DNA of 57,852 bases from Phycisphaeraceae bacterium (GTDB lineage: Bacteria > Planctomycetota > Phycisphaerae > Phycisphaerales > UBA1924): the NCBI GenBank assembly GCA_026126345.1, contig JAHCJH010000002.1:1-57852 (forward strand). Reading direction: 5' to 3'. Every line of letters begins with the position of its first letter. Position 1 is the first letter of the stretch. Made by a program: the position numbers and the translations under genes. The notes under the pieces are model-generated. The model ran no database searches. It was not told the DNA's origin and saw only the letters and a program-made list of their open reading frames with translations. Below, one piece after another: positions 1 to 57,852 of the stretch.

Positions 1-1107
1 GGCCAGGCGGTTCAGCAGTTCCTCGAGCCGCATCAGACGCTCCTCCAGCCGGGCCATGCGCTCGTCGAGGCCCGACCGGCGCGTGTCCATGAAGATCTGG
101 GGGTCGGCGGTGACGCCCGGCGGGATGACCGCCAGGCGGTCGCGCCGGGCGCGATCCATCTGCCGCTCCGCCTCGCGCAACGCGTCGCTGCTGCGGCGCT
201 GGGCTTCCATCAGCCGCTTCTGCACCTCTTCCATCTCCACCAGGGTCTTCGGGGCGGCCGGCGGCTGCGGGATCGCGAACGACATCTGCGGCATGTCGTC
301 GCTCTCAACCTGCTCCCACTTGCCGTTCATCATCTTGTCCTCGTCGAACGCCGACAGCGTGACGTTCAACTCCTTCCGCTGGCCCTCCTGGATCACCGAC
401 AACCGGACCGTGTCGCCCGGCTTTGCCTTCATGGAGGTGAGCACGTCGCGCAGTGTGTTCTCGCTGGTCACCGGCGTGTCGTTGACCGCCACCAGCAGGT
501 CGTACGGCTTCAGCCCCGCCTGCGCCGCCGGCAGCCCCTCGGCCACGCCGGCCACCAGGATCGCCTTGCCCGGCTCGATCTTCAGGTGCCGCAGCAGCGC
601 GGGGCTCGGCTGAGCCATCCGCACGCCCACCATCACCGGCGGCTTGGCGGCCTCCGGATCGAAACCCGCGAACGGGCTCTCCATCGGGCCCCGCGCGAAG
701 CTCCCGCGGAACGCCGTCACGCGAGGACGATCATCGCCGGCCCGGCGCGAGCCCGCCGCGGCGTCCATGATCACCTTGCCCTGGTCGTCCAGCACGACGA
801 CGCGATCGGCGGTCACCGTGGCACGGTCGGCGGGGATGTCCTCGCCGTTCTTCTTCAGCTCGACGACCTTGCCGTCCTTCACCTTGATGAAGTAGTGCAC
901 GTCGTCGGTCCAGATCTGGTAATTCCCGGTGCGGGTCGGGTTGGCGGCGTCGTCCGAGGTCACGACCACCCGTGTTCCGCCGCCGGAAGTCTGGCCCGCG
1001 GGCTGCCCGAATTCGTTGACAACCTTGGCACGCTGGCCGGGCCAGGCCGACAGGCTTCCGGCGAGCGAGAGCACCAGGGCGATGGAAGCGAGCGTTGTGT
1101 TCTTCAT
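1..1107 (-). CDS. Secreted PDZ-domain protein (3' end outside window)
   Basis: The visible 369 residues start with a signal peptide (about 1-21: basic start, hydrophobic core, Ala-Trp near the likely cleavage site). A PDZ domain covers about 160-251, with the carboxylate-binding-loop region near 190-200 (EGLPAAQAGL) and a typical strand ending in LSVIQEG. The rest is charged and probably helical (about 270-369, rich in E, R, M and L), consistent with a coiled coil. No trypsin-like domain is visible, so this is not a complete DegP/HtrA protease, although the missing C-terminus could hold something. The ATG at 1107 has AGGTGA five bases upstream. It lies downstream of the sigma factor and its partner on the same strand, 51 bases after the partner's stop, so it is probably in the same operon. 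The periplasmic location is inferred from the signal peptide. Confidence 0.75.
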   Translation of the reverse strand, partial: MKNTTLASIALVLSLAGSLSAWPGQRAKVVNEFGQPAGQTSGGGTRVVVTSDDAANPTRTGNYQIWTDDVHYFIKVKDGKVVELKKNGEDIPADRATVTADRVVVLDDQGKVIMDAAAGSRRAGDDRPRVTAFRGSFARGPMESPFAGFDPEAAKPPVMVGVRMAQPSPALLRHLKIEPGKAILVAGVAEGLPAAQAGLKPYDLLVAVNDTPVTSENTLRDVLTSMKAKPGDTVRLSVIQEGQRKELNVTLSAFDEDKMMNGKWEQVESDDMPQMSFAIPQPPAAPKTLVEMEEVQKRLMEAQRRSSDALREAERQMDRARRDRLAVIPPGVTADPQIFMDTRRSGLDERMARLEERLMRLEELLNRLA

Positions 1108-1158
1108 AGGTCACCTCACGAAAGCACACACGGACAATCCGTCAAACGTTCCGTTCGT

Positions 1159-1818
1159 TCACATGGGGGCGTTGGCCGCAGGGGCCGAGCCGGGCGTCAC
1201 GCCGGGCGAAGCCGTGGGCAGCAGCACCGGCCGGCCCGTCTCGTCGGTCCCCAGCTTGTAGAAGTCCTTCACCAGCGCCTTCTCGACGATCTGGCGCACG
1301 TACGTCACTTCGGTGCCGCCCTCGACGGGGCGCGTGTCCACCACGAACCGCTGCGGCATCTCGCCGACCACGGAACCGTCCTGCTGGCCGAGCCGCATGT
1401 ACGCCGCGAGCGCGTCGGCCGGGCGGGAGAAGCTGCCCAGGCTCGCGTTGTGCCCGCCGTCCAGCGGGTTGATGTTCGTCGAGCCGGGGCGGACGCCGAC
1501 GATCACGCCCACCAGCGACAGGCCCAGCACCGCGGCCACCGCCCACCCCAGACGCGCCGGCAGGCCGATGCGGCCGGCGATCGGCGCGCCGCCGGCCCGG
1601 AGCGAACCGGGCAGTTCCACCAGATCGGCCCGGGCGACCAGCGTCCGGACCTCAGCGCCGAGCGATTCGTCCAGGCGCGTGGCCTCGGCGAGGTCCGTCC
1701 AGACCGTCGCGTCGGTCGCGGCGATCTGCCGCAGCATCGTCCAGTCGGCGGCGCCGGCGCGCCCGTCGATGAGGCGGGAGATCAGCACATCGCGGTCGGT
1801 TTCGGGAATCGGGGTCAT
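1159..1818 (-). CDS. Single-pass membrane protein, probable anti-sigma-type partner of the ECF sigma factor
   Basis: This 219-residue protein has an N-terminal cytoplasmic part of about 90 residues, one transmembrane helix near 91-111 (LGWAVAAVLGLSLVGVIVGV) and a C-terminal extracytoplasmic part. That is the layout of anti-sigma factors. I do not see the HxxxCxxC zinc motif of ZAS-type anti-sigma factors, so the role comes from context: it begins 11 bases after the ECF sigma gene. The ATG at 1818 was preferred because GAGGTG lies six bases upstream; the in-frame GTG at 1824 falls inside that ribosome-binding site. It may instead be only a membrane sensor co-expressed with the sigma factor. 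Confidence 0.6.
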   Translation of the reverse strand: MTPIPETDRDVLISRLIDGRAGAADWTMLRQIAATDATVWTDLAEATRLDESLGAEVRTLVARADLVELPGSLRAGGAPIAGRIGLPARLGWAVAAVLGLSLVGVIVGVRPGSTNINPLDGGHNASLGSFSRPADALAAYMRLGQQDGSVVGEMPQRFVVDTRPVEGGTEVTYVRQIVEKALVKDFYKLGTDETGRPVLLPTASPGVTPGSAPAANAPM

Positions 1819-1829
1819 GGTCACCTCGC

Positions 1830-2441
1830 TCAGATGCGCGAACCGGCCGGATCCGTCAGGCGGCCCTGCGGCGTCGCCGCCAGCGCCCCGGTCTGTTCAC
1901 GGAGCATGCGGCGGGCCCGGGCGATCCGCGTTTCCACGGTCGTTTCCGGCAGGTCCAGGATCGACGCGATCTCCCGGTACGACAGCCCCTGCACCGCCCG
2001 CAGCAGCAGCGGCTCGCGATACTCCTCGGCCAGACCCAACGCCAGCCGCATCAGTTTCGCCGCCTCGTCGCGACGGGCAGAGGCCTCGGCGGTGTCCTCG
2101 GACACGCCGCCGGTGGCGTGCTCGATCCGCTCACGCACCAGCCGCAGCCCGTTGTTGGAGATCACGTGCCGCCTTCCGGCCAGGCGCGCGGCGTTGATCG
2201 CCACCGTCCGCAACCAGGGCACAAACGCCGCGGCATCCGACACCGTGGAGATCTTGGCGACGACCGTCGCCGCGACGTCCTGAAGCAGGTCGTCCACGTC
2301 GACCGAACTCGGTTTGTGCGCGAGAATCACCGCGGCGACCCAGCGACGGTGCTGGTGCCACAGGGCGCGCAGCGCCTCGGCGTCGCCGGCGATCGCGGCG
2401 TCAACCAAGCCCACGGGTTGGTCCGTTTCCACACCGTGCAC
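1830..2441 (-). CDS. ECF-family RNA polymerase sigma factor
   Basis: The product of about 203 residues has sigma region 2 (VDVDDLLQDVAATVV, then FVPWLRTVAINAARLAGRR) and sigma region 4 (YREPLLLRAVQGLSYREIASILDLPETTVETRIARARRMLRE, a helix-turn-helix for the -35 element). It lacks regions 1 and 3, as ECF sigmas do. The start is uncertain. No ATG is in frame close to the conserved part; GTG codons at 2441 and 2432 are the best candidates, with only a weak AAGAG before 2441. The open frame continues upstream to 3275, but that part lies antisense to tatC and is not expected to be translated. It is first in an apparent operon with the membrane partner and the PDZ protein, and is divergent from tatC. 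Confidence 0.85.
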   Translation of the reverse strand: MHGVETDQPVGLVDAAIAGDAEALRALWHQHRRWVAAVILAHKPSSVDVDDLLQDVAATVVAKISTVSDAAAFVPWLRTVAINAARLAGRRHVISNNGLRLVRERIEHATGGVSEDTAEASARRDEAAKLMRLALGLAEEYREPLLLRAVQGLSYREIASILDLPETTVETRIARARRMLREQTGALAATPQGRLTDPAGSRI

Positions 2442-2595
2442 GACCACACTCTTGGATGCGCCGGCGGGCGTCCGCCGTCGGTTCCTGGTGACATTCCGCC
2501 GGTGATCATCGTCGAGCGGACGTGCCCAACGCCGGATTCGCGTATCCTCCCGGACGCCACGTCCCGAATGTTCGGTCGATGTTTGGAATCCACGC

Positions 2596-3645
2596 GTGCT
2601 CGGCAAAGCCATACAACGCAAGAACCGCGAGGCGACCATGGGCCTCGGCGAGCACCTGGAAGAACTCCGCAGGCGTTTGCTGTGGTGCATCGTCGGGCTG
2701 GTGCCCATCTTCGTCGGCGCGCTGCTGCTGGGCGATCGGCTGCTGGACCTGATGATCCGGCCCGTGCTGCGGGCGCTGCGTGAAGAGGGTCTGCCCGCGA
2801 CGCTGCAGGCCACCGGCGTGCTCGAGACGTTCATGGCGTGGTTCAAGGTGTCGCTGATCGCCACCGTGGTTGTCGGCGGGCCGTGGATCCTGTACCAGGT
2901 CTGGAAGTTCGTCGCCCCCGGTCTGTACTCCAACGAGCGGCGCTTCGCGTACGTGCTGGCGCCGCTCAGCGCCGTGCTGACGGTCGCGGGCATCACGTTC
3001 ATGTACTGGGTGATGCTGCCGGCCGGGCTGGCGTTCCTGGTGCACTTCGGCAACGACCTGGGCGCCGAGAAGATCGAGACGGCTCCCGTCCCCGAGGGCG
3101 TGGTGATCCCCATGTGGCCGGTGCTCAAGGCCGATCCGACCGACGCCCGGCCGGGGCAGGTCTGGATCAACGAGACGGTGCACGAGATCCGCGTCTGCGT
3201 CGGCACCGTCACCGACCCGTCGGGCAAGCAGGTGCCCGACATCCGCGGGGCGGTGATCACGCGCCAGGCGACCATCGCTCAGCAGTACCGCGTGCGCGAG
3301 TACGTCGACCTGTTCTTCGGGCTGGCGCTGGCGTTCGCCGTGGCGTTCCAGTTGCCGGTCGTCGTGCTGCTGCTGGGCTGGATCGGCATCGTCACGCCCA
3401 AGGGCCTCGGCACGTACCGCAAGCACGCGTTCTTCCTCTGCGCCGTGGTCGGCGCGGTGCTGACGCCCACGCCCGACCCGCTCAGCATGACCCTGCTCAT
3501 GGTGCCCATGTACCTGCTGTACGAGGCGGGCATCATCCTGCTGCGCCTGCTGCCGGCCTCCCGCGTCGCCGGCGCCCGGGCCGAAGCCAACGCCGCCCAG
3601 GGCGACGCCGGCCCGGCAAACGATGCCGATTCCCACGGCCCCTGA
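2596..3645 (+). CDS. tatC: Sec-independent protein translocase subunit TatC with an enlarged periplasmic loop
   Basis: TatC is the membrane receptor that binds twin-arginine signal peptides. The product is 349 residues where about 250 is usual. The cytoplasmic N-terminus has the hallmark GEHLEELRRRLL (residues 18-29), followed by hydrophobic segments near 30-48, 85-103, 117-142, 238-262 and 275-312. Between the third and fourth segments, about residues 154-232, lie roughly 75 extra residues rich in V, P and D, in the second periplasmic loop. The C-terminal 35 residues are polar and Ala-rich. Two starts are possible: GTG 2596 (weak GGAA upstream) or ATG 2638 (GAGG six bases upstream), which would drop 14 basic residues. 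No tatA or tatB is nearby. Confidence 0.9.
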   Translation: MLGKAIQRKNREATMGLGEHLEELRRRLLWCIVGLVPIFVGALLLGDRLLDLMIRPVLRALREEGLPATLQATGVLETFMAWFKVSLIATVVVGGPWILYQVWKFVAPGLYSNERRFAYVLAPLSAVLTVAGITFMYWVMLPAGLAFLVHFGNDLGAEKIETAPVPEGVVIPMWPVLKADPTDARPGQVWINETVHEIRVCVGTVTDPSGKQVPDIRGAVITRQATIAQQYRVREYVDLFFGLALAFAVAFQLPVVVLLLGWIGIVTPKGLGTYRKHAFFLCAVVGAVLTPTPDPLSMTLLMVPMYLLYEAGIILLRLLPASRVAGARAEANAAQGDAGPANDADSHGP

Positions 3646-3803
3646 CCCGGTCCGGCAGCCTGTTCCGTTTATCCGGCCCGGGCGCTCCGTGACGGCGGCG
3701 CCGCCCGCACAACCCCGGTGAAGCCTCGCGACGGCCCGGCCGATCCTCCATCACCGGACCCGGCGCGTCCTCCACGCGCGCCCCCGGATCGGAGCCGATC
3801 GCG

Positions 3804-4859
3804 ATGAAACTCCACGACATCCTCAAGGCGGCCCAGGACGCGGACGCGTCGGACATCCACCTCATCGCCGGCCACCCGCCGGTCATGCGCGTGCACACCG
3901 TCGTGACCCCGATGGACATGCCCGTGCTCACCCCCGCGGTCTGCAAGCAGTTCCTCGAGAAGATGGCCCCCAAGGAAGCGCTCACCCGCTTCGAGGCCAC
4001 CAAGGACGCCGACTTCAGCTACTTCGCCGAGGGCCTCGCCCGCTACCGCGTCAACGTCCACATGCAGAAGTCCAACATCGGCTTCGCCATGCGCGTCGTC
4101 AAGACCAAGGTCCCCCCGCTCGAAAAGCTCAACCTCCCCGAGGTCATCGCCCGCCTCACCTACCTCCCCCGCGGGCTGGTGCTCGTCACCGGCGACACCG
4201 GCTCGGGCAAGTCCACCACGCTCGCGGCCATGATCCAGGCCATGAACGAGCGCTACGCCAAGCACATCATCACGCTCGAGGACCCCGTCGAATACACCTT
4301 CCAGTCCAACCGCTCGCTCATCGAGCAGCGCGAGCTCGGCGCCGACATGCCGAGCTTCGCCAGCGCCCTGAAGCACTGCCTCCGCCAGGACCCCGACATC
4401 ATCCTGGTCGGCGAAATGCGCGACCTCGAGACCACCGCCCTGGCCATCACCGCCGCCGAGACCGGCCACCTGGTGCTCAGCACCCTGCACACCTGCTCGG
4501 CCGCCCAGACCGTCGAACGCATCATCGACATGTACCCCGCCGGCCAGCAGAACCAGATCCGCTCCATGCTGGCCAACACGCTGCAGGCGGTCATCAGCCA
4601 GACGCTCTTCTCGCGCATCGACCAGCCGGGCATGGTGCCGGCCGTCGAGGTGCTGCTGGCCACCCCCGCCGTGCGCAACCTCATCCGCGAGGCCCGCACC
4701 TTCGAGATCCCCAACGTCATCGAGACCAGCCGCGCCCTGGGCATGACCAGCCTCGACAAATCGATCGCCGAGCTCTACTTCAACGGCATGATCAGCCGCG
4801 AGGACGCGATCGCCTCGGCCAACATGCCCGACAAGATCGAACGCCTCCTGGCCGCCTGA
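3804..4859 (+). CDS. pilT: Type IV pilus retraction ATPase, PilT family
   Basis: This 351-residue protein has the PilT layout: an N-terminal PAS-like domain (about 1-100, with DASDIHL at 14-20) and a RecA-like ATPase. Visible motifs are Walker A GDTGSGKST (130-138), Asp-box residues around ITLEDPVEY (156-164), Walker B IILVGEMRD (199-207) and the His box TGHLVLSTLHT (220-230). The C-terminal VRNLIREARTFEI resembles the PilT AIRNLIRE motif, which favours PilT over PilB/GspE, and it lacks the long N-terminal domain of PilB. GGAG lies nine bases before the ATG. It heads a run of pilus-type genes (pilC and three pilin-like genes), so it probably drives pilus retraction or, if the system is a secretion machine, pseudopilus dynamics. 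No PilB/GspE assembly ATPase is in the window. Confidence 0.93.
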   Translation: MKLHDILKAAQDADASDIHLIAGHPPVMRVHTVVTPMDMPVLTPAVCKQFLEKMAPKEALTRFEATKDADFSYFAEGLARYRVNVHMQKSNIGFAMRVVKTKVPPLEKLNLPEVIARLTYLPRGLVLVTGDTGSGKSTTLAAMIQAMNERYAKHIITLEDPVEYTFQSNRSLIEQRELGADMPSFASALKHCLRQDPDIILVGEMRDLETTALAITAAETGHLVLSTLHTCSAAQTVERIIDMYPAGQQNQIRSMLANTLQAVISQTLFSRIDQPGMVPAVEVLLATPAVRNLIREARTFEIPNVIETSRALGMTSLDKSIAELYFNGMISREDAIASANMPDKIERLLAA

Positions 4860-4899
4860 AGCGAGTCCCTGACCCCATCCGCCCGAAAGAGACGCACCG

Positions 4900-6123
4900 A
4901 TGGCCAACTACCGCTACCAGGTCAGGACCCCCGCCGGCCAAGTCCAGGCCGGCGTGCTCGTGGCCGACTCCGTCGCCACCGCCGCGGCGATCCTGCGCAA
5001 CCAGGGCGGGCACGTGCTGCAGATCAGCCCGCTGGCGGGCGGCGCCGAGGCGCAGGGCTTCCTGGCCCGCCTGGCAGAGCTCAACAGCGGCAAGCCCAAG
5101 GCCAAGCACGTCCTGGACTTCACGACTCAGTTGGCGGTGATGATGCGCGCCGGCATCAACCTGCGCTCGGCGCTCGAGGGCATCGCCGACCAGACCGCCC
5201 ACCCGGTGATGAAGAAGGTCATCCTGGCGCTCAAGACCGACGTCGAGGCCGGCAAGCCGTTCTCAGCCGCCCTGGCCCGGCACCCCAAGCTCTTCGGCCG
5301 CTCTACATCAACATGGTGCGGGCGTCAAATGTCGGGCTCGTTCAGCGAGATGCTCGACCGCATCGCGGCGTACATCGCCCAGGAGATCGACACCCGCAAG
5401 ATGGTCATCGGCGCCGCGATCTACCCGGGCATCATCGGCACCATGGCCGTGCTGGTCACCGTCTTCCTGCTCACGTTCGTGCTTCCCAAGTTCAAGGGCG
5501 TGTTCCAGGGCAAGGAAGAGGTGCTCCCCTGGGCCACCAAGTTCCTGCTCGGGCTGTCCGACATGATGGTCGACCGCTGGCCCCTGTTCGTCGGCGGCGC
5601 GTTCGCGCTCATCGGCGGCATCTACGGTTTCTCCAGGACCGAGGTCGGCGGCTGGTGGTTCGACAAAGCCAAGCTCGGCCTGCCCGTGATCAAGAACATG
5701 TTCCGCTCGCTCTACATCTCCCGGTCGCTGCAGACCATGGGCCAGCTCGTCAACGCCGGCGTGCCCGTGCTCGACACCATCGCCATCACCGGCGACGTCT
5801 CGGGCAACCGCCTCTACGAGCGCCTCTGGCGCACCGTCTACGGCAGCGTCAAGCAGGGCAAGAAGATCTCCACGCCCCTGATCAAGAGCAAGCTGCTGCC
5901 CCAGGCCGTGGTGCAGATGATCTCCGCCGGAGAAGAGTCCGGTAAGCTCGGCGAAGTTCTCGACGAGATTTCCGCCTACTACGCCAAGCAGTTAAAGGAC
6001 CAGATCAAGGCGGTCACCAGCATGATCGAGCCCGTCATGATCATCCTCATGGGCTCGGTCGTCGGTTTTATCGCCATGGCCATCATCCTGCCCATCTTCA
6101 AGATGAGTCAGATCGTCCGCTAG
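4900..6123 (+). CDS. pilC: Type IV pilus / type II secretion inner-membrane protein PilC/GspF (locally frame-disturbed)
   Basis: This is the polytopic platform protein with two repeated T2SSF domains, at about residues 65-190 (LDFTTQLAVMMRAGINLRSAL) and 270-390 (SLYISRSLQTMGQLVNAGVPVLDT, then SAGEESGKLGEVLDEISAYY). Membrane segments lie near 172-195, 223-243 and 377-400. In the first domain residues about 134-143 read RSTSTWCGRQ, where the family has a sequence like PLYINMVRASE. That expected sequence is present in another frame of the same DNA (CTCTACATCAACATGGTGCG from 5301). One base appears missing near 5297-5300 and two near 5325, restoring the frame. The gene remains open over its full length. 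It follows pilT by 40 bases and is probably in one operon with the pilin-like genes. Confidence 0.9.
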   Translation: MANYRYQVRTPAGQVQAGVLVADSVATAAAILRNQGGHVLQISPLAGGAEAQGFLARLAELNSGKPKAKHVLDFTTQLAVMMRAGINLRSALEGIADQTAHPVMKKVILALKTDVEAGKPFSAALARHPKLFGRSTSTWCGRQMSGSFSEMLDRIAAYIAQEIDTRKMVIGAAIYPGIIGTMAVLVTVFLLTFVLPKFKGVFQGKEEVLPWATKFLLGLSDMMVDRWPLFVGGAFALIGGIYGFSRTEVGGWWFDKAKLGLPVIKNMFRSLYISRSLQTMGQLVNAGVPVLDTIAITGDVSGNRLYERLWRTVYGSVKQGKKISTPLIKSKLLPQAVVQMISAGEESGKLGEVLDEISAYYAKQLKDQIKAVTSMIEPVMIILMGSVVGFIAMAIILPIFKMSQIVR

Positions 6124-6180
6124 CCGATATCTCTCGCGGAGGGCCGTGCACCGTCGCGCGGCGTAACGGAGAGTCATCGC

Positions 6181-6888
6181 ATGCGTGCACGACAACTCAC
6201 CGCGTCGGGCTCGCAGGGAGCACCCGGAGGCGCGGCTCGATTCACGCGGCCCCGCGGCCGTGTCCGTCGGGCCTTCACGCTGCTCGAAGCCGCACTGGCC
6301 ACGGTCATCATCGGCGTCGGCGTGCTGGCCCTCATCCAGGCCCAGGCCACCTTCGTCACCACCAACGAGTGGTCCACGCAGAACGCCACCGCCACCTACC
6401 TCTGCAACGAGCTGCGCGAGCGCATCCGCTCCATGCCCAGGCACGACCCCGTCAGCGGCCTCTACTTCGACGCTTCGAACGTGATCCGCGGCTGGGGTCC
6501 CGAATCCAACGAGACCACCCCCGTGGATTTCGACGACTGCGATGATTTCGACGGCGCCTCCTTCGGCGCCGGCGGAACATTCCCGGGGCCGGTGGACGCC
6601 CAGTGCCGCCTCATTCCCCGCATCGGCCTCAACGGCCAGCCCGTGGTCAACGCCGAGGGCGGGTCACTCCCGCTGGAGGGGTGGACCCAGACCGTCGCCG
6701 TGTCCAAGGTCGATCCGTTCAACTTCGCCACCGTGCGAGCTTCGTCCTACGTCCGCGCCGCCAGCGGCTCCACCCCCGCCCTGGCGGTCGATCGCTTCCC
6801 GCTCCGGATCACCGTGACCGCCTGGTTCCAGGGGCCGCACGACCCCTCCCGGCGTGAGATGGCCCGCGTCACCTGGATTCAGCCCTGA
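6181..6888 (+). CDS. Pilin-like protein with prepilin cleavage motif (PilV/GspI-like)
   Basis: The 235-residue protein has a long basic leader (about 1-30, many R and G) followed by RAFTLLEAALATVIIGVGVLAL. This matches the prepilin peptidase site: cleavage before the Phe of FTLLE, with Glu at +5 and a hydrophobic helix that packs in the pilus core. The rest is a hydrophilic head with two closely spaced acidic/Cys stretches (DDCDDFDGASF and DAQCRLIPRIGLNGQP), so a disulfide is possible. GGAGAG lies about eight bases before the ATG. It sits between pilC and the large PilX-like gene and is probably a minor (pseudo)pilin. The PilV-like label rests on gene order and size, since minor pilins diverge strongly. 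Confidence 0.8.
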   Translation: MRARQLTASGSQGAPGGAARFTRPRGRVRRAFTLLEAALATVIIGVGVLALIQAQATFVTTNEWSTQNATATYLCNELRERIRSMPRHDPVSGLYFDASNVIRGWGPESNETTPVDFDDCDDFDGASFGAGGTFPGPVDAQCRLIPRIGLNGQPVVNAEGGSLPLEGWTQTVAVSKVDPFNFATVRASSYVRAASGSTPALAVDRFPLRITVTAWFQGPHDPSRREMARVTWIQP

Positions 6889-6951
6889 TCGCGCCCCGAC
6901 ACCGATCCCCGACACGCTTCCACGCACCCCGCGAGGCACAGGACCGTCCCG

Positions 6952-9813
6952 ATGACCCTTCACGCCGCACTCACCGCCCTTCGCTCGAGCCTGTTCGGCT
7001 CCCGCCGCCGGGGAGTCGTCAGCGTGCTGGCCATGATGTTCCTGGTGCTGTTCGGCTCGCTGGGCCTGGCCATGGCCATCGTGAGCAAGGGCAACCTCCG
7101 CACCGCCAGCACGCACCTGCACGTCACCAAGGCCATCGGCGCTGCGGAAACGGGCCTGGCCATCGGCGCCGCCCGGCTGGCCGAGGCCGCCTCACGCTTC
7201 GTCGTTGACAAGGGCGTGATCGACGCCCAGTTCGGCCGCAAACTGTGGGACGGCTCCATCACCGCTAGCGACTGCCGCCTGACGGTGCTCCCGCCTCCCA
7301 GCGGGCACGGCGAGTTTGGCACGCCCCGCGGCGTCGCCCAGGCCCTCTACAACGCCCACGCCGCCGACCAGAACGTCGTTACCTACTCCGGCGGCCTCAC
7401 CCAGCCCGTCATCGGCGCCGCTCCCGCCGGCAGCAGTTCGGACACCTACCGCCTCGACGCCTGGGTCACGACCCCCGCGATCGCCATCGACGGCAGCGCC
7501 GCCGAAACCGGCGCCCGACCCGCGGCCTTTCAGTTGACCTACGCACCGCTCGCCGACGGCGTGACGATCCGAATCATCGCGACGGGCTTCAGCTCCGTCG
7601 GCGCCTCGGGATCGAGCTACATCTACGGCGGCGGCTCGGTGGCCGACCAGTCCCGCCCGCTCAGCCGCGTGATCTACCAGGATTTCAAGCTGACCAAGCG
7701 CCACCAGCACGCCATCGTGTCGCCCAGCCGCGTGCTGATCGGCAAGAACGTCAACATCACCGGCAGCATGGGCGCAGCCTACACCGACGTCGCGCGTCCG
7801 AACGGCGACCCGGCCGTGCTCAAGAGCGACTTCATGGGCCTGGACCCGGTGCTCGACCGCAAACTGCAGGATCTGTTCGCCGCCATCCGCCAGTACGACG
7901 TCGACGGCGACAACCGCCTGCGCGTCACGCACGCGGTCGAGGGCGCCGGACTGCCCAGCAACAGCAACGACTACGACAACGACGGACGGCCCGACAACGC
8001 GTTCGCCGACGCCACGCGCGACGGCTACGTCGACGACTTCGACGTGTTCATCAACCACTATGACCGCAACGGCGACCGCCGCCTGGCCTTGTCGGCCCCG
8101 CTCACCGAAGGCACGCCCGCCCAGGGCCAGACCCCCGAGTTCACCGCCGACGACGACCTCGCCCTGCTCATCGACTCCTACAACCCCGACCGCAACCGCA
8201 ACGGCGAGTTCGGCTTCAAGGACGCCAACTACAACGGCCGCTGGGATCCCGGCGAGCCGCTGAACGACTACGACCCGTCCAACGCCACGTACCCCGACCG
8301 CGTGCTCGGCTGGCGCGACGGCTTCATCGACGGCAAGGACGCCTACGCCAAGGTGCACGGACGCCTGGTCTTCCGCGCCACGCAGAACGCCTGGAACGCG
8401 GCGCGGAGCCCGAGCACCTACCAGAACGTCGTTCAGGGCCCGATCGCCCCGCCGCGCGGCAACACGGCCACGCAGTTCGGCGCGCCCACCGACGTGCTCC
8501 CCGACATTTCGATCGACAACCTCACCGCCGCCCAGACGCCGCTCACGGCCCGGGCCGACGGCCAGTCCTTCAATGCGCAGGTTGCCGCACAGCTCGGCGT
8601 CAGCGCCGGCGCCCTGGCCACCTACACCGAAACCAAGACCAACCCCGCCAGCCCGCGCTTCTTCCGGGCCGACATGGACAACGCCGCGGCTCGCGCGCTC
8701 ACCGGCCAGAACCTGTGGGAGAAGATGCCCTTCAACAGCCCGCAGTACTCCGACTGGTACATCCGCCCTCGGTACGAGAACATGGTCTTCCGCAACGTGC
8801 AGATCCCCGAGGGCAACAACGGCCTGTTCGTGAACTGCACGTTCGTCGGGGTCACCTGGGTCCGTACGTACACGCAGAACACGCACGACCTGTGGTCGCT
8901 CTACGGCGGTCTGCAGTGGTCGGCCGCCGCGGGCCGGCCCGTGCCCAACACCGCTCCGCTCGACAAGAGCGACTTCCTTCGGTACACGACCGGCCTGGTC
9001 ACCGACGGCCCTCAGAACTACAGCTCGTTCGCGGATCCGCCGGTGATCTACGGCGTCACGCGCACCGGCGCCGCCCGCGACACCAAGCGCTACAGCAACA
9101 ACATCCGCTTCCACAACTGCCTGTTCGTCGGCTCCATCGTCAGCGACACGCCCCAGGCGTTCACGCACGTCCGCAACAAGATGCAGTTCACCGGCTCGAC
9201 CCGCTTCGCCGAGACACACCCCGACCAGCCCTCCAACGGCGACCTGAACCCGCGGCCCGAGGACCGCAGCGAGATCGCCAAGAGCAGCATGATGCTGCCC
9301 AACTACTCCGTGGACATCGGCCAGTTCAACAGCCCCACCGACACGTTCGTCGGCGGCCCACAGGGGCAGAACGTCCAGCTCGCGGGCACCATCATCGCCG
9401 GCGTGCTCGACGCCCGCGGCAACACCTCCATCGACGGCACGCTCCTGCTCACGTTCGCCCCCGTCGCCGGCGAGGGGCCGCTCCAGCAGTACGGCGTTCC
9501 CGTCGGCAACCCGGCGAACTTCAACGCCAGCCTCGGCTACTTCGGCCCCGCCGACGGCGAACTGGAGAGCCTCGACCCCCAGTCCCTGCCCATCGTCGGC
9601 GGCCGCAGGATCGTCGGCTGGGACACCGACGGCGACGGCCTGCCCGACGTCGGTCCCAACGACCCGCAGCCCGCCGGTTCCACGCCCGTGCCTTTCTACG
9701 GCTTCGGCAGGATCAACATCACCTGGAGCCCCGACCGCGCCATGCCCGACGGCATCATGCTCCCGGTCTCCGTCATCCCCGTCGTCGCCAGCTACCGGGA
9801 GCACCGGCCATGA
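6952..9813 (+). CDS. Very large PilX-like protein with calcium-binding-like Asp-rich repeats
   Basis: The 953-residue product starts with a basic segment and one hydrophobic helix (about 20-48, GVVSVLAMMFLVLFGSLGLAMAIV), followed by an AAETGLAIGAARLAEAA stretch typical of PilX_N-type minor pilins. PilX proteins are usually only about 150-250 residues. Residues about 310-470 contain repeated EF-hand/dockerin-like loops (DVDGDNRL, DYDNDGRPDN, DRNGDRRL, NPDRNRNGEF, DANYNGRWDPGE). Another DTDGDGLPD loop is near 892-900. In between is a Thr/Asn/Gly-rich region that looks like beta structure. It overlaps the next pilin-like gene by four bases (ATGA), so the two are translationally coupled. Possible roles are a pilus-tip adhesin or a surface protein displayed by the pilus machine; this is inference. 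Confidence 0.75.
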   Translation: MTLHAALTALRSSLFGSRRRGVVSVLAMMFLVLFGSLGLAMAIVSKGNLRTASTHLHVTKAIGAAETGLAIGAARLAEAASRFVVDKGVIDAQFGRKLWDGSITASDCRLTVLPPPSGHGEFGTPRGVAQALYNAHAADQNVVTYSGGLTQPVIGAAPAGSSSDTYRLDAWVTTPAIAIDGSAAETGARPAAFQLTYAPLADGVTIRIIATGFSSVGASGSSYIYGGGSVADQSRPLSRVIYQDFKLTKRHQHAIVSPSRVLIGKNVNITGSMGAAYTDVARPNGDPAVLKSDFMGLDPVLDRKLQDLFAAIRQYDVDGDNRLRVTHAVEGAGLPSNSNDYDNDGRPDNAFADATRDGYVDDFDVFINHYDRNGDRRLALSAPLTEGTPAQGQTPEFTADDDLALLIDSYNPDRNRNGEFGFKDANYNGRWDPGEPLNDYDPSNATYPDRVLGWRDGFIDGKDAYAKVHGRLVFRATQNAWNAARSPSTYQNVVQGPIAPPRGNTATQFGAPTDVLPDISIDNLTAAQTPLTARADGQSFNAQVAAQLGVSAGALATYTETKTNPASPRFFRADMDNAAARALTGQNLWEKMPFNSPQYSDWYIRPRYENMVFRNVQIPEGNNGLFVNCTFVGVTWVRTYTQNTHDLWSLYGGLQWSAAAGRPVPNTAPLDKSDFLRYTTGLVTDGPQNYSSFADPPVIYGVTRTGAARDTKRYSNNIRFHNCLFVGSIVSDTPQAFTHVRNKMQFTGSTRFAETHPDQPSNGDLNPRPEDRSEIAKSSMMLPNYSVDIGQFNSPTDTFVGGPQGQNVQLAGTIIAGVLDARGNTSIDGTLLLTFAPVAGEGPLQQYGVPVGNPANFNASLGYFGPADGELESLDPQSLPIVGGRRIVGWDTDGDGLPDVGPNDPQPAGSTPVPFYGFGRINITWSPDRAMPDGIMLPVSVIPVVASYREHRP

Positions 9814-10523
9814 ACACCCGCGCACCCCGGCGCTCCCGACGCGCCTTCAGCCTGATCGAGATGCTCATGGCGTTCACCATCAGCGCCACGCTCCTGGCCG
9901 CGAGCCTGGTCGCGCTCGACGCCATGTTCAAGCGCTACACCGTCATCAGCGACTCGGCCAGCACCCACGTCATCTCGCGCGTCGTGATGCACCGCATCAT
10001 GTCCATGATCCGCACCGGCAGCGAGTTCGGCCCCTACCCCGCGGACGTGCTCGACGCGTCCCAGAACCCCGCCGACTACACCCGCATCCAGTTCGTCAGC
10101 CGGAACGACGCCGAGACCGGCACGCGCCAGGTCACCACCATCGAACGCCGCGAGCCCGTCACCGTCACCCTCGGCGACGACCGCTACACGCAGCGCGGTC
10201 CGTTCGTGCTCTGGCTCGTGATCGACACGAACACCAACGGCGTCGTCTCCCGGCAGGAGCGGCCGTTGATCGACGGCGTGCTCAACGCCCGTTTCAACCT
10301 CGAGTACGAGCCGGGCCCGCGTCTGGTCCGCGCGACGGTCGACCTGACCATCGCGCCCCAATCCAGCCAGTACGCCAAGTACGACACTTCCTCCGGCGCC
10401 TGGACCATGATGGTCTACAACCCCGCGACCCAGTCGTGGGACGAGCGCCGCATGATCTCCAGCGACCTGCCCAGCGAGAGCATCCGCCTGGTCGCCAGCA
10501 CCAGCCCCCGCCAGGACCGCTGA
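9810..10523 (+). CDS. Pilin-like protein with prepilin cleavage motif (PilW/GspJ-like)
   Basis: The 237-residue protein begins MNTRAPRRSRRAFSLIEMLM followed by a hydrophobic helix. This is a clear prepilin leader of 11 residues with FSLIE (Glu +5) for prepilin peptidase cleavage and N-methylation. The head domain is beta-rich, with a long aligned ending (LEYEPGPRLVRATVDLTIAP) as seen in GspJ/PilW proteins. Its ATG overlaps the stop of the PilX-like gene (ATGA), which points to coupled translation and a shared complex. The next gene is a small membrane protein. Confidence is high that it is a pilin-type protein and lower for the exact subclass. Confidence 0.8.
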   Translation: MNTRAPRRSRRAFSLIEMLMAFTISATLLAASLVALDAMFKRYTVISDSASTHVISRVVMHRIMSMIRTGSEFGPYPADVLDASQNPADYTRIQFVSRNDAETGTRQVTTIERREPVTVTLGDDRYTQRGPFVLWLVIDTNTNGVVSRQERPLIDGVLNARFNLEYEPGPRLVRATVDLTIAPQSSQYAKYDTSSGAWTMMVYNPATQSWDERRMISSDLPSESIRLVASTSPRQDR

Positions 10524-10556
10524 CTCACCCGCCGCCGGCCACGGGCACGCCGACCG

Positions 10557-10562
10557 TACCAT
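10557..10562 (+). promoter_or_regulatory. Candidate -10 element TACCAT
   Basis: TACCAT lies ten bases upstream of the ATG at 10573, close enough that the transcript would have almost no leader. No convincing -35 is visible. It belongs to a recurring TANNNT pattern in this window. Confidence 0.3.
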
Positions 10563-10572
10563 GAGGACCCTC

Positions 10573-10794
10573 ATGGCCGACCCCGGCGTCCATCGCGCAC
10601 CTGCCCAGGGCAGAAGCCCGCTCCGCGAGCGGGTTGGGTACTACCTGCTCGGGGTTGCCATCGGCCTGGCCCTGCTCGGGATCGTCACATTCGGCAAGCG
10701 TGCCCTCGCGCCACGCCAGCAGCCCGCCTCACCCACCGGCCCATCGCCCTCGGTCACCCCCTCCGCGACCACGCCCGCGCCCGGCCAACCGTAA
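10573..10794 (+). CDS. Small single-pass membrane protein of unknown function
   Basis: The 73-residue product has a basic N-terminal part, one transmembrane helix ([21 protein letters not shown]) and a Pro/Ser/Thr-rich tail of about 30 residues. No family is recognised. An ATG at 10561 would add four residues, but that codon overlaps a TACCAT -10-like element (10557-10562), so the ATG at 10573 is preferred. It follows the pilin-like cluster by about 50 bases, so a role with the pilus system is possible but unproven. Confidence 0.5.
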
Positions 10795-10914
10795 GCCTCC
10801 CCGACGACCCGTCCCCTCTGGAACGCCTGTGCGCCGGCGCGTTCACAGGGGCAGACTCCGGAGTCTTCATACCCTACCATCTCCCGCACGCCAACCCCGA
10901 GCGAAGGATCGTCC

Positions 10915-13900
10915 GTGTCCACTTTTCCCCTGCCGACCGCTGAGCCGGCCCCCGCACGTTCGGCCGACGTCGATCCTGCCCATTGCATCCGCATCCGCGG
11001 CGCCAAAGAGCACAATCTCAAGAACATCGACGTCGCGATCCCGCGCGACCGCCTGGTGGTGATCACCGGGCTGTCCGGGTCGGGCAAGTCGTCGCTGGCG
11101 TTCGACACCATCTTCGCCGAGGGGCAGCGCAAGTACATGGAGTCGCTGTCGGCCTACGCGCGCCAGTTCCTCGACCAGCTCAAGAAGCCCGACGTTGAAG
11201 AGGTCGAGGGCATCCCGCCCACCATCGCCATCGAGCAGCGCTCGGCCAGCAGCAACCCGCGCTCGACCGTCGCCACCACGACCGAGATTTACGACTACCT
11301 GCGGCTGCTGTTCGCCCGGTGCGGCCGCCCGTACTCCTGGCGGCCCGTCCGCACGAAGAAGGACGGCGCCGTCCTCGCCCGCGCCGGCGTGCCCATCTCG
11401 GCCACCCCCAGCACCCAAGTCGTCGACAGCGTGATGGCCCGCCCCGCGGGCACACGCCTGATGGTGCTCGCGCCGGTGGTCCGCGATCAGAAGGGCTACC
11501 ACCGCGAGACCCTCGAGGAGCTTTCCCGCCAGGGATGGAGCCGGGTCCGCGTCAACGGGACGATCCACGAGCTGCGCGACGTGCTCCGCGACCCCGGCGA
11601 AAACCCGCTGAAACTCGCCCGGTACGAGAAGCACACCATCGACGCCGTCATCGACCGGATCACGGTCTCCGACGAGGCCCGCCCGCGCATCGCCGAGGCC
11701 GTCGAGGCCGCGCTCAAGATGGCCGACGGCACCGTGATCATCGCCGCCGAGTCGGGCGGCGCCTGGACCGAACAGCCGTACAGCACGCGATTCGCCGATC
11801 CCGAGGACCCTGCTTTCGCGCTCGAAGAGCTCTCCCCGCGCATCTTCTCGTTCAACTCGCCGCACGGGGCGTGCAAGACCTGCGCCGGCCTCGGCACCCT
11901 CATGGAGCTCGACGAGTCGCTGTGCATCCCCAACGAGGAACTCTCGTTCCGCCAGGGCGCCGTCGCCGCGTACAACAAGAACCACGCCGTCCGCGCCTGG
12001 TTCACCCGCTCCCTCCGTCGCTTCTGCCGCAAGACCGGTTTTTCCTACGACGCCCCGTTCAAGACGCTCTCCGCCGACCAGCGACGCATCATCATCCGCG
12101 GCACCACGCCCGAGGACGCCAAGCGCCTCGGTTTCAAGATGCCCGGCGTCATCCCCGAGCTCACCGAGTGGTGGTCCACCACGCAGAACCCGACCGTCAA
12201 AGAGTGGCTCAGCCAGTTCATGAGCAACAAGCCCTGCCCCGCGTGCCAGGGCGACCGCCTCCGCATCGAGGCGCTCCACGTTCTGCTCGAGAGCGACCAC
12301 CGCGCCGACGCCGCCGCGGCGTTCAGCCAGTCCGTCATCGGCCGGCCCAGGGGACGCGACGACGGCTCCATGCTCAACATCGCCGAGGTCTCGCGCCTGA
12401 CCATCACCGACGCGGCCGATTTCATGTCCGGACTTCGGCTCTCCCGGGAGCAGGCCGCCATCGCCGAGCCGATCCTCAAGGAGATCAACAACCGCCTGCG
12501 CTTCCTCCGCAGCGTCGGGCTGGAGTACCTCTCGCTCAGCCGCAAGACCGGCACCCTGTCCGGCGGCGAGGCGCAGCGCATCCGCCTGGCCACGCAGGTC
12601 GGCTCCGGCCTCGTCGGCGCCTGCTACGTGCTCGACGAGCCGACCATCGGCCTGCACCAGCGCGACAACGACCGGCTCATCGCCACCCTCCGCCACCTGG
12701 CCGACATCGGCAACACCGTCCTGGTCGTCGAGCACGACGAGGACATGATCCGCGCCGCCGATTGGATCCTCGACATGGGGCCGGGCCCGGGCGTCCACGG
12801 CGGACGCATCGTCGCCCAGGGCCCGCTGGCCGACATCGTCGCTTCGCCGCAGTCGCTCACCGGCCAGTACCTCGGGCGCGTCCGTTCCATCGACACGCCC
12901 GACGCCCGCCGGCCCATGTCCGACAGGAAGGCCATCGTCGTCAAGGGCTGCCGAGAGAACAACCTCAAGGGTTTCGACGCCGTCTTCCCCCTCGGCGGGC
13001 TCGTGTGCGTCACGGGCGTGAGCGGCTCGGGCAAGAGCACCCTCGTCAACGACATCCTGCTGGCCGCCGCGCGACGGTCCCTCACCGGCTCCCGCGAGCG
13101 GCCCGGCCGGCACGACTCCATCCGCCTCCACAAGCACCTCGACCGAATCATCGAGGTCGACCAGTCGCCCATCGGCCGCACCCCGCGATCCAACCCCGCC
13201 ACGTATACGGGCATCTTCGACGACATCCGCTCGGTCTTCGCCACCACCAAGGAGGCCAAGATCCGCGGCTACAAGCCCGGCCGCTTCTCGTTCAACGTCA
13301 CCGCAAAGCACGGTGGCGGTCGCTGCGAGGCGTGCGAGGGCCAGGGCACCAAGAAGATCGAGATGCACTTCCTGCCCGACGTGTTCGTCGAGTGCGAGGT
13401 CTGCCGGGGCAAGCGCTACAACCGCGAGACGCTGGAAGTGCTCTACCGCGGCAAGTCGATCGCCGACGTGCTCGACATGACGGTCGAGACCGGCTGTGCA
13501 TTCTTCGAGAACCACCCCAAGATTGTGCGCTTCCTCCGCTGCCTGCACGAGGTCGGCCTGGATTACATCACGCTCGGCCAGCCGTCCACAACCCTCTCCG
13601 GTGGCGAGGCCCAGCGCGTCAAGCTCGCCACCGAGCTCGGCAAGGGCGCCGGCGAGACCGGCGCTCAGGGCCACACCCTTTACGTGCTCGACGAGCCCAC
13701 CACCGGGCTGCACTTCGAGGACATCCGCAAGCTCATCGCCGTCTTCAACCGCCTGGCCGACGCCGGCAACACGCTAGTCGTCATCGAGCACAACCTCGAC
13801 GTCATCAAGTGCGCCGACTGGATCATCGACCTCGGCCCCGAAGGGGGCGATCGCGGCGGCGAGATCGTGGCCCAGGGCACGCCCGAGCAGGTCGCCCGCG

Positions 13901-13959
13901 CACCGCGCAGCCACACCGGCGGGTACCTCAGGCCCATGCTCGCAGGATCCCGGGCCTGA
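10915..13959 (+). CDS. uvrA: Excinuclease ABC subunit A
   Basis: UvrA is the DNA-damage sensor ATPase of nucleotide excision repair and loads UvrB. The 1014-residue product (about 940 is usual) has both ABC modules: Walker [10 protein letters not shown] (52-60) with signature LSGGEAQR (548-555), and GVSGSGKST near 700-708 with the second LSGGEAQR and [22 protein letters not shown] marks the UvrB-binding region. Zinc modules are seen as CPAC near 440 and CEAC...CEVC (804, 807, 827, 830). The first zinc site keeps only CKTC (320, 323); the usual preceding CPxC is replaced by ADPEDP at about 294-299. The GTG start has AAGGA six bases upstream and gives about 20 extra N-terminal residues. uvrB lies 6.5 kb away on the other strand. 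Confidence 0.98.
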
Positions 13960-13963
13960 CGCA

Positions 13964-13969
13964 TACCCT
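13964..13969 (+). promoter_or_regulatory. Candidate -10 element TACCCT, leaderless type
   Basis: TACCCT ends five bases before the GTG start at 13975, and there is no Shine-Dalgarno. Transcription would begin at or next to the start codon. Confidence 0.35.
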
Positions 13970-13974
13970 CCGGC

Positions 13975-15294
13975 GTGACGTTCGTCCTGGAGATCGTCAA
14001 ACTCGGCCTGGGCAACCTCCGGCGGCACAAGCTGCGGTCGTTCCTGACCGCCCTGGGCATCATCCTCGGCGTCGCCGCGGTCATCACCAACGCCTCGATC
14101 GGCGAGGGGTCCAAGCGCCAGGCGTTGGAACAGCTGGAGCGTCTGGGCGCCCGCAACATCATCATCCGGTCCACCAAGCCGCCCGAGAGCGCGACCGCGG
14201 GCGGCCGCCAGGGGCTGCTCTCGCGCTACGGCCTCACGCGAGCCGATCTCAAGGTCATCCGCGAGGAGTTTCCCTCCGCTTCCTCGATCGTGCCGCTCAA
14301 GTCCGTCGGCGGTCAGTTGCTCCGCGACAACCTGCGCCGCACCAGCCAGGCGTACGGCACCACGCCCGACCTGCTCGAGGCGGCCAACCTGCGGCTGGCC
14401 CGCGGCCGGTACCTCTCCAACGAGGACATCGACGAGAAGGCGATGGTCGGGGTCATCGGCTGGGAACTCGCCCGGGCGCTGTTCCCCTTCGACGATCCGC
14501 TCGGCGCCACCGTCCGCATCGACGCCAAGCCGGTGAAGATCATCGGCGTGCTCCAGCCTGTCGGCCTGTCGGGCGGCGCCGGGGGCGCGCTGGTCGGGCG
14601 CGACATCAACTTCGACCTGCACATCCCCATTTCCACCGCCGAAGTCGTCTTCGGCGACGTGATCGCCCGCCAGACCACGCGCGAGTTCAGCGCGATCCAG
14701 ATCAGCGAGGTGTTCATCGTCGCGCCCAACCGCGACACCGTGCTCGAATTCGCCAAGCTGGCCGAACGCGTCGTCGCCACGCGCCACCCCGGCATGACAG
14801 ACGTGACGATGATCGTCCCCTACGAGCTGCTCGAGAACGCCCGGCGCAACGCCATGACCTGGAACCTGGTGCTCGGCTCCATCGCCGGCATCAGCCTCCT
14901 GGTCGGCGGCATCGGCATCATGAACATCATGCTCGCCAGCGTCACCGAACGCACCCGCGAGATCGGCATCCGCCGGGCCCTGGGCGCCACCCGCAAGCAC
15001 ATCGTCTGGCAGTTCCTCGTCGAGACGGGCGTCCTCTCGACCATCGGCGGCCTCATCGGCGTCGCCACCGGCCTGACGTTCTCGCTGTTCGTCGGGTACA
15101 TCGTGCCCAGGCTGCACGAGATCCCCGTCTTCGGCGGCTACTTCCAGCGCGACGCCTCGCTGCCCACCCACATCACGCTCTGGTCCGTGCTGGTCGCGTT
15201 CACCGTCGCGGCGATGACCGGGCTGATCTTCGGGCTCTACCCGGCCGTCAAGGCCTCCCGCCAGGACCCGATCGTCGCCCTCCGGCACGATTGA
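13975..15294 (+). CDS. MacB/FtsX-type ABC transporter permease
   Basis: The 439-residue protein has the MacB-like permease topology: an N-terminal helix (LRSFLTALGIILGVAAVITNASIGEGSKRQ), a large periplasmic MacB_PCD domain (about 50-290), then three C-terminal helices in an FtsX domain (LGSIAGISLLVGGIGIMNIMLASVTERTREIGIRRALGA, and two further segments ending at FGLYPAVKASRQDPIVALRHD). These proteins use ATP hydrolysis by a partner to move substrates or transmit force in the periplasm. No ATPase gene is adjacent, so the partner is elsewhere; the ATPase at 25042 already has its own permease. The GTG start has no Shine-Dalgarno but a TACCCT element five bases upstream. Confidence 0.9.
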   Translation: MTFVLEIVKLGLGNLRRHKLRSFLTALGIILGVAAVITNASIGEGSKRQALEQLERLGARNIIIRSTKPPESATAGGRQGLLSRYGLTRADLKVIREEFPSASSIVPLKSVGGQLLRDNLRRTSQAYGTTPDLLEAANLRLARGRYLSNEDIDEKAMVGVIGWELARALFPFDDPLGATVRIDAKPVKIIGVLQPVGLSGGAGGALVGRDINFDLHIPISTAEVVFGDVIARQTTREFSAIQISEVFIVAPNRDTVLEFAKLAERVVATRHPGMTDVTMIVPYELLENARRNAMTWNLVLGSIAGISLLVGGIGIMNIMLASVTERTREIGIRRALGATRKHIVWQFLVETGVLSTIGGLIGVATGLTFSLFVGYIVPRLHEIPVFGGYFQRDASLPTHITLWSVLVAFTVAAMTGLIFGLYPAVKASRQDPIVALRHD

Positions 15295-15302
15295 GTCGAG
15301 GC

Positions 15303-16205
15303 TCACGCCTCCGGCACGTACGCATCGATCCGCTCCTTGACGTCCCCTTCGCTCGCGCTCGCCACGATGTGGTGCAGGTCGTACTTGCGTTCTAGTTCCG
15401 CCACCACCCCCGGCGTGATCCGCCGGTAGCTCCGCCGCTCGTCCTCGAACGTGTACCCGTACACGTAGTACCCCAGCCCATCGAGCAGGCCCACCACCTC
15501 CCGGGCCACCCCAAGGCCGTGCAGTTCCACCGCCAGCCGCGGCCGGTGCTCGCGCAGCATGCCCTCGGCCCCGCGCAGGCACATCGCCTCCGCCCCCTCG
15601 ATATCGATCTTCATCACCGCCGGCGCCGGCACGCGCCCCTGGGCCACCAGCGTGTCCAGGCGCGCCACGTGCACCGTCTCGGTCTCGGCGCCCACGCCGT
15701 ACTGCTCGTGCGTCTCACTGGGCTTGCCGCCCGTCACCCGGTCGAGTGTCGCCGTGCCCGTCGAGTACCGGTCGATCTGCAGTGCCTCATCGGCGTCGCA
15801 GTCGCCCAGGGCCAGCGGCAGCACGTCCACCCGGTCCTCGATGCCGCCCAGCCGCACGTTCTCCAGCAGCATCGCCCGGTTCTCGGTCATCGGCTCGAAC
15901 GCCACCACCCGGCCCGCGCCGAACACCTGCACCCAGAACCGGGCGTACATCCCGATGTTCGCGCCCACGTCCAGCGCCACGTCGCCCGGGCGCGTCAGCC
16001 GCCGCATCGCCGCGAACATGAACCCCTCGTGCGTCAGCGGGTGCCGCAGCCAGAACGAGCGGTTCCGCCGCAGCCGGATCACCAGCGGGCCGATCTCCTT
16101 GATCGTGATCCGCTTGCGCACGTCGGGGATGCACCGCAGCGCCAGCCGGCCCAGCGCCGGTCGCGTGCGCAGCCACCCGGCGAGTTGGGTCACCGGCTTG
16201 ATCAC
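15303..16205 (-). CDS. FkbM-family SAM-dependent methyltransferase
   Basis: The 300-residue protein contains the FkbM methyltransferase core: SAM motif I DVALDVGANIGMYARFW (about 94-110), VVAFEPMTENRAMLLENVRL (motif II region) and VMKIDIEGAEAMCLRGAE (motif IV). Family members O-methylate small molecules or sugars; the substrate cannot be told here. A C-terminal segment (YYVYGYTFEDERRSYRRITP) follows the core. The start is GTG at 16205 with GGGAG about six bases upstream. It lies 25 bases after the infC stop on the same strand, so it is probably co-transcribed with infC, an unusual neighbour for that gene. Confidence 0.85.
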   Translation of the reverse strand: MIKPVTQLAGWLRTRPALGRLALRCIPDVRKRITIKEIGPLVIRLRRNRSFWLRHPLTHEGFMFAAMRRLTRPGDVALDVGANIGMYARFWVQVFGAGRVVAFEPMTENRAMLLENVRLGGIEDRVDVLPLALGDCDADEALQIDRYSTGTATLDRVTGGKPSETHEQYGVGAETETVHVARLDTLVAQGRVPAPAVMKIDIEGAEAMCLRGAEGMLREHRPRLAVELHGLGVAREVVGLLDGLGYYVYGYTFEDERRSYRRITPGVVAELERKYDLHHIVASASEGDVKERIDAYVPEA

Positions 16206-16230
16206 CGTCGCTCCCAGTTGAAACGCCGCT

Positions 16231-16965
16231 TCACGGCTGAGCCGGGGTCCCCTCGACCGCCGACGAAGGCGCCGGCGCGGCCGCCGGCGTCGCCGCTTGA
16301 TCGGCCTGGTTGCTCACCTGATTCGCTGTCTGGTTCGCAGCCTGGTTCGCCCGTCCCGCGGCCTTTTCGGCCTGTGCCTTGGCCTTGGCCTCGGCGCGCT
16401 TGGCGATGTCCACCTTTGCCTTGTCCGGCGCGAGGATGATGCTCGCCTGCGGGCCCATCCAGCGCGGGCTCGACTCCAGCTTGGCGATGTCCGACAACTG
16501 GTTGGCGATGTCCTTCAGCCGGTTGATCCCCAGCTCCCGGTGCGCCATCTCACGCCCCTTGAACCGCTGCGTGATCAGCACCTTGTGCCCGTCCATCAGG
16601 AACCGGCGCGACTGGTTCACCCGGATCTGCACGTCGTGCGGGTCGATCTTCACCGACCGGCCGAGACGTACCTCCTTCATCTCGCTGGCGCGGCTGCTGG
16701 CCCGGTTCTTCGCGTCCTTCTTCGACTGCTCGTACTTGAACTTGCCGAAGTCCATGATCTTGCACACCGGCGGGCGCGCATCGGGCGAGATCTCCACCAG
16801 GTCCAGGCCCAGGTCCGCCGCCATGCGCAGCGCATCGCTCGTCTCCACCACGCCGATCTGCTCGCCGTCGGCGCCGATCACCCGGATGGGCGTGATGCGG
16901 ATGAAGTGATTGACGCGGGTGCGTTGCGGGGGACCGCCGGGTCCGAATCGTGGTGCGCGAGTGAT
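16231..16965 (-). CDS. infC: Translation initiation factor IF-3, apparent ATC start codon
   Basis: IF-3 binds the 30S subunit and checks the initiator tRNA and start codon. The N-domain (about 14-85: RVNHFIRITPIRVIGADGE, then DLGLDLVEISPDARPPVCKIMDFGKFKYEQ) and C-domain (about 97-181: KEVRLGRSVKIDPHDVQIRV, FLMDGHKVLITQRFKGREM, ASIILAP) are both clear. An ATG at 16881 would remove about 28 residues, including conserved RVNHFIR. The frame is open upstream to a TGA, with no ATG, GTG or TTG at the right place. ATC at 16963-16965 lies seven bases after AGGAGT (16973-16978). IF-3 genes of other bacteria use AUU for autoregulation. The C-terminus has an extra tail of about 60 residues (182-244, Ala/Gln/Asn-rich). 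rpmI and rplT, usual partners, are absent. Confidence 0.93.
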   Translation of the reverse strand: MTRAPRFGPGGPPQRTRVNHFIRITPIRVIGADGEQIGVVETSDALRMAADLGLDLVEISPDARPPVCKIMDFGKFKYEQSKKDAKNRASSRASEMKEVRLGRSVKIDPHDVQIRVNQSRRFLMDGHKVLITQRFKGREMAHRELGINRLKDIANQLSDIAKLESSPRWMGPQASIILAPDKAKVDIAKRAEAKAKAQAEKAAGRANQAANQTANQVSNQADQAATPAAAPAPSSAVEGTPAQP

Positions 16966-16972
16966 GGGTCAG

Positions 16973-16978
16973 ACTCCT
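16973..16978 (-). promoter_or_regulatory. Shine-Dalgarno AGGAGT deciding the infC start
   Basis: AGGAGT is read on the minus strand seven bases before the ATC codon at 16965-16963. It is the only strong ribosome-binding site in the region and an in-frame stop lies between it and any earlier start. Together these point to ATC as the initiation codon. Confidence 0.7.
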
Positions 16979-17052
16979 GGGTTGGCCGCGGACGCACCGC
17001 CGGCCGGGCCGCGGGGCCCGGGCGACAACGGCCGCTGGATTCGATCGGTCCG

Positions 17053-17070
17053 CCCGTTCATGCGAACGGG
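17053..17070 (-). promoter_or_regulatory. Perfect hairpin in the infC upstream region
   Basis: CCCGTTC-ATGC-GAACGGG forms a 7-bp stem with a 4-base loop about 90 bases upstream of the infC start. No T-run follows on the minus strand, so it is not a standard terminator. It could be part of an infC leader or an operator. A second 8-bp stem (17135-17142 with 17148-17155) lies between it and the kinase stop. Confidence 0.3.
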
Positions 17071-17212
17071 TCGCTGCAAGCTCGCCACTTCGTGAGTTTC
17101 GCGTGCATCAGGCGACCGGTGCTCCGGGCGGAACCGCCGGGGAACACCCCCGGCGACTGCCCCAAGGGTAACACCGGCCCGCCCGGCGAACAAGCCCCAA
17201 AATCCCAGCGAT

Positions 17213-18568
17213 TTACCCCGCCGACCTCACGGCCAGGAAGATGTTCACCGCCACGCTGATCACCAGCAGCACGCACATCGTGACGAACAGCCACAGCGCC
17301 ACGCCGCCCGCCTGCCGGGCCGATTGATCCTCCTGGATCAACGCCGGCGCCGCCGCTTCGGCCTTGGCCAGGCTCGCCAGATCCGCACCCCCGATGTCGC
17401 GATGGGCGATGGGGGGGTCTTTCTTGTCCCGCACCGCTCTGAGATCAAGCAGCAGGTCCTTGCACGACTGGTACCGCTTCCGCGGGTCCTTGGCCATCAT
17501 CATTTCGATGACCTCGGAGATCCCCGCCGACAGCTTCGGGTTCACGTGGTCCGGCGGCACCAGCGGGCTCTTGAGGTGGTGGTGCATCACCGCCGACGGG
17601 TTCTTCCCGTCGAACGGCACGCTCCCGGTCACCATGTGGTACAGCGTCGCACCCAGCGAGTAGATGTCCGCAGGCGGGCCGATCTTCAACTCGCCCCGGA
17701 TCTGCTCCGGCGAGATGTAGTACGGCGTGCCGAACGCCTTGCCCTGCTCGGCTTCCGCCGCCTCCTTGTCCGTGATCGCCCGGGCCAGGCCCATGTCCGC
17801 CAGCTTCGCCACGCCCTCCTTGGTGATCATCATGTTCTTGGGCTTCACGTCGCGGTGGATCAACCCCCGGTCGTGCGCGTGCAGCAGCGCCTCGGCGATC
17901 TGCATCGTGATGTCGATCGCGTCGCGCTCCTCGAACCGTTTGTGCTTGACGATGTCGTCGTACACCGTCCGCCCCTCCACGTACTCCATCACGAAGTAGT
18001 GGTAGTCCCCCGCCTTGCCCACGTCGTACGCCTGCACGATGTTCGGGTGGTTCAGCTGCGCCGCCGACCGGCCCTCGGCGTAGAACCGCTCGATGAACTG
18101 GGCGCTCTGCGTGAACTTCCGCGGCAGCACCTTGATCGCCACCAGCCGGTCCAGGCTCAACTGGCGAGCCTTGTACACCGTCGCCATCGCCCCCGCCCCC
18201 AGCTTGCCCAGCAGCTTGTACCCCGGGATCTGCTGCCCGCTCCGCTCCGCGTCGGCGATCTGCTTCAGCCGCAGCAACTGCCGCTTGGTGATGTACTCGT
18301 TGGCCACCAGCAGTTCCGACAGCGACCGCTGGTTCTCCTCCATGGCGCTGCGTGCCAGCTCCAGGCACTGCTGCACTTCCTCGCTCGTCGCCAGCCCCTG
18401 GTCCACCACGATCCGACCGATGATCGTGTCGATGTTCGACGACGACCGCGTGCGCTCCTTGGCGTCCGGAACGCCCGTCCCGCCCAGTCCCGGCACGCCC
18501 CCCTCGGTCGAGGCGGGGTCCATCGGAGACGTCTCGGTCAGGTCTTGTTTGCGTGGGGGGGTCGTCAT
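17213..18568 (-). CDS. Tail-anchored Ser/Thr protein kinase with an N-terminal MshEN-like segment
   Basis: The 451-residue protein has a Hanks-type kinase domain at about 117-385: glycine loop GKLGAGAMATVYKA (121-134), VAIKVLP with Lys146, HRDVKPKN (238-245, catalytic Asp240), DMG in place of DFG (258-260) and GTPYYISPEQIRG. Before it, about 45-105 (GRIVVDQGLATSEEVQQCLELA, then LSELLVANEYITKRQLLRLKQ) resembles the two-helix repeat of MshEN/T2SSE N-domains. A single transmembrane helix lies at the C-terminus (about 425-448) with no extracellular sensor. The start at ATG 18568 was chosen because upstream residues look like noncoding read-through; the ribosome-binding site is weak. It is transcribed towards infC and divergent from a pilin-like gene. 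Substrates are unknown. Confidence 0.9.
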   Translation of the reverse strand: MTTPPRKQDLTETSPMDPASTEGGVPGLGGTGVPDAKERTRSSSNIDTIIGRIVVDQGLATSEEVQQCLELARSAMEENQRSLSELLVANEYITKRQLLRLKQIADAERSGQQIPGYKLLGKLGAGAMATVYKARQLSLDRLVAIKVLPRKFTQSAQFIERFYAEGRSAAQLNHPNIVQAYDVGKAGDYHYFVMEYVEGRTVYDDIVKHKRFEERDAIDITMQIAEALLHAHDRGLIHRDVKPKNMMITKEGVAKLADMGLARAITDKEAAEAEQGKAFGTPYYISPEQIRGELKIGPPADIYSLGATLYHMVTGSVPFDGKNPSAVMHHHLKSPLVPPDHVNPKLSAGISEVIEMMMAKDPRKRYQSCKDLLLDLRAVRDKKDPPIAHRDIGGADLASLAKAEAAAPALIQEDQSARQAGGVALWLFVTMCVLLVISVAVNIFLAVRSAG

Positions 18569-18914
18569 GACGCTCGCTTGCACTCTGGTTCGGCCGCTCA
18601 GGCGGCGCTCGCCGGGCCGCTGATTTCCCCGCTGACCGTCCGTGGTCGCCGGCGGGGCACGGCACGCACTCTCCCTGTTCGGTCGGCCGCACTGCGGCCC
18701 CACAACGATACCCCACCCCGACCGCGATGCTACCAGCCGGTACGACCCGCCGTCCCCCTCTGTTCCCCCGCTCCCCCTTCCCGGTGATTACTGGACACCA
18801 GACCGCCCTCGTGGCATGATAACACCGGGCCGCCGCTCGGCGGCCCGTTCCCCCGGCCGTTCTGGCCGGGAAGAGCCACGCCCAACGGCGTGGCCGAGTC
18901 ACCGGAGCGTCACC
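18569..18914. other. 346-base divergent intergenic region
   Basis: No gene is seen. The half near the kinase holds a minus-strand TATCGT near 18705-18715 that could be its -10. The half near the pilin-like gene holds a possible plus-strand promoter (TGGACA at about 18792 and CATGAT 17 bases later) and the three-hairpin leader. Confidence 0.5.
18826..18894 (+). promoter_or_regulatory. Three consecutive perfect stem-loops in the leader of a pilin-like gene
   Basis: Stem 1 pairs CGGGCCGCC (18826-18834) with GGCGGCCCG (18839-18847), loop GCTC. Stem 2 pairs CCCGGCC (18852-18858) with GGCCGGG (18864-18870), loop GTTCT. Stem 3 pairs GCCACGCC (18875-18882) with GGCGTGGC (18887-18894), loop CAAC. The stems are separated by only four bases each and no T-run follows. 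GGAG (18904) and the ATG (18915) come directly after. It could be a structured cis-regulatory RNA or a stabilising 5' leader. Confidence 0.6.
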
Positions 18915-19877
18915 ATGAACAAGGTCGCCGCGCGCCGTTCCCGCTCAGCCGCGTTCACCCTCATCGAGCTGCTGGTGGTCATCGCCATCATCGCCCTGCT
19001 CGTGGGAATCCTCTCCCCGGCGCTCGCCAAGGCCCGGCTGGCCGCCCGCATCACTCAATCCCTGGCCAACCTCAACACCAACGCCAAGGTCATGGCCGCG
19101 TACTGGGGAGAGAACCGCAGCGACTTCGTCAACCCCTTCGCGTACCGCGGGCCCAACGATTACTGCGCCGGCCTCAGCCTCACCTGGGTCTGGACCCCCA
19201 ACACCATGTGCAACGTCGGCTGGGATTACGGGCCCCAGCACTCCAGTTCCTCCACCGAGAGCTACGGGTACCACTGGATCGCGCACACCCTCTTCCACGA
19301 CCAGCAGACCCTCTCCCGCGTCGGGTCCATCATCTCCCCCGGCGATCGGGCCCTTTCCCAGTGGTTCGTCAACAACACCGCCGCCTTCGGCGAGATGACC
19401 TGGATCTTCCCCAGCAGCTACTGGTACCCGCCGGTCTTCTGGCAGCGCTACGAGCGATTCACGGGCACCACCCGACCCGCCGGCTCTCTGGCCAACCGCT
19501 TCTACATCCGCCGCAACCTCTCCACCGACGTCACCTTCCCGGCCAACAAGGTCCTCATCTTTGAGAACAAGGACTACCTCGCTCCCCTCCAGCCCCAGTG
19601 GAATCAGCCCTCGGCCAAGACCCGGGTCGCCCTCATGGACGGCTCGGCCCGCGAACTGAGAATGGACACCGTCATCGCCGACACCGATCCCTCCGGCGCC
19701 GACGCCAGCAAGCTCCGCCCGCCCGCCGGCACCTGGAACCCGGGCTCCGGCGAGATGGACGGCTATCTCGAGTACGGAACCCCACAGGGCTTCCGCTGGA
19801 CGTACAACCTGCCCGCGTACTTCTGGGCCACGCGCGACGGCCTCCGCGGCCGCGACTTCATCGGCCTCAGCCGTTGA
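18915..19877 (+). CDS. Prepilin-type protein (type II secretion GspG/H-like N-terminus)
   Basis: The 320-residue protein starts MNKVAARRSRSAAFTLIELLVVIAIIALLVGI. This is a textbook prepilin leader with cleavage before FTLIELL and Glu at +5. The long head domain is rich in Trp, Tyr and Asn, with a closing segment (KTRVALMDGSARELRMD) like the H-X9-DG/DG-type ends of the many planctomycete prepilin-like proteins. It lacks the canonical DUF1559 ending. GGAG lies seven bases before the ATG. It has a hairpin-rich leader and is followed by a small membrane protein 38 bases downstream. It is probably a pseudopilin or pilus-displayed protein; the exact function is unknown. Confidence 0.8.
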   Translation: MNKVAARRSRSAAFTLIELLVVIAIIALLVGILSPALAKARLAARITQSLANLNTNAKVMAAYWGENRSDFVNPFAYRGPNDYCAGLSLTWVWTPNTMCNVGWDYGPQHSSSSTESYGYHWIAHTLFHDQQTLSRVGSIISPGDRALSQWFVNNTAAFGEMTWIFPSSYWYPPVFWQRYERFTGTTRPAGSLANRFYIRRNLSTDVTFPANKVLIFENKDYLAPLQPQWNQPSAKTRVALMDGSARELRMDTVIADTDPSGADASKLRPPAGTWNPGSGEMDGYLEYGTPQGFRWTYNLPAYFWATRDGLRGRDFIGLSR

Positions 19878-19915
19878 CCAGACCGAAGCAGCCGCCCCGT
19901 CTCCCGACCACCCGC

Positions 19916-20233
19916 ATGGCACTCACCCACAAGCCGCTCATCCATCAAGACCCAAAGGCCGATGCCGCCGCGGCGTCACGGCCCAAGCCCGCCCCCACCG
20001 GCAAGAAGCCTCCGTGGCTGATGATCGGCCTGATGGCGGCGCTCGCGGGGATCGCGGCGTACATGTACCTGCTTCCCTCCGGCGCAGGCGGCGGGCCCGA
20101 TCCACAGATCAACAAGCACGCAGAAGAGATCGGCGAGGCCCTGCGCAAGAACGAGCCGCCGCCGGTCGTTCCCAAGCCCGAAGCGCCCCCGCCCGGCTAC
20201 GACGCTCCCAAGAGCATCCGCGGCAAGAAATAA
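19916..20233 (+). CDS. Small single-pass membrane protein of unknown function
   Basis: The 105-residue protein has a Lys/Pro/Ala-rich N-terminus, one transmembrane helix ([21 protein letters not shown]) and a Pro-rich tail ([25 protein letters not shown]) that would lie outside the membrane. No family is recognised. It lies 38 bases after the pilin-like gene on the same strand and is probably co-transcribed. The ATG at 19916 has no clear ribosome-binding site. Confidence 0.55.
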
Positions 20234-20261
20234 GCGCCCGCGGATCCTCGGCGCCCGCAAC

Positions 20262-22457
<2,196 letters not shown>

Positions 22458-22462
22458 GCTCA

Positions 22463-22468
22463 AGCGTA
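22463..22468 (-). promoter_or_regulatory. Candidate -10 element TACGCT before uvrB
   Basis: TACGCT on the minus strand ends five bases before the GTG at 22457 and no Shine-Dalgarno is present. It suggests a leaderless uvrB transcript in addition to read-through from the upstream operon. The start was chosen partly because of this motif, so it is not independent evidence. Confidence 0.3.
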
Positions 22469-22493
22469 GTCGACGCCCCCGCCCGCTCGGGCC

Positions 22494-25091
22494 TCACCCC
22501 TTCATCGACGCCAGCAGCTCCCGCGGCTGCCGCCGCACCAGCCACCACACCGCCGGCCACGCCGCCAGCAGCGTGATCGCCGCCACCGACGCCCACCCCA
22601 GCAGGATCGGCCCCACCGGCGGGCGCAGCGTCAGCAGCAGCCCCACGATTACCTCGTACATCTTCTGCCCGCCCCAGCCCGCCTGCAGGCCCATCGCCGT
22701 GCCCAGCACGCACGCGCTGGCCGCGATCACCACCGCCTCGCCGATGACCAGCCGGCCCAGCAGCGACCGCTGCGCGCCCACCGCCCGCAGCACGCCGAAC
22801 TCGAACTGCCGCGCCTGGATCCCCGCCACGATCAGGTTCGCCACCCCGAAGCACGCCACCAGCATCGCCCCGATCGCCACCACCGAGAACACCACCAGGC
22901 TCCCGCCGATGAACTCGTTGATCTTGGCCTTGATCTCATAGGCCGTCCCCGCGCCCAGGATGCCCGCGCCGGGAATCCGCCTGATGCGGTTCATCGTCTC
23001 GGCGATCGCCGCGCCGTCGGCCCCGGGCGCAAAGCCCAGCTGGATCAGGTCGATCGCCTCGTTGCCGAACTTCTCCACCAGGTGCCGGCGCGAGCCGAAC
23101 ACCGCGTTGACCGCCTGGTCCACGTACCCCTCGCCCACGTCGTAGAACTTGCTCACGATGTCCAGCCCCGGGCTCGACACCACGCCCACGACCTCGAACG
23201 GGTACACCCGGTCCTGGAAGCGGATGTACAGCGTCTCACCCACGCCGATGCCCCGCGTCACCAGAAACTCCCGCGCCACCAGCAGCGCGTCGCCCCGCGA
23301 CAGCTTCGGGATCGCCTCCGCCGGGTCGCCCTGCACCCACGTCAGCTTCGTCATCCCGAAGAACGTCTCGGGCTCGAACGCCACGAACGTCGTGCGGTAC
23401 TTGCTCAGCCCCGAGATCCCGAACGGCGACTGCTCCTGCCCGTCGCGACGGATGCTCGCGTCCACGTTCTGCAGCGTGATCGCGCACGTCGTCCGCACGC
23501 CCTCGACCTCCCGGATCCGCTCCAGCGTCGCCGGCCGCAGGTTCAGCCCGTGCACGAACCCGTCGGGGATCTTCAGGTCGTCCAGCCAGTCGCGCACCAC
23601 CGCCCGCCCGTTGGTCCAGATCGACACCATCATCGCCAGGCCGATCATCATCGCCGCCGCCGTGAACCCGTGCCGGAACGGCGTCCCCCGCACCGTGTGG
23701 TGCAGCAGGCGCGCCGGCAGCCCCAGCAGCCGCGTGATCGGCGCCGCCAGCACCGCGTTGACCGCCAGCGTCACCGGCACACCCAGCAGGAAGTACCCCG
23801 TGATCATGCACGGCACGCCCAGCGTCACGTAGAGCCAGAACGTCGCGTCCGGCGTCCGCGCCAGCGTCACGATCGCCGCCTGGACCGCCAGCCCCGCCGC
23901 CCCCGCCGCCAGCGCGATCCACACCCATCGCCGGCTCGCCGGCCGGCTCCGCTGCGACAGGCCCTCCAGCGGGCTCACCCGCGCCGCCGTCACCGCCGGC
24001 CACACCGCCCCCAGCACCCCCGCACCGATCGATCCCACCGCCGCCAGCAGCAGCCCCAGCGCCGACGCCCGGAAGCCGCCCGGCAACTGCTCCGGGAAGA
24101 TCCACACCAGGGCCGCGGCCGCCAGCATCCCCAGCGGCACCCCGACCACCGCCCCCGCCGCCCCTACGAACGCCCCCACGAACAACTGCGCCGACGCCAG
24201 CTGCCGGCGCGCCGCCCCCACGCACCGCAGGATCGCCAGCTCCCGGATCCGCTCGGTGACCCCCGTGCTCAGCCCCGTCATGATGATGAACGCTGACGCC
24301 AGGAACGCCATCACGCTCGCCAGGATCAGGCCCACCTGGTTCGACTGCACGTTCTTCTGCAGGCCCGAGGTGATCCGCGCCGTCGGGTTCAGCAGCAACC
24401 CCGGCTCCAGGTCCGGCCGGTACCGCGCCGCGATGCCCTCGGCCGCCTCACCCGGCCGCAGCACCAGGTCAACCTCGTACACCCGCCCCGGCCGCTCGGT
24501 GATCCGCCCCATCGTCTCCAGCGACACGTACGCGGGCGTCTGCTCGAAGATCGCCCCCAGCGGCGGCGGCTGGCTCAGGCCCACCACCGTCAGCTCGATC
24601 GGCTCGCCGAACCGCTCCACCACCAGCCGGTCGCCCACCGCGGCGCCCAGCTCCGTCCCCAATCGGTTCTCGATCACCACCTGCCCGTCGCCGCGCACCG
24701 GGCCGCCCGCGTCGAATTTCAGCGGCCGCAGCCGCTGCTCGCGGTCGGGCATCACCCCGTAGCCGATGATCGCGCGGCTGGCGCCCGTCCGCGGGTTCTT
24801 CAGCGTGATCGTCTCCCGCAGCCGGCCCACCGCCAGCTCCACCTCCGGCCACGCCGAGGCCGTCCGCGCCCACCGCTCGTCGAACGGCGTCGAGCCCACG
24901 TGCGTCAGCCGCAGGTCGGCGGCCCCCACGGTGTCGGCCACGCGCTGCTCGATCGCCCTGGTCAGCGACGCCATGGCGCACGCGATGGCGCTGATGAGCG
25001 CCGCGCACAGCGCCACCGAGGCGCACAGCAGCAGCGTGCGGCTACGCCGCTGCCACAAGGCGTTGATAGCGAGTCGCCAGGCCGGTCGCAT
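22494..25091 (-). CDS. ABC transporter permease, FtsX/LolC-like with two FtsX domains
   Basis: The 865-residue protein has an N-terminal helix (SRTLLLCASVALCAALISAIACAM), a periplasmic MacB_PCD-like domain, three helices of a first FtsX domain (about 265-390, including TERIRELAILRCVGAARRQLASAQL), a further helix pair, a second periplasmic domain and a second FtsX domain at the C-terminus (about 730-850, QFEFGVLRAVGAQRSLLGRLVIGEAV). This ten-helix-type layout is known for lipoprotein/lysophospholipid-type exporters. ATG 25091 has GAGG about eight bases upstream and overlaps the ATPase gene by 50 bases, so the pair is coupled. A TTG at 25109 is an alternative start. The substrate is unknown. 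Confidence 0.9.
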   Translation of the reverse strand: MRPAWRLAINALWQRRSRTLLLCASVALCAALISAIACAMASLTRAIEQRVADTVGAADLRLTHVGSTPFDERWARTASAWPEVELAVGRLRETITLKNPRTGASRAIIGYGVMPDREQRLRPLKFDAGGPVRGDGQVVIENRLGTELGAAVGDRLVVERFGEPIELTVVGLSQPPPLGAIFEQTPAYVSLETMGRITERPGRVYEVDLVLRPGEAAEGIAARYRPDLEPGLLLNPTARITSGLQKNVQSNQVGLILASVMAFLASAFIIMTGLSTGVTERIRELAILRCVGAARRQLASAQLFVGAFVGAAGAVVGVPLGMLAAAALVWIFPEQLPGGFRASALGLLLAAVGSIGAGVLGAVWPAVTAARVSPLEGLSQRSRPASRRWVWIALAAGAAGLAVQAAIVTLARTPDATFWLYVTLGVPCMITGYFLLGVPVTLAVNAVLAAPITRLLGLPARLLHHTVRGTPFRHGFTAAAMMIGLAMMVSIWTNGRAVVRDWLDDLKIPDGFVHGLNLRPATLERIREVEGVRTTCAITLQNVDASIRRDGQEQSPFGISGLSKYRTTFVAFEPETFFGMTKLTWVQGDPAEAIPKLSRGDALLVAREFLVTRGIGVGETLYIRFQDRVYPFEVVGVVSSPGLDIVSKFYDVGEGYVDQAVNAVFGSRRHLVEKFGNEAIDLIQLGFAPGADGAAIAETMNRIRRIPGAGILGAGTAYEIKAKINEFIGGSLVVFSVVAIGAMLVACFGVANLIVAGIQARQFEFGVLRAVGAQRSLLGRLVIGEAVVIAASACVLGTAMGLQAGWGGQKMYEVIVGLLLTLRPPVGPILLGWASVAAITLLAAWPAVWWLVRRQPRELLASMKG

Positions 25092-25782
25092 CCAGTCCCT
25101 CGGTGTCAATGGTGCCCGTCACCGCCCCGTCCATCAGCACGAACACGCGCCGGCAGTGCGCCGCCGCCGCCGGCTCGTGCGTGACCATCACGATCGTCAT
25201 CCCGTTGTCCCGCGCGATCTCCCCCAGCAGCGTCCACAGCTTCTCGCTCGTGCGGCTGTCCAGGTTCCCCGTCGGCTCGTCGGCCAGCAGCACCGCCGGC
25301 TTGTACAGCAGCGCCCGGCAGATCGCCACCCGCTGCTGCTCCCCGCCCGACAGCGCGTCCGGCCGGTGGTCGCCACGCCCCTCAAGCCCCAGCGCCCCCA
25401 GCAGCTCCTCGGCGCGCGCCCGCAGCGCCCGCGGCTCGTCCCCCGCCAGCATCCCCGGCAGCTCCACGTTCTCCCGCGCCGTCAGCGTCGGGATCAGGTT
25501 GAACTGCTGGAACACCACCCCGATGTGCTTCCGCCGGAACAGCGTCAGCTCGCGGTCGCTCATGTGCTCCAGGTCCCGGCCAGACACCTGCACCGTCCCT
25601 CGGTCCGGTGTGTCCAGCGCCGCCAGCAGGTGCATCAGCGTGCTCTTGCCCGACCCGCTCGCCCCCATGATCGCGTAGAACCCCGGCTCGGTGATCTCCA
25701 GGTTCGCCCCGCGCAGCGCGGCCACTTCCCGATCGCCGAGGCGATAGGCCTTGTGAACGTCTACGCACCGGATGATCGACAT
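25042..25782 (-). CDS. ABC transporter ATP-binding protein, LolD/MacB type
   Basis: The 246-residue ATPase shows Walker A GASGSGKST (about 39-47), Q-loop VVFQQFNLIPTLTARENVELP, signature LSGGEQQRVAICRAL, Walker B VLLADEPTGNLDS and the H-loop TIVMVTHEP. The sequence is typical of the LolD/MacB/FtsE group that works with FtsX-like permeases. It overlaps the permease gene that follows, which fits a heteromeric exporter using ATP hydrolysis on the cytoplasmic face. It begins 28 bases after gcvH on the same strand. AGGA lies about 11 bases before the ATG. Confidence 0.95.
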   Translation of the reverse strand: MSIIRCVDVHKAYRLGDREVAALRGANLEITEPGFYAIMGASGSGKSTLMHLLAALDTPDRGTVQVSGRDLEHMSDRELTLFRRKHIGVVFQQFNLIPTLTARENVELPGMLAGDEPRALRARAEELLGALGLEGRGDHRPDALSGGEQQRVAICRALLYKPAVLLADEPTGNLDSRTSEKLWTLLGEIARDNGMTIVMVTHEPAAAAHCRRVFVLMDGAVTGTIDTEGLDATGLATRYQRLVAAA

Positions 25783-25810
25783 GTCGTGGCTCGGTCCTGC
25801 GCCCTGGGCC

Positions 25811-26194
25811 TCACCCCGCCGGGTGGGCCTTGTCGTACTCCGCCGCCGGCTTGCACGACTTCAGCCCCGAAGTGTCGCTCACCTTGATCTTGCACAGCCA
25901 CCCCTTGCCGAACGGGTCGCTGTTGAGCAGCCCGGGGTCGCTGGCCAGAGCCGCGTTCACCTCCACGACCTCCCCGGCGCACGCGCAGTAGATGTCGCTG
26001 GTCGTCTTGACGCTCTCCACCTCACCGATCGCCTGCCCGGCGCTGAACTTGAACCCCGCCGGCTTCATCTGCACGTACGTAATGTCCGTCAGCGTGTCCA
26101 CCGCGTACCGGGTCAGCCCCAGCGTCAGCACGTCCCCCGACACCAGGTGCCACTCGTGAGACTCGGAATACACGCGATCGGAGGGTGAGGCCAT
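25811..26194 (-). CDS. gcvH: Glycine cleavage system H protein (lipoyl carrier)
   Basis: GcvH carries the aminomethyl group on a lipoyl-lysine between the P, T and L proteins. The 127-residue product has the full H-protein fold signature: SESHEWHLVSGDVLTLGLTRYAVDTLTDITYV, GEVESVKTTSDIY with the lipoylated Lys63, and GEVVEVNAALASDPGLLNSDPFGKGWL. It has three extra Cys residues (CACAGE at 70-74, and one near 114) not typical of E. coli GcvH. AAGGAG lies eight bases before the ATG. No gcvT or gcvP is nearby; instead it precedes an ABC exporter and uvrB. A role as a general lipoyl relay protein is possible. Confidence 0.93.
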   Translation of the reverse strand: MASPSDRVYSESHEWHLVSGDVLTLGLTRYAVDTLTDITYVQMKPAGFKFSAGQAIGEVESVKTTSDIYCACAGEVVEVNAALASDPGLLNSDPFGKGWLCKIKVSDTSGLKSCKPAAEYDKAHPAG

Positions 26195-26302
26195 CCGGAA
26201 ATCTCCTTCTTACCCCGAGGTCGGCGGTCTGCCGGCCCGCGGCGGGGCCAAGTCTAGGGGCTCCTTCGGCGACTGGCCGCTGTTTCCGGCCCTCTGTGCC
26301 CT

Positions 26303-26331
26303 TTGCCAACCCGCCCTCGATCCCGTACATT
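26303..26331 (+). promoter_or_regulatory. Promoter TTGCCA-17-TACATT, leaderless type
   Basis: The -35 TTGCCA (26303-26308) and -10 TACATT (26326-26331) are separated by 17 bases. The GTG start at 26338 follows after six bases, so the transcript would begin at the start codon. It is the best-supported of the leaderless candidates because it has a -35. Confidence 0.5.
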
Positions 26332-26337
26332 CCCGGC

Positions 26338-27228
26338 GTGCTCCTCACCCTGGCGGCCAGGTGCTTGAAGGCGAAGCTGACCCCCGCCAAGGGGGCCCGG
26401 CCCGCCATGGTGCTGGAGGACGTCCCCAAGTTCGCCCGCGACGACCTGGGCCTCTCCGGCCTGGTGCTCTCCACCGACCTGCTCGTCGGCGCCGACCGTC
26501 AGAAGCTCACCAAGGTCCTCGAGTCCGCTGACAAGGCCGGCTGCCCCTGCCTCGTGCTGGTCGAGACCGAGCCCCAGCCCTTCGCCGACTCCGATTCGGC
26601 CAAGGTCGAGGCCGCCGTCGACCGCTGCCAGCGCGTCGCCCAGGCGGCCCACTGGCTCGGCTGCTCGGCCTTCGCCGTCCCCATCAAGGGCGCCGACACC
26701 GACTCCGACCTGCTCACCGCCGGCATCAATCTCAAGCCCGTCTCCCGCCGGGCGGAAAAGCTCGACCTCAACCTCTGCATCGTCCCCACCGAGGGCCTCA
26801 CCGCCACGCCCGACCGCGTCACCGAGCTGCTCAAGAAGATCGGCGGCTTCCGCGTCGGCACCCTCCCGGACTTCCAGGCCGCCAGCGCCTCGCCCGAGCC
26901 CAACGTCTACCTCCGCCGCCTCGTCCCCTACGCCTCGGCCGTCATCGCCTCCTCCGTCAAGTTCAAGCCCGTCAAGGGCAAGCCCCTCAGCGCCGGCAAG
27001 CACGAGCCCTACGACCTCCACGAATACTCCAAGCTCCTCGTCGCCGTCGGCTACCAGGGGCCCGTCGCGCTCGACTACCGCGGCAGCGGCGAGCTCATCG
27101 AAAACCTCGTCGCCACGCGCGATATCATCGCCTCGGTCATCACCGCCGAAGAACCCGTGGACGACGAAGACCCCGGCCTTGCCAAACTCCTGGGCGACCT
27201 TTCCGATGATGCCCCAGACGAAACGTGA
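26338..27228 (+). CDS. TIM-barrel sugar phosphate isomerase/epimerase-like protein
   Basis: The 296-residue protein resembles the AP-endonuclease-2-like TIM-barrel superfamily (sugar phosphate isomerase/epimerase). Seen are repeated strand-helix units such as GLSGLVLSTDLL, CPCLVLVETEP, LGCSAFAVPIKG, LNLCIVPTEGLTATPDRVTELLKKIGGFRVGTLPDF, and VGYQGPVALDYRGSGE near the end. In place of the metal-binding His/Glu set seen in active members I find few obvious candidates, so activity is uncertain. The GTG start has no Shine-Dalgarno but an upstream promoter-like element. It heads a likely operon with cmk (overlapping by 23 bases) and plsC. Confidence 0.65.
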   Translation: MLLTLAARCLKAKLTPAKGARPAMVLEDVPKFARDDLGLSGLVLSTDLLVGADRQKLTKVLESADKAGCPCLVLVETEPQPFADSDSAKVEAAVDRCQRVAQAAHWLGCSAFAVPIKGADTDSDLLTAGINLKPVSRRAEKLDLNLCIVPTEGLTATPDRVTELLKKIGGFRVGTLPDFQAASASPEPNVYLRRLVPYASAVIASSVKFKPVKGKPLSAGKHEPYDLHEYSKLLVAVGYQGPVALDYRGSGELIENLVATRDIIASVITAEEPVDDEDPGLAKLLGDLSDDAPDET

Positions 27229-28084
27229 CGACGCCCCGGCTACCGTCGAGCCCAAGCCGCGGATGCTCGGCGGCGTCGGGGCCGGCGCCGTCCGCCGCCT
27301 GCTGGTGACGCCCGCCGACGTGGCCGAGACGCTCACGCTCATGCCGCCCGCCGCCGACGATCCAATCCGCCGCCACCCGCTGCCGGAACGGCTCATCGTC
27401 GCCATCGACGGTCCGGCCGGCACCGGGAAATCCTCCACCGCGCGCACGCTCGCCAAGCGCCTCGGCGTCGAGTTCCTCGACACCGGCGCCATGTACCGCG
27501 CCGCCGCCGCCCTGGTCCTCGACGCCGGCATCGACCCCGCCGACCCCGTCGCCGTCGTCGAGCGCGTCCGCCGAGCCGGCCTCCGCTTCGACTGGACCAC
27601 CGACCCGCCCACGCTCCTGGCCGACGGCCGGTCCATCATGCACCGCCTCCGCGACGCCGACGTCACCGCCCTGGTCTCCCCGCTGGCCGGTCTGGCCGAA
27701 CTGCGGGCCCTCATGGTGGAACTGCAGAAGGACATCGGCCGCGCCCACCCCCGCCTCGTCACCGAGGGCCGCGACCAGGGCTCGGTCGTCTTCCCCGACG
27801 CCGATCTCAAGATCTACCTCTTCGCTGAGGCGCGCGTCCGCGCCGCCCGGCGTGCCGAGCAGCTCCGCCAGGCCGGGCTCGAGGCCGACGAGTTGGCTCT
27901 GGAGCAGGAGATACTCCAGCGCGACCGGTCCGACTCATCCCGCCGCGTCGGCCCGCTCACCTGCCCCCAGGACGCCGTCCGGTTCGACACCTCCCTGCTG
28001 ACCTTCGACCAGGTGGTCGACCGCCTCGAAGCACTGGTCCGCAAGGCCGCCGCTCGGGGCGCAGCGCGCCCGGCGGGGCATTGA
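27206..28084 (+). CDS. cmk: Cytidylate kinase with an N-terminal extension
   Basis: Cmk phosphorylates CMP/dCMP with ATP. Seen are the P-loop GPAGTGKSS (69-77), EFLDTGAMYRA (CMP-binding), TEGRDQGSVVFPDADLKIYLFA and the lid-type RDRSDSSRRVGPL segment. The product of about 292 residues exceeds the usual 220-230 because of about 60 residues before the P-loop, Pro/Arg-rich and without a recognised domain. The start was set at ATG 27206 (overlapping the previous gene); ATG 27341 would give a more usual length. It is followed seven bases later by plsC, a common cmk neighbourhood. Confidence 0.93.
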   Translation: MMPQTKRDDAPATVEPKPRMLGGVGAGAVRRLLVTPADVAETLTLMPPAADDPIRRHPLPERLIVAIDGPAGTGKSSTARTLAKRLGVEFLDTGAMYRAAAALVLDAGIDPADPVAVVERVRRAGLRFDWTTDPPTLLADGRSIMHRLRDADVTALVSPLAGLAELRALMVELQKDIGRAHPRLVTEGRDQGSVVFPDADLKIYLFAEARVRAARRAEQLRQAGLEADELALEQEILQRDRSDSSRRVGPLTCPQDAVRFDTSLLTFDQVVDRLEALVRKAAARGAARPAGH

Positions 28085-28091
28085 GCTCCCC

Positions 28092-28874
28092 ATGCTGCGC
28101 GCCCTGCGCCGGCACAACCCGGGCCGATCGCTCTCGGGCCTGCTCCTCTACGAGTTCTGCTGGCACCTCTGCTGGCTCGGGCTCACGCTGTTCTACCGCC
28201 TGCGCTGCTTCGGCAGCCAGCACGTCCCGGCCGACGGCGCGTTCCTGGTCGTCGTCAACCACCAGTCCCACTTCGACCCCGTTCTGGCCGGCATGGCGAT
28301 GCGTCGCCGCCACCTCAACTTCCTCGCCCGCTCCACCCTCTTCAAGAACCCTCTCTTCGGCGGCCTGATCGCCCGCCTCAACGCCGTGCCCCTCAAGCAG
28401 GGCGAAGGCGACCGCGGCGCCATCCGAACCTCCCTCGAGCAGCTCGCCGAGGGCCGCGCCATGCTCGTCTTTCCCGAAGGCTCCCGCACCGGCGACGGCC
28501 GCATGCACCAGTTCAAACGCGGCGCCTGGCTGCTCATGTCCAAGGCCGGTTGCCCCATCCTGCCCGTCGCCGTCGAAGGGGCCTACGACACCTGGAAGCG
28601 CGGCTCGCCCCTTCCCCGGCTCTTCGGTCGCCGCATCGCCGTGCGCATCGGCCCGCCCATCCCGGCCCAGACGCTGCTGGCCATGCCCGCCGACGAGGGC
28701 CTGCGCTACCTCGCCCGCGTGGTGGACGACCTGCGCCAGTCGCTGGTCGAACCCCTCGAACGCTCGGGCATGCGCCTGACCACCGGCCCGTTCATCGACG
28801 CGGAGGAACCCGAGCCCCCCGCCTCACCACCACCCGGCCATGTGGCCACCGGCCAGAGCCAGCCGGTAGGCTGA
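28092..28874 (+). CDS. plsC: 1-acyl-sn-glycerol-3-phosphate acyltransferase
   Basis: This 260-residue enzyme transfers an acyl chain to lysophosphatidic acid in phospholipid synthesis. The catalytic NHxxxxD motif is NHQSHFD (56-62) and the substrate-binding motif is FPEGSRTGDG (127-136); PILPVAVEGAYD corresponds to block IV. A hydrophobic segment lies at about 17-36. The C-terminal 30 residues are Pro/Gly-rich and overlap the 3' end of the convergent TSUP gene by 51 bases. It forms a likely operon with cmk. Confidence 0.92.
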   Translation: MLRALRRHNPGRSLSGLLLYEFCWHLCWLGLTLFYRLRCFGSQHVPADGAFLVVVNHQSHFDPVLAGMAMRRRHLNFLARSTLFKNPLFGGLIARLNAVPLKQGEGDRGAIRTSLEQLAEGRAMLVFPEGSRTGDGRMHQFKRGAWLLMSKAGCPILPVAVEGAYDTWKRGSPLPRLFGRRIAVRIGPPIPAQTLLAMPADEGLRYLARVVDDLRQSLVEPLERSGMRLTTGPFIDAEEPEPPASPPPGHVATGQSQPVG

Positions 28875-29636
28875 CACCGCCAGGATCACCGCGATCGCCG
28901 CCCGAACCCAGCGCAGCGGCAGCCCGTGGGTCAGCCGCGCCCCCAGCAGCCCGCCCACAATCGCCGTCGGCATCATCGGCAGGGCCATGACGAACGCGTC
29001 GGCCGCGGACTCGTGCTCGTGGTGCAGCGTCGCCAGCTTCAGCCCCGCGCCGATCACCGCCGTGATGCAGATCACCGTGCTGCTGGTGGCGATGGCCTGC
29101 CGCAGCGGCACCCGGCACAGCACCTGCAGCAGCGGCACCTGCAGCACCCCACCCCCAAGCCCCAGCAGCCCCGCGCTGCCCCCGGTCACCGCCGCGCTGG
29201 CCGCCAGCGCCGGCACCGTGACCTTCTCCGCTTCCTGCGGGTGGTCGGCGTGGTCGCCGTACACCTGGTGCACCAGCATGCCGCAGTAGAACAGCAGGAA
29301 CCCCGCCAGCAGCAGCTGCAACTGCCACCCCGGCAGCAGGTTGCTCAGCGCCACCCCCGCCGCCAGCGTGACCCCCGTCACCGGAACCAGCACCGGCAGC
29401 AGGTCGCGCCGCACCGCGCCGGCCCGGGCGTGGCGCAGGGCCGAAGGTATCGCCACCACCAGGTTCACCGTCATCGCCGTCGCCATGTACGCGTGGTGCG
29501 TGGTGTCCCGTGGATATCCGAACAGCATGCCCAGCGCCGGCAGGATCAGGATTGACCCCCCGACGCCCGCGAGCCCACCGAGCAGGCCCGCCGACAGGCC
29601 GATCCCCGCTGTCACGAGCAGTTGCCACGGCTCCAT
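28824..29636 (-). CDS. TSUP/TauE-SafE family membrane permease
   Basis: The 270-residue protein has the two-repeat TSUP layout with about eight hydrophobic segments. Each half starts with a Gly-rich helix: GIGLSAGLLGGLAGVGGSILILPAL (about 10-34) and AVTGGSAGLLGLGGGVLQVPLLQVL (about 150-175). The family exports or imports sulfite, sulfonates or related anions; the substrate here is unknown. A charged His-rich loop (DHADHPQEAE) separates the halves. The ATG at 29636 has no Shine-Dalgarno; TAGGAT lies five bases upstream and a 10-bp inverted repeat lies behind it. It overlaps the end of plsC. Confidence 0.9.
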   Translation of the reverse strand: MEPWQLLVTAGIGLSAGLLGGLAGVGGSILILPALGMLFGYPRDTTHHAYMATAMTVNLVVAIPSALRHARAGAVRRDLLPVLVPVTGVTLAAGVALSNLLPGWQLQLLLAGFLLFYCGMLVHQVYGDHADHPQEAEKVTVPALAASAAVTGGSAGLLGLGGGVLQVPLLQVLCRVPLRQAIATSSTVICITAVIGAGLKLATLHHEHESAADAFVMALPMMPTAIVGGLLGARLTHGLPLRWVRAAIAVILAVSAYRLALAGGHMAGWW

Positions 29637-29641
29637 GCGGG

Positions 29642-29647
29642 ATCCTA
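29642..29647 (-). promoter_or_regulatory. Candidate -10 element TAGGAT, leaderless type
   Basis: TAGGAT on the minus strand ends five bases before the ATG of the TSUP gene. No Shine-Dalgarno is present. Confidence 0.45.
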
Positions 29648-29657
29648 GGTTCGTCGA

Positions 29658-29685
29658 GGAGAATCCCGTGTTCAGGGGATTCTCC
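29658..29685. promoter_or_regulatory. Perfect 10-bp inverted repeat, candidate operator
   Basis: GGAGAATCCC (29658-29667) and GGGATTCTCC (29676-29685) form a perfect dyad around an 8-base spacer. It sits where the -35 region of the TSUP promoter is expected, given the TAGGAT at 29642-29647, so a dimeric regulator bound here would control that gene. As RNA it could also form a hairpin, but it lies upstream of the start and has no T-run. Confidence 0.5.
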
Positions 29686-29906
29686 GTTCACCCCAGATCT
29701 CCTCAGCGTCACGGATCGTCCGCCGAGCGGTCATGCCGCGCCCAAGTCCTTGGTTTCCACGGGCTTACGGCGCATGCTTGGGGCGGTAGACCCGTTCCGC
29801 CAGGATCCCGGGGGCTGGCTTGGCAGCGACCTCCACCCGACTCGTGGCATCCCTCAGTCGTCCAAACCCGATCGCCTGGGTAAAGTGACCGCCAACCAGG
29901 TTCAAG

Positions 29907-30692
29907 ATGGCTCGGAAACTTTACGGCATTCGTTCGGTATCATCCGATACACCCGGGACCATCGAACTGCATCGCATGATCCAGAGACCACGCCAACCCG
30001 CGACCGGCCTTTCCGCGTGGCGGGGCCACGTCATCGACGCGTGCGTGCTTGCGGTTCTCGGGGTCGTGGTCGCGGCGTCCGCCGTCGTCACCAAGGAACT
30101 GCTCGCCCGGGGAGGCAGCCCCAGCCTCGTCGCCCTGACCGGCGATACGCCCGACCCCGCCGTTCCCTCGTGCCGGCCCCTCGAACTGGTCATCTCCGAC
30201 CCGCTGGCTGAGATCCCCGAGGCCGGCGAGCCGCAGGACTCCGGCACCTCCCAAGCCCCCGCGGCCGCCCCGACCCCGGAATTGATCGACGACCTGAGCA
30301 TCCGCTACTTCAACGGCCGCCCCGTTCGGCCCGTCCGCACGGTCTGGATGACCGTCACCGCCTACTCGCCCGACGAGCGCTCCTGCGGTGATTCGGCAGA
30401 CAACATCACCAGCTCGCTCCACCACGTCGAAACGAACGCCCACCGTCTGGTCGCCGCCGACACGCGCATCCTGCCCCTGGGCTCCATGATCACCGTGCCG
30501 GGCTACGACGACAGCCGCGTGGTCCCGGTGCTCGACCGGGGCGGCAAGATCAAGGGCATGCGGCTCGACGTGCTCTTCCCCACGCACGAACAGGCCCGGC
30601 GGTGGGGGGTGAGGCGGCTGGCCGTGACCGTCTGGGACTACGCCGACGGCAACGGCAAGGAAGACTGGCGCCGCCTCCGCGATTCCAAGTGA
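29907..30692 (+). CDS. 3D-domain protein (RlpA/MltA-like double-psi barrel), membrane-anchored
   Basis: The 261-residue protein has a short N-terminus, one transmembrane helix at about 42-62 (DACVLAVLGVVVAASAVVTKEL), a linker rich in Pro/Ala and a C-terminal 3D domain (about 146-255). That domain has WMTVTAYSPDERSCGDSADN, AADTRILPLGSMITVPGY and VVPVLDRGGKIKGMRLDVLF; the three Asp residues of the 3D family are visible. Such domains are related to the catalytic barrel of lytic transglycosylase MltA, so a peptidoglycan role in the periplasm is likely. ATG 29907 lacks a clear ribosome-binding site; ATG 29976 is an alternative. The upstream 270 bases hold only the inverted repeat and a possible TAAAGT. 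Confidence 0.8.
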   Translation: MARKLYGIRSVSSDTPGTIELHRMIQRPRQPATGLSAWRGHVIDACVLAVLGVVVAASAVVTKELLARGGSPSLVALTGDTPDPAVPSCRPLELVISDPLAEIPEAGEPQDSGTSQAPAAAPTPELIDDLSIRYFNGRPVRPVRTVWMTVTAYSPDERSCGDSADNITSSLHHVETNAHRLVAADTRILPLGSMITVPGYDDSRVVPVLDRGGKIKGMRLDVLFPTHEQARRWGVRRLAVTVWDYADGNGKEDWRRLRDSK

Positions 30693-30711
30693 GCCCGGCG
30701 ACCCTCCGACG

Positions 30712-30717
30712 TACCAT
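30712..30717 (+). promoter_or_regulatory. Candidate -10 element TACCAT, leaderless type
   Basis: TACCAT ends six bases before the ATG at 30724, without a Shine-Dalgarno and without a visible -35. Confidence 0.35.
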
Positions 30718-30723
30718 CGCCCG

Positions 30724-31725
30724 ATGATCGCCGGTGCCTCAGACCGCCTGCCGGCGACCATCGCCGAGCTCATCACCCCCGACCTGGCCGCCCGCCTCGA
30801 CGCGCTCGATGTCGTCTCGCGCCGGCTCTTTGCCGGCAAGCTCCAGGGCGAGCGCCGCAGCAAGCAGCGCGGCCGCTCGGTCGAGTTCGACGATTACCGC
30901 GAGTACGTCGCCGGCGATGACCTTCGCCACATCGACTGGAACGTCTACGCCCGCCTCGACCGCCTCTTCATCAAGATCTTTCAGGAAGAGCAGGACCTCG
31001 CCCTGCACATCATCCTCGACGCCTCGCCCAGCATGAACGCCGGCACCCCCGGCAAGCTCGCCATGGCCGCGAGGCTCGCCACCGCGCTGGGCTACGTCGG
31101 GCTGGTCAACAACAACCGCGTCTCGGTCAGCGTCCTGGGCGTCGGCCCGCTCCGCAGGCTCGAGCCGCTCCGAGGCCGGCGGCAGGTGCAGCGACTCGCC
31201 CAGTTCATCCTTGACGAAGCCCTTGCACCCGCCGCCCGTGCCGGGCAGGGCGCGCCCGCGGGCCCGGGGTTCGCCGGTGCGCTTCGAACGCTCGCCGCCG
31301 ATCCCTCCGGCCGGGGTGTCGTCGTGCTGCTCAGCGACCTGCTCATACCCGATCCCGGCTGCTACGCCGAAGGCCTTCGCCTGCTCGCCGGCGGCGCGGG
31401 TCGGACGGGCCAGGACGGCTACGTGCTCCAACTGCTTTCCCCCGGGGAACTCGATCCGGCCGTCGAGGGCCGGCGTGCCGGCGAGAACGGCCCGGGCGCG
31501 ATCGTCGGCGACCTGCGCCTGACCGACGTCGAGTCCGGCCGCGTTGCCGAAGTCACCGTCACCCCCGAAGTGCTCGAGCAGTACCGGCGGTCCGTCCGGC
31601 GGTACATCGACGAAGCCGCGGCGTTCTGCCGAGCCCGGGGCCTGACGCACCAACTGGTTCGCAGCGACGCCGACGTGGCCGGACTGGTGCTCGACGGGCT
31701 GCGGCGGCTGGGCCTGGTGCGCTGA
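30724..31725 (+). CDS. DUF58-domain protein (VWA-like)
   Basis: The 333-residue protein carries the DUF58 signature RGRSVEFDDYREYVAGDDLRHIDWNVYARLDRLFIKIFQEE (about 49-90), followed by a VWA-like core with the MIDAS-type motif DASPSMN (about 98-104) and the strand RGVVVLLSDLLIPD. These proteins usually pair with a MoxR AAA+ ATPase and help assemble or activate other proteins. No MoxR gene is adjacent, although the 3D-domain gene 31 bases upstream is on the same strand. The N-terminal membrane anchors found in longer DUF58 proteins are absent, so it is probably cytoplasmic. Confidence 0.9.
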   Translation: MIAGASDRLPATIAELITPDLAARLDALDVVSRRLFAGKLQGERRSKQRGRSVEFDDYREYVAGDDLRHIDWNVYARLDRLFIKIFQEEQDLALHIILDASPSMNAGTPGKLAMAARLATALGYVGLVNNNRVSVSVLGVGPLRRLEPLRGRRQVQRLAQFILDEALAPAARAGQGAPAGPGFAGALRTLAADPSGRGVVVLLSDLLIPDPGCYAEGLRLLAGGAGRTGQDGYVLQLLSPGELDPAVEGRRAGENGPGAIVGDLRLTDVESGRVAEVTVTPEVLEQYRRSVRRYIDEAAAFCRARGLTHQLVRSDADVAGLVLDGLRRLGLVR

Positions 31726-31731
31726 GGCGGG

Positions 31732-32079
31732 TCACCCGCCGGCGGCGCCGGCCCGCTGCGGGTCCGGGAAGTCCCGATAGAGCGCGCTGGTGAAGTCGGT
31801 CACCATCGAATAGACCGGAGCGTGCAGCCGCTCCACTTCGCCCGTCCGCGTCGCGACGTGCCCGAACGCCCGGTCGAACTGCGCCAGGTCGCGGACCATC
31901 ACGACGATGCAGAACTCCCCGAGCCCCCCGGGCCCGAAGCCGAACTTCCGCCGCGTCAGCGACCACCCCTCGATCAGGTCCTGCGACTGAAGGTGGCCCA
32001 GGTACGCCCGCACGGCCGACGCGAACTCCAGGTCGCGCTTCGAGTCCTTCAGGTTGCACCACATGGTGTAGTAGTTCAT
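31732..32079 (-). CDS. Conserved small protein, probably DUF6614 type
   Basis: The 115-residue protein (starting MNYYTMWCNLKDSKRDLEFA, ending near ALYRDFPDPQR) looks like a small ferredoxin-like-fold protein; from memory it resembles the family called DUF6614. Conserved-looking stretches are GWSLTRRKFGFGP and GEFCIVVMVRDLAQFDRAF. No function is known. It is convergent with the DUF58 gene, six bases apart. There is no Shine-Dalgarno, but TACGCT lies six bases upstream of the ATG. Confidence 0.7.
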   Translation of the reverse strand: MNYYTMWCNLKDSKRDLEFASAVRAYLGHLQSQDLIEGWSLTRRKFGFGPGGLGEFCIVVMVRDLAQFDRAFGHVATRTGEVERLHAPVYSMVTDFTSALYRDFPDPQRAGAAGG

Positions 32080-32085
32080 CGCCGC

Positions 32086-32091
32086 AGCGTA
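32086..32091 (-). promoter_or_regulatory. Candidate -10 element TACGCT, leaderless type
   Basis: TACGCT on the minus strand ends six bases before the ATG at 32079. No Shine-Dalgarno is present. Confidence 0.45.
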
Positions 32092-32110
32092 CCGGGCCGG
32101 TCAAACGAAT

Positions 32111-32144
32111 GCGGCCCCGGCACCATGAAAGGCGCCGGGGCCGC
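32111..32144 (-). terminator. Strong hairpin after the dockerin-type gene
   Basis: GCGGCCCCGGC (32111-32121) pairs perfectly with GCCGGGGCCGC (32134-32144), an 11-bp stem with a 12-base loop. Read on the minus strand it lies about 45 bases after the stop at 32190 and is followed by ATTCGTTTG, which is a weak T-rich tail. It is probably the transcription terminator of the large secreted protein gene. Confidence 0.6.
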
Positions 32145-32189
32145 GGGGGGTGGGGTGCGTGAGGGAACGGGAGCCGAGGCTCGCGCGGC

Positions 32190-34691
32190 TCAGCAGCCGC
32201 CGAAGAAGCGGACGATGAAGAAGTCGAAGTCGGCGCCGGTGATGAAGCCGTCGGGGCCGTAGACGCCCGTGCCGTTGCACAGGTCGGCGATGTACGGGCC
32301 CGAGTCCACCGGCCGGCGCGTCTCCTGGAAGAAGGCCTGGACGAACGCGTCGAAGTCGGCCCCGGTCAGCACGCCGTCCGGCGGGTCAACGAAGGGGTTG
32401 GCGCTCGAGCCGTCCACGATGTCGGCCGGGCAGGGATCCGGCGTGTAGGAGATGTTGAACGAGCCGGTGCCGAAGACGGTCGACGAGTTGCCGGAGATGC
32501 GGATGAGGATCGGATTGTTGTTGTGCAGCTGCAGGTTGGTGATCTGGCTCAGGCCGAAGGCGCAGTTGGTCACGCCCGTGGCGTTGTCGTTGCAGGCCAG
32601 CTCGGTGCCGCCGCACGACGCGAAGATGTTGATCACCGTGTTGATGGTGGCGAAGCCGCAGGTGGACACCGTCAGCTTGCCCAGGCCCGACGGGCTGTTG
32701 GGGGTGAAGCGGTACCACGTGTCGTTGCTCGAGCCGCTGCGGCACGACGCGGTCCCGTCGGTCGTCGCTTCGGTCGTGTCGAAAGCGTTGAGTCCGATGC
32801 CGGCGTCAAGGGCGTTGGCGCAGTCGTTGTTCGTCGGACGGGGCGGCGCCTGGTAGACCGACAGGTTCAGCGTGCCCGCGGGCGTGCTGCTGCCGTTGGC
32901 CGACACGCGGATGAAGATCGGCACGCCCGCCGTCACCGGGTAGCGGTTGAAGCGGCTGGAGCTGTTGAACGCGCACGGGGGCCCGGCCTCGGGCGTCTCG
33001 TTGCACGCCACCTGGGCCCCGCCGCAGGTGTTGAAGATCGCGATCGCCGTGTTGTAGTTCGAAGCGCAGGTGTCGATGCGCGCCTCGCCGGTGAAGGAAG
33101 GCGTGTAGCGGAACCACACGTCGCCCACCGAGTTGGCCGAGCACGACGCGCTGCCGTCGTTGGTCCACGCCTGGCAGATGTTCATCGACACCACGCTCTC
33201 GCCGATGTCCATCGCCGTCAGGCAGGTGTCGTTGCCGGGGATCGGGTGCGCCGTGTTGTCCACCGCCGCGACCGTCGTGATCGAGTCAACCGTCTGCCCG
33301 CCCACGCCGGTGACGCGGCAGAAGTAGTTGCCCGCGTCCTGCGGACGCTGCTTGGTGATCCGCAGCTGGCTGGTCGTCGAGCCGGTGATCACCGAGCCCC
33401 ACGCCGTCGTCACGTTCGTCATCGGCACGCCGTTCTTGTACCACTGGTACGTGAACGGAGCGGTGCCGACCGCCGCGACGTTCAGGATGATCGAGTCGCA
33501 CAGGCTGATGCGCTGCGTCGCCGGGGGCTGCACGCTGATCGCCGGCGGCACGGCGGAGTACCCGCCCGTCAGCTTCACGTACCACGGGCTGCCGCTGCCG
33601 ACGCCGCTGCCGATGCCCGCGATCGTGCTGCCGTCGTCGGAGATCGCCAGCGCCACGCCCAGGTTGAAGCCCGAGATGTTCGCGCCCTGCGACGTCAGGT
33701 AGTTCGAGAGGAACTGCAGCCCGCCCGACTGCGTCCAGATGAACGCGTAGTTGTTGCCGCCCGGGAAGGGGAACTGCGAGTACAGCACCGCGCCCACGAT
33801 CACCGAGCCGTCGGCGTTGCTCGCGTAGGGCGTGATGCGCGACAGCGTGTACCCCGCGGGCAGGCCCGCCGGGGGCGCCGCGGGCTCGGGCAGCGCCGTC
33901 GCCGTCCACACCCCGCCCACGCGCGTCCACCGCGCGCCCTGCAGCGGGAACTCGCCGCTGGTGCCGAAGATCCACTGCCCGTCGGCGCTCACGCCCCACA
34001 GCTCGCCCACCGACGTGTTCAGGATCGTCTCGGTCCAGGTGGCCGTGCCCCCGTCGTACGTCCACACCGTCGGCACGCGCGCGCCCATCTGATCGAAGCC
34101 GACCACCACCGTCCCGTCATCGCTCACGCCGTTGGCCCGGGCCGGGCTCATCCCGACCTCGCCCGGCGTCGGCGGCAGCGCCGGCAGCATCGTCGTCGTG
34201 TTCGTCACCGCGTCGTAGATGAACGCGCGGGCGTTGTTGCCCGCCGCGGCGTTGTACGCCAGCCCCACCTGGTACCGGCCGTTGGCCGACATGTCGCTGT
34301 GCGTGCTCAGCGTGCCCGGGGGGTTCGGCGAGCCCACGCCCGGATTCTCAAACAGCGGCAGGTCCGTCCACGAGCCCGTCACCCACCGGCCGGCGATCGT
34401 GTGCGTCAGCGGGCGACCGTTGTTGATGCCCAGGTTCTGGATGTTGCCGCCGACGATCAGCCCGTCGCCGGAGATGCCCGTGCCCGACTGGCCACCCAGG
34501 GAGTCGATCGTCATCGACCCGCCCGAGAAGTTGTAACGCACCGCCTGGCCGCCGACCGTCGAGGCCATGCGCGAGCCGTCGGTGCTCAACTTGAAGTCGG
34601 CCGAAGTGCCCAGCGAAACGATGCTGGGCTGAGCCCAGACGCTTCCCGCCGCGGCCAAGGTCGCCAGGAGAACTGAAACTGCCTGCCTCAT
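32190..34691 (-). CDS. Secreted multi-domain protein with Ig-like domain and C-terminal Gly-Cys dockerin-type domain
   Basis: The 833-residue protein has a signal peptide (1-20, cleavage after SVWA). A beta-propeller-like region covers about 21-385, with repeats like GVSDDGTVVVGF, GVSADGQWIFG and AISDDGSTIAGIG that recall HAF-type repeats. An Ig-like domain lies at about 386-475 (FTYQWYKNG, DAGNYFCRV). Two homologous Cys-rich beta-sandwich repeats follow (about 485-615 and 625-755; NDTCLTAMDIGES with VGDVWFRYTP, and NNDCANALDAG with NDTWYRFTP). The end is a dockerin-like module with two ADFD loops (GVLTGADFDAFVQAFF, GFITGADFDFFIVRFFGGC) ending in Gly-Gly-Cys. Such GC-type dockerins are known in Phycisphaerales. 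It is likely exported to the surface; binding partner unknown. Confidence 0.85.
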   Translation of the reverse strand: MRQAVSVLLATLAAAGSVWAQPSIVSLGTSADFKLSTDGSRMASTVGGQAVRYNFSGGSMTIDSLGGQSGTGISGDGLIVGGNIQNLGINNGRPLTHTIAGRWVTGSWTDLPLFENPGVGSPNPPGTLSTHSDMSANGRYQVGLAYNAAAGNNARAFIYDAVTNTTTMLPALPPTPGEVGMSPARANGVSDDGTVVVGFDQMGARVPTVWTYDGGTATWTETILNTSVGELWGVSADGQWIFGTSGEFPLQGARWTRVGGVWTATALPEPAAPPAGLPAGYTLSRITPYASNADGSVIVGAVLYSQFPFPGGNNYAFIWTQSGGLQFLSNYLTSQGANISGFNLGVALAISDDGSTIAGIGSGVGSGSPWYVKLTGGYSAVPPAISVQPPATQRISLCDSIILNVAAVGTAPFTYQWYKNGVPMTNVTTAWGSVITGSTTSQLRITKQRPQDAGNYFCRVTGVGGQTVDSITTVAAVDNTAHPIPGNDTCLTAMDIGESVVSMNICQAWTNDGSASCSANSVGDVWFRYTPSFTGEARIDTCASNYNTAIAIFNTCGGAQVACNETPEAGPPCAFNSSSRFNRYPVTAGVPIFIRVSANGSSTPAGTLNLSVYQAPPRPTNNDCANALDAGIGLNAFDTTEATTDGTASCRSGSSNDTWYRFTPNSPSGLGKLTVSTCGFATINTVINIFASCGGTELACNDNATGVTNCAFGLSQITNLQLHNNNPILIRISGNSSTVFGTGSFNISYTPDPCPADIVDGSSANPFVDPPDGVLTGADFDAFVQAFFQETRRPVDSGPYIADLCNGTGVYGPDGFITGADFDFFIVRFFGGC

Positions 34692-34745
34692 GTGGATGCT
34701 CCGTTTGGCCGCCGCGCACCCATGCGCCGACAGCGAAGTTGATGC

Positions 34746-34774
34746 AGATTACCGCCCTTCGATCGTCTCTGCAA
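34746..34774 (-). promoter_or_regulatory. Promoter TTGCAG-17-TAATCT for the dockerin-type gene
   Basis: On the minus strand TTGCAG (34774-34769) and TAATCT (34751-34746) are 17 bases apart. Transcription would start near 34739 and leave a leader of about 48 bases before the ATG at 34691. Confidence 0.55.
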
Positions 34775-34813
34775 GCTTCTTTGGAGAAATTTCTGAGGAT
34801 TTCTTCACTTTGG

Positions 34814-34842
34814 TTGCGTCGGGTCGATCCATCTGCTACAAC
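34814..34842 (+). promoter_or_regulatory. Promoter TTGCGT-17-TACAAC for the gene at 34867
   Basis: TTGCGT (34814-34819) and TACAAC (34837-34842) are 17 bases apart, a good sigma-70-type promoter. The upstream 70 bases are unusually AT-rich, like an UP-element. Transcription would start near 34849, which excludes the ATG at 34843 as start codon. Confidence 0.55.
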
Positions 34843-34866
34843 ATGGGGGAGCAGAAAGCCGGCCCA

Positions 34867-36111
34867 ATGACCCAGATCCAAACACAACCCGTATCAGCCC
34901 AGGCGGTGTTCGAAGTTCAGGCGCGCGACATCGCCCAGCGGGTCCGTCGAACGCTCGCCGACCTGCTCGCCGGGGTCGGGGCCGACCCCACCAAGCCGCA
35001 GGCGGTGGCCCGGCAGTTGGGGCTGGATAAGAACCTTGCCTGGAAGGCGTCCCGCATCGTCACGGATGAAGACCCGCTCGCGTCGATTCCCCGCGTGCCG
35101 GGTCGCTCGGGCCAGCGCATCCTGCTCGACGCGTTCGCGCAGGCGGGCGCTTCCAAGCCGGCCATCGACGCGGCCCGAGAGGCCATGGCCGACGTGGAGC
35201 GCATGGTCGAAACGCACGCCGGCAACCGCGAGACGTTCGAGATGATGCTCGCGGCGCTCTCGCCGCGGGGCCAGGCCGAGCGCGACGAAGCAACGCGACG
35301 GCTGTCGTTCCAGGGCAACAGCGCCACGTGGGGCGTGCAGGCGCGGGTGCATCAGAGCACGCACTTCCTGGCGCCGTCCGACAATCCCGACGAACTGCAG
35401 GTGGCGATCATCAGCGGGCTGGTGGACCTGCGCCGGCTGCGGGCCAACGCGCCGTGGACGGTCGCCTGGGTGCGGAGTTGGACCGACCAGGGCGCGCTGC
35501 TCAAGACCAACCGCGAGCCGCTGGACCCGCGCAGCAACGGGGGGGGACCGCCGCTGCTGCGGGACTTCTGCTCCGAACCGCTGCCGACGCTGCGCGAACG
35601 CAAAGGCCAGAACGGCGTGACGCGGTACGAGATCATGGACGGCGAGGTCGGCAACACCGGCGTGGTCACCTGCGTCAACGGCTGGTTCATGCGGGGCGGC
35701 ACGCCGCGCTGGCGCCAGCCCGACGACCACATCGGCGAGCACAACGTGGCGCTGAACACCCCGGTGGAGATGGTGATCCACGATTTGTACGTGCACCGGT
35801 CGCTGGATTTCGCCATGAACCCGGAGATGGCGCTCTACAGCCAGTTGCCCGGCGGGCCGGTGTACCCCTTCGACGGGCCGGACCTCGGCCGGTTGCCGAT
35901 CGCCGACACGGTGATGGACCTGGGATCGCCGCCCGACCTGACCACGCCCGAGCTGCCCAAGTACCCCGCGATGGTGGAGTTGGCGTTGAGCCGGCTGGGA
36001 TTCCCGGCGCGTGAGTTCCGCGGCTTCCGGGTGAAGCTGCGCTACCCGCCCATCCCGTCGATGCTGGTGCTGCGGTTCCCGCTACCCGCGCGCCCCGACG
36101 AGCCCCGCTGA
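34867..36111 (+). CDS. Conserved-looking protein of unknown function with a possible N-terminal DNA-binding segment
   Basis: The 414-residue product is not recognised. The N-terminus (about 17-75: DIAQRVRRTLADLLAGVGADPTKPQAVARQLGLDKNLAWKASRIVTDEDPLASIPRVPGRSG) looks like a winged-helix or lambda-type helix-turn-helix, so it could be a regulator. The remainder (about 100-414) is mixed alpha/beta with several conserved-looking motifs (FQGNSATWGVQARVHQSTHF, IISGLVDLRRLR, PLLRDFCSEPLP, DYHVH-like VIHDLYVHRSLDF). It has no signal peptide or membrane helix. ATG 34867 was chosen because the predicted transcription start lies after ATG 34843. It is divergent from the dockerin-type gene. A planctomycete-specific transcription regulator is one guess. 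Confidence 0.6.
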   Translation: MTQIQTQPVSAQAVFEVQARDIAQRVRRTLADLLAGVGADPTKPQAVARQLGLDKNLAWKASRIVTDEDPLASIPRVPGRSGQRILLDAFAQAGASKPAIDAAREAMADVERMVETHAGNRETFEMMLAALSPRGQAERDEATRRLSFQGNSATWGVQARVHQSTHFLAPSDNPDELQVAIISGLVDLRRLRANAPWTVAWVRSWTDQGALLKTNREPLDPRSNGGGPPLLRDFCSEPLPTLRERKGQNGVTRYEIMDGEVGNTGVVTCVNGWFMRGGTPRWRQPDDHIGEHNVALNTPVEMVIHDLYVHRSLDFAMNPEMALYSQLPGGPVYPFDGPDLGRLPIADTVMDLGSPPDLTTPELPKYPAMVELALSRLGFPAREFRGFRVKLRYPPIPSMLVLRFPLPARPDEPR

Positions 36112-36118
36112 ACCGGCG

Positions 36119-36151
36119 CTCTACCCGCGCTCTACCCGCGTTCTACCCGCG
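36119..36151. repeat. Three tandem copies of an 11-bp unit
   Basis: CTCTACCCGCG occurs at 36119-36129 and 36130-36140, and TTCTACCCGCG (one change) at 36141-36151. It lies between two convergent genes. A further GCTACCCGCG occurs near 36081 inside the upstream gene, so slippage-type expansion is plausible. Confidence 0.7.
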
Positions 36152-36179
36152 CCCCCCCGGCCGGTCCGGCCCTGGCCGC

Positions 36180-36839
36180 TCACGCTCCGGCGCGAGGCGC
36201 CGTGCCGGCGTGGATCTGCGCCAGCAGGGCGTCGTCGATGCCCAGGTACTCGCGCATGTGCTGGTCGTAGGTCGCGCTGTCCTGATCGCGCGACAGGTCC
36301 AGCCGCAATTCGTTGATGACCTTCGTGCCCTGCCCGATCCACTGCCGCCACGTCTCGGCCGAGATGTTCTCCTGGATCCACGCGCCCAACGCCCCGCGGA
36401 ACGGCGGCCGGGCCATCTTCGCGCCCGGTCGGCCCGACTGCCGGCAGATGATCTGGCCCTCGGTCAGCGGTGCCGCGGCCCCGGCGGCGCCGGCTACCTC
36501 CGGCACGGGCGCGCCGATCTGCTTGAGCAGCCCGGCGATGGCGGTGCGGGGCATGAAGTCGCCTTTCCGCGCGGCCACCTCGAAGCCCTGGGTGAGCACA
36601 TCGGCGGCGCGGGCGGTATTGCCCGCCTTGACCAGCATCTCGCCGGCGAGCTGCCAGGCCTTGGACATGTCCGGTGAGAGTTGGGTGCAGCGGAGGAACG
36701 AGTCCGCGGCGTCGGCGAACCGGCCCGCCTCGGCGTAGGCGCGCCCGAGCGAGAAATGCGCCATTTCGTTGGCCGGGTCGGCCTGGGCCATGTTCTCGAA
36801 CTGCGTGATCCGGGCTGCCAGCTGCGGGGGAGTGTTCAT
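36180..36839 (-). CDS. TPR protein fused to a YggX-type Fe(II)-trafficking domain
   Basis: The 219-residue protein has TPR units at about 1-105 (NEMAHFSLGRAYAEAGRFADAADSFLR, MSKAWQLAGEMLVKAGNTARAADVL). A YggX-like domain follows at about 129-201: IICRQSG with the conserved Cys (132), RPPFRGALGAWIQENIS, AETWRQWIGQGTKVINELRLD and MREYLGI. YggX alone is about 90 residues and protects iron-sulfur clusters against oxidation and moves Fe(II). The TPR part could recruit partner proteins. The ATG has no Shine-Dalgarno; TACCGT lies eight bases upstream. It is divergent from pyrD, an iron-free flavoenzyme. Confidence 0.82.
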   Translation of the reverse strand: MNTPPQLAARITQFENMAQADPANEMAHFSLGRAYAEAGRFADAADSFLRCTQLSPDMSKAWQLAGEMLVKAGNTARAADVLTQGFEVAARKGDFMPRTAIAGLLKQIGAPVPEVAGAAGAAAPLTEGQIICRQSGRPGAKMARPPFRGALGAWIQENISAETWRQWIGQGTKVINELRLDLSRDQDSATYDQHMREYLGIDDALLAQIHAGTAPRAGA

Positions 36840-36847
36840 GCGGCGGA

Positions 36848-36853
36848 ACGGTA
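36848..36853 (-). promoter_or_regulatory. Candidate -10 element TACCGT, leaderless type
   Basis: TACCGT on the minus strand ends eight bases before the ATG at 36839, without a Shine-Dalgarno. It is one half of a divergent pair with TATCGT at 36883. Confidence 0.4.
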
Positions 36854-36882
36854 TGCGCCGGCGCCGCGGACCGACCGTCTGC

Positions 36883-36888
36883 TATCGT
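36883..36888 (+). promoter_or_regulatory. Candidate -10 element TATCGT, leaderless type
   Basis: TATCGT ends seven bases before the ATG of pyrD at 36896, without a Shine-Dalgarno. Only 56 bases separate the two divergent start codons. Confidence 0.4.
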
Positions 36889-36895
36889 CTGGCCG

Positions 36896-37846
36896 ATGGA
36901 CGGCGTGCTGGCGACGAACCTGGCGGGGCTGCGACTGCGCAATCCCGTGATCCTGGCGGCCGGCACGTGCGGCGTGCTCGACGAAATGCGGCAGGTGCTG
37001 GACCTGTCGCTGATCGGCGCCGTGACCACCAAGTCGATCACCCGCGAGCCGCGCGAGGGCAACGAAACCTGGCGCATCATCGAGTCGCGCTGCGGCATGC
37101 TCAACGCCATCGGGCTCGCCAACCCGGGGCTGGACGCGTTCCTGTCGGCGTGGGTCCCGCGGGCCCGGGCGATGCCGTGCGCCGTGATCGCCAGCGTCGC
37201 CGGGTTCAGCATCGATGACTACGTCGCGGTCGCGGCGCACCTGGAGGAATGGGCCGAGGCCGGCATCCCCGCCGTGGAGCTCAACGTGTCCTGCCCCAAC
37301 GTCAAGACCGGCACCGAGTTCGGCTCGTCGCCCGCGCTGGTGCGCGAAGTGGTCTCGGCCGTTCGGGCCGTGCTGAAGCGGTGCCGCCTGTTCGTGAAGC
37401 TCGGGCCGATGACGCCGGAGCTCCCGTTGGTGGCGCGCAGCGCCGCCGAGGCGGGGGCCGATGCGCTGACCATCTGCAACACCATCCCGGCGATGGAGAT
37501 CGACGTCGAGACCCGCCGCCCGCGCCTGGCCAACGTCACCGGGGGCCTGTCCGGTCCCGCGCTGCACCCGGTCGCCGTCAAACTGGTCTGGGACGTCCGG
37601 CGCGCCGTCGGCGCCACGCCCATCCTCGGCGCCGGGGGAGTCATGCGCTGGCACGACGCCGCGGAGTTCATCCTCGCCGGCGCCGCCGCCGTGCAGATGG
37701 GCACGGCGCTGTTCGCCGACCCGCGCAGCCCGCGGGGCGTCGTCCGCGGGATGGAGCGATGGGTCCGCCGCCAGCGCGCCGCAACAGTGGGGGACCTGGT
37801 GGGAACCGTGGACCTTGAAACCAAGACGCAAGTGAGGCACCCATGA
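36896..37846 (+). CDS. pyrD: Dihydroorotate dehydrogenase, class 1 type
   Basis: PyrD oxidises dihydroorotate to orotate in pyrimidine synthesis using FMN. The 316-residue protein has the TIM-barrel signatures NPVILAAGTCG, KSITREPREGN, NAIGLANPGL, ELNVSCPNVKTG (catalytic Cys133, typical of class 1 enzymes; class 2 has Ser), VKLGP, GGLSGPALHPVAVKLVW and PILGAGGVMRWHDAAEFILAGAAAVQMGTAL. A class 1B enzyme would need a PyrK subunit, which is not in this window. Its stop overlaps the ATG of the following hydrolase gene (ATGA), so the two are coupled. Confidence 0.95.
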   Translation: MDGVLATNLAGLRLRNPVILAAGTCGVLDEMRQVLDLSLIGAVTTKSITREPREGNETWRIIESRCGMLNAIGLANPGLDAFLSAWVPRARAMPCAVIASVAGFSIDDYVAVAAHLEEWAEAGIPAVELNVSCPNVKTGTEFGSSPALVREVVSAVRAVLKRCRLFVKLGPMTPELPLVARSAAEAGADALTICNTIPAMEIDVETRRPRLANVTGGLSGPALHPVAVKLVWDVRRAVGATPILGAGGVMRWHDAAEFILAGAAAVQMGTALFADPRSPRGVVRGMERWVRRQRAATVGDLVGTVDLETKTQVRHP

Positions 37847-39057
37847 GGACATCCGGCTCGTTCGTTCGTGCGGCGTGGATCCTGGGCCTGGCGATCGGGG
37901 GCGTGGCGCTGGCCCAGCCCGCCGCGGAGCCTCGGACGAGCGCCCCTGCGCCCGTCGGCCTTCCTGCCGGCGCCCGTGACGTTTCGGATCTGCTGGCGCC
38001 GCTGCTCGAGAAGCACAAGGTGCCGGCGCTGGCGGCCGTGGTGCTCGAGGGCGACCGCATCGTGATGGGGGGCGTCGCGGGCCTGCGCCTGGCCACCAAG
38101 CCCGAGCCGGCGACGCTCAACGACCTCTGGCACCTGGGCTCCGACACCAAGGCCATGACCGCGACGCTGTGCGCCCTGCTGGTCGATCGGGGCGTGATGT
38201 CCTGGGGCGACACCCTGGCCTCGCGGTTCCCCGACGAAGCGCCGGCGATGCACGAGAAGATGCGTGCCGCCACGCTCGAACAGCTGCTGCACAATCGCGG
38301 GTCCGTGCCCGCCGATCTGCGGCGCGACGGCCTGTGGGCCAAGCTCTGGGGGCACACCGGAACCACGACGGAGGGCCGGCTGCTGCTGCTGCGGACGGTC
38401 GCGGCGTGGGAGCCGGGCGCCGCGCCGGGGGAGAAGTTCGAGTACTCCAACGGCGGGTTTGCGATCGCCGGCCTCATGGCCGAGCGGGCCACCGGACGCT
38501 CGTGGGAGGACCTGATCCAGAAGGAGGTCTTCGCGCCGCTGGGCATCACCTCCGCCGGGTTCGGCGCGCCGGGCGTGAAAGACCAACCCGACCAGCCGCG
38601 CGGCCATCGGCCCGGCGGCAAGCCCGTCGAGCCCGGGCCCGGCTCGGACAACCCCGCGTCGATCGGGCCGGCCGGCACGGTGCACATGTCGATCACGGAC
38701 TGGGCCAGATTCTGCGCGGCGCACCTGCGTGGCGATGGGCGGAATCCCAACCGCAAGCCGGTGCTGCTCAAGCCCGAGACCTGGGACCGCCTGCACGCGC
38801 CCTGGAAAGGCGAGGCCAACGCCTACGCCATGGGCTGGGGCACCGGAACGCGCCCGTGGGCCAAGGGCGCGCGCGAAAGCGACACCGGCGCGATCCTGAC
38901 GCACGCCGGGAGCAACACCATGTGGATGGCCGTGGTGTGGTTGGCGCCCGAGCGGGACTTCGGCGTGCTGGTCTGCTGCAACCAGGGCGAGGGCGGCGCC
39001 AAGGCGACCGACGAGGCGGTCGCGACGCTCATCCGCGCGTACGACAAGAAACCCTGA
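37843..39057 (+). CDS. Secreted serine hydrolase, class C beta-lactamase/DD-peptidase family
   Basis: The 404-residue protein has a signal peptide (about 1-24, cleavage after VALA) and the family motifs SDTK (Ser100, Lys103), YSN (Tyr201-Asn203) and a HAG motif near 358 (AILTHAGSNTMW) in place of KTG. The family includes beta-lactamases, DD-carboxypeptidases and esterases; the exact reaction cannot be told. It is translationally coupled to pyrD and convergent with smc, nine bases apart. Confidence 0.88.
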   Translation: MRTSGSFVRAAWILGLAIGGVALAQPAAEPRTSAPAPVGLPAGARDVSDLLAPLLEKHKVPALAAVVLEGDRIVMGGVAGLRLATKPEPATLNDLWHLGSDTKAMTATLCALLVDRGVMSWGDTLASRFPDEAPAMHEKMRAATLEQLLHNRGSVPADLRRDGLWAKLWGHTGTTTEGRLLLLRTVAAWEPGAAPGEKFEYSNGGFAIAGLMAERATGRSWEDLIQKEVFAPLGITSAGFGAPGVKDQPDQPRGHRPGGKPVEPGPGSDNPASIGPAGTVHMSITDWARFCAAHLRGDGRNPNRKPVLLKPETWDRLHAPWKGEANAYAMGWGTGTRPWAKGARESDTGAILTHAGSNTMWMAVVWLAPERDFGVLVCCNQGEGGAKATDEAVATLIRAYDKKP

Positions 39058-39066
39058 CCAGGCCTT

Positions 39067-41274
39067 TCAGTTGTCGCTGACGACCGCCGGCTGATCCTGA
39101 CGCATGGCCGCCAGCCCGCGCCGGAGCGCCCCGTCGGCCGGCGCGCCGGCGGGTTCGGCCTGGGCCTCGCGGATCTTGCCGTCGGGCCCGACCTGGTCGA
39201 TCTTCACGCTGACGCGCTTGGAGACGCCGCGCTCCTGCATCGTCACGCCGTAGAGCTGCGGGCAGGCGTGCATGGTGCGCTTGTGGTGGGTGATGACGAT
39301 GAAGTGCGACTTGTCGGTGAACTGCTCGACGACGCGGCAGAACCGGTCGACGTTGGCGTCGTCCAGAGCCGCGTCCACCTCGTCCAGCACGCAGAAGCAC
39401 GAGGGCTTGCTGCGGAAGATCGACATCAGCAGCGCCACGGCCGTCATGGCCTTCTCGCCGCCGGAGAGCTGGCTGATCGAGCGGGGCTCCTTGCCCGGGG
39501 GCTTGGCGATGATCTCGATGCCGCTCTCGAGCCAGTCGACCTCGTCGGTCTCGACGCCGTCCTTGACCAGGGGCATGAGCCGCACCTCGGCCTTGCCCCC
39601 GCCGAAGAGCTTGCGGAACATGCCGTCGGGCCCGGCGAAGTTGGCCTCGATCCGCCGGAACGCCGTCTCGAATCGGGTCCGGCTGGCGACGTTCAGCCGC
39701 TCGATCAGCTCGATCAGGGCGGCGCGGGCCGTGTCCAGGTCCGTCACCTGAGCCGCCAGCTCCTCGTTGCGCGTTGCCAGCAGCGTCTCCTCCTCGATCG
39801 CGTCCATGTTCACGTTGCCCAGGGCGCGGATCTGCTCGCGGAGCTCGTCGATGCGCTTGGCCGCGGCCCGCGGATCCGGCCGGGCCGGCGCGTCGGGCCC
39901 GGCCATGAGCTCGGCGAACTCTGCGTGCAGGGCGGGCAGCGGCTCGCCGATCTCCTCGGCGGCGCGGTCCTCCAGGGCCTCGCGTTTGACCTCCGCCTCG
40001 CGCTTGGCAACTTCCAGGCTGTGCCAGTCGCGCTGCAGGTGCTGGGCGTGCTCGCGAGACGCCGCGACGGCCTCGCCCAGTTCGGCGGACTGTTCGGCCT
40101 GGGCCCGCAGATCCTCGGCCAGAGCCCGGGCGGTGTTCTCGGCGACGCCCGCCTGGCGCTCGGCCGACTCGGCGTCGGCGTGAGCCCGGCGGGCCTCGGC
40201 GGCGTGATCGTCCAGCGAGCGCCGGCGCGACTCGACCTGCTGCGCCAACGACCGGTGCCGGCGCTGCGCATCGTCGCGGGCCATCTCCACGCGCTGCCGC
40301 TCGCGACGGGCGCCCGAGAGCTGCTCGGTCAGCCGGCCCACCTCCACCTTCGCCGCCGTGATCTTCTCGCCCGCGGCGTCGGCCAGGGCCTGGGCGTGCG
40401 CCAGCCCCGACTCGGCGGCCGTGGCGGCGGCCGATTCTTCGGCGTGCAGGCGGGCCAGCGACTCGGCCCGCTCGGTCAGTTCCTGGCGCTCGACCTCGAT
40501 GGCGCGCGTGCGCTCGGCCAGCTGCTCGATCTCTTCGCGGATGCCGCCCTGCTCGCGCTGCAGCCGCTCGGCCTCGCGCGCCAGTTGCTCCAGCCGCGAA
40601 TCCTCGTGCGACAGCTCCCGGCGCGACTGCTCCAGCAGCGAACGCACGGTCGCGATCGAGTTGCCCAGTCCCGCCGCCTCGGCGTCGATGCCCGCGACCG
40701 TGGCCCGCTCGGCCTCCACCCGCTCGGTCAGCGCCGCCAGGTCCACCGCCAGCGAGGCCAGCTCGCTCTGGCGCTGCAGCAGTCCGCCGGCGTCGGCGTT
40801 GATCGGGCCGGCGACCGTCCGACCGTCGCGCTCCAGCACCACGCCCTCGGGCGTGACGAACCGCGCCCCGTCCGGCAGCGAAGGCCCCGACCCGCCGACG
40901 ATCATCAGCGCGCTCGACAGGTCCCGCACCAGGTACGTTCGGGCCAGCACCCGGTCCAGCAGCGGGCCGAGCTGCGACGACATCGTCGCCTCGGCCCACC
41001 CGCGGCAGCGCACCAGCGACCGCAGCGGCACCACCGGCCCAGTCGAGCCGATGAAGCTCAGCGGCGCATCGTCCGGGACGCCCGCACCGGGCGCGGCACC
41101 GAACCCGTCCAGCCCCAGGAACGTCACCCGCCCGGCCAGCCGTTCCATGCCGGGCATCGCGGGCAGCTCGCCGACGCTGGGCACCACCAGCGCCTGCAGG
41201 GCCGCGCCGAGCGCCGCCTCGACCGCAACGGCGTGCTGGCGGTCGGTCTCGATGAGATCCGACAGCACCCCCAC
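39067..41274 (-). CDS. smc: Chromosome segregation protein SMC, C-terminal part (frameshifted from the N-terminal part)
   Basis: This 735-residue frame begins at the SMC hinge ([30 protein letters not shown]). It continues with the second coiled-coil arm (long Ala/Glu/Arg-rich heptads, about 185-470) and ends with the C-terminal head: signature [15 protein letters not shown], Walker [16 protein letters not shown], and D-loop/H-loop [16 protein letters not shown] at 41274 is the first start codon in this frame, but the reading frame GEGFFGLVG just before it also matches SMC, so the gene really continues from the N-terminal part. The two parts overlap in different frames. Because SMC is nearly universal and the two parts together are complete, a sequencing or assembly error is likely. 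Confidence 0.85.
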
Positions 41275-43013
41275 CAGGCCGAAGAAGCCCTCGCCCCGTT
41301 CGCGCGCGTCGCAGCAGTCCTGCGGGCGTCGGTCAGACCCACACGGTCGCGGGCCATCTCGTCCAACGTGGCGCGACGCGAGTCCAGGCGCGCGTGCCGC
41401 TGCTCCAGATCGGCGACGCGGTCGGCCTGCTCGCGCCGGTCGGCCAGCAGGCGGTCGCGCTGGGCGTCGAGGCCCGCTGCTTCGCCCTCCAGGCGCGACA
41501 CGGTCTGGCGCAGGTCGCGGGCCCGATCGGCCGCGAACCGCTGCTGCGATTCGATGCGCTCGTGTTCCGTCCGCGTGTCGGCCGCGCGGGACGCCAGGCG
41601 CGCCATCTGCTCGGCCAGCACCGCCGCGCGGCGCTGGTCCTGCTCCATCGCCGCCACCAGGGCCGCCCGCTGGCGATCGATGTCGGCCGCCGCCGACTTG
41701 CGCCGGCCCAGTTCGGCCCGCAGGGCTCCCAGCGACTCGACCAGCCCCGAGCGTTCCTGGGCCGTCTGGGCCAGCAGGTGCTCGGCCGCCGCGAGCATCT
41801 CGGCCAGCGCGCCGATCTGCTCGGCCGCGTCGTCGGTCGCGGCGCTCAGTTCGGTGGCGCGCTGCTCGAGTTCGGCCAGGTGCTGCTCGTCGGCGGCGAT
41901 CTGGGCGGCGGCGGATTCGGCGGCCTGGCGCGACGCCTCGGCACGCTGCAGGGCGCTGGCCTGGGCGTGCCGGGCGCTCTGGCCCTCGCTCTCGGCCTGG
42001 CGCTGGCGGTCGGCCAGCTCGTGCCGGCGCAGCTCGGCCTCCTGCTTGCGCGACTCCAGGTCGGCCAGGGCCGCCTCGGCGGCGCGCCGTTCGCCGTCGA
42101 GCTCCGCCAGGCGGCTGGTGAGCCCGGCGAGCCGCTGGTGCAGGTCGTCGAAAGCGTCGAGCGTGGCCGCCATGCGCACAGCGCGAAGATCCTCGGACAG
42201 GTCCCGGTGGTGGCGGGCCTTGGCGGCCTGACCACGCACCATGCGCAGGCGCCGCTCGGTGTTGTCCAGCTGCTCGCGCGAGCGCACCAGGTTGGCCTCG
42301 GTGCGTTCGAGCTTGCGCTCGGCCTCGGCCTTGCGGACGCGGTACTTGGCGACGCCGGCCGCTTCCTCGAACACCACCCGGCGCTCCATCGGCGAGGCCA
42401 GAAGCATGCTGTCGACCTTGCCCTGCTCGATGATCGAGTAGGCGTCGGCGCCGATGCCCGTGTCCAGGAACAGCTCGCGGATGTCCTTGAGCCGCGCCTT
42501 GCGCCCGTTGATCAGGTACTCGCTGCCGCCGTCGCGGTAGAGCCGGCGCTCGATCTCGACCAGGTCGGCGTCGATGGGCAGCGCCCGCTTGCCCTTGACC
42601 GACAGGTCCAGCGCGCTGTGCGCATCGGCGGCGATGGCCTCGTCAACCGGGTCCGAGGCTTCGGCGGGCGCCGGAGCGTCGTCCGCCTCGATCGTCGTCG
42701 CCTCGACCGTCGCCTCGGGCGGCAGAGCGGGGACGGCGGGGGCCGCCAGCACCGGGTTCTCGAACGACAGCGTGACGCTGGCCATGCCCACGGGCTTGCG
42801 CCCGGCCGAGCCGGCGAAGATCACGTCGATCATCTCGGTGCCGCGCAGCGACTTGCTCGACCGCTCGCCCAGCACCCACTTGATGGCGTCGACGACGTTG
42901 GACTTGCCGCAGCCGTTGGGGCCGACGATGCCGGTGATGGCGTCGTCGAAGGTGAACTCGGTCTTGTCGGCGAAGGACTTGAAGCCGCAGAGCGTCAGTT
43001 TGGCCAGTCGCAT
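41124..43013 (-). CDS. smc: Chromosome segregation protein SMC, N-terminal part (frameshifted)
   Basis: The frame starts [20 protein letters not shown] with Walker [10 protein letters not shown] (31-39) and continues with [20 protein letters not shown] and the first coiled-coil arm (about 205-555). An insertion of about 56 residues (88-143, Ala/Glu/Pro-rich) interrupts the N-terminal head between two strands. From about 41328 the frame loses similarity ([11 protein letters not shown] and on), because the hinge GVLSDLIE lies in another frame. Sequence similarity suggests two small indels between about 41303 and 41328 next to a CGCGCGCG tract. The start ATG 43013 has AGGAGG about 11 bases upstream. 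SMC organises and segregates the chromosome; ScpA/ScpB are not in the window. Confidence 0.88.
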
Positions 43014-43191
43014 GGTCCGGGCAACCTCCTGTCGCGCCGTGCGGGCCCATCCCTGGGCGGCGCTTCCGGGCGTCGGCGCGACGTGCGCGTCGCACCGCGG
43101 GGAGTATGCGGGCCCGGCGGTCCGGAATCAAACGTCCAGACGCATAAAGCGGCCGTTGGCGACCGGGTGAATCGGTTCGCCGGCGGGCGGG

Positions 43192-45129
43192 CTATGAACC
43201 TTTGGCCGGGGGGTTCAGCGGCACCAGCCGGGGCCGGTCGGGCTCGGCTTCGGGGGCCGGGACGGTCGGGCGCGGGCCGGTTCGTCCCGGGGACAAGAGC
43301 CTGGCCCGTTCGATGGTCTCGGCCCGCTTGGCCTCGCTCTCGGGCCGCTCGGTCGCGTACCCCGCCGCTTCGGCGTCGGCCAGGAAGGCCAGCAGCCGGT
43401 CGCGCTCGGTGGCGAACGACGCCGCCAGGGCGCCCTGCTTCTGCATCTGGTACAGCGCCCCGACCACCTCGCTGTACGTCAGCGCCAGGCCCGGGTCCGG
43501 GTCTTCCGGCGACGGCTTGTGGGCCATGAACCGGATCACCGTCATCAGGTCGTCGGCCAGGCGCGTCTGGATCACCGAGTTCGACCGGGCGTCCCGGAAG
43601 TACAGCCGCACCGGCGCTTCGCCCGCCGAGCCCGCCCCGTCGGTCGTCAGCATCAGCCGGTCGCTCCAGGCGCTGACCAGCGCCTGCGGGCGGATGCGCA
43701 CCGACTCCCCGAACAGCACGATCCGCGGCAGGCCCTGCTGCGTCACGTAGATCATCTCGTCCTTCGCCGGCACCGTGTCCACGACGAACCCCGGCCCCAG
43801 CGTCACCCGCGCGACCTGGGCGTCCCCACGTTCCTGCAGCGCCTCGTACGCCGCCACGCGAACTTCGAGTTCCGGCGCGTCCAGCAGCCGCCGCAGGGTC
43901 GCGTTCACCGTCGGGTTCGACGGCAGCAGCCCCAGCAGCACGATCGCCTCGCTACGCAGCGACGGGCTCACCGCCGACCGCCCCAGCGCGATCTCCGACA
44001 GCGGCCCGGTCACCCGCGGGTCGCCCAGGCGCGCCCCGGCCCGCAACGCCGCCATCCGCGGCAGAAACTCCGCATCGTCGTACAGCGGCGCCAGGAACGG
44101 AACCGACGCCTGCCCCAGCGCCTCCAGGCACCACGACAGCTCGTTGGCCATCGCCGGCGAGCGCTTCAACTCCTCCGTGTACCGCTTGGCGTACTCCTGC
44201 GCAAACGCCGAATCGATCTGCAGGAACCGCAGCAGGTTGATGAACTGGTCCGTACGCTCCCGGTACGCCCGCGGCACGCGGATCGCCAGGCTCTGGCCGC
44301 TGCGGCCCCGCGCCGTCTCGCCCTGGTCGCCCGGGCCCGGCGGGAACCGCGTGTTGATCGCGTACTGGATGCTCGCCGCCCGCGCGTGGCTGGCGTTGTC
44401 CATCCGCAGTTCCATCAGCAGGGGGTCCGTCACCCGTCCCCCGCGCAGCACCCGCGCCACCGTCCGCGTGACGCCGTCGGCGGCGGCGGCCGCGTCCCGG
44501 CCCTGCCCGGGCTCGGCGAAAGGATTGACGAACAACGCGCCGCGTCCTTCGGCCAGCTTGCGCGACCGGGCCGTGCCGAAGGTTCCGGCCGGACCCAGGT
44601 GCAGGTCCGTCGTCCAGAGCATGCCTCCCTCGAGGCTGGTCACGCTCGAGCCGGGCAACACCCGCACGCGCACGTCGAATTCCAGGCCCACAGGCGCGCC
44701 CGGCGAGATCACGCCCTCGACCAGCACCACGGCGACATTCGGATCCGCCAGCACCTGGCGCGGGCTCTTGCCCGCAAAGGGCCCGTCGGTCAGCGGGCCG
44801 CCCTTGCCGATGCCGCCGCGGGCCAGTTCCCGCTCCATCGTCGATTGAATCTGCACCGGGTATGGCCCGCCGCCCGTGCCGTTGAGCCCCACGACCAGGC
44901 CGTAGCCCGACACCAGCACCGGCTCCACGCCGACCAGAGTGCACTCGGCCCCGATCGTGCCCCGCAGCACCGAGGGCACATCCCGGACGATCGGCGTGAC
45001 CTCGCGCGCGGTCTTTCGGGGTTCGCTGGCGCAGCCGAACAGGGCCGCCGCACCGAGCGCCGCGCTGCCCAGCGCCGACAGGCAGCGTGAGGCAACGCGG
45101 CGGGCGGAGTTATCCACGGAGTGTCGCAT
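43192..45129 (-). CDS. FlgI-like (flagellar P-ring-like) lipoprotein with HEAT-type repeats
   Basis: The 645-residue protein has a lipoprotein signal peptide ending at a lipobox-like LFGC (Cys33). Residues about 45-270 match FlgI, the flagellar P-ring protein: VSGYGLVVGLNGTGG, NVAVVLVEGVISPGAPVGLEFDVRVRVLPGSSVTSLEGGMLWTTDL, LAEGRGALFV. About 320-480 resembles HEAT/Armadillo repeats (MAALRAGARLGDPRVTGPLSEIALGR, SEAIVLLGLLPSNPTVNATLRRLL, VAAYEALQERGD). The rest is mixed. Normal FlgI is about 350-370 residues and is not a lipoprotein. ATG 45129 has GGGAAG about six bases upstream. No flagellar gene is near. It may be an outer-membrane or periplasmic ring-like scaffold; unproven. Confidence 0.8.
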   Translation of the reverse strand: MRHSVDNSARRVASRCLSALGSAALGAAALFGCASEPRKTAREVTPIVRDVPSVLRGTIGAECTLVGVEPVLVSGYGLVVGLNGTGGGPYPVQIQSTMERELARGGIGKGGPLTDGPFAGKSPRQVLADPNVAVVLVEGVISPGAPVGLEFDVRVRVLPGSSVTSLEGGMLWTTDLHLGPAGTFGTARSRKLAEGRGALFVNPFAEPGQGRDAAAAADGVTRTVARVLRGGRVTDPLLMELRMDNASHARAASIQYAINTRFPPGPGDQGETARGRSGQSLAIRVPRAYRERTDQFINLLRFLQIDSAFAQEYAKRYTEELKRSPAMANELSWCLEALGQASVPFLAPLYDDAEFLPRMAALRAGARLGDPRVTGPLSEIALGRSAVSPSLRSEAIVLLGLLPSNPTVNATLRRLLDAPELEVRVAAYEALQERGDAQVARVTLGPGFVVDTVPAKDEMIYVTQQGLPRIVLFGESVRIRPQALVSAWSDRLMLTTDGAGSAGEAPVRLYFRDARSNSVIQTRLADDLMTVIRFMAHKPSPEDPDPGLALTYSEVVGALYQMQKQGALAASFATERDRLLAFLADAEAAGYATERPESEAKRAETIERARLLSPGRTGPRPTVPAPEAEPDRPRLVPLNPPAKGS

Positions 45130-45550
45130 GGTCTTCCCTTGTGGCGAGGCCGAGAGGTGGACCGTAACCGCGAGCGCCGGTTCGTTCAACCCCCGAATTG
45201 CCAGAGACTTGCGCCGAAGTGCGCGCCGAGCGAGCCGGGAGGTGATGTGGGGGAAAGCGCTCGGACTCACCCGCGGCCGACGGGTTACCCCCACCGCAGG
45301 CCCCGGGCGCGCCGGCGAACCGACTTTTTTGTGCGCCTCCGCAAGTGCTTGAAAACAGGGCGGTTGCGAACAACCGACAGCCTTTCACAGAACTATCCAC
45401 AATATTTTGCGGTTGGGGAGGCTTGAAGGCACGATCCCTAGTGGTATCCTCCGCCCCCGTTCTTCAACACGCCTTCACGATCGCCCACGTCCCGGGCATA
45501 CCTGCTAGAATACGAACATATCCGAATGTCCCTTGAACAGGGCCGATCTC
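45130..45550. other. 421-base divergent intergenic region between FlgI-like gene and dcd
   Basis: No gene is supported. It contains a hairpin (CGGTTG-CGAA-CAACCG, 45361-45376), the NrdR-like box pair with a promoter at 45423-45450, a second candidate -10 TAGAAT at 45506-45511, a CTATCCACA sequence at 45393-45401 and a T-run at 45325-45330. The stretch 45380-45430 is distinctly AT-rich compared with the rest. Confidence 0.5.
45397..45450 (+). promoter_or_regulatory. Promoter with a probable NrdR box pair upstream of dcd-nrdJ
   Basis: Box 1 CCACAATATTTTGCGG (45397-45412) matches the known NrdR consensus acaCwAtATaTwGtgt at about 12 of 16 positions. Box 2 GCACGATCCCTAGTGG (45429-45444) matches about 10. 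The starts are 32 bp apart, as in known NrdR pairs. Box 2 fills the spacer between a -35 TTGAAG (45423-45428) and a -10 TATCCT (45445-45450), 16 bases apart. NrdR would repress when dATP/ATP is high. A second candidate -10 TAGAAT lies at 45506. Confidence 0.5.
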
Positions 45551-46123
45551 ATGGCCATTCTCTGTGATTCTCAAATCCGCGAGTTGATCTCGATCGAGCC
45601 GTTCGAGCCAGCGGCCAAGCGCCCGGGTCGTATTTCGTACGGGGTGTCATCGTACGGCTACGACATCCGTGTCGGCAGCCGGTTCAAGATCTTCACTCCT
45701 ACGCCCCGCTCCGGCGGCATCACCATCGTCGATCCCAAGGCCTTCAGCGATGAGCTGTTCGTGGAGATCGATTGCGCCGAGACCGGCGCCGACCACGTGA
45801 TCATCCCGCCGAATTCCTTCGCCCTGTGCGAGACCGTGGAGGTCATCGAGATCCCGCGCGACGTGCTGGCCATCTGCGTCGGCAAGAGCACCTACGCCCG
45901 CTGCGGCCTGGTGCTGAACGTCACGCCGCTGGAGCCCGAGTGGCGCGGCAAGGTCACGCTCGAGATCAGCAACACCACGCCGCTGCCGGCCAAGGTCTAC
46001 GCCAACGAGGGCATCGGCCAGCTGATCTTCTTCCGCGCGCCGATGGTGTGCGCCGTCAGCTACGCCGACAAGGCCGGCAAGTACCAGGATCAGAAGGGGC
46101 TGACGCTGCCCAAGGTCGATTGA
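45551..46123 (+). CDS. dcd: dCTP deaminase
   Basis: Dcd converts dCTP to dUTP, the start of one dTMP route. The 190-residue protein has the trimeric Dcd/dUTPase signature [16 protein letters not shown] (about 28-43), [22 protein letters not shown] (111-120) and [16 protein letters not shown] with catalytic Glu138. The ATG at 45551 fits the family start MxILxD; a TTG at 45533 would add six residues. It is followed 102 bases later by the class II ribonucleotide reductase, so both dNTP-supply genes appear co-transcribed. Confidence 0.95.
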
Positions 46124-46225
46124 TGCACGGCTCGTACCGCGCGGTCCGGTCCCGCACCGGCGCCGCGCTTCCCGCGGTTCACACGTTCCATCCACGAAGC
46201 TGTTCGTGAGCAGGGGTCGCAGGAC

Positions 46226-49723
<3,498 letters not shown>

Positions 49724-49794
49724 GCGGCCCCGCGGCCGCAGCGATCAAGCGCAGGACCGGCGGGTGAGCCACGGTGGGAGGATGGACCCCCGCC

Positions 49795-49825
49795 CCGGGC
49801 GTGCATGAAGGATCTCCACGCCCGG
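49795..49825 (+). terminator. Possible hairpin terminator after nrdJ
   Basis: CCGGGCGTG (49795-49803) pairs with CACGCCCGG (49817-49825), a perfect 9-bp stem with a 13-base loop, 72 bases after the nrdJ stop. No T-run follows, so termination is only a suggestion. Confidence 0.35.
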
Positions 49826-50134
49826 CCCCGGCGGTCAGCAGACGGGAGCCTTGAAGGGCCACGGACGAGTTTGCGTGCCGGCCCGCCGGTCCTGCCTTTT
49901 TCAGCGTTGATTCCGAAGCGAGGCGCCCCCGACGGTCCGCTGGCCCGGGTCGGGGGTTTCCCGGGGGCGAACCCGCTCGACCCGGGGGGGCGAGCGCTGA
50001 ACGATCCCTCAATTCAATGGTCGCGGGCGGGCGGCTTGTTGCCCAGTTTCGCATGTTTGGGGGTTGACCGGACGCCGCGCCGCAGTCCCGAGTGTGCGGG
50101 TCGTGTGATTCTCACGGAAATCCGAAGGACTTGC

Positions 50135-50162
50135 TTGCTCTTTCCGTGATCTCGGCTATCTT
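50135..50162 (+). promoter_or_regulatory. Promoter TTGCTC-16-TATCTT of the first PTPG-CTERM gene
   Basis: TTGCTC (50135-50140) and TATCTT (50157-50162) are 16 bases apart. Transcription would start near 50169 and give a leader of about 95 bases. The second paralogue has the same 16-base architecture. Confidence 0.5.
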
Positions 50163-50263
50163 CCTCCCGTCGGAAGGAGTCCTCGGGCCTCAGGCACGCG
50201 CCCACGCGTGCAGGTTGCCCGGGCGTGTTGCCTGTGCACACGCACTGATTGGGAGGGAAACTC

Positions 50264-50950
50264 ATGGTTTCTCGTATGTCGATGTCTGTGTTTGCTCTTG
50301 CCTTGGCTGCTGGCGCTGCCACTGCCCAGGCCGATGTCGTCGCGTCGCTGTCGTACCAGACGCTGACGGGGTCGTTTACTTCCACTGGCGCGACGACGGG
50401 CACGTTCACTGCCAATGCCACGACCGCAGGTCAGTCTTCGGCGGGGAACAGCACGGGTAACGTCACGCGTGAGCCGGCCGGCGGCAACGCTGCGTTCTTC
50501 CCGGGCTTCTCCGGTGTCGCCCCCGCCGCGTTCTCGCTGTCGCTCAGCGTGACCGGCATCACGGGCACCGGCGCCTCGGCTTCCGGGTTGTTCACAGCCA
50601 CGGACGTCCTGGGCAACACGATCGCCGGCTCGATCACCGGCACGTGGATCTTCAGCAACCAGCCCGGCATTCAGCTGGCCTTCTTTGACGGCCTGCTGAG
50701 CAACGTGAACTACACTGCCGTCAACGGCAACCTGTTCACGGGCAACTCCGGCGCCGCCAACATGGCCGGCATCGGCAGCAACCTGCCCGGTGGTCTGCAG
50801 ATCACGTTCCTGCAGAGCGTTCCGCCCTCGATCTTCTCCGTGGACATCCCCGTCGTTTCGACGGTCGTCCAGGCGCAGATCACCCCGACCCCCGGCGCTC
50901 TGGCGCTGGTCGGCCTGGGTGGCCTGGCCGCGGCTCGCCGCCGGCGCTGA
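50264..50950 (+). CDS. Secreted protein with PTPG-type CTERM sorting tail (paralogue 1)
   Basis: The 228-residue protein has a signal peptide (about 1-23, cleavage after AQA). A Ser/Thr/Gly-rich beta-type body lies at about 24-200 (SLSYQTLTGSFTSTGATTGTF, SASGLFTATDVLGNTIAGSITGTW), followed by a C-terminal sorting signal: PTPGALALVGLGGLA, then AARRRR. That is the PEP-CTERM-like pattern (motif, hydrophobic helix, basic end), with PTPG in place of PEP. Exosortase-type enzymes cut such tails and anchor or release the protein at the surface. GGGAGG lies six bases before the ATG. It is paralogous to the next gene and strongly expressed judging by its own promoter and terminator; function unknown. 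Confidence 0.85.
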   Translation: MVSRMSMSVFALALAAGAATAQADVVASLSYQTLTGSFTSTGATTGTFTANATTAGQSSAGNSTGNVTREPAGGNAAFFPGFSGVAPAAFSLSLSVTGITGTGASASGLFTATDVLGNTIAGSITGTWIFSNQPGIQLAFFDGLLSNVNYTAVNGNLFTGNSGAANMAGIGSNLPGGLQITFLQSVPPSIFSVDIPVVSTVVQAQITPTPGALALVGLGGLAAARRRR

Positions 50951-50981
50951 TCCGACATGCCTGAATGCTTGAGTTTTCCAG

Positions 50982-51013
50982 CGGCCGGCAGGCACCCCCT
51001 GCCGGCCGTTTTT
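50982..51013 (+). terminator. Rho-independent terminator after paralogue 1
   Basis: CGGCCGGCAGG (50982-50992) pairs with CCTGCCGGCCG (50998-51008), a perfect 11-bp stem with a 5-base loop, followed by TTTTT (51009-51013). A textbook intrinsic terminator 32 bases after the stop. Confidence 0.9.
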
Positions 51014-51152
51014 CATGAACGCATCGCCTGAAATTGGTGGGTAATTGCCTAGATTCACGGTCGAATCACCCGATTTCGGGTCGGTTCCACCGCTGAATCC
51101 ACCGCCCGCCCGCGAAAGTGCAGTTATCTTGTTCGCAGCGCACGGATTTCCC

Positions 51153-51180
51153 TTGCATCGCCCCGTATGTACGCTATGTT
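51153..51180 (+). promoter_or_regulatory. Promoter TTGCAT-16-TATGTT of the second PTPG-CTERM gene
   Basis: TTGCAT (51153-51158) and TATGTT (51175-51180) are 16 bases apart, matching the layout of the upstream paralogue's promoter. The leader would be about 78 bases. Confidence 0.5.
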
Positions 51181-51264
51181 TGTGGCTTCAAGGTCAGGGT
51201 TCGGCAGCACAGCCATCGGCTGTCGCCGAAGTCGGTAGGTCAGGTCCTAGCCCAGGGAGAGAAC

Positions 51265-51963
51265 ATGAAAAAGGTTGTGACCAGTCTTCTGATCGTGGGG
51301 TCCGCGATGAGTGCCGCGGCCGTTTCGGCCAACGCCGACATCGTGATCTCGTTTGGCTATCAGCAGCTCGCCGGCTCGTTCACGCCCGGCCAGTCCAATG
51401 ATGGCACCTTCACGGCGATCTCGGTGTCGCTGCCGAACAGCCTGCAGTCGACGGGCTTCGTCAACCGCGAAGTTCCGACGACCGGCTCGGCGAACTTCGC
51501 CCCCGGCTTCGACCAGAACGGCGCGGGCGACGGCGAGTTCATCCTGCAGCTGACGCTCACGAACATCACCAACACCAGCGCCAACGCGTCCGGCTTCTTC
51601 CGGATCCGCGACGTCGGCAACACCGGCGACACCATCGGCGGCGTCGTCACCGGCGTCTGGAACCTGCAGAACCCCGGCCTGCCGTTCTTCAGCGGCTCGC
51701 TGACCCAGGTCATTTACGCCAACAACAGCGGCGACGGCTCGTTCGACGGCACCGGCGGCAGCGGCTTCTCCATGAACGGCCTGCCCCCGAACCCGCTCAC
51801 CGGCCAGATCCAGACGCTGCTCATCTACTTCAACGTGCCGCAGTCCTTCGCCGGCCCGTTCAGCAACATCTCGACGAACGTGCAGGGCCAGCTGATCCCC
51901 ACCCCCGGCGCCCTGGCGCTCATGGGCGTGGCCGGCCTGGCCGCCTCGCGTCGCCGTCGCTAA
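51265..51963 (+). CDS. Secreted protein with PTPG-type CTERM sorting tail (paralogue 2)
   Basis: The 232-residue protein has a signal peptide (about 1-26, ending SANA) and a body that aligns with the previous gene (DIVISFGYQQLAGSFT against DVVASLSYQTLTGSFT; VNREVPTTGSANFAPGF against VTREPAGGNAAFFPGF). The C-terminal tail is PTPGALALMGVAGLA followed by RRRR. AGGGAGAG precedes the ATG. With its paralogue it forms a tandem duplicate pair, each transcribed alone. Likely an abundant surface or extracellular protein; role unknown. Confidence 0.85.
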   Translation: MKKVVTSLLIVGSAMSAAAVSANADIVISFGYQQLAGSFTPGQSNDGTFTAISVSLPNSLQSTGFVNREVPTTGSANFAPGFDQNGAGDGEFILQLTLTNITNTSANASGFFRIRDVGNTGDTIGGVVTGVWNLQNPGLPFFSGSLTQVIYANNSGDGSFDGTGGSGFSMNGLPPNPLTGQIQTLLIYFNVPQSFAGPFSNISTNVQGQLIPTPGALALMGVAGLAASRRRR

Positions 51964-51999
51964 GCCCGGTCCTGAACTGATCCCCCGTCACAACCGACG

Positions 52000-52029
52000 G
52001 CCGGCGGAGCAATCCGCCGGCTGTTTTTT
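52000..52029 (+). terminator. Rho-independent terminator after paralogue 2
   Basis: GCCGGCGGA (52000-52008) pairs with TCCGCCGGC (52013-52021), a 9-bp stem with loop GCAA, followed by TGTTTTTT (52022-52029). It lies 37 bases after the stop. Confidence 0.9.
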
Positions 52030-52053
52030 CGTGGTGCCGGAAGCTCGCGACGC

Positions 52054-52695
52054 TCACCCGCCCAGGGCCGCGCGGCCCATCGGCAGTTCGAACCGATCGC
52101 GCACCGTGCAGTAACCCTGTCCGCCCAGGCGCCCGACCGCGTCCAATGCCGCGGCGTCGGTGTGCATGCGTTCGTTGACGACGCCGTCGCGCACATACAC
52201 GTGCACGACTTCGCCCACGACGATGTTGGCCCCACCGGGCACGCCCGGGGCCAGGCTCGTCACGCTCCGCGTGACACATTCGAACGCCGCCGGAGACCCC
52301 GCCACACGCGCCGGCTGGACCCGCGCGGACGGTTCGGAGGTCAGCCCGGCCAGGTCCCACTCGCTCTGTCCGTAGGGCAGCGGCTCGGCGCAGGCCGCCA
52401 TCCGCCGCGCCAGGTCGTGGGAAACGACATTGACCACGAACTGGCCCGAGCCACCCTGCCCCGGCGGCCGGGCGTTCCGCAGCGAGTCCTTTTCGTTCCC
52501 CGAATCGTTGTTGGCCGGGCAGAACAGCAGCGTCATCGGCGTGGCGCCCACCCCCGCGAAGAACGAGAACGGCGCCAGGTTCGGCCGGCCGTCGGGCGAC
52601 AGCGTGCTCACCCAGGCGATCGGGCGCGGCACGATGCAACCGATCATCAGCTTGTAGCGCTCCGCGTGGCTCAGGCGGGCCGGGTCGATCTCCAT
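52054..52695 (-). CDS. Flavin reductase-like FMN-binding split-barrel protein
   Basis: The 213-residue protein has the flavin reductase-like domain with PRPIAWVSTLSPDGRPNLAPFSFFAGVGATPMTLLFCPA (about 23-61), which binds FMN, then QFVVNVVSHDLA and NIVVGEVVHVYVRDGV. Members reduce FMN or act as NAD(P)H:flavin oxidoreductases; the electron donor is unknown here. The ATG at 52695 has no Shine-Dalgarno, but TAAACT lies eight bases upstream. It is convergent with the CTERM gene terminator and divergent from the small protein at 52732. Confidence 0.88.
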   Translation of the reverse strand: MEIDPARLSHAERYKLMIGCIVPRPIAWVSTLSPDGRPNLAPFSFFAGVGATPMTLLFCPANNDSGNEKDSLRNARPPGQGGSGQFVVNVVSHDLARRMAACAEPLPYGQSEWDLAGLTSEPSARVQPARVAGSPAAFECVTRSVTSLAPGVPGGANIVVGEVVHVYVRDGVVNERMHTDAAALDAVGRLGGQGYCTVRDRFELPMGRAALGG

Positions 52696-52703
52696 AGGCC
52701 CGC

Positions 52704-52709
52704 AGTTTA
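52704..52709 (-). promoter_or_regulatory. Candidate -10 element TAAACT, leaderless type
   Basis: TAAACT on the minus strand ends eight bases before the ATG at 52695. It faces TAGCAT at 52721, so two leaderless-type starts lie 36 bases apart. Confidence 0.4.
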
Positions 52710-52720
52710 TGGGACGGCAC

Positions 52721-52726
52721 TAGCAT
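52721..52726 (+). promoter_or_regulatory. Candidate -10 element TAGCAT, leaderless type
   Basis: TAGCAT ends five bases before the GTG at 52732, without a Shine-Dalgarno. Confidence 0.4.
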
Positions 52727-52731
52727 CCGGC

Positions 52732-53091
52732 GTGACCGATCGCGGCGACACATCGCTCACCTGGGCCGGGTTGCTGGCCCAGTGGATGGCCCTGGCCCGG
52801 GCCACGGCGCGCCTGCCGGCCGGGCCGGAGAACGACCGCTGGCGTTCGTCGGCGCCGTCGATCATCGGCCTGCACGCGCTCACGTGCGCCCTGGGCGACC
52901 TGGACCGGTTGCCGGCGGCGGAACGCTCGGCGGCGCTCGACACCGCCGCCGTGTCGATCGATCGCCACGAGGGGCTGCTGCGCGGGCTGTGGAGCGGCGC
53001 GCCGCTGCCGGGCGAATTGGAGGCCCTGGCGGCCGACGCCAGGGCCGCGTGGGTCGCGGCGAGCCGGCGCGCCCGGTCTGGCGAGTCGTAA
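52732..53091 (+). CDS. Small helical protein of unknown function
   Basis: The 119-residue protein (after GTG: TDRGDTSLTWAGLLAQ) is rich in Ala, Leu and Arg and predicted helical, with motifs such as APSIIGLHALTCALGDLDRLP and WVAASRRARSGES. No family is recognised. It has no signal peptide and is probably cytoplasmic. The frame is open upstream to 52162, but that part is antisense to the flavin reductase gene. The TAGCAT element five bases before the GTG supports the start. It is followed by the hydrolase gene 66 bases later. Confidence 0.55.
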   Translation: MTDRGDTSLTWAGLLAQWMALARATARLPAGPENDRWRSSAPSIIGLHALTCALGDLDRLPAAERSAALDTAAVSIDRHEGLLRGLWSGAPLPGELEALAADARAAWVAASRRARSGES

Positions 53092-53096
53092 GCGGG

Positions 53097-53133
53097 TATG
53101 CTGCGGGGGCGGTCGGGCGTTGCGCCGCGACCG
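53097..53133 (+). promoter_or_regulatory. TATGCT -10-like element followed by a leader hairpin
   Basis: TATGCT lies at 53097-53102. About seven bases later a bulged hairpin begins (CGGTCG-GGCG, loop TTG, CGCC-G-CGACCG, 53110-53133), so the hairpin would form the 5' end of the hydrolase mRNA. It might protect the transcript from decay. Confidence 0.3.
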
Positions 53134-53157
53134 GCGGGGTCAACACACGGGCGGACG

Positions 53158-54423
53158 ATGAGGAACGCACGCGGTCTCGGTTGGGGCGATGGCTGGACAC
53201 GGCGCCTGGCGCTGGCGGGTGTGGCGCTGTCCGCGTCGGTCGCCGGCGGCTGCGTGTGGGAGGAGCCGGCATCCCCGAACCGGCTGCTGGTGTCCGAACG
53301 GGCCGAGCCGCTGCCGGCCTCGGCGTGGCCGGAGCGCGACCAGCGCTCGGTCGAAGCGGTGCTGGCGTCGATCGGCCCGACGGCGCGCATCCACACGCGC
53401 TCCGTCGAGCGCGAGAAAGAACGCCTGGTGCCGATCGACGAGACCCGCACGTTCGAGGTGGTCAACAAGCTGGCCGTCGGGCAGGGGTTGATCCTGGACG
53501 TGCGACCGCCGGGCGTTGCTCGAGCGGCCCCGGGCACGCTGGTGTTCTCGTCGGTGGGCGGCGGCATGCCGCTGCAGGACGACGGCGCCGCCGACGCCGG
53601 CGCCCAGAGCGAGCAGGGGGCGCTGTCCGGCATCGTGTTCCGGATCACCGAGCCGCTGGGCGGCGTCGCGGTCCGCGGGATCGTGTTCCACCTGCACGGG
53701 CTGGGGGGCATCGAGTACGAGCAGTCGGTGGCCGATGCGCTGCTTCGCGCGGGGTTCATGGTGCTGCAGGCCGAATTTCCCTGGCAGCGCTGGCGGCAGC
53801 GGCGCATCGAACTGGGAACCGAGGCGGAGCTCGAGGCCGTCGCGGGCGAGCTGGCGGCCATGTCCGACGACTGCCAGGCCGAGATGGCCTACGCCGCCGA
53901 GGCGGCGGTGGACTACCTCTGGGAGACCCGGCCCGCGCTGCGCGGCACGCCGGTGGTCGTGACCGGCTTCAGCGCCGGCAGCCTCACCGGCTGCACGATC
54001 GCCGCCCGCCTGGGCGGGCGCGTCGCCGCCGTGGTGCTCGCCGGCAGCGGGAGCAACGTGGCGCACATCGTGCAGACCAGCGACCTGACCAACGGGGGCG
54101 TCAACATCGCCCGCGGCGGCCAGCGCGTCCGCGGCTCGCTGGCCGGGCTGGTCAGCGGGCGGTACCTGGTCAAATCGCGCCTGGACCCGTACCACACGGC
54201 CGCCCAGTTGCGCCGAGTGCCCACGCTGCTGATCCACGCCAGCGCCGACGACATCGTGCCCGCCGACACCGGGGAAGAGCTCTACGAGCGACTCGGCCGG
54301 CCGGAGCGCTGGGTGGTCACCGGCGGCCACCGGACGCTCTTCCTGCGCCTGGGCACGCTGGCCGAACAGATCGCGGCCTGGGTCGATCGCGCGGTGGCAC
54401 AGTGGGCCGGCCGGTCCCGGTAG
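53158..54423 (+). CDS. Secreted alpha/beta-hydrolase, possible lipoprotein
   Basis: The 421-residue protein has an N-terminal hydrophobic signal (about 16-31) ending in GGC (Cys32), a weak lipobox. The alpha/beta-hydrolase core shows GIVFHLHGLGG (oxyanion strand, about 174-184), the nucleophile elbow GFSAGS (Ser272), the acid Asp in ASADDIVPAD (about 364) and the His in GGHRTLF (391). Thus the catalytic triad is complete. Substrates could be esters or peptides; not determinable. ATG 53158 was chosen over upstream GTG/ATG codons because the signal peptide starts there. The stop is 142 bases before mdh. Confidence 0.8.
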   Translation: MRNARGLGWGDGWTRRLALAGVALSASVAGGCVWEEPASPNRLLVSERAEPLPASAWPERDQRSVEAVLASIGPTARIHTRSVEREKERLVPIDETRTFEVVNKLAVGQGLILDVRPPGVARAAPGTLVFSSVGGGMPLQDDGAADAGAQSEQGALSGIVFRITEPLGGVAVRGIVFHLHGLGGIEYEQSVADALLRAGFMVLQAEFPWQRWRQRRIELGTEAELEAVAGELAAMSDDCQAEMAYAAEAAVDYLWETRPALRGTPVVVTGFSAGSLTGCTIAARLGGRVAAVVLAGSGSNVAHIVQTSDLTNGGVNIARGGQRVRGSLAGLVSGRYLVKSRLDPYHTAAQLRRVPTLLIHASADDIVPADTGEELYERLGRPERWVVTGGHRTLFLRLGTLAEQIAAWVDRAVAQWAGRSR

Positions 54424-54482
54424 GGGCCCGGTTCGGCGGCGTGTCACGGCCTCGACTACGCCACGGCCGGGCGTGCGGGCGC

Positions 54483-54488
54483 TAGGAT
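54483..54488 (+). promoter_or_regulatory. Candidate -10 element TAGGAT upstream of mdh
   Basis: TAGGAT lies seven bases before an ATG at 54496 that is out of frame with mdh and about 70 bases before the mdh start at 54566. It could drive mdh with a leader. No strong -35 is visible. Confidence 0.3.
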
Positions 54489-54565
54489 CGGCCCGATGGA
54501 GCGCCGGCGCGGCCTTCGGGGCCGGGGCGCCACCGAACACAGCACGAGCGAGAAGGACGGGCGAC

Positions 54566-55546
54566 ATGCGTCGAGCGAAGATCAGCGTCATCGGGGCCGG
54601 CAACATCGGGGGCGAGTGCGCGCGGTCGATCGCGATGAAGGAACTCGGCGACGTCGTGCTGCTGGACATTCCCAACCGCGAGAAGCCCGAGCTGCACATG
54701 CCCCGGGGCAAGGCGCTGGACCTGGCCTGCTGCGGCCCGGTCGAGAACTTCGACGCCCGGATCACCGGCACCTTTGAGTACCAGGACATCGAGGGCAGCG
54801 ACGTGGTGGTCGTGACCGCCGGCGTGCCCCGAAAGCCCGGCCAGAGCCGCGACGACCTGGTGCAGATCAACGCGGGGATCGTCAAGAACGTCGCCACCAA
54901 CATCAAGCAGTACGCGCCCAACGCCGTGGTGATCGTGGTGAGCAACCCGCTGGACGCGATGGTCTACGTGATGTGGAAGGCCACGGGCTTTCCGGCGCAC
55001 CGCGTGATGGGCCAGGCCGGGGCGCTGGACGTGGCGCGGTACAAGACGTTCCTGGCGATGGAGCTCGGCGTCAGCGTCGAGGACATCCAGGGCCTCTTGC
55101 TGGGCGGGCACGGCGACGACATGGTCCCCCTGCCGCGGCGCACCAGCGTCAACGGCATCCCGATCACCGACCTGCTCCCTGCCGAGAAGATCCAGGCGTG
55201 CGTGGACCGGGCCAAGGTCGGCGGCGGCGAGATCGTCAAGCTCATGGGCACCAGCGCGTGGTACGCCCCGAGCGCCGGCACGGTCGAGATGGTCGAGTCG
55301 ATCGTCCGCGACAAGAAGCGCGTGATCGCCAGCGCCGCCTACTGCGAGGACGAGTACGGCGTGGCCCCCGGCCAGAAGGGCAAGGGCCTGTTCGTCGGCG
55401 TGCCGTGCGTGCTGGGCTCCCGCGGCGTCGAGAAGATCATCTCCTTCAAGCTCGACGAGACCGAGCGCAAGTTCATGGACGAGTCGATCAGCCACGTGCG
55501 CGATCTCATCGGCGTGGTCAAGCGCATGTTCCCCGAAATGGCCTGA
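54566..55546 (+). CDS. mdh: Malate dehydrogenase (LDH-like type)
   Basis: The 326-residue enzyme oxidises malate to oxaloacetate with NAD+. Seen are the nucleotide-binding motif VIGAGNIGG (8-16), the substrate Arg residues in GVPRKPGQSRDDL (Arg89, Arg95), NPLDAM, GQAGALDVARYKTFLA (Asp155, Arg158) and the catalytic His in GGHGDDMVPL (His182). This follows the LDH-like MDH group found in many bacteria. ATG 54566 has GAAGGA about eight bases upstream; the frame upstream to 54473 has no plausible start. It is followed by the CpeT-FKBP gene. Confidence 0.96.
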   Translation: MRRAKISVIGAGNIGGECARSIAMKELGDVVLLDIPNREKPELHMPRGKALDLACCGPVENFDARITGTFEYQDIEGSDVVVVTAGVPRKPGQSRDDLVQINAGIVKNVATNIKQYAPNAVVIVVSNPLDAMVYVMWKATGFPAHRVMGQAGALDVARYKTFLAMELGVSVEDIQGLLLGGHGDDMVPLPRRTSVNGIPITDLLPAEKIQACVDRAKVGGGEIVKLMGTSAWYAPSAGTVEMVESIVRDKKRVIASAAYCEDEYGVAPGQKGKGLFVGVPCVLGSRGVEKIISFKLDETERKFMDESISHVRDLIGVVKRMFPEMA

Positions 55547-55633
55547 GCGCACCTTGGCGCGGCGGGGACCGCGCGCCGGGTGGTTTGGAGGCTCGGGGGA
55601 TCGCAGGGCGGTCGGATCGCAGGGAATCACACC

Positions 55634-56791
55634 ATGTACACCACGAAGTCACTGGCGGCACTGATTCTGGCGGCGGGCTCACTGGCGGTCGGGGGCGTCT
55701 CTTGGGCGCAGCCCGGCGGCGGTCGCGAGGATCAGCCCATTTCCGCCGCGACGGACAAGCAGCCCGAAACGCCCAAGGTTCGCCTGGTCAAGCCCGAGGC
55801 CGCCAGCACCGACGCGGAACTCCGCTCGGCGCTGGCCATGCTCACCGGCTCGTTCAAGGCCGCGCCCGCCGGCGACCAGCCCGCGCTGCGCCTCAACACG
55901 TCGCTGATCACGGTGGAGGGTTGGGACAACGCGCTGTACTTCGAGCTGACGCGCGACGACGCCCCGGCGGTGCCGTTCCGCTCCGGCGTCATGCACCTGT
56001 ACCGCCGCCAGGGCGGGCTGGTGCTGCGCCAGTGCGCCTTCGAGGGCGCCAGGACCAGCGCCACCTTCGGCCACATGCTGGCCGGCCTCTGGGCGGCCCC
56101 CGAAACGCTGCCCGTGCTCAAGCCGGAACAGCTCATCGCGATCGTCGATCTGCCCGTGCGCAAGACCGAGAGCGGCTTTGCCGCCGGCACGGCCGCCGCC
56201 GCGCCCACCATGATCTCCGGCGCGACGGAGTTCACCAGCGCCCTGACCATGACCGCCGGGGGGCTGTCGATCGCCGACCGGGGGTTCGACGCCACGGGCA
56301 AGCAGGTCTGGGGCCCGGCGCCCGACGCAGCGACGGCGTTCTCCCGTGTCGAGCCCGCGGCCAAGGTCGAGATCCGTGACAACGGGCTGGTGCTGATCGA
56401 CCTGGTTCCGGCGCGCGATCCAGGCCGGCTCGCCGGCGACGGCAGCGAGGCCGTCCTGCACTACACCGGTTGGACGCTCGAGGGCTTCGAGTTCGATTCA
56501 TCGCGCCGCCCCGGGCGCGAGCCGCTGAAGCTCACGCTGCCCGGGCAGTTGATCGCCGGGTGGAATCTGGGCATCCCGGGCGTGGGCAAGGGCACGGTGC
56601 GAAAGCTCGTGATCCCCGGCGTGCTGGGCTACGGCGAACGCGGCAACCCCCGCGCCCGAATCGGCCCGAACGCCACGCTGGTGTTCGAGGTCGAGTGCGT
56701 CTGGCTGCAGCTCGCCGGCGAAGCGCCAGCCGATCGCGCCGATCCATCCGAAGTCGCTCCCAAGGACGCCAGGAAGCCCGAGGGCAAGTAA
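55634..56791 (+). CDS. Secreted CpeT/CpcT-like domain fused to an FKBP-type peptidyl-prolyl isomerase
   Basis: The 385-residue protein has a signal peptide (about 1-25, WAQ at the cut). Residues about 60-225 look like the CpeT/CpcT fold (LRSALAMLTGSFKA, VEGWDNALYFELTRDD, VMHLYRRQGGLVLRQCAFEG), a calycin-like family best known as phycobiliprotein lyases in cyanobacteria. An FKBP domain follows at about 268-357: VLHYTGWTLEGFEFDSS, LPGQLIAGWNLGIPGVGKGTVRKLVIPGVLGYGERG, and NATLVFEVE. The C-terminal 25 residues are charged. AGGGAA precedes the ATG by about eight bases. The pair of domains would place a lipocalin-like binder next to a folding catalyst in the periplasm. The CpeT call is by motif recognition only. 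Confidence 0.75.
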   Translation: MYTTKSLAALILAAGSLAVGGVSWAQPGGGREDQPISAATDKQPETPKVRLVKPEAASTDAELRSALAMLTGSFKAAPAGDQPALRLNTSLITVEGWDNALYFELTRDDAPAVPFRSGVMHLYRRQGGLVLRQCAFEGARTSATFGHMLAGLWAAPETLPVLKPEQLIAIVDLPVRKTESGFAAGTAAAAPTMISGATEFTSALTMTAGGLSIADRGFDATGKQVWGPAPDAATAFSRVEPAAKVEIRDNGLVLIDLVPARDPGRLAGDGSEAVLHYTGWTLEGFEFDSSRRPGREPLKLTLPGQLIAGWNLGIPGVGKGTVRKLVIPGVLGYGERGNPRARIGPNATLVFEVECVWLQLAGEAPADRADPSEVAPKDARKPEGK

Positions 56792-56797
56792 CGACCG

Positions 56798-57232
56798 ATG
56801 CCCTCGCGCCGCTCCCAGCGCGACGCGGAGAATCCCGCCCAGCGGTCGGACGTCGATCACTACGAACGCCTCGGCGTCGATCCCGACGCGTCGGCCGAGG
56901 CCATCCGGCGCGCCTTCCGGGCGCTGGCGCGGCAAGTGCACCCCGACGTGAACCGTCGGCCCGACGCCGCGGCCCGTTTCGCCGAGATCCAGTCGGCCTA
57001 CGAGGTGCTGAGCGATCCCGAGCGGCGGCGCGCGTACGACGGTGAACTGCAGGCCGCTTCGCGCCGGGCGCAGCGTGAGGACGCCGGCGTGCAGGGGCAC
57101 TACACCTGGACGAACGTCGCCTCCCGCGGGCAGACGGTCGCCGGCCCGAGGCACGACGAGGTTGAAGAGTTCTGGGACACGTTCTTTGCCCGCCGAGCCG
57201 GCGAAACCGGCCCGGGGCCGGGCCCGGCCTGA
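56798..57232 (+). CDS. DnaJ-domain protein
   Basis: The 144-residue protein has a J domain at about 18-82: [33 protein letters not shown], with the HPD motif, followed by [23 protein letters not shown]. The C-terminal 60 residues are hydrophilic with no zinc-finger or substrate domain of full-length DnaJ, so it is probably a dedicated co-chaperone for a DnaK partner. It starts seven bases after the CpeT-FKBP gene, and both are likely folding-related and co-transcribed. Confidence 0.88.
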
Positions 57233-57246
57233 ACCGCCGGGCGCGG

Positions 57247-57252
57247 TAGACT
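57247..57252 (+). promoter_or_regulatory. Candidate -10 element TAGACT, leaderless type
   Basis: TAGACT ends six bases before the ATG at 57259, without a Shine-Dalgarno. Confidence 0.4.
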
Positions 57253-57258
57253 GTGGGC

Positions 57259-57852
57259 ATGCAATCCAAAGCCACGACCGTCGAGCAGTACCTGGCCGAG
57301 TTGCCCGCCGACCGACGCGAGGCGTTGCAGGCCGTCCGGCGCGTGGTCCTGGCCAACATCGACAAGAAGGGCTACCGCGAGTGCATGGGCTACGGCATGA
57401 TGGGCTACGCGGTGCCGCACAGCGTCTACCCGCCGGGCTACCACTGTGACCCGAGCCAGCCGCTGCCGTTCGTCGGCATGGCCTCGCAGAAGCAGCACAT
57501 GTCGTTCTACATGATGTGCCTGTACGGCAACACCGGAATGGAGCGCTGGTTCCGCGATGCCTGGGCTAAGACGGGCAAGAAGCTCGACATGGGCAAGTGC
57601 TGCATCCGCTTCAAGCGGGTCGAGGATCTGGCGCTCGACGTCATCGGCGAGGCCATCCGCCGCATGCCCGCCGAGAAGTACATCGCGCTCTACGAATCGG
57701 CGATCAAGGGCGCCCGGCGCGCCAAGACGGCGCCCAAGCCGAAACCCAAAGCCAAAGCCAAGGGCGCCGTCAAGGCCCGCCGCCAGCCCGCGTCGGCCGC
57801 CAGGCGAGGCGGGAAGGCCGCCGGGCGCACCGCCCGTGCCCCGCGACGCGCC
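57259..57852 (+). CDS. DUF1801-type (YdhG-like) protein with Lys/Arg/Ala-rich tail, 3' end outside window
   Basis: The visible 198 residues have no stop. The first 150 match the DUF1801/YdhG family: TTVEQYLAELPADRREALQAVRRVVLANI, ECMGYGMMGYAVPHSVYPPG, PFVGMASQKQHMSFYMMCLYG and GKCCIRFKRVEDLALDVIGEAIRRM. Family members are iron-chaperone-like or stress-related proteins of poorly known function. From about residue 158 to the window end the sequence is Lys/Arg/Ala/Pro-rich (AKTAPKPKPKAKAK, KARRQPASAARRGGKAAGRTARA), resembling histone H1-type tails of bacterial DNA-binding proteins. A role in nucleic-acid contact is inference. Confidence 0.82.
   Translation, partial: MQSKATTVEQYLAELPADRREALQAVRRVVLANIDKKGYRECMGYGMMGYAVPHSVYPPGYHCDPSQPLPFVGMASQKQHMSFYMMCLYGNTGMERWFRDAWAKTGKKLDMGKCCIRFKRVEDLALDVIGEAIRRMPAEKYIALYESAIKGARRAKTAPKPKPKAKAKGAVKARRQPASAARRGGKAAGRTARAPRRA

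Follow-up and report, generated by a model that had tools for sequence, protein, structure and literature searches.

A recurrent GUUCU-loop hairpin in the leader of a Phycisphaerales prepilin gene is probably a tag by which a cellular factor recognises messages

The leader of a prepilin gene in the window (the whole stretch of 57,852 nucleotides of a Phycisphaeraceae bacterium that was analysed) holds three perfect hairpins in series, and we find that the second of them, hairpin 2, is a copy of a hairpin with a GUUCU loop that occurs in prepilin leaders in many genera of one Phycisphaerales family. As an RNA element the GUUCU hairpin is well supported, and a cellular factor probably recognises the messages that carry it. 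With a probability of roughly one half, we read hairpin 2 as a cis-acting RNA hairpin through which a trans-acting factor sets the stability or translation of the mRNAs of surface proteins. The triple array around it appears, from sequence comparison, to be a local arrangement in which neither hairpin 1 nor hairpin 3 is conserved. The features concerned are as follows.

18792..18820, + strand: promoter-like site, TGGACA-17 nt-CATGAT, with an extended -10 (TGG before CATGAT)
18826..18847, + strand: hairpin 1, 9 bp, loop GCTC (4 bases), where the transcript is predicted to begin
18847..18851, + strand: GUUCC, predicted partner of GGAGC 18904-18908 in the minimum-energy fold
18852..18870, + strand: hairpin 2, CCCGGCC-GTTCT-GGCCGGG, 7 bp, loop of 5 bases, copy of the recurrent GUUCU leader hairpin
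18875..18894, + strand: hairpin 3, 8 bp, loop CAAC (4 bases), immediately 5′ of the Shine-Dalgarno sequence
18904..18907, + strand: Shine-Dalgarno sequence GGAG, 7 nt 5′ of the ATG at 18915 (from the sequence)
18915..19877, + strand: prepilin gene, 320 aa, N-terminal methylation motif (PF07963, TIGR02532)

The gene downstream had been called pilin-like in a sequence-only reading of this DNA, and its product is indeed a prepilin by both its Pfam N_methyl match (PF07963, 29.8 bits, cut-off 21.2) and its NCBIfam match (TIGR02532, above the cut-off); orthologues in the Phycisphaerales family reach 63% identity. The same reading had described three perfect stem-loops (9, 7 and 8 bp, with loops of 4, 5 and 4 bases), and the sequence and a hairpin scan agree, giving CGGGCCGCC-GCTC-GGCGGCCCG for hairpin 1 and GCCACGCC-CAAC-GGCGTGGC for hairpin 3. 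The spacing of four bases that it gave is exact (4 between hairpins 1 and 2, 4 between hairpins 2 and 3), and the end of the array, placed about ten bases before the ribosome-binding site, lies 9 bases from GGAG. When we required three perfect stems of at least 7 bp inside 100 bases, the prepilin-leader array was the only such triple in the window, and 30 dinucleotide shuffles of the window held none; nor was a second perfect-hairpin triple found in the 753,560 bases of the organism's own genome that were scanned. Two relatives (1.08 Mb together) have a single triple, at L295:2290-2387, with stems of 7, 10 and 10 bp. Folded as RNA, the leader reaches -57.5 kcal/mol (z = -4.6), and no shuffle was equally stable.

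The hairpins had also been said to fill nearly the whole leader, and a transcription start 3′ of them had been named as evidence against a structured leader. A promoter consensus scan of 18500-20400 gave one match, against 0.2 expected in shuffles, and predicts a transcription start at about 18827, at the foot of hairpin 1; with that start the three hairpins would fill the 5′ leader. A coding leader was considered and set aside: the frame is open from the ORF at 18642, yet ATG 18816 is part of the predicted -10 box, and matches to orthologues start within the prepilin signal. Divergent from the prepilin gene lies a Ser/Thr kinase gene (17213-18703, - strand), residues 95-145 of whose product weakly match an MshE-type c-di-GMP-binding motif (20.2 bits, cut-off 38), so that the protein is possibly a c-di-GMP sensor/kinase fusion.

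A terminator array had been thought unlikely for want of a T-run, and this holds: there is no T-run in the leader, and none directly 3′ of a stem such as an intrinsic terminator or attenuator would have, which leaves attenuator and terminator array as less likely readings of the leader. The absence of a T-run also suits a plain 5′ stabiliser, in which GC-rich hairpins at the 5′ end block 5′-dependent decay with no specific partner, as do the predicted start at hairpin 1, the great stability of the leader and the fact that hairpin 1, with the most pairs, sits at the predicted 5′ end. Such a stabiliser needs no fixed loop, however, and GUUCU is strongly preferred over permuted loops (22 of 62 sites against 12 of 454) as well as over GTTCC and GTTCG. 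We consider it unlikely, if worth keeping in mind, as an account of the whole leader; hairpins 1 and 3 may act in this way.

The evidence for hairpin 2 as an RNA element comes from its recurrence. A GTTCT loop flanked by differing arms is found in the leaders of both orthologous and paralogous prepilin genes, and in a word-enrichment analysis of leaders, CGTTCTG came close behind the -10 boxes that headed the list (TATGCT, TAGACT, TGTGGTA). As the copies had initially been picked by eye, we ran controls that involved no selection. Among 158 prepilin leaders with 62 GTTCT sites, GTTCT was the loop of a stem of at least 4 bp at 22 of the 62, against 12 of 454 for permuted loops (Fisher p = 3e-14) and 36 of 971 (3.7%) for GTTCT across all sequence, and none of the 29 reverse-complement (AGAAC) sites in prepilin leaders formed such a loop; leaders share descent, so these sequence counts overstate the number of independent events. 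With stems unselected, the six positions nearest to GTTCT showed Watson-Crick pairing of 0.38-0.58 in register, compared with mostly about 0.2-0.35 off register and in controls, and this in-register signal was not seen for GTTCC, GTTCG or other loops. Four leaders have a second GTTCT, which in three of them has its own stem of at least 4 bp.

The sequence-only reading had made its case depend on compensatory base changes in related leaders, and hairpin 2 has them. In 18 aligned copies all six stem pairs vary on both sides; selection of the copies used the inner four pairs and is independent of the two outer ones, which are complementary in 14 of 18 and 12 of 18 copies. It is these outer pairs, together with the unselected register test and the permuted-loop, reverse-complement and coding-sequence controls, that make chance a highly improbable explanation, in which GC-rich sequence folds easily and recurrence is selection bias, even though the model copies were selected for stems and the leaders share ancestry. 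The proposal that the leader is a structured RNA (regulatory, stabilising or protein-binding) is supported for hairpin 2, on the strength of related GUUCU loops, covarying arms and upstream -10 boxes, and does not extend to hairpins 1 and 3, for which the orthologous leaders show nothing clearly equivalent.

The varying arms and the strand-specific centre fit RNA pairing and not a DNA operator. An operator, in which the dyads would be promoter-proximal binding sites for a transcription factor and the folding of the RNA a by-product, would account for a dyad close to the promoter and for the symmetry of hairpin 2, which is complete except at its centre; it would not, however, be expected to vary its arms while keeping them complementary, its five central bases are strand-specific (AGAAC, 0 of 29), and the copies sit 3′ of -10 boxes. 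We therefore regard an operator as very unlikely and continue with the RNA element.

Its position is that of a leader element. Of 24 leaders, 6 have an extended -10 box (TGGTAnnnT) 5′ of the GUUCU hairpin and none has one 3′ of it, and in the tightest clear cases the stem begins about 8 nt past the -10 box. At 18852-18870 the copy studied here has the GUUC(U) loop and a complementary stem of 7 bp (where at least 4 bp is required), lies in sense orientation, and stands 3′ of a promoter-like -10 box and 5′ of the start codon; it is also the best match in the window to the R1 model (25.8 bits), a score to be read in the knowledge that hairpin 2 is among the copies from which the model was built. 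As a genome-wide locator the 25-nt model was discarded, since a model so short has its top matches in coding sequence as well as in leaders.

When GTTCT with a stem of at least 5 bp was counted by location among predicted genes, 754 kb of the organism's own genome gave 6 of 48 in sense leaders, 1 of 79 in other intergenic sequence and 11 of 1029 in coding sequence; a related genome, G010 (680 kb), gave 6 of 45, 0 of 113 and 14 of 1074, and in G096 (400 kb) none of 32 leader sites had such a stem. Some slices of the own genome and of G010 were picked for prepilins or model hits, a choice that is not fully blind, and with the model-hit loci L166, L276 and L277 removed the leader enrichment has p = 0.0004 and 0.003.

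The GUUCU hairpin is enriched in prepilin leaders and is not restricted to them. The six carriers in the own genome are three prepilins, a subtilase-domain protein, a DUF3466 protein and an exported protein without a Pfam family; prepilin leaders carry the hairpin more often than other leaders do (3 of 17 against 3 of 414; p = 0.001), as do genes for exported proteins compared with the rest (6 of 159 against 0 of 272; p = 0.002). The three prepilin copies have their loops at -56, -56 and -57. G010 likewise has the hairpin at 2 of 11 prepilin leaders against 4 of 384 others (p = 0.01), and shows no link to export, half of its carriers not being exported; a link between the GUUCU hairpin and export is not general. 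The majority of prepilin leaders are without the hairpin. In other genomes of the family the top model matches lie upstream of further prepilins and of various other genes, which by reading of the sequence only include those for a CpaB-type protein, SecA, an exported peptidyl-prolyl isomerase and several cytosolic proteins.

Several neighbourhoods were noted in passing. Two genes with GUUCU leaders lie 4 kb apart in one genome (L236:2983 and L236:7073) and encode exported subtilase-domain and DUF3466 proteins, the leader at L236:7073 having three GTTCT sites. A region of G010:C6 (L276:7989, - strand) has a 12-bp GUUCU hairpin 5′ of a gene that reads as DUF72-like and is not exported, which suggests wider use of the element. 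Within the window, the predicted genes at 3804-10523 (+ strand) point to a cluster for a pilus or type II secretion, with what read as a PilT-like ATPase, a PilC-like protein and several prepilin-like genes, and without the GUUCU hairpin; and at 50264-51963 (+ strand) adjoining exported proteins with similar starts, VVASLSYQTLTGSFTS and IVISFGYQQLAGSFT, look like a tandem duplication.

All three hairpins together were not found in orthologous leaders, and the whole leader as a DNA query against the own genome (253 contigs) returned only itself. The leader of one orthologue (L034, 59% identity) has a 7-bp hairpin at the position of hairpin 1, followed by a GUUCU hairpin. Stems of at least 5 bp, 12-20 nt 5′ of the start, occur in a few other GUUCU leaders and are only suggestive, and a hairpin before the Shine-Dalgarno sequence was rejected as a general feature, the excess (4 observed against 1.5 expected, for stems of at least 6 bp) being too weak.

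In the minimum-energy fold all three hairpins are kept, hairpin 1 losing its outermost pair to a helix of GUUCC with GGAGC. According to this fold, the five-pair helix could cover the Shine-Dalgarno sequence, which raises the idea of a translational switch: pairing of GUUCC 18847-18851 with GGAGC would close a junction around hairpins 2 and 3, and binding at hairpin 2 or opening of hairpin 1 would alter ribosome access. Both the minimum-energy fold and the centroid contain the pairing; but its five pairs include a G-U, it is not common among other folded leaders, and it could arise by chance in GC-rich RNA, so that we think a switch of this kind rather improbable.

Our preferred reading remains that the GUUCU hairpin is an RNA recognition site, because it combines a fixed loop with a variable stem, occurs in sense leaders only and near the 5′ end, and is sometimes present twice. 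The computational analysis itself establishes that the element is structured, on which strand and in what register it pairs, where in leaders it lies and that it is enriched at prepilin genes; what binds it, how it affects expression and what hairpins 1 and 3 do, we infer. We propose that the transcribed 5′ UTR would begin at about hairpin 1, and that the element has an invariant GUUC(U) loop on a stem of about 4-9 bp, which varies in sequence, stays complementary and is usually closed by C-G or G-C; it is placed shortly 3′ of the promoter and about 25-120 nt 5′ of the start codon. A trans-acting factor would recognise the loop in its RNA form; an RNA-binding protein is the likeliest candidate, and a small RNA carrying an AGAAC loop a less likely one. 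This factor could set the lifetime or the translation of the mRNAs of prepilins and other exported proteins, and the two flanking hairpins, 1 and 3, might be local additions that shield the 5′ end of the mRNA and the bases leading up to the ribosome-binding site. A bolder version, about which we are doubtful, is that the GUUCU hairpin binds an undescribed global Phycisphaerales RNA-binding regulator which post-transcriptionally coordinates the production of pilins and other exported proteins, here by way of the switch that covers the Shine-Dalgarno sequence.

Little is known of post-transcriptional control in Planctomycetota. A hairpin common to the mRNAs of prepilins and other surface proteins predicts a set of co-regulated genes, it can serve as bait for its binding partner, and it can be tested by loop-swap reporters; if there is no specific partner, the GUUCU hairpin would still represent a lineage-wide habit of leader design.

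The GUUCU leader hairpin is apparently an undescribed family of the cis-acting leader hairpin kind. Rfam 15 has no match over the window at the gathering threshold, its best matches in a permissive search of 18750-18950 being weak and far under gathering scores, and in the text of openly accessible journal papers nothing relevant was found on a GUUCU leader hairpin or a planctomycete pilin leader RNA. In being a strand-specific hairpin shortly 3′ of a (predicted) transcription start, it resembles the LoaP-dependent leader hairpin and the RfaH ops element, and antitermination or attenuation of that type could be imagined here. Those systems need a specialised NusG paralogue, however, and we found none: the own genome (86.5% complete) and three relatives have one NusG-domain gene each (a single PF02357 match per genome). 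Nor does the leader have a T-run or a downstream terminator, and the prepilin gene, of about 1 kb, is not a long operon; we give this explanation very little credence.

Another likeness is to the hairpins bound by CsrA/RsmE, which are small stem-loops of 5′ leaders with a fixed loop, sometimes multiple, and are recognised by a protein. The own genome and three relatives have CsrA genes; CsrA reads GGA in a hairpin loop, and no GGA occurs in the loops GCTC, GTTCT and CAAC. The mini-ykkC motif, whose gene set differs from that of the GUUCU hairpin, is like it in consisting of small repetitive hairpins. Those of mini-ykkC have been called suggestive of protein binding (Weinberg et al. 2010, PMC2864571). 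The same study lists the GUCCY-hairpin as a candidate for Bacteroidetes and Proteobacteria, whose name contains a loop-like sequence that differs from GUUCU and which is set apart by that listing, and the Rhodopirellula-1 motif, a candidate found in Planctomycetes, which shares that phylum with the GUUCU hairpin (Weinberg et al. 2010, PMC2864571). The psaA motif is similar in overall plan, with three hairpins in a potential 5′ UTR and recurrent loop sequences (Weinberg et al. 2010, PMC2864571), upstream of a defined set of genes; but its loops are UNCG tetraloops and it is confined to cyanobacterial psaAB operons, whereas here it is the GUUCU pentaloop of one hairpin that is conserved, upstream of many genes.
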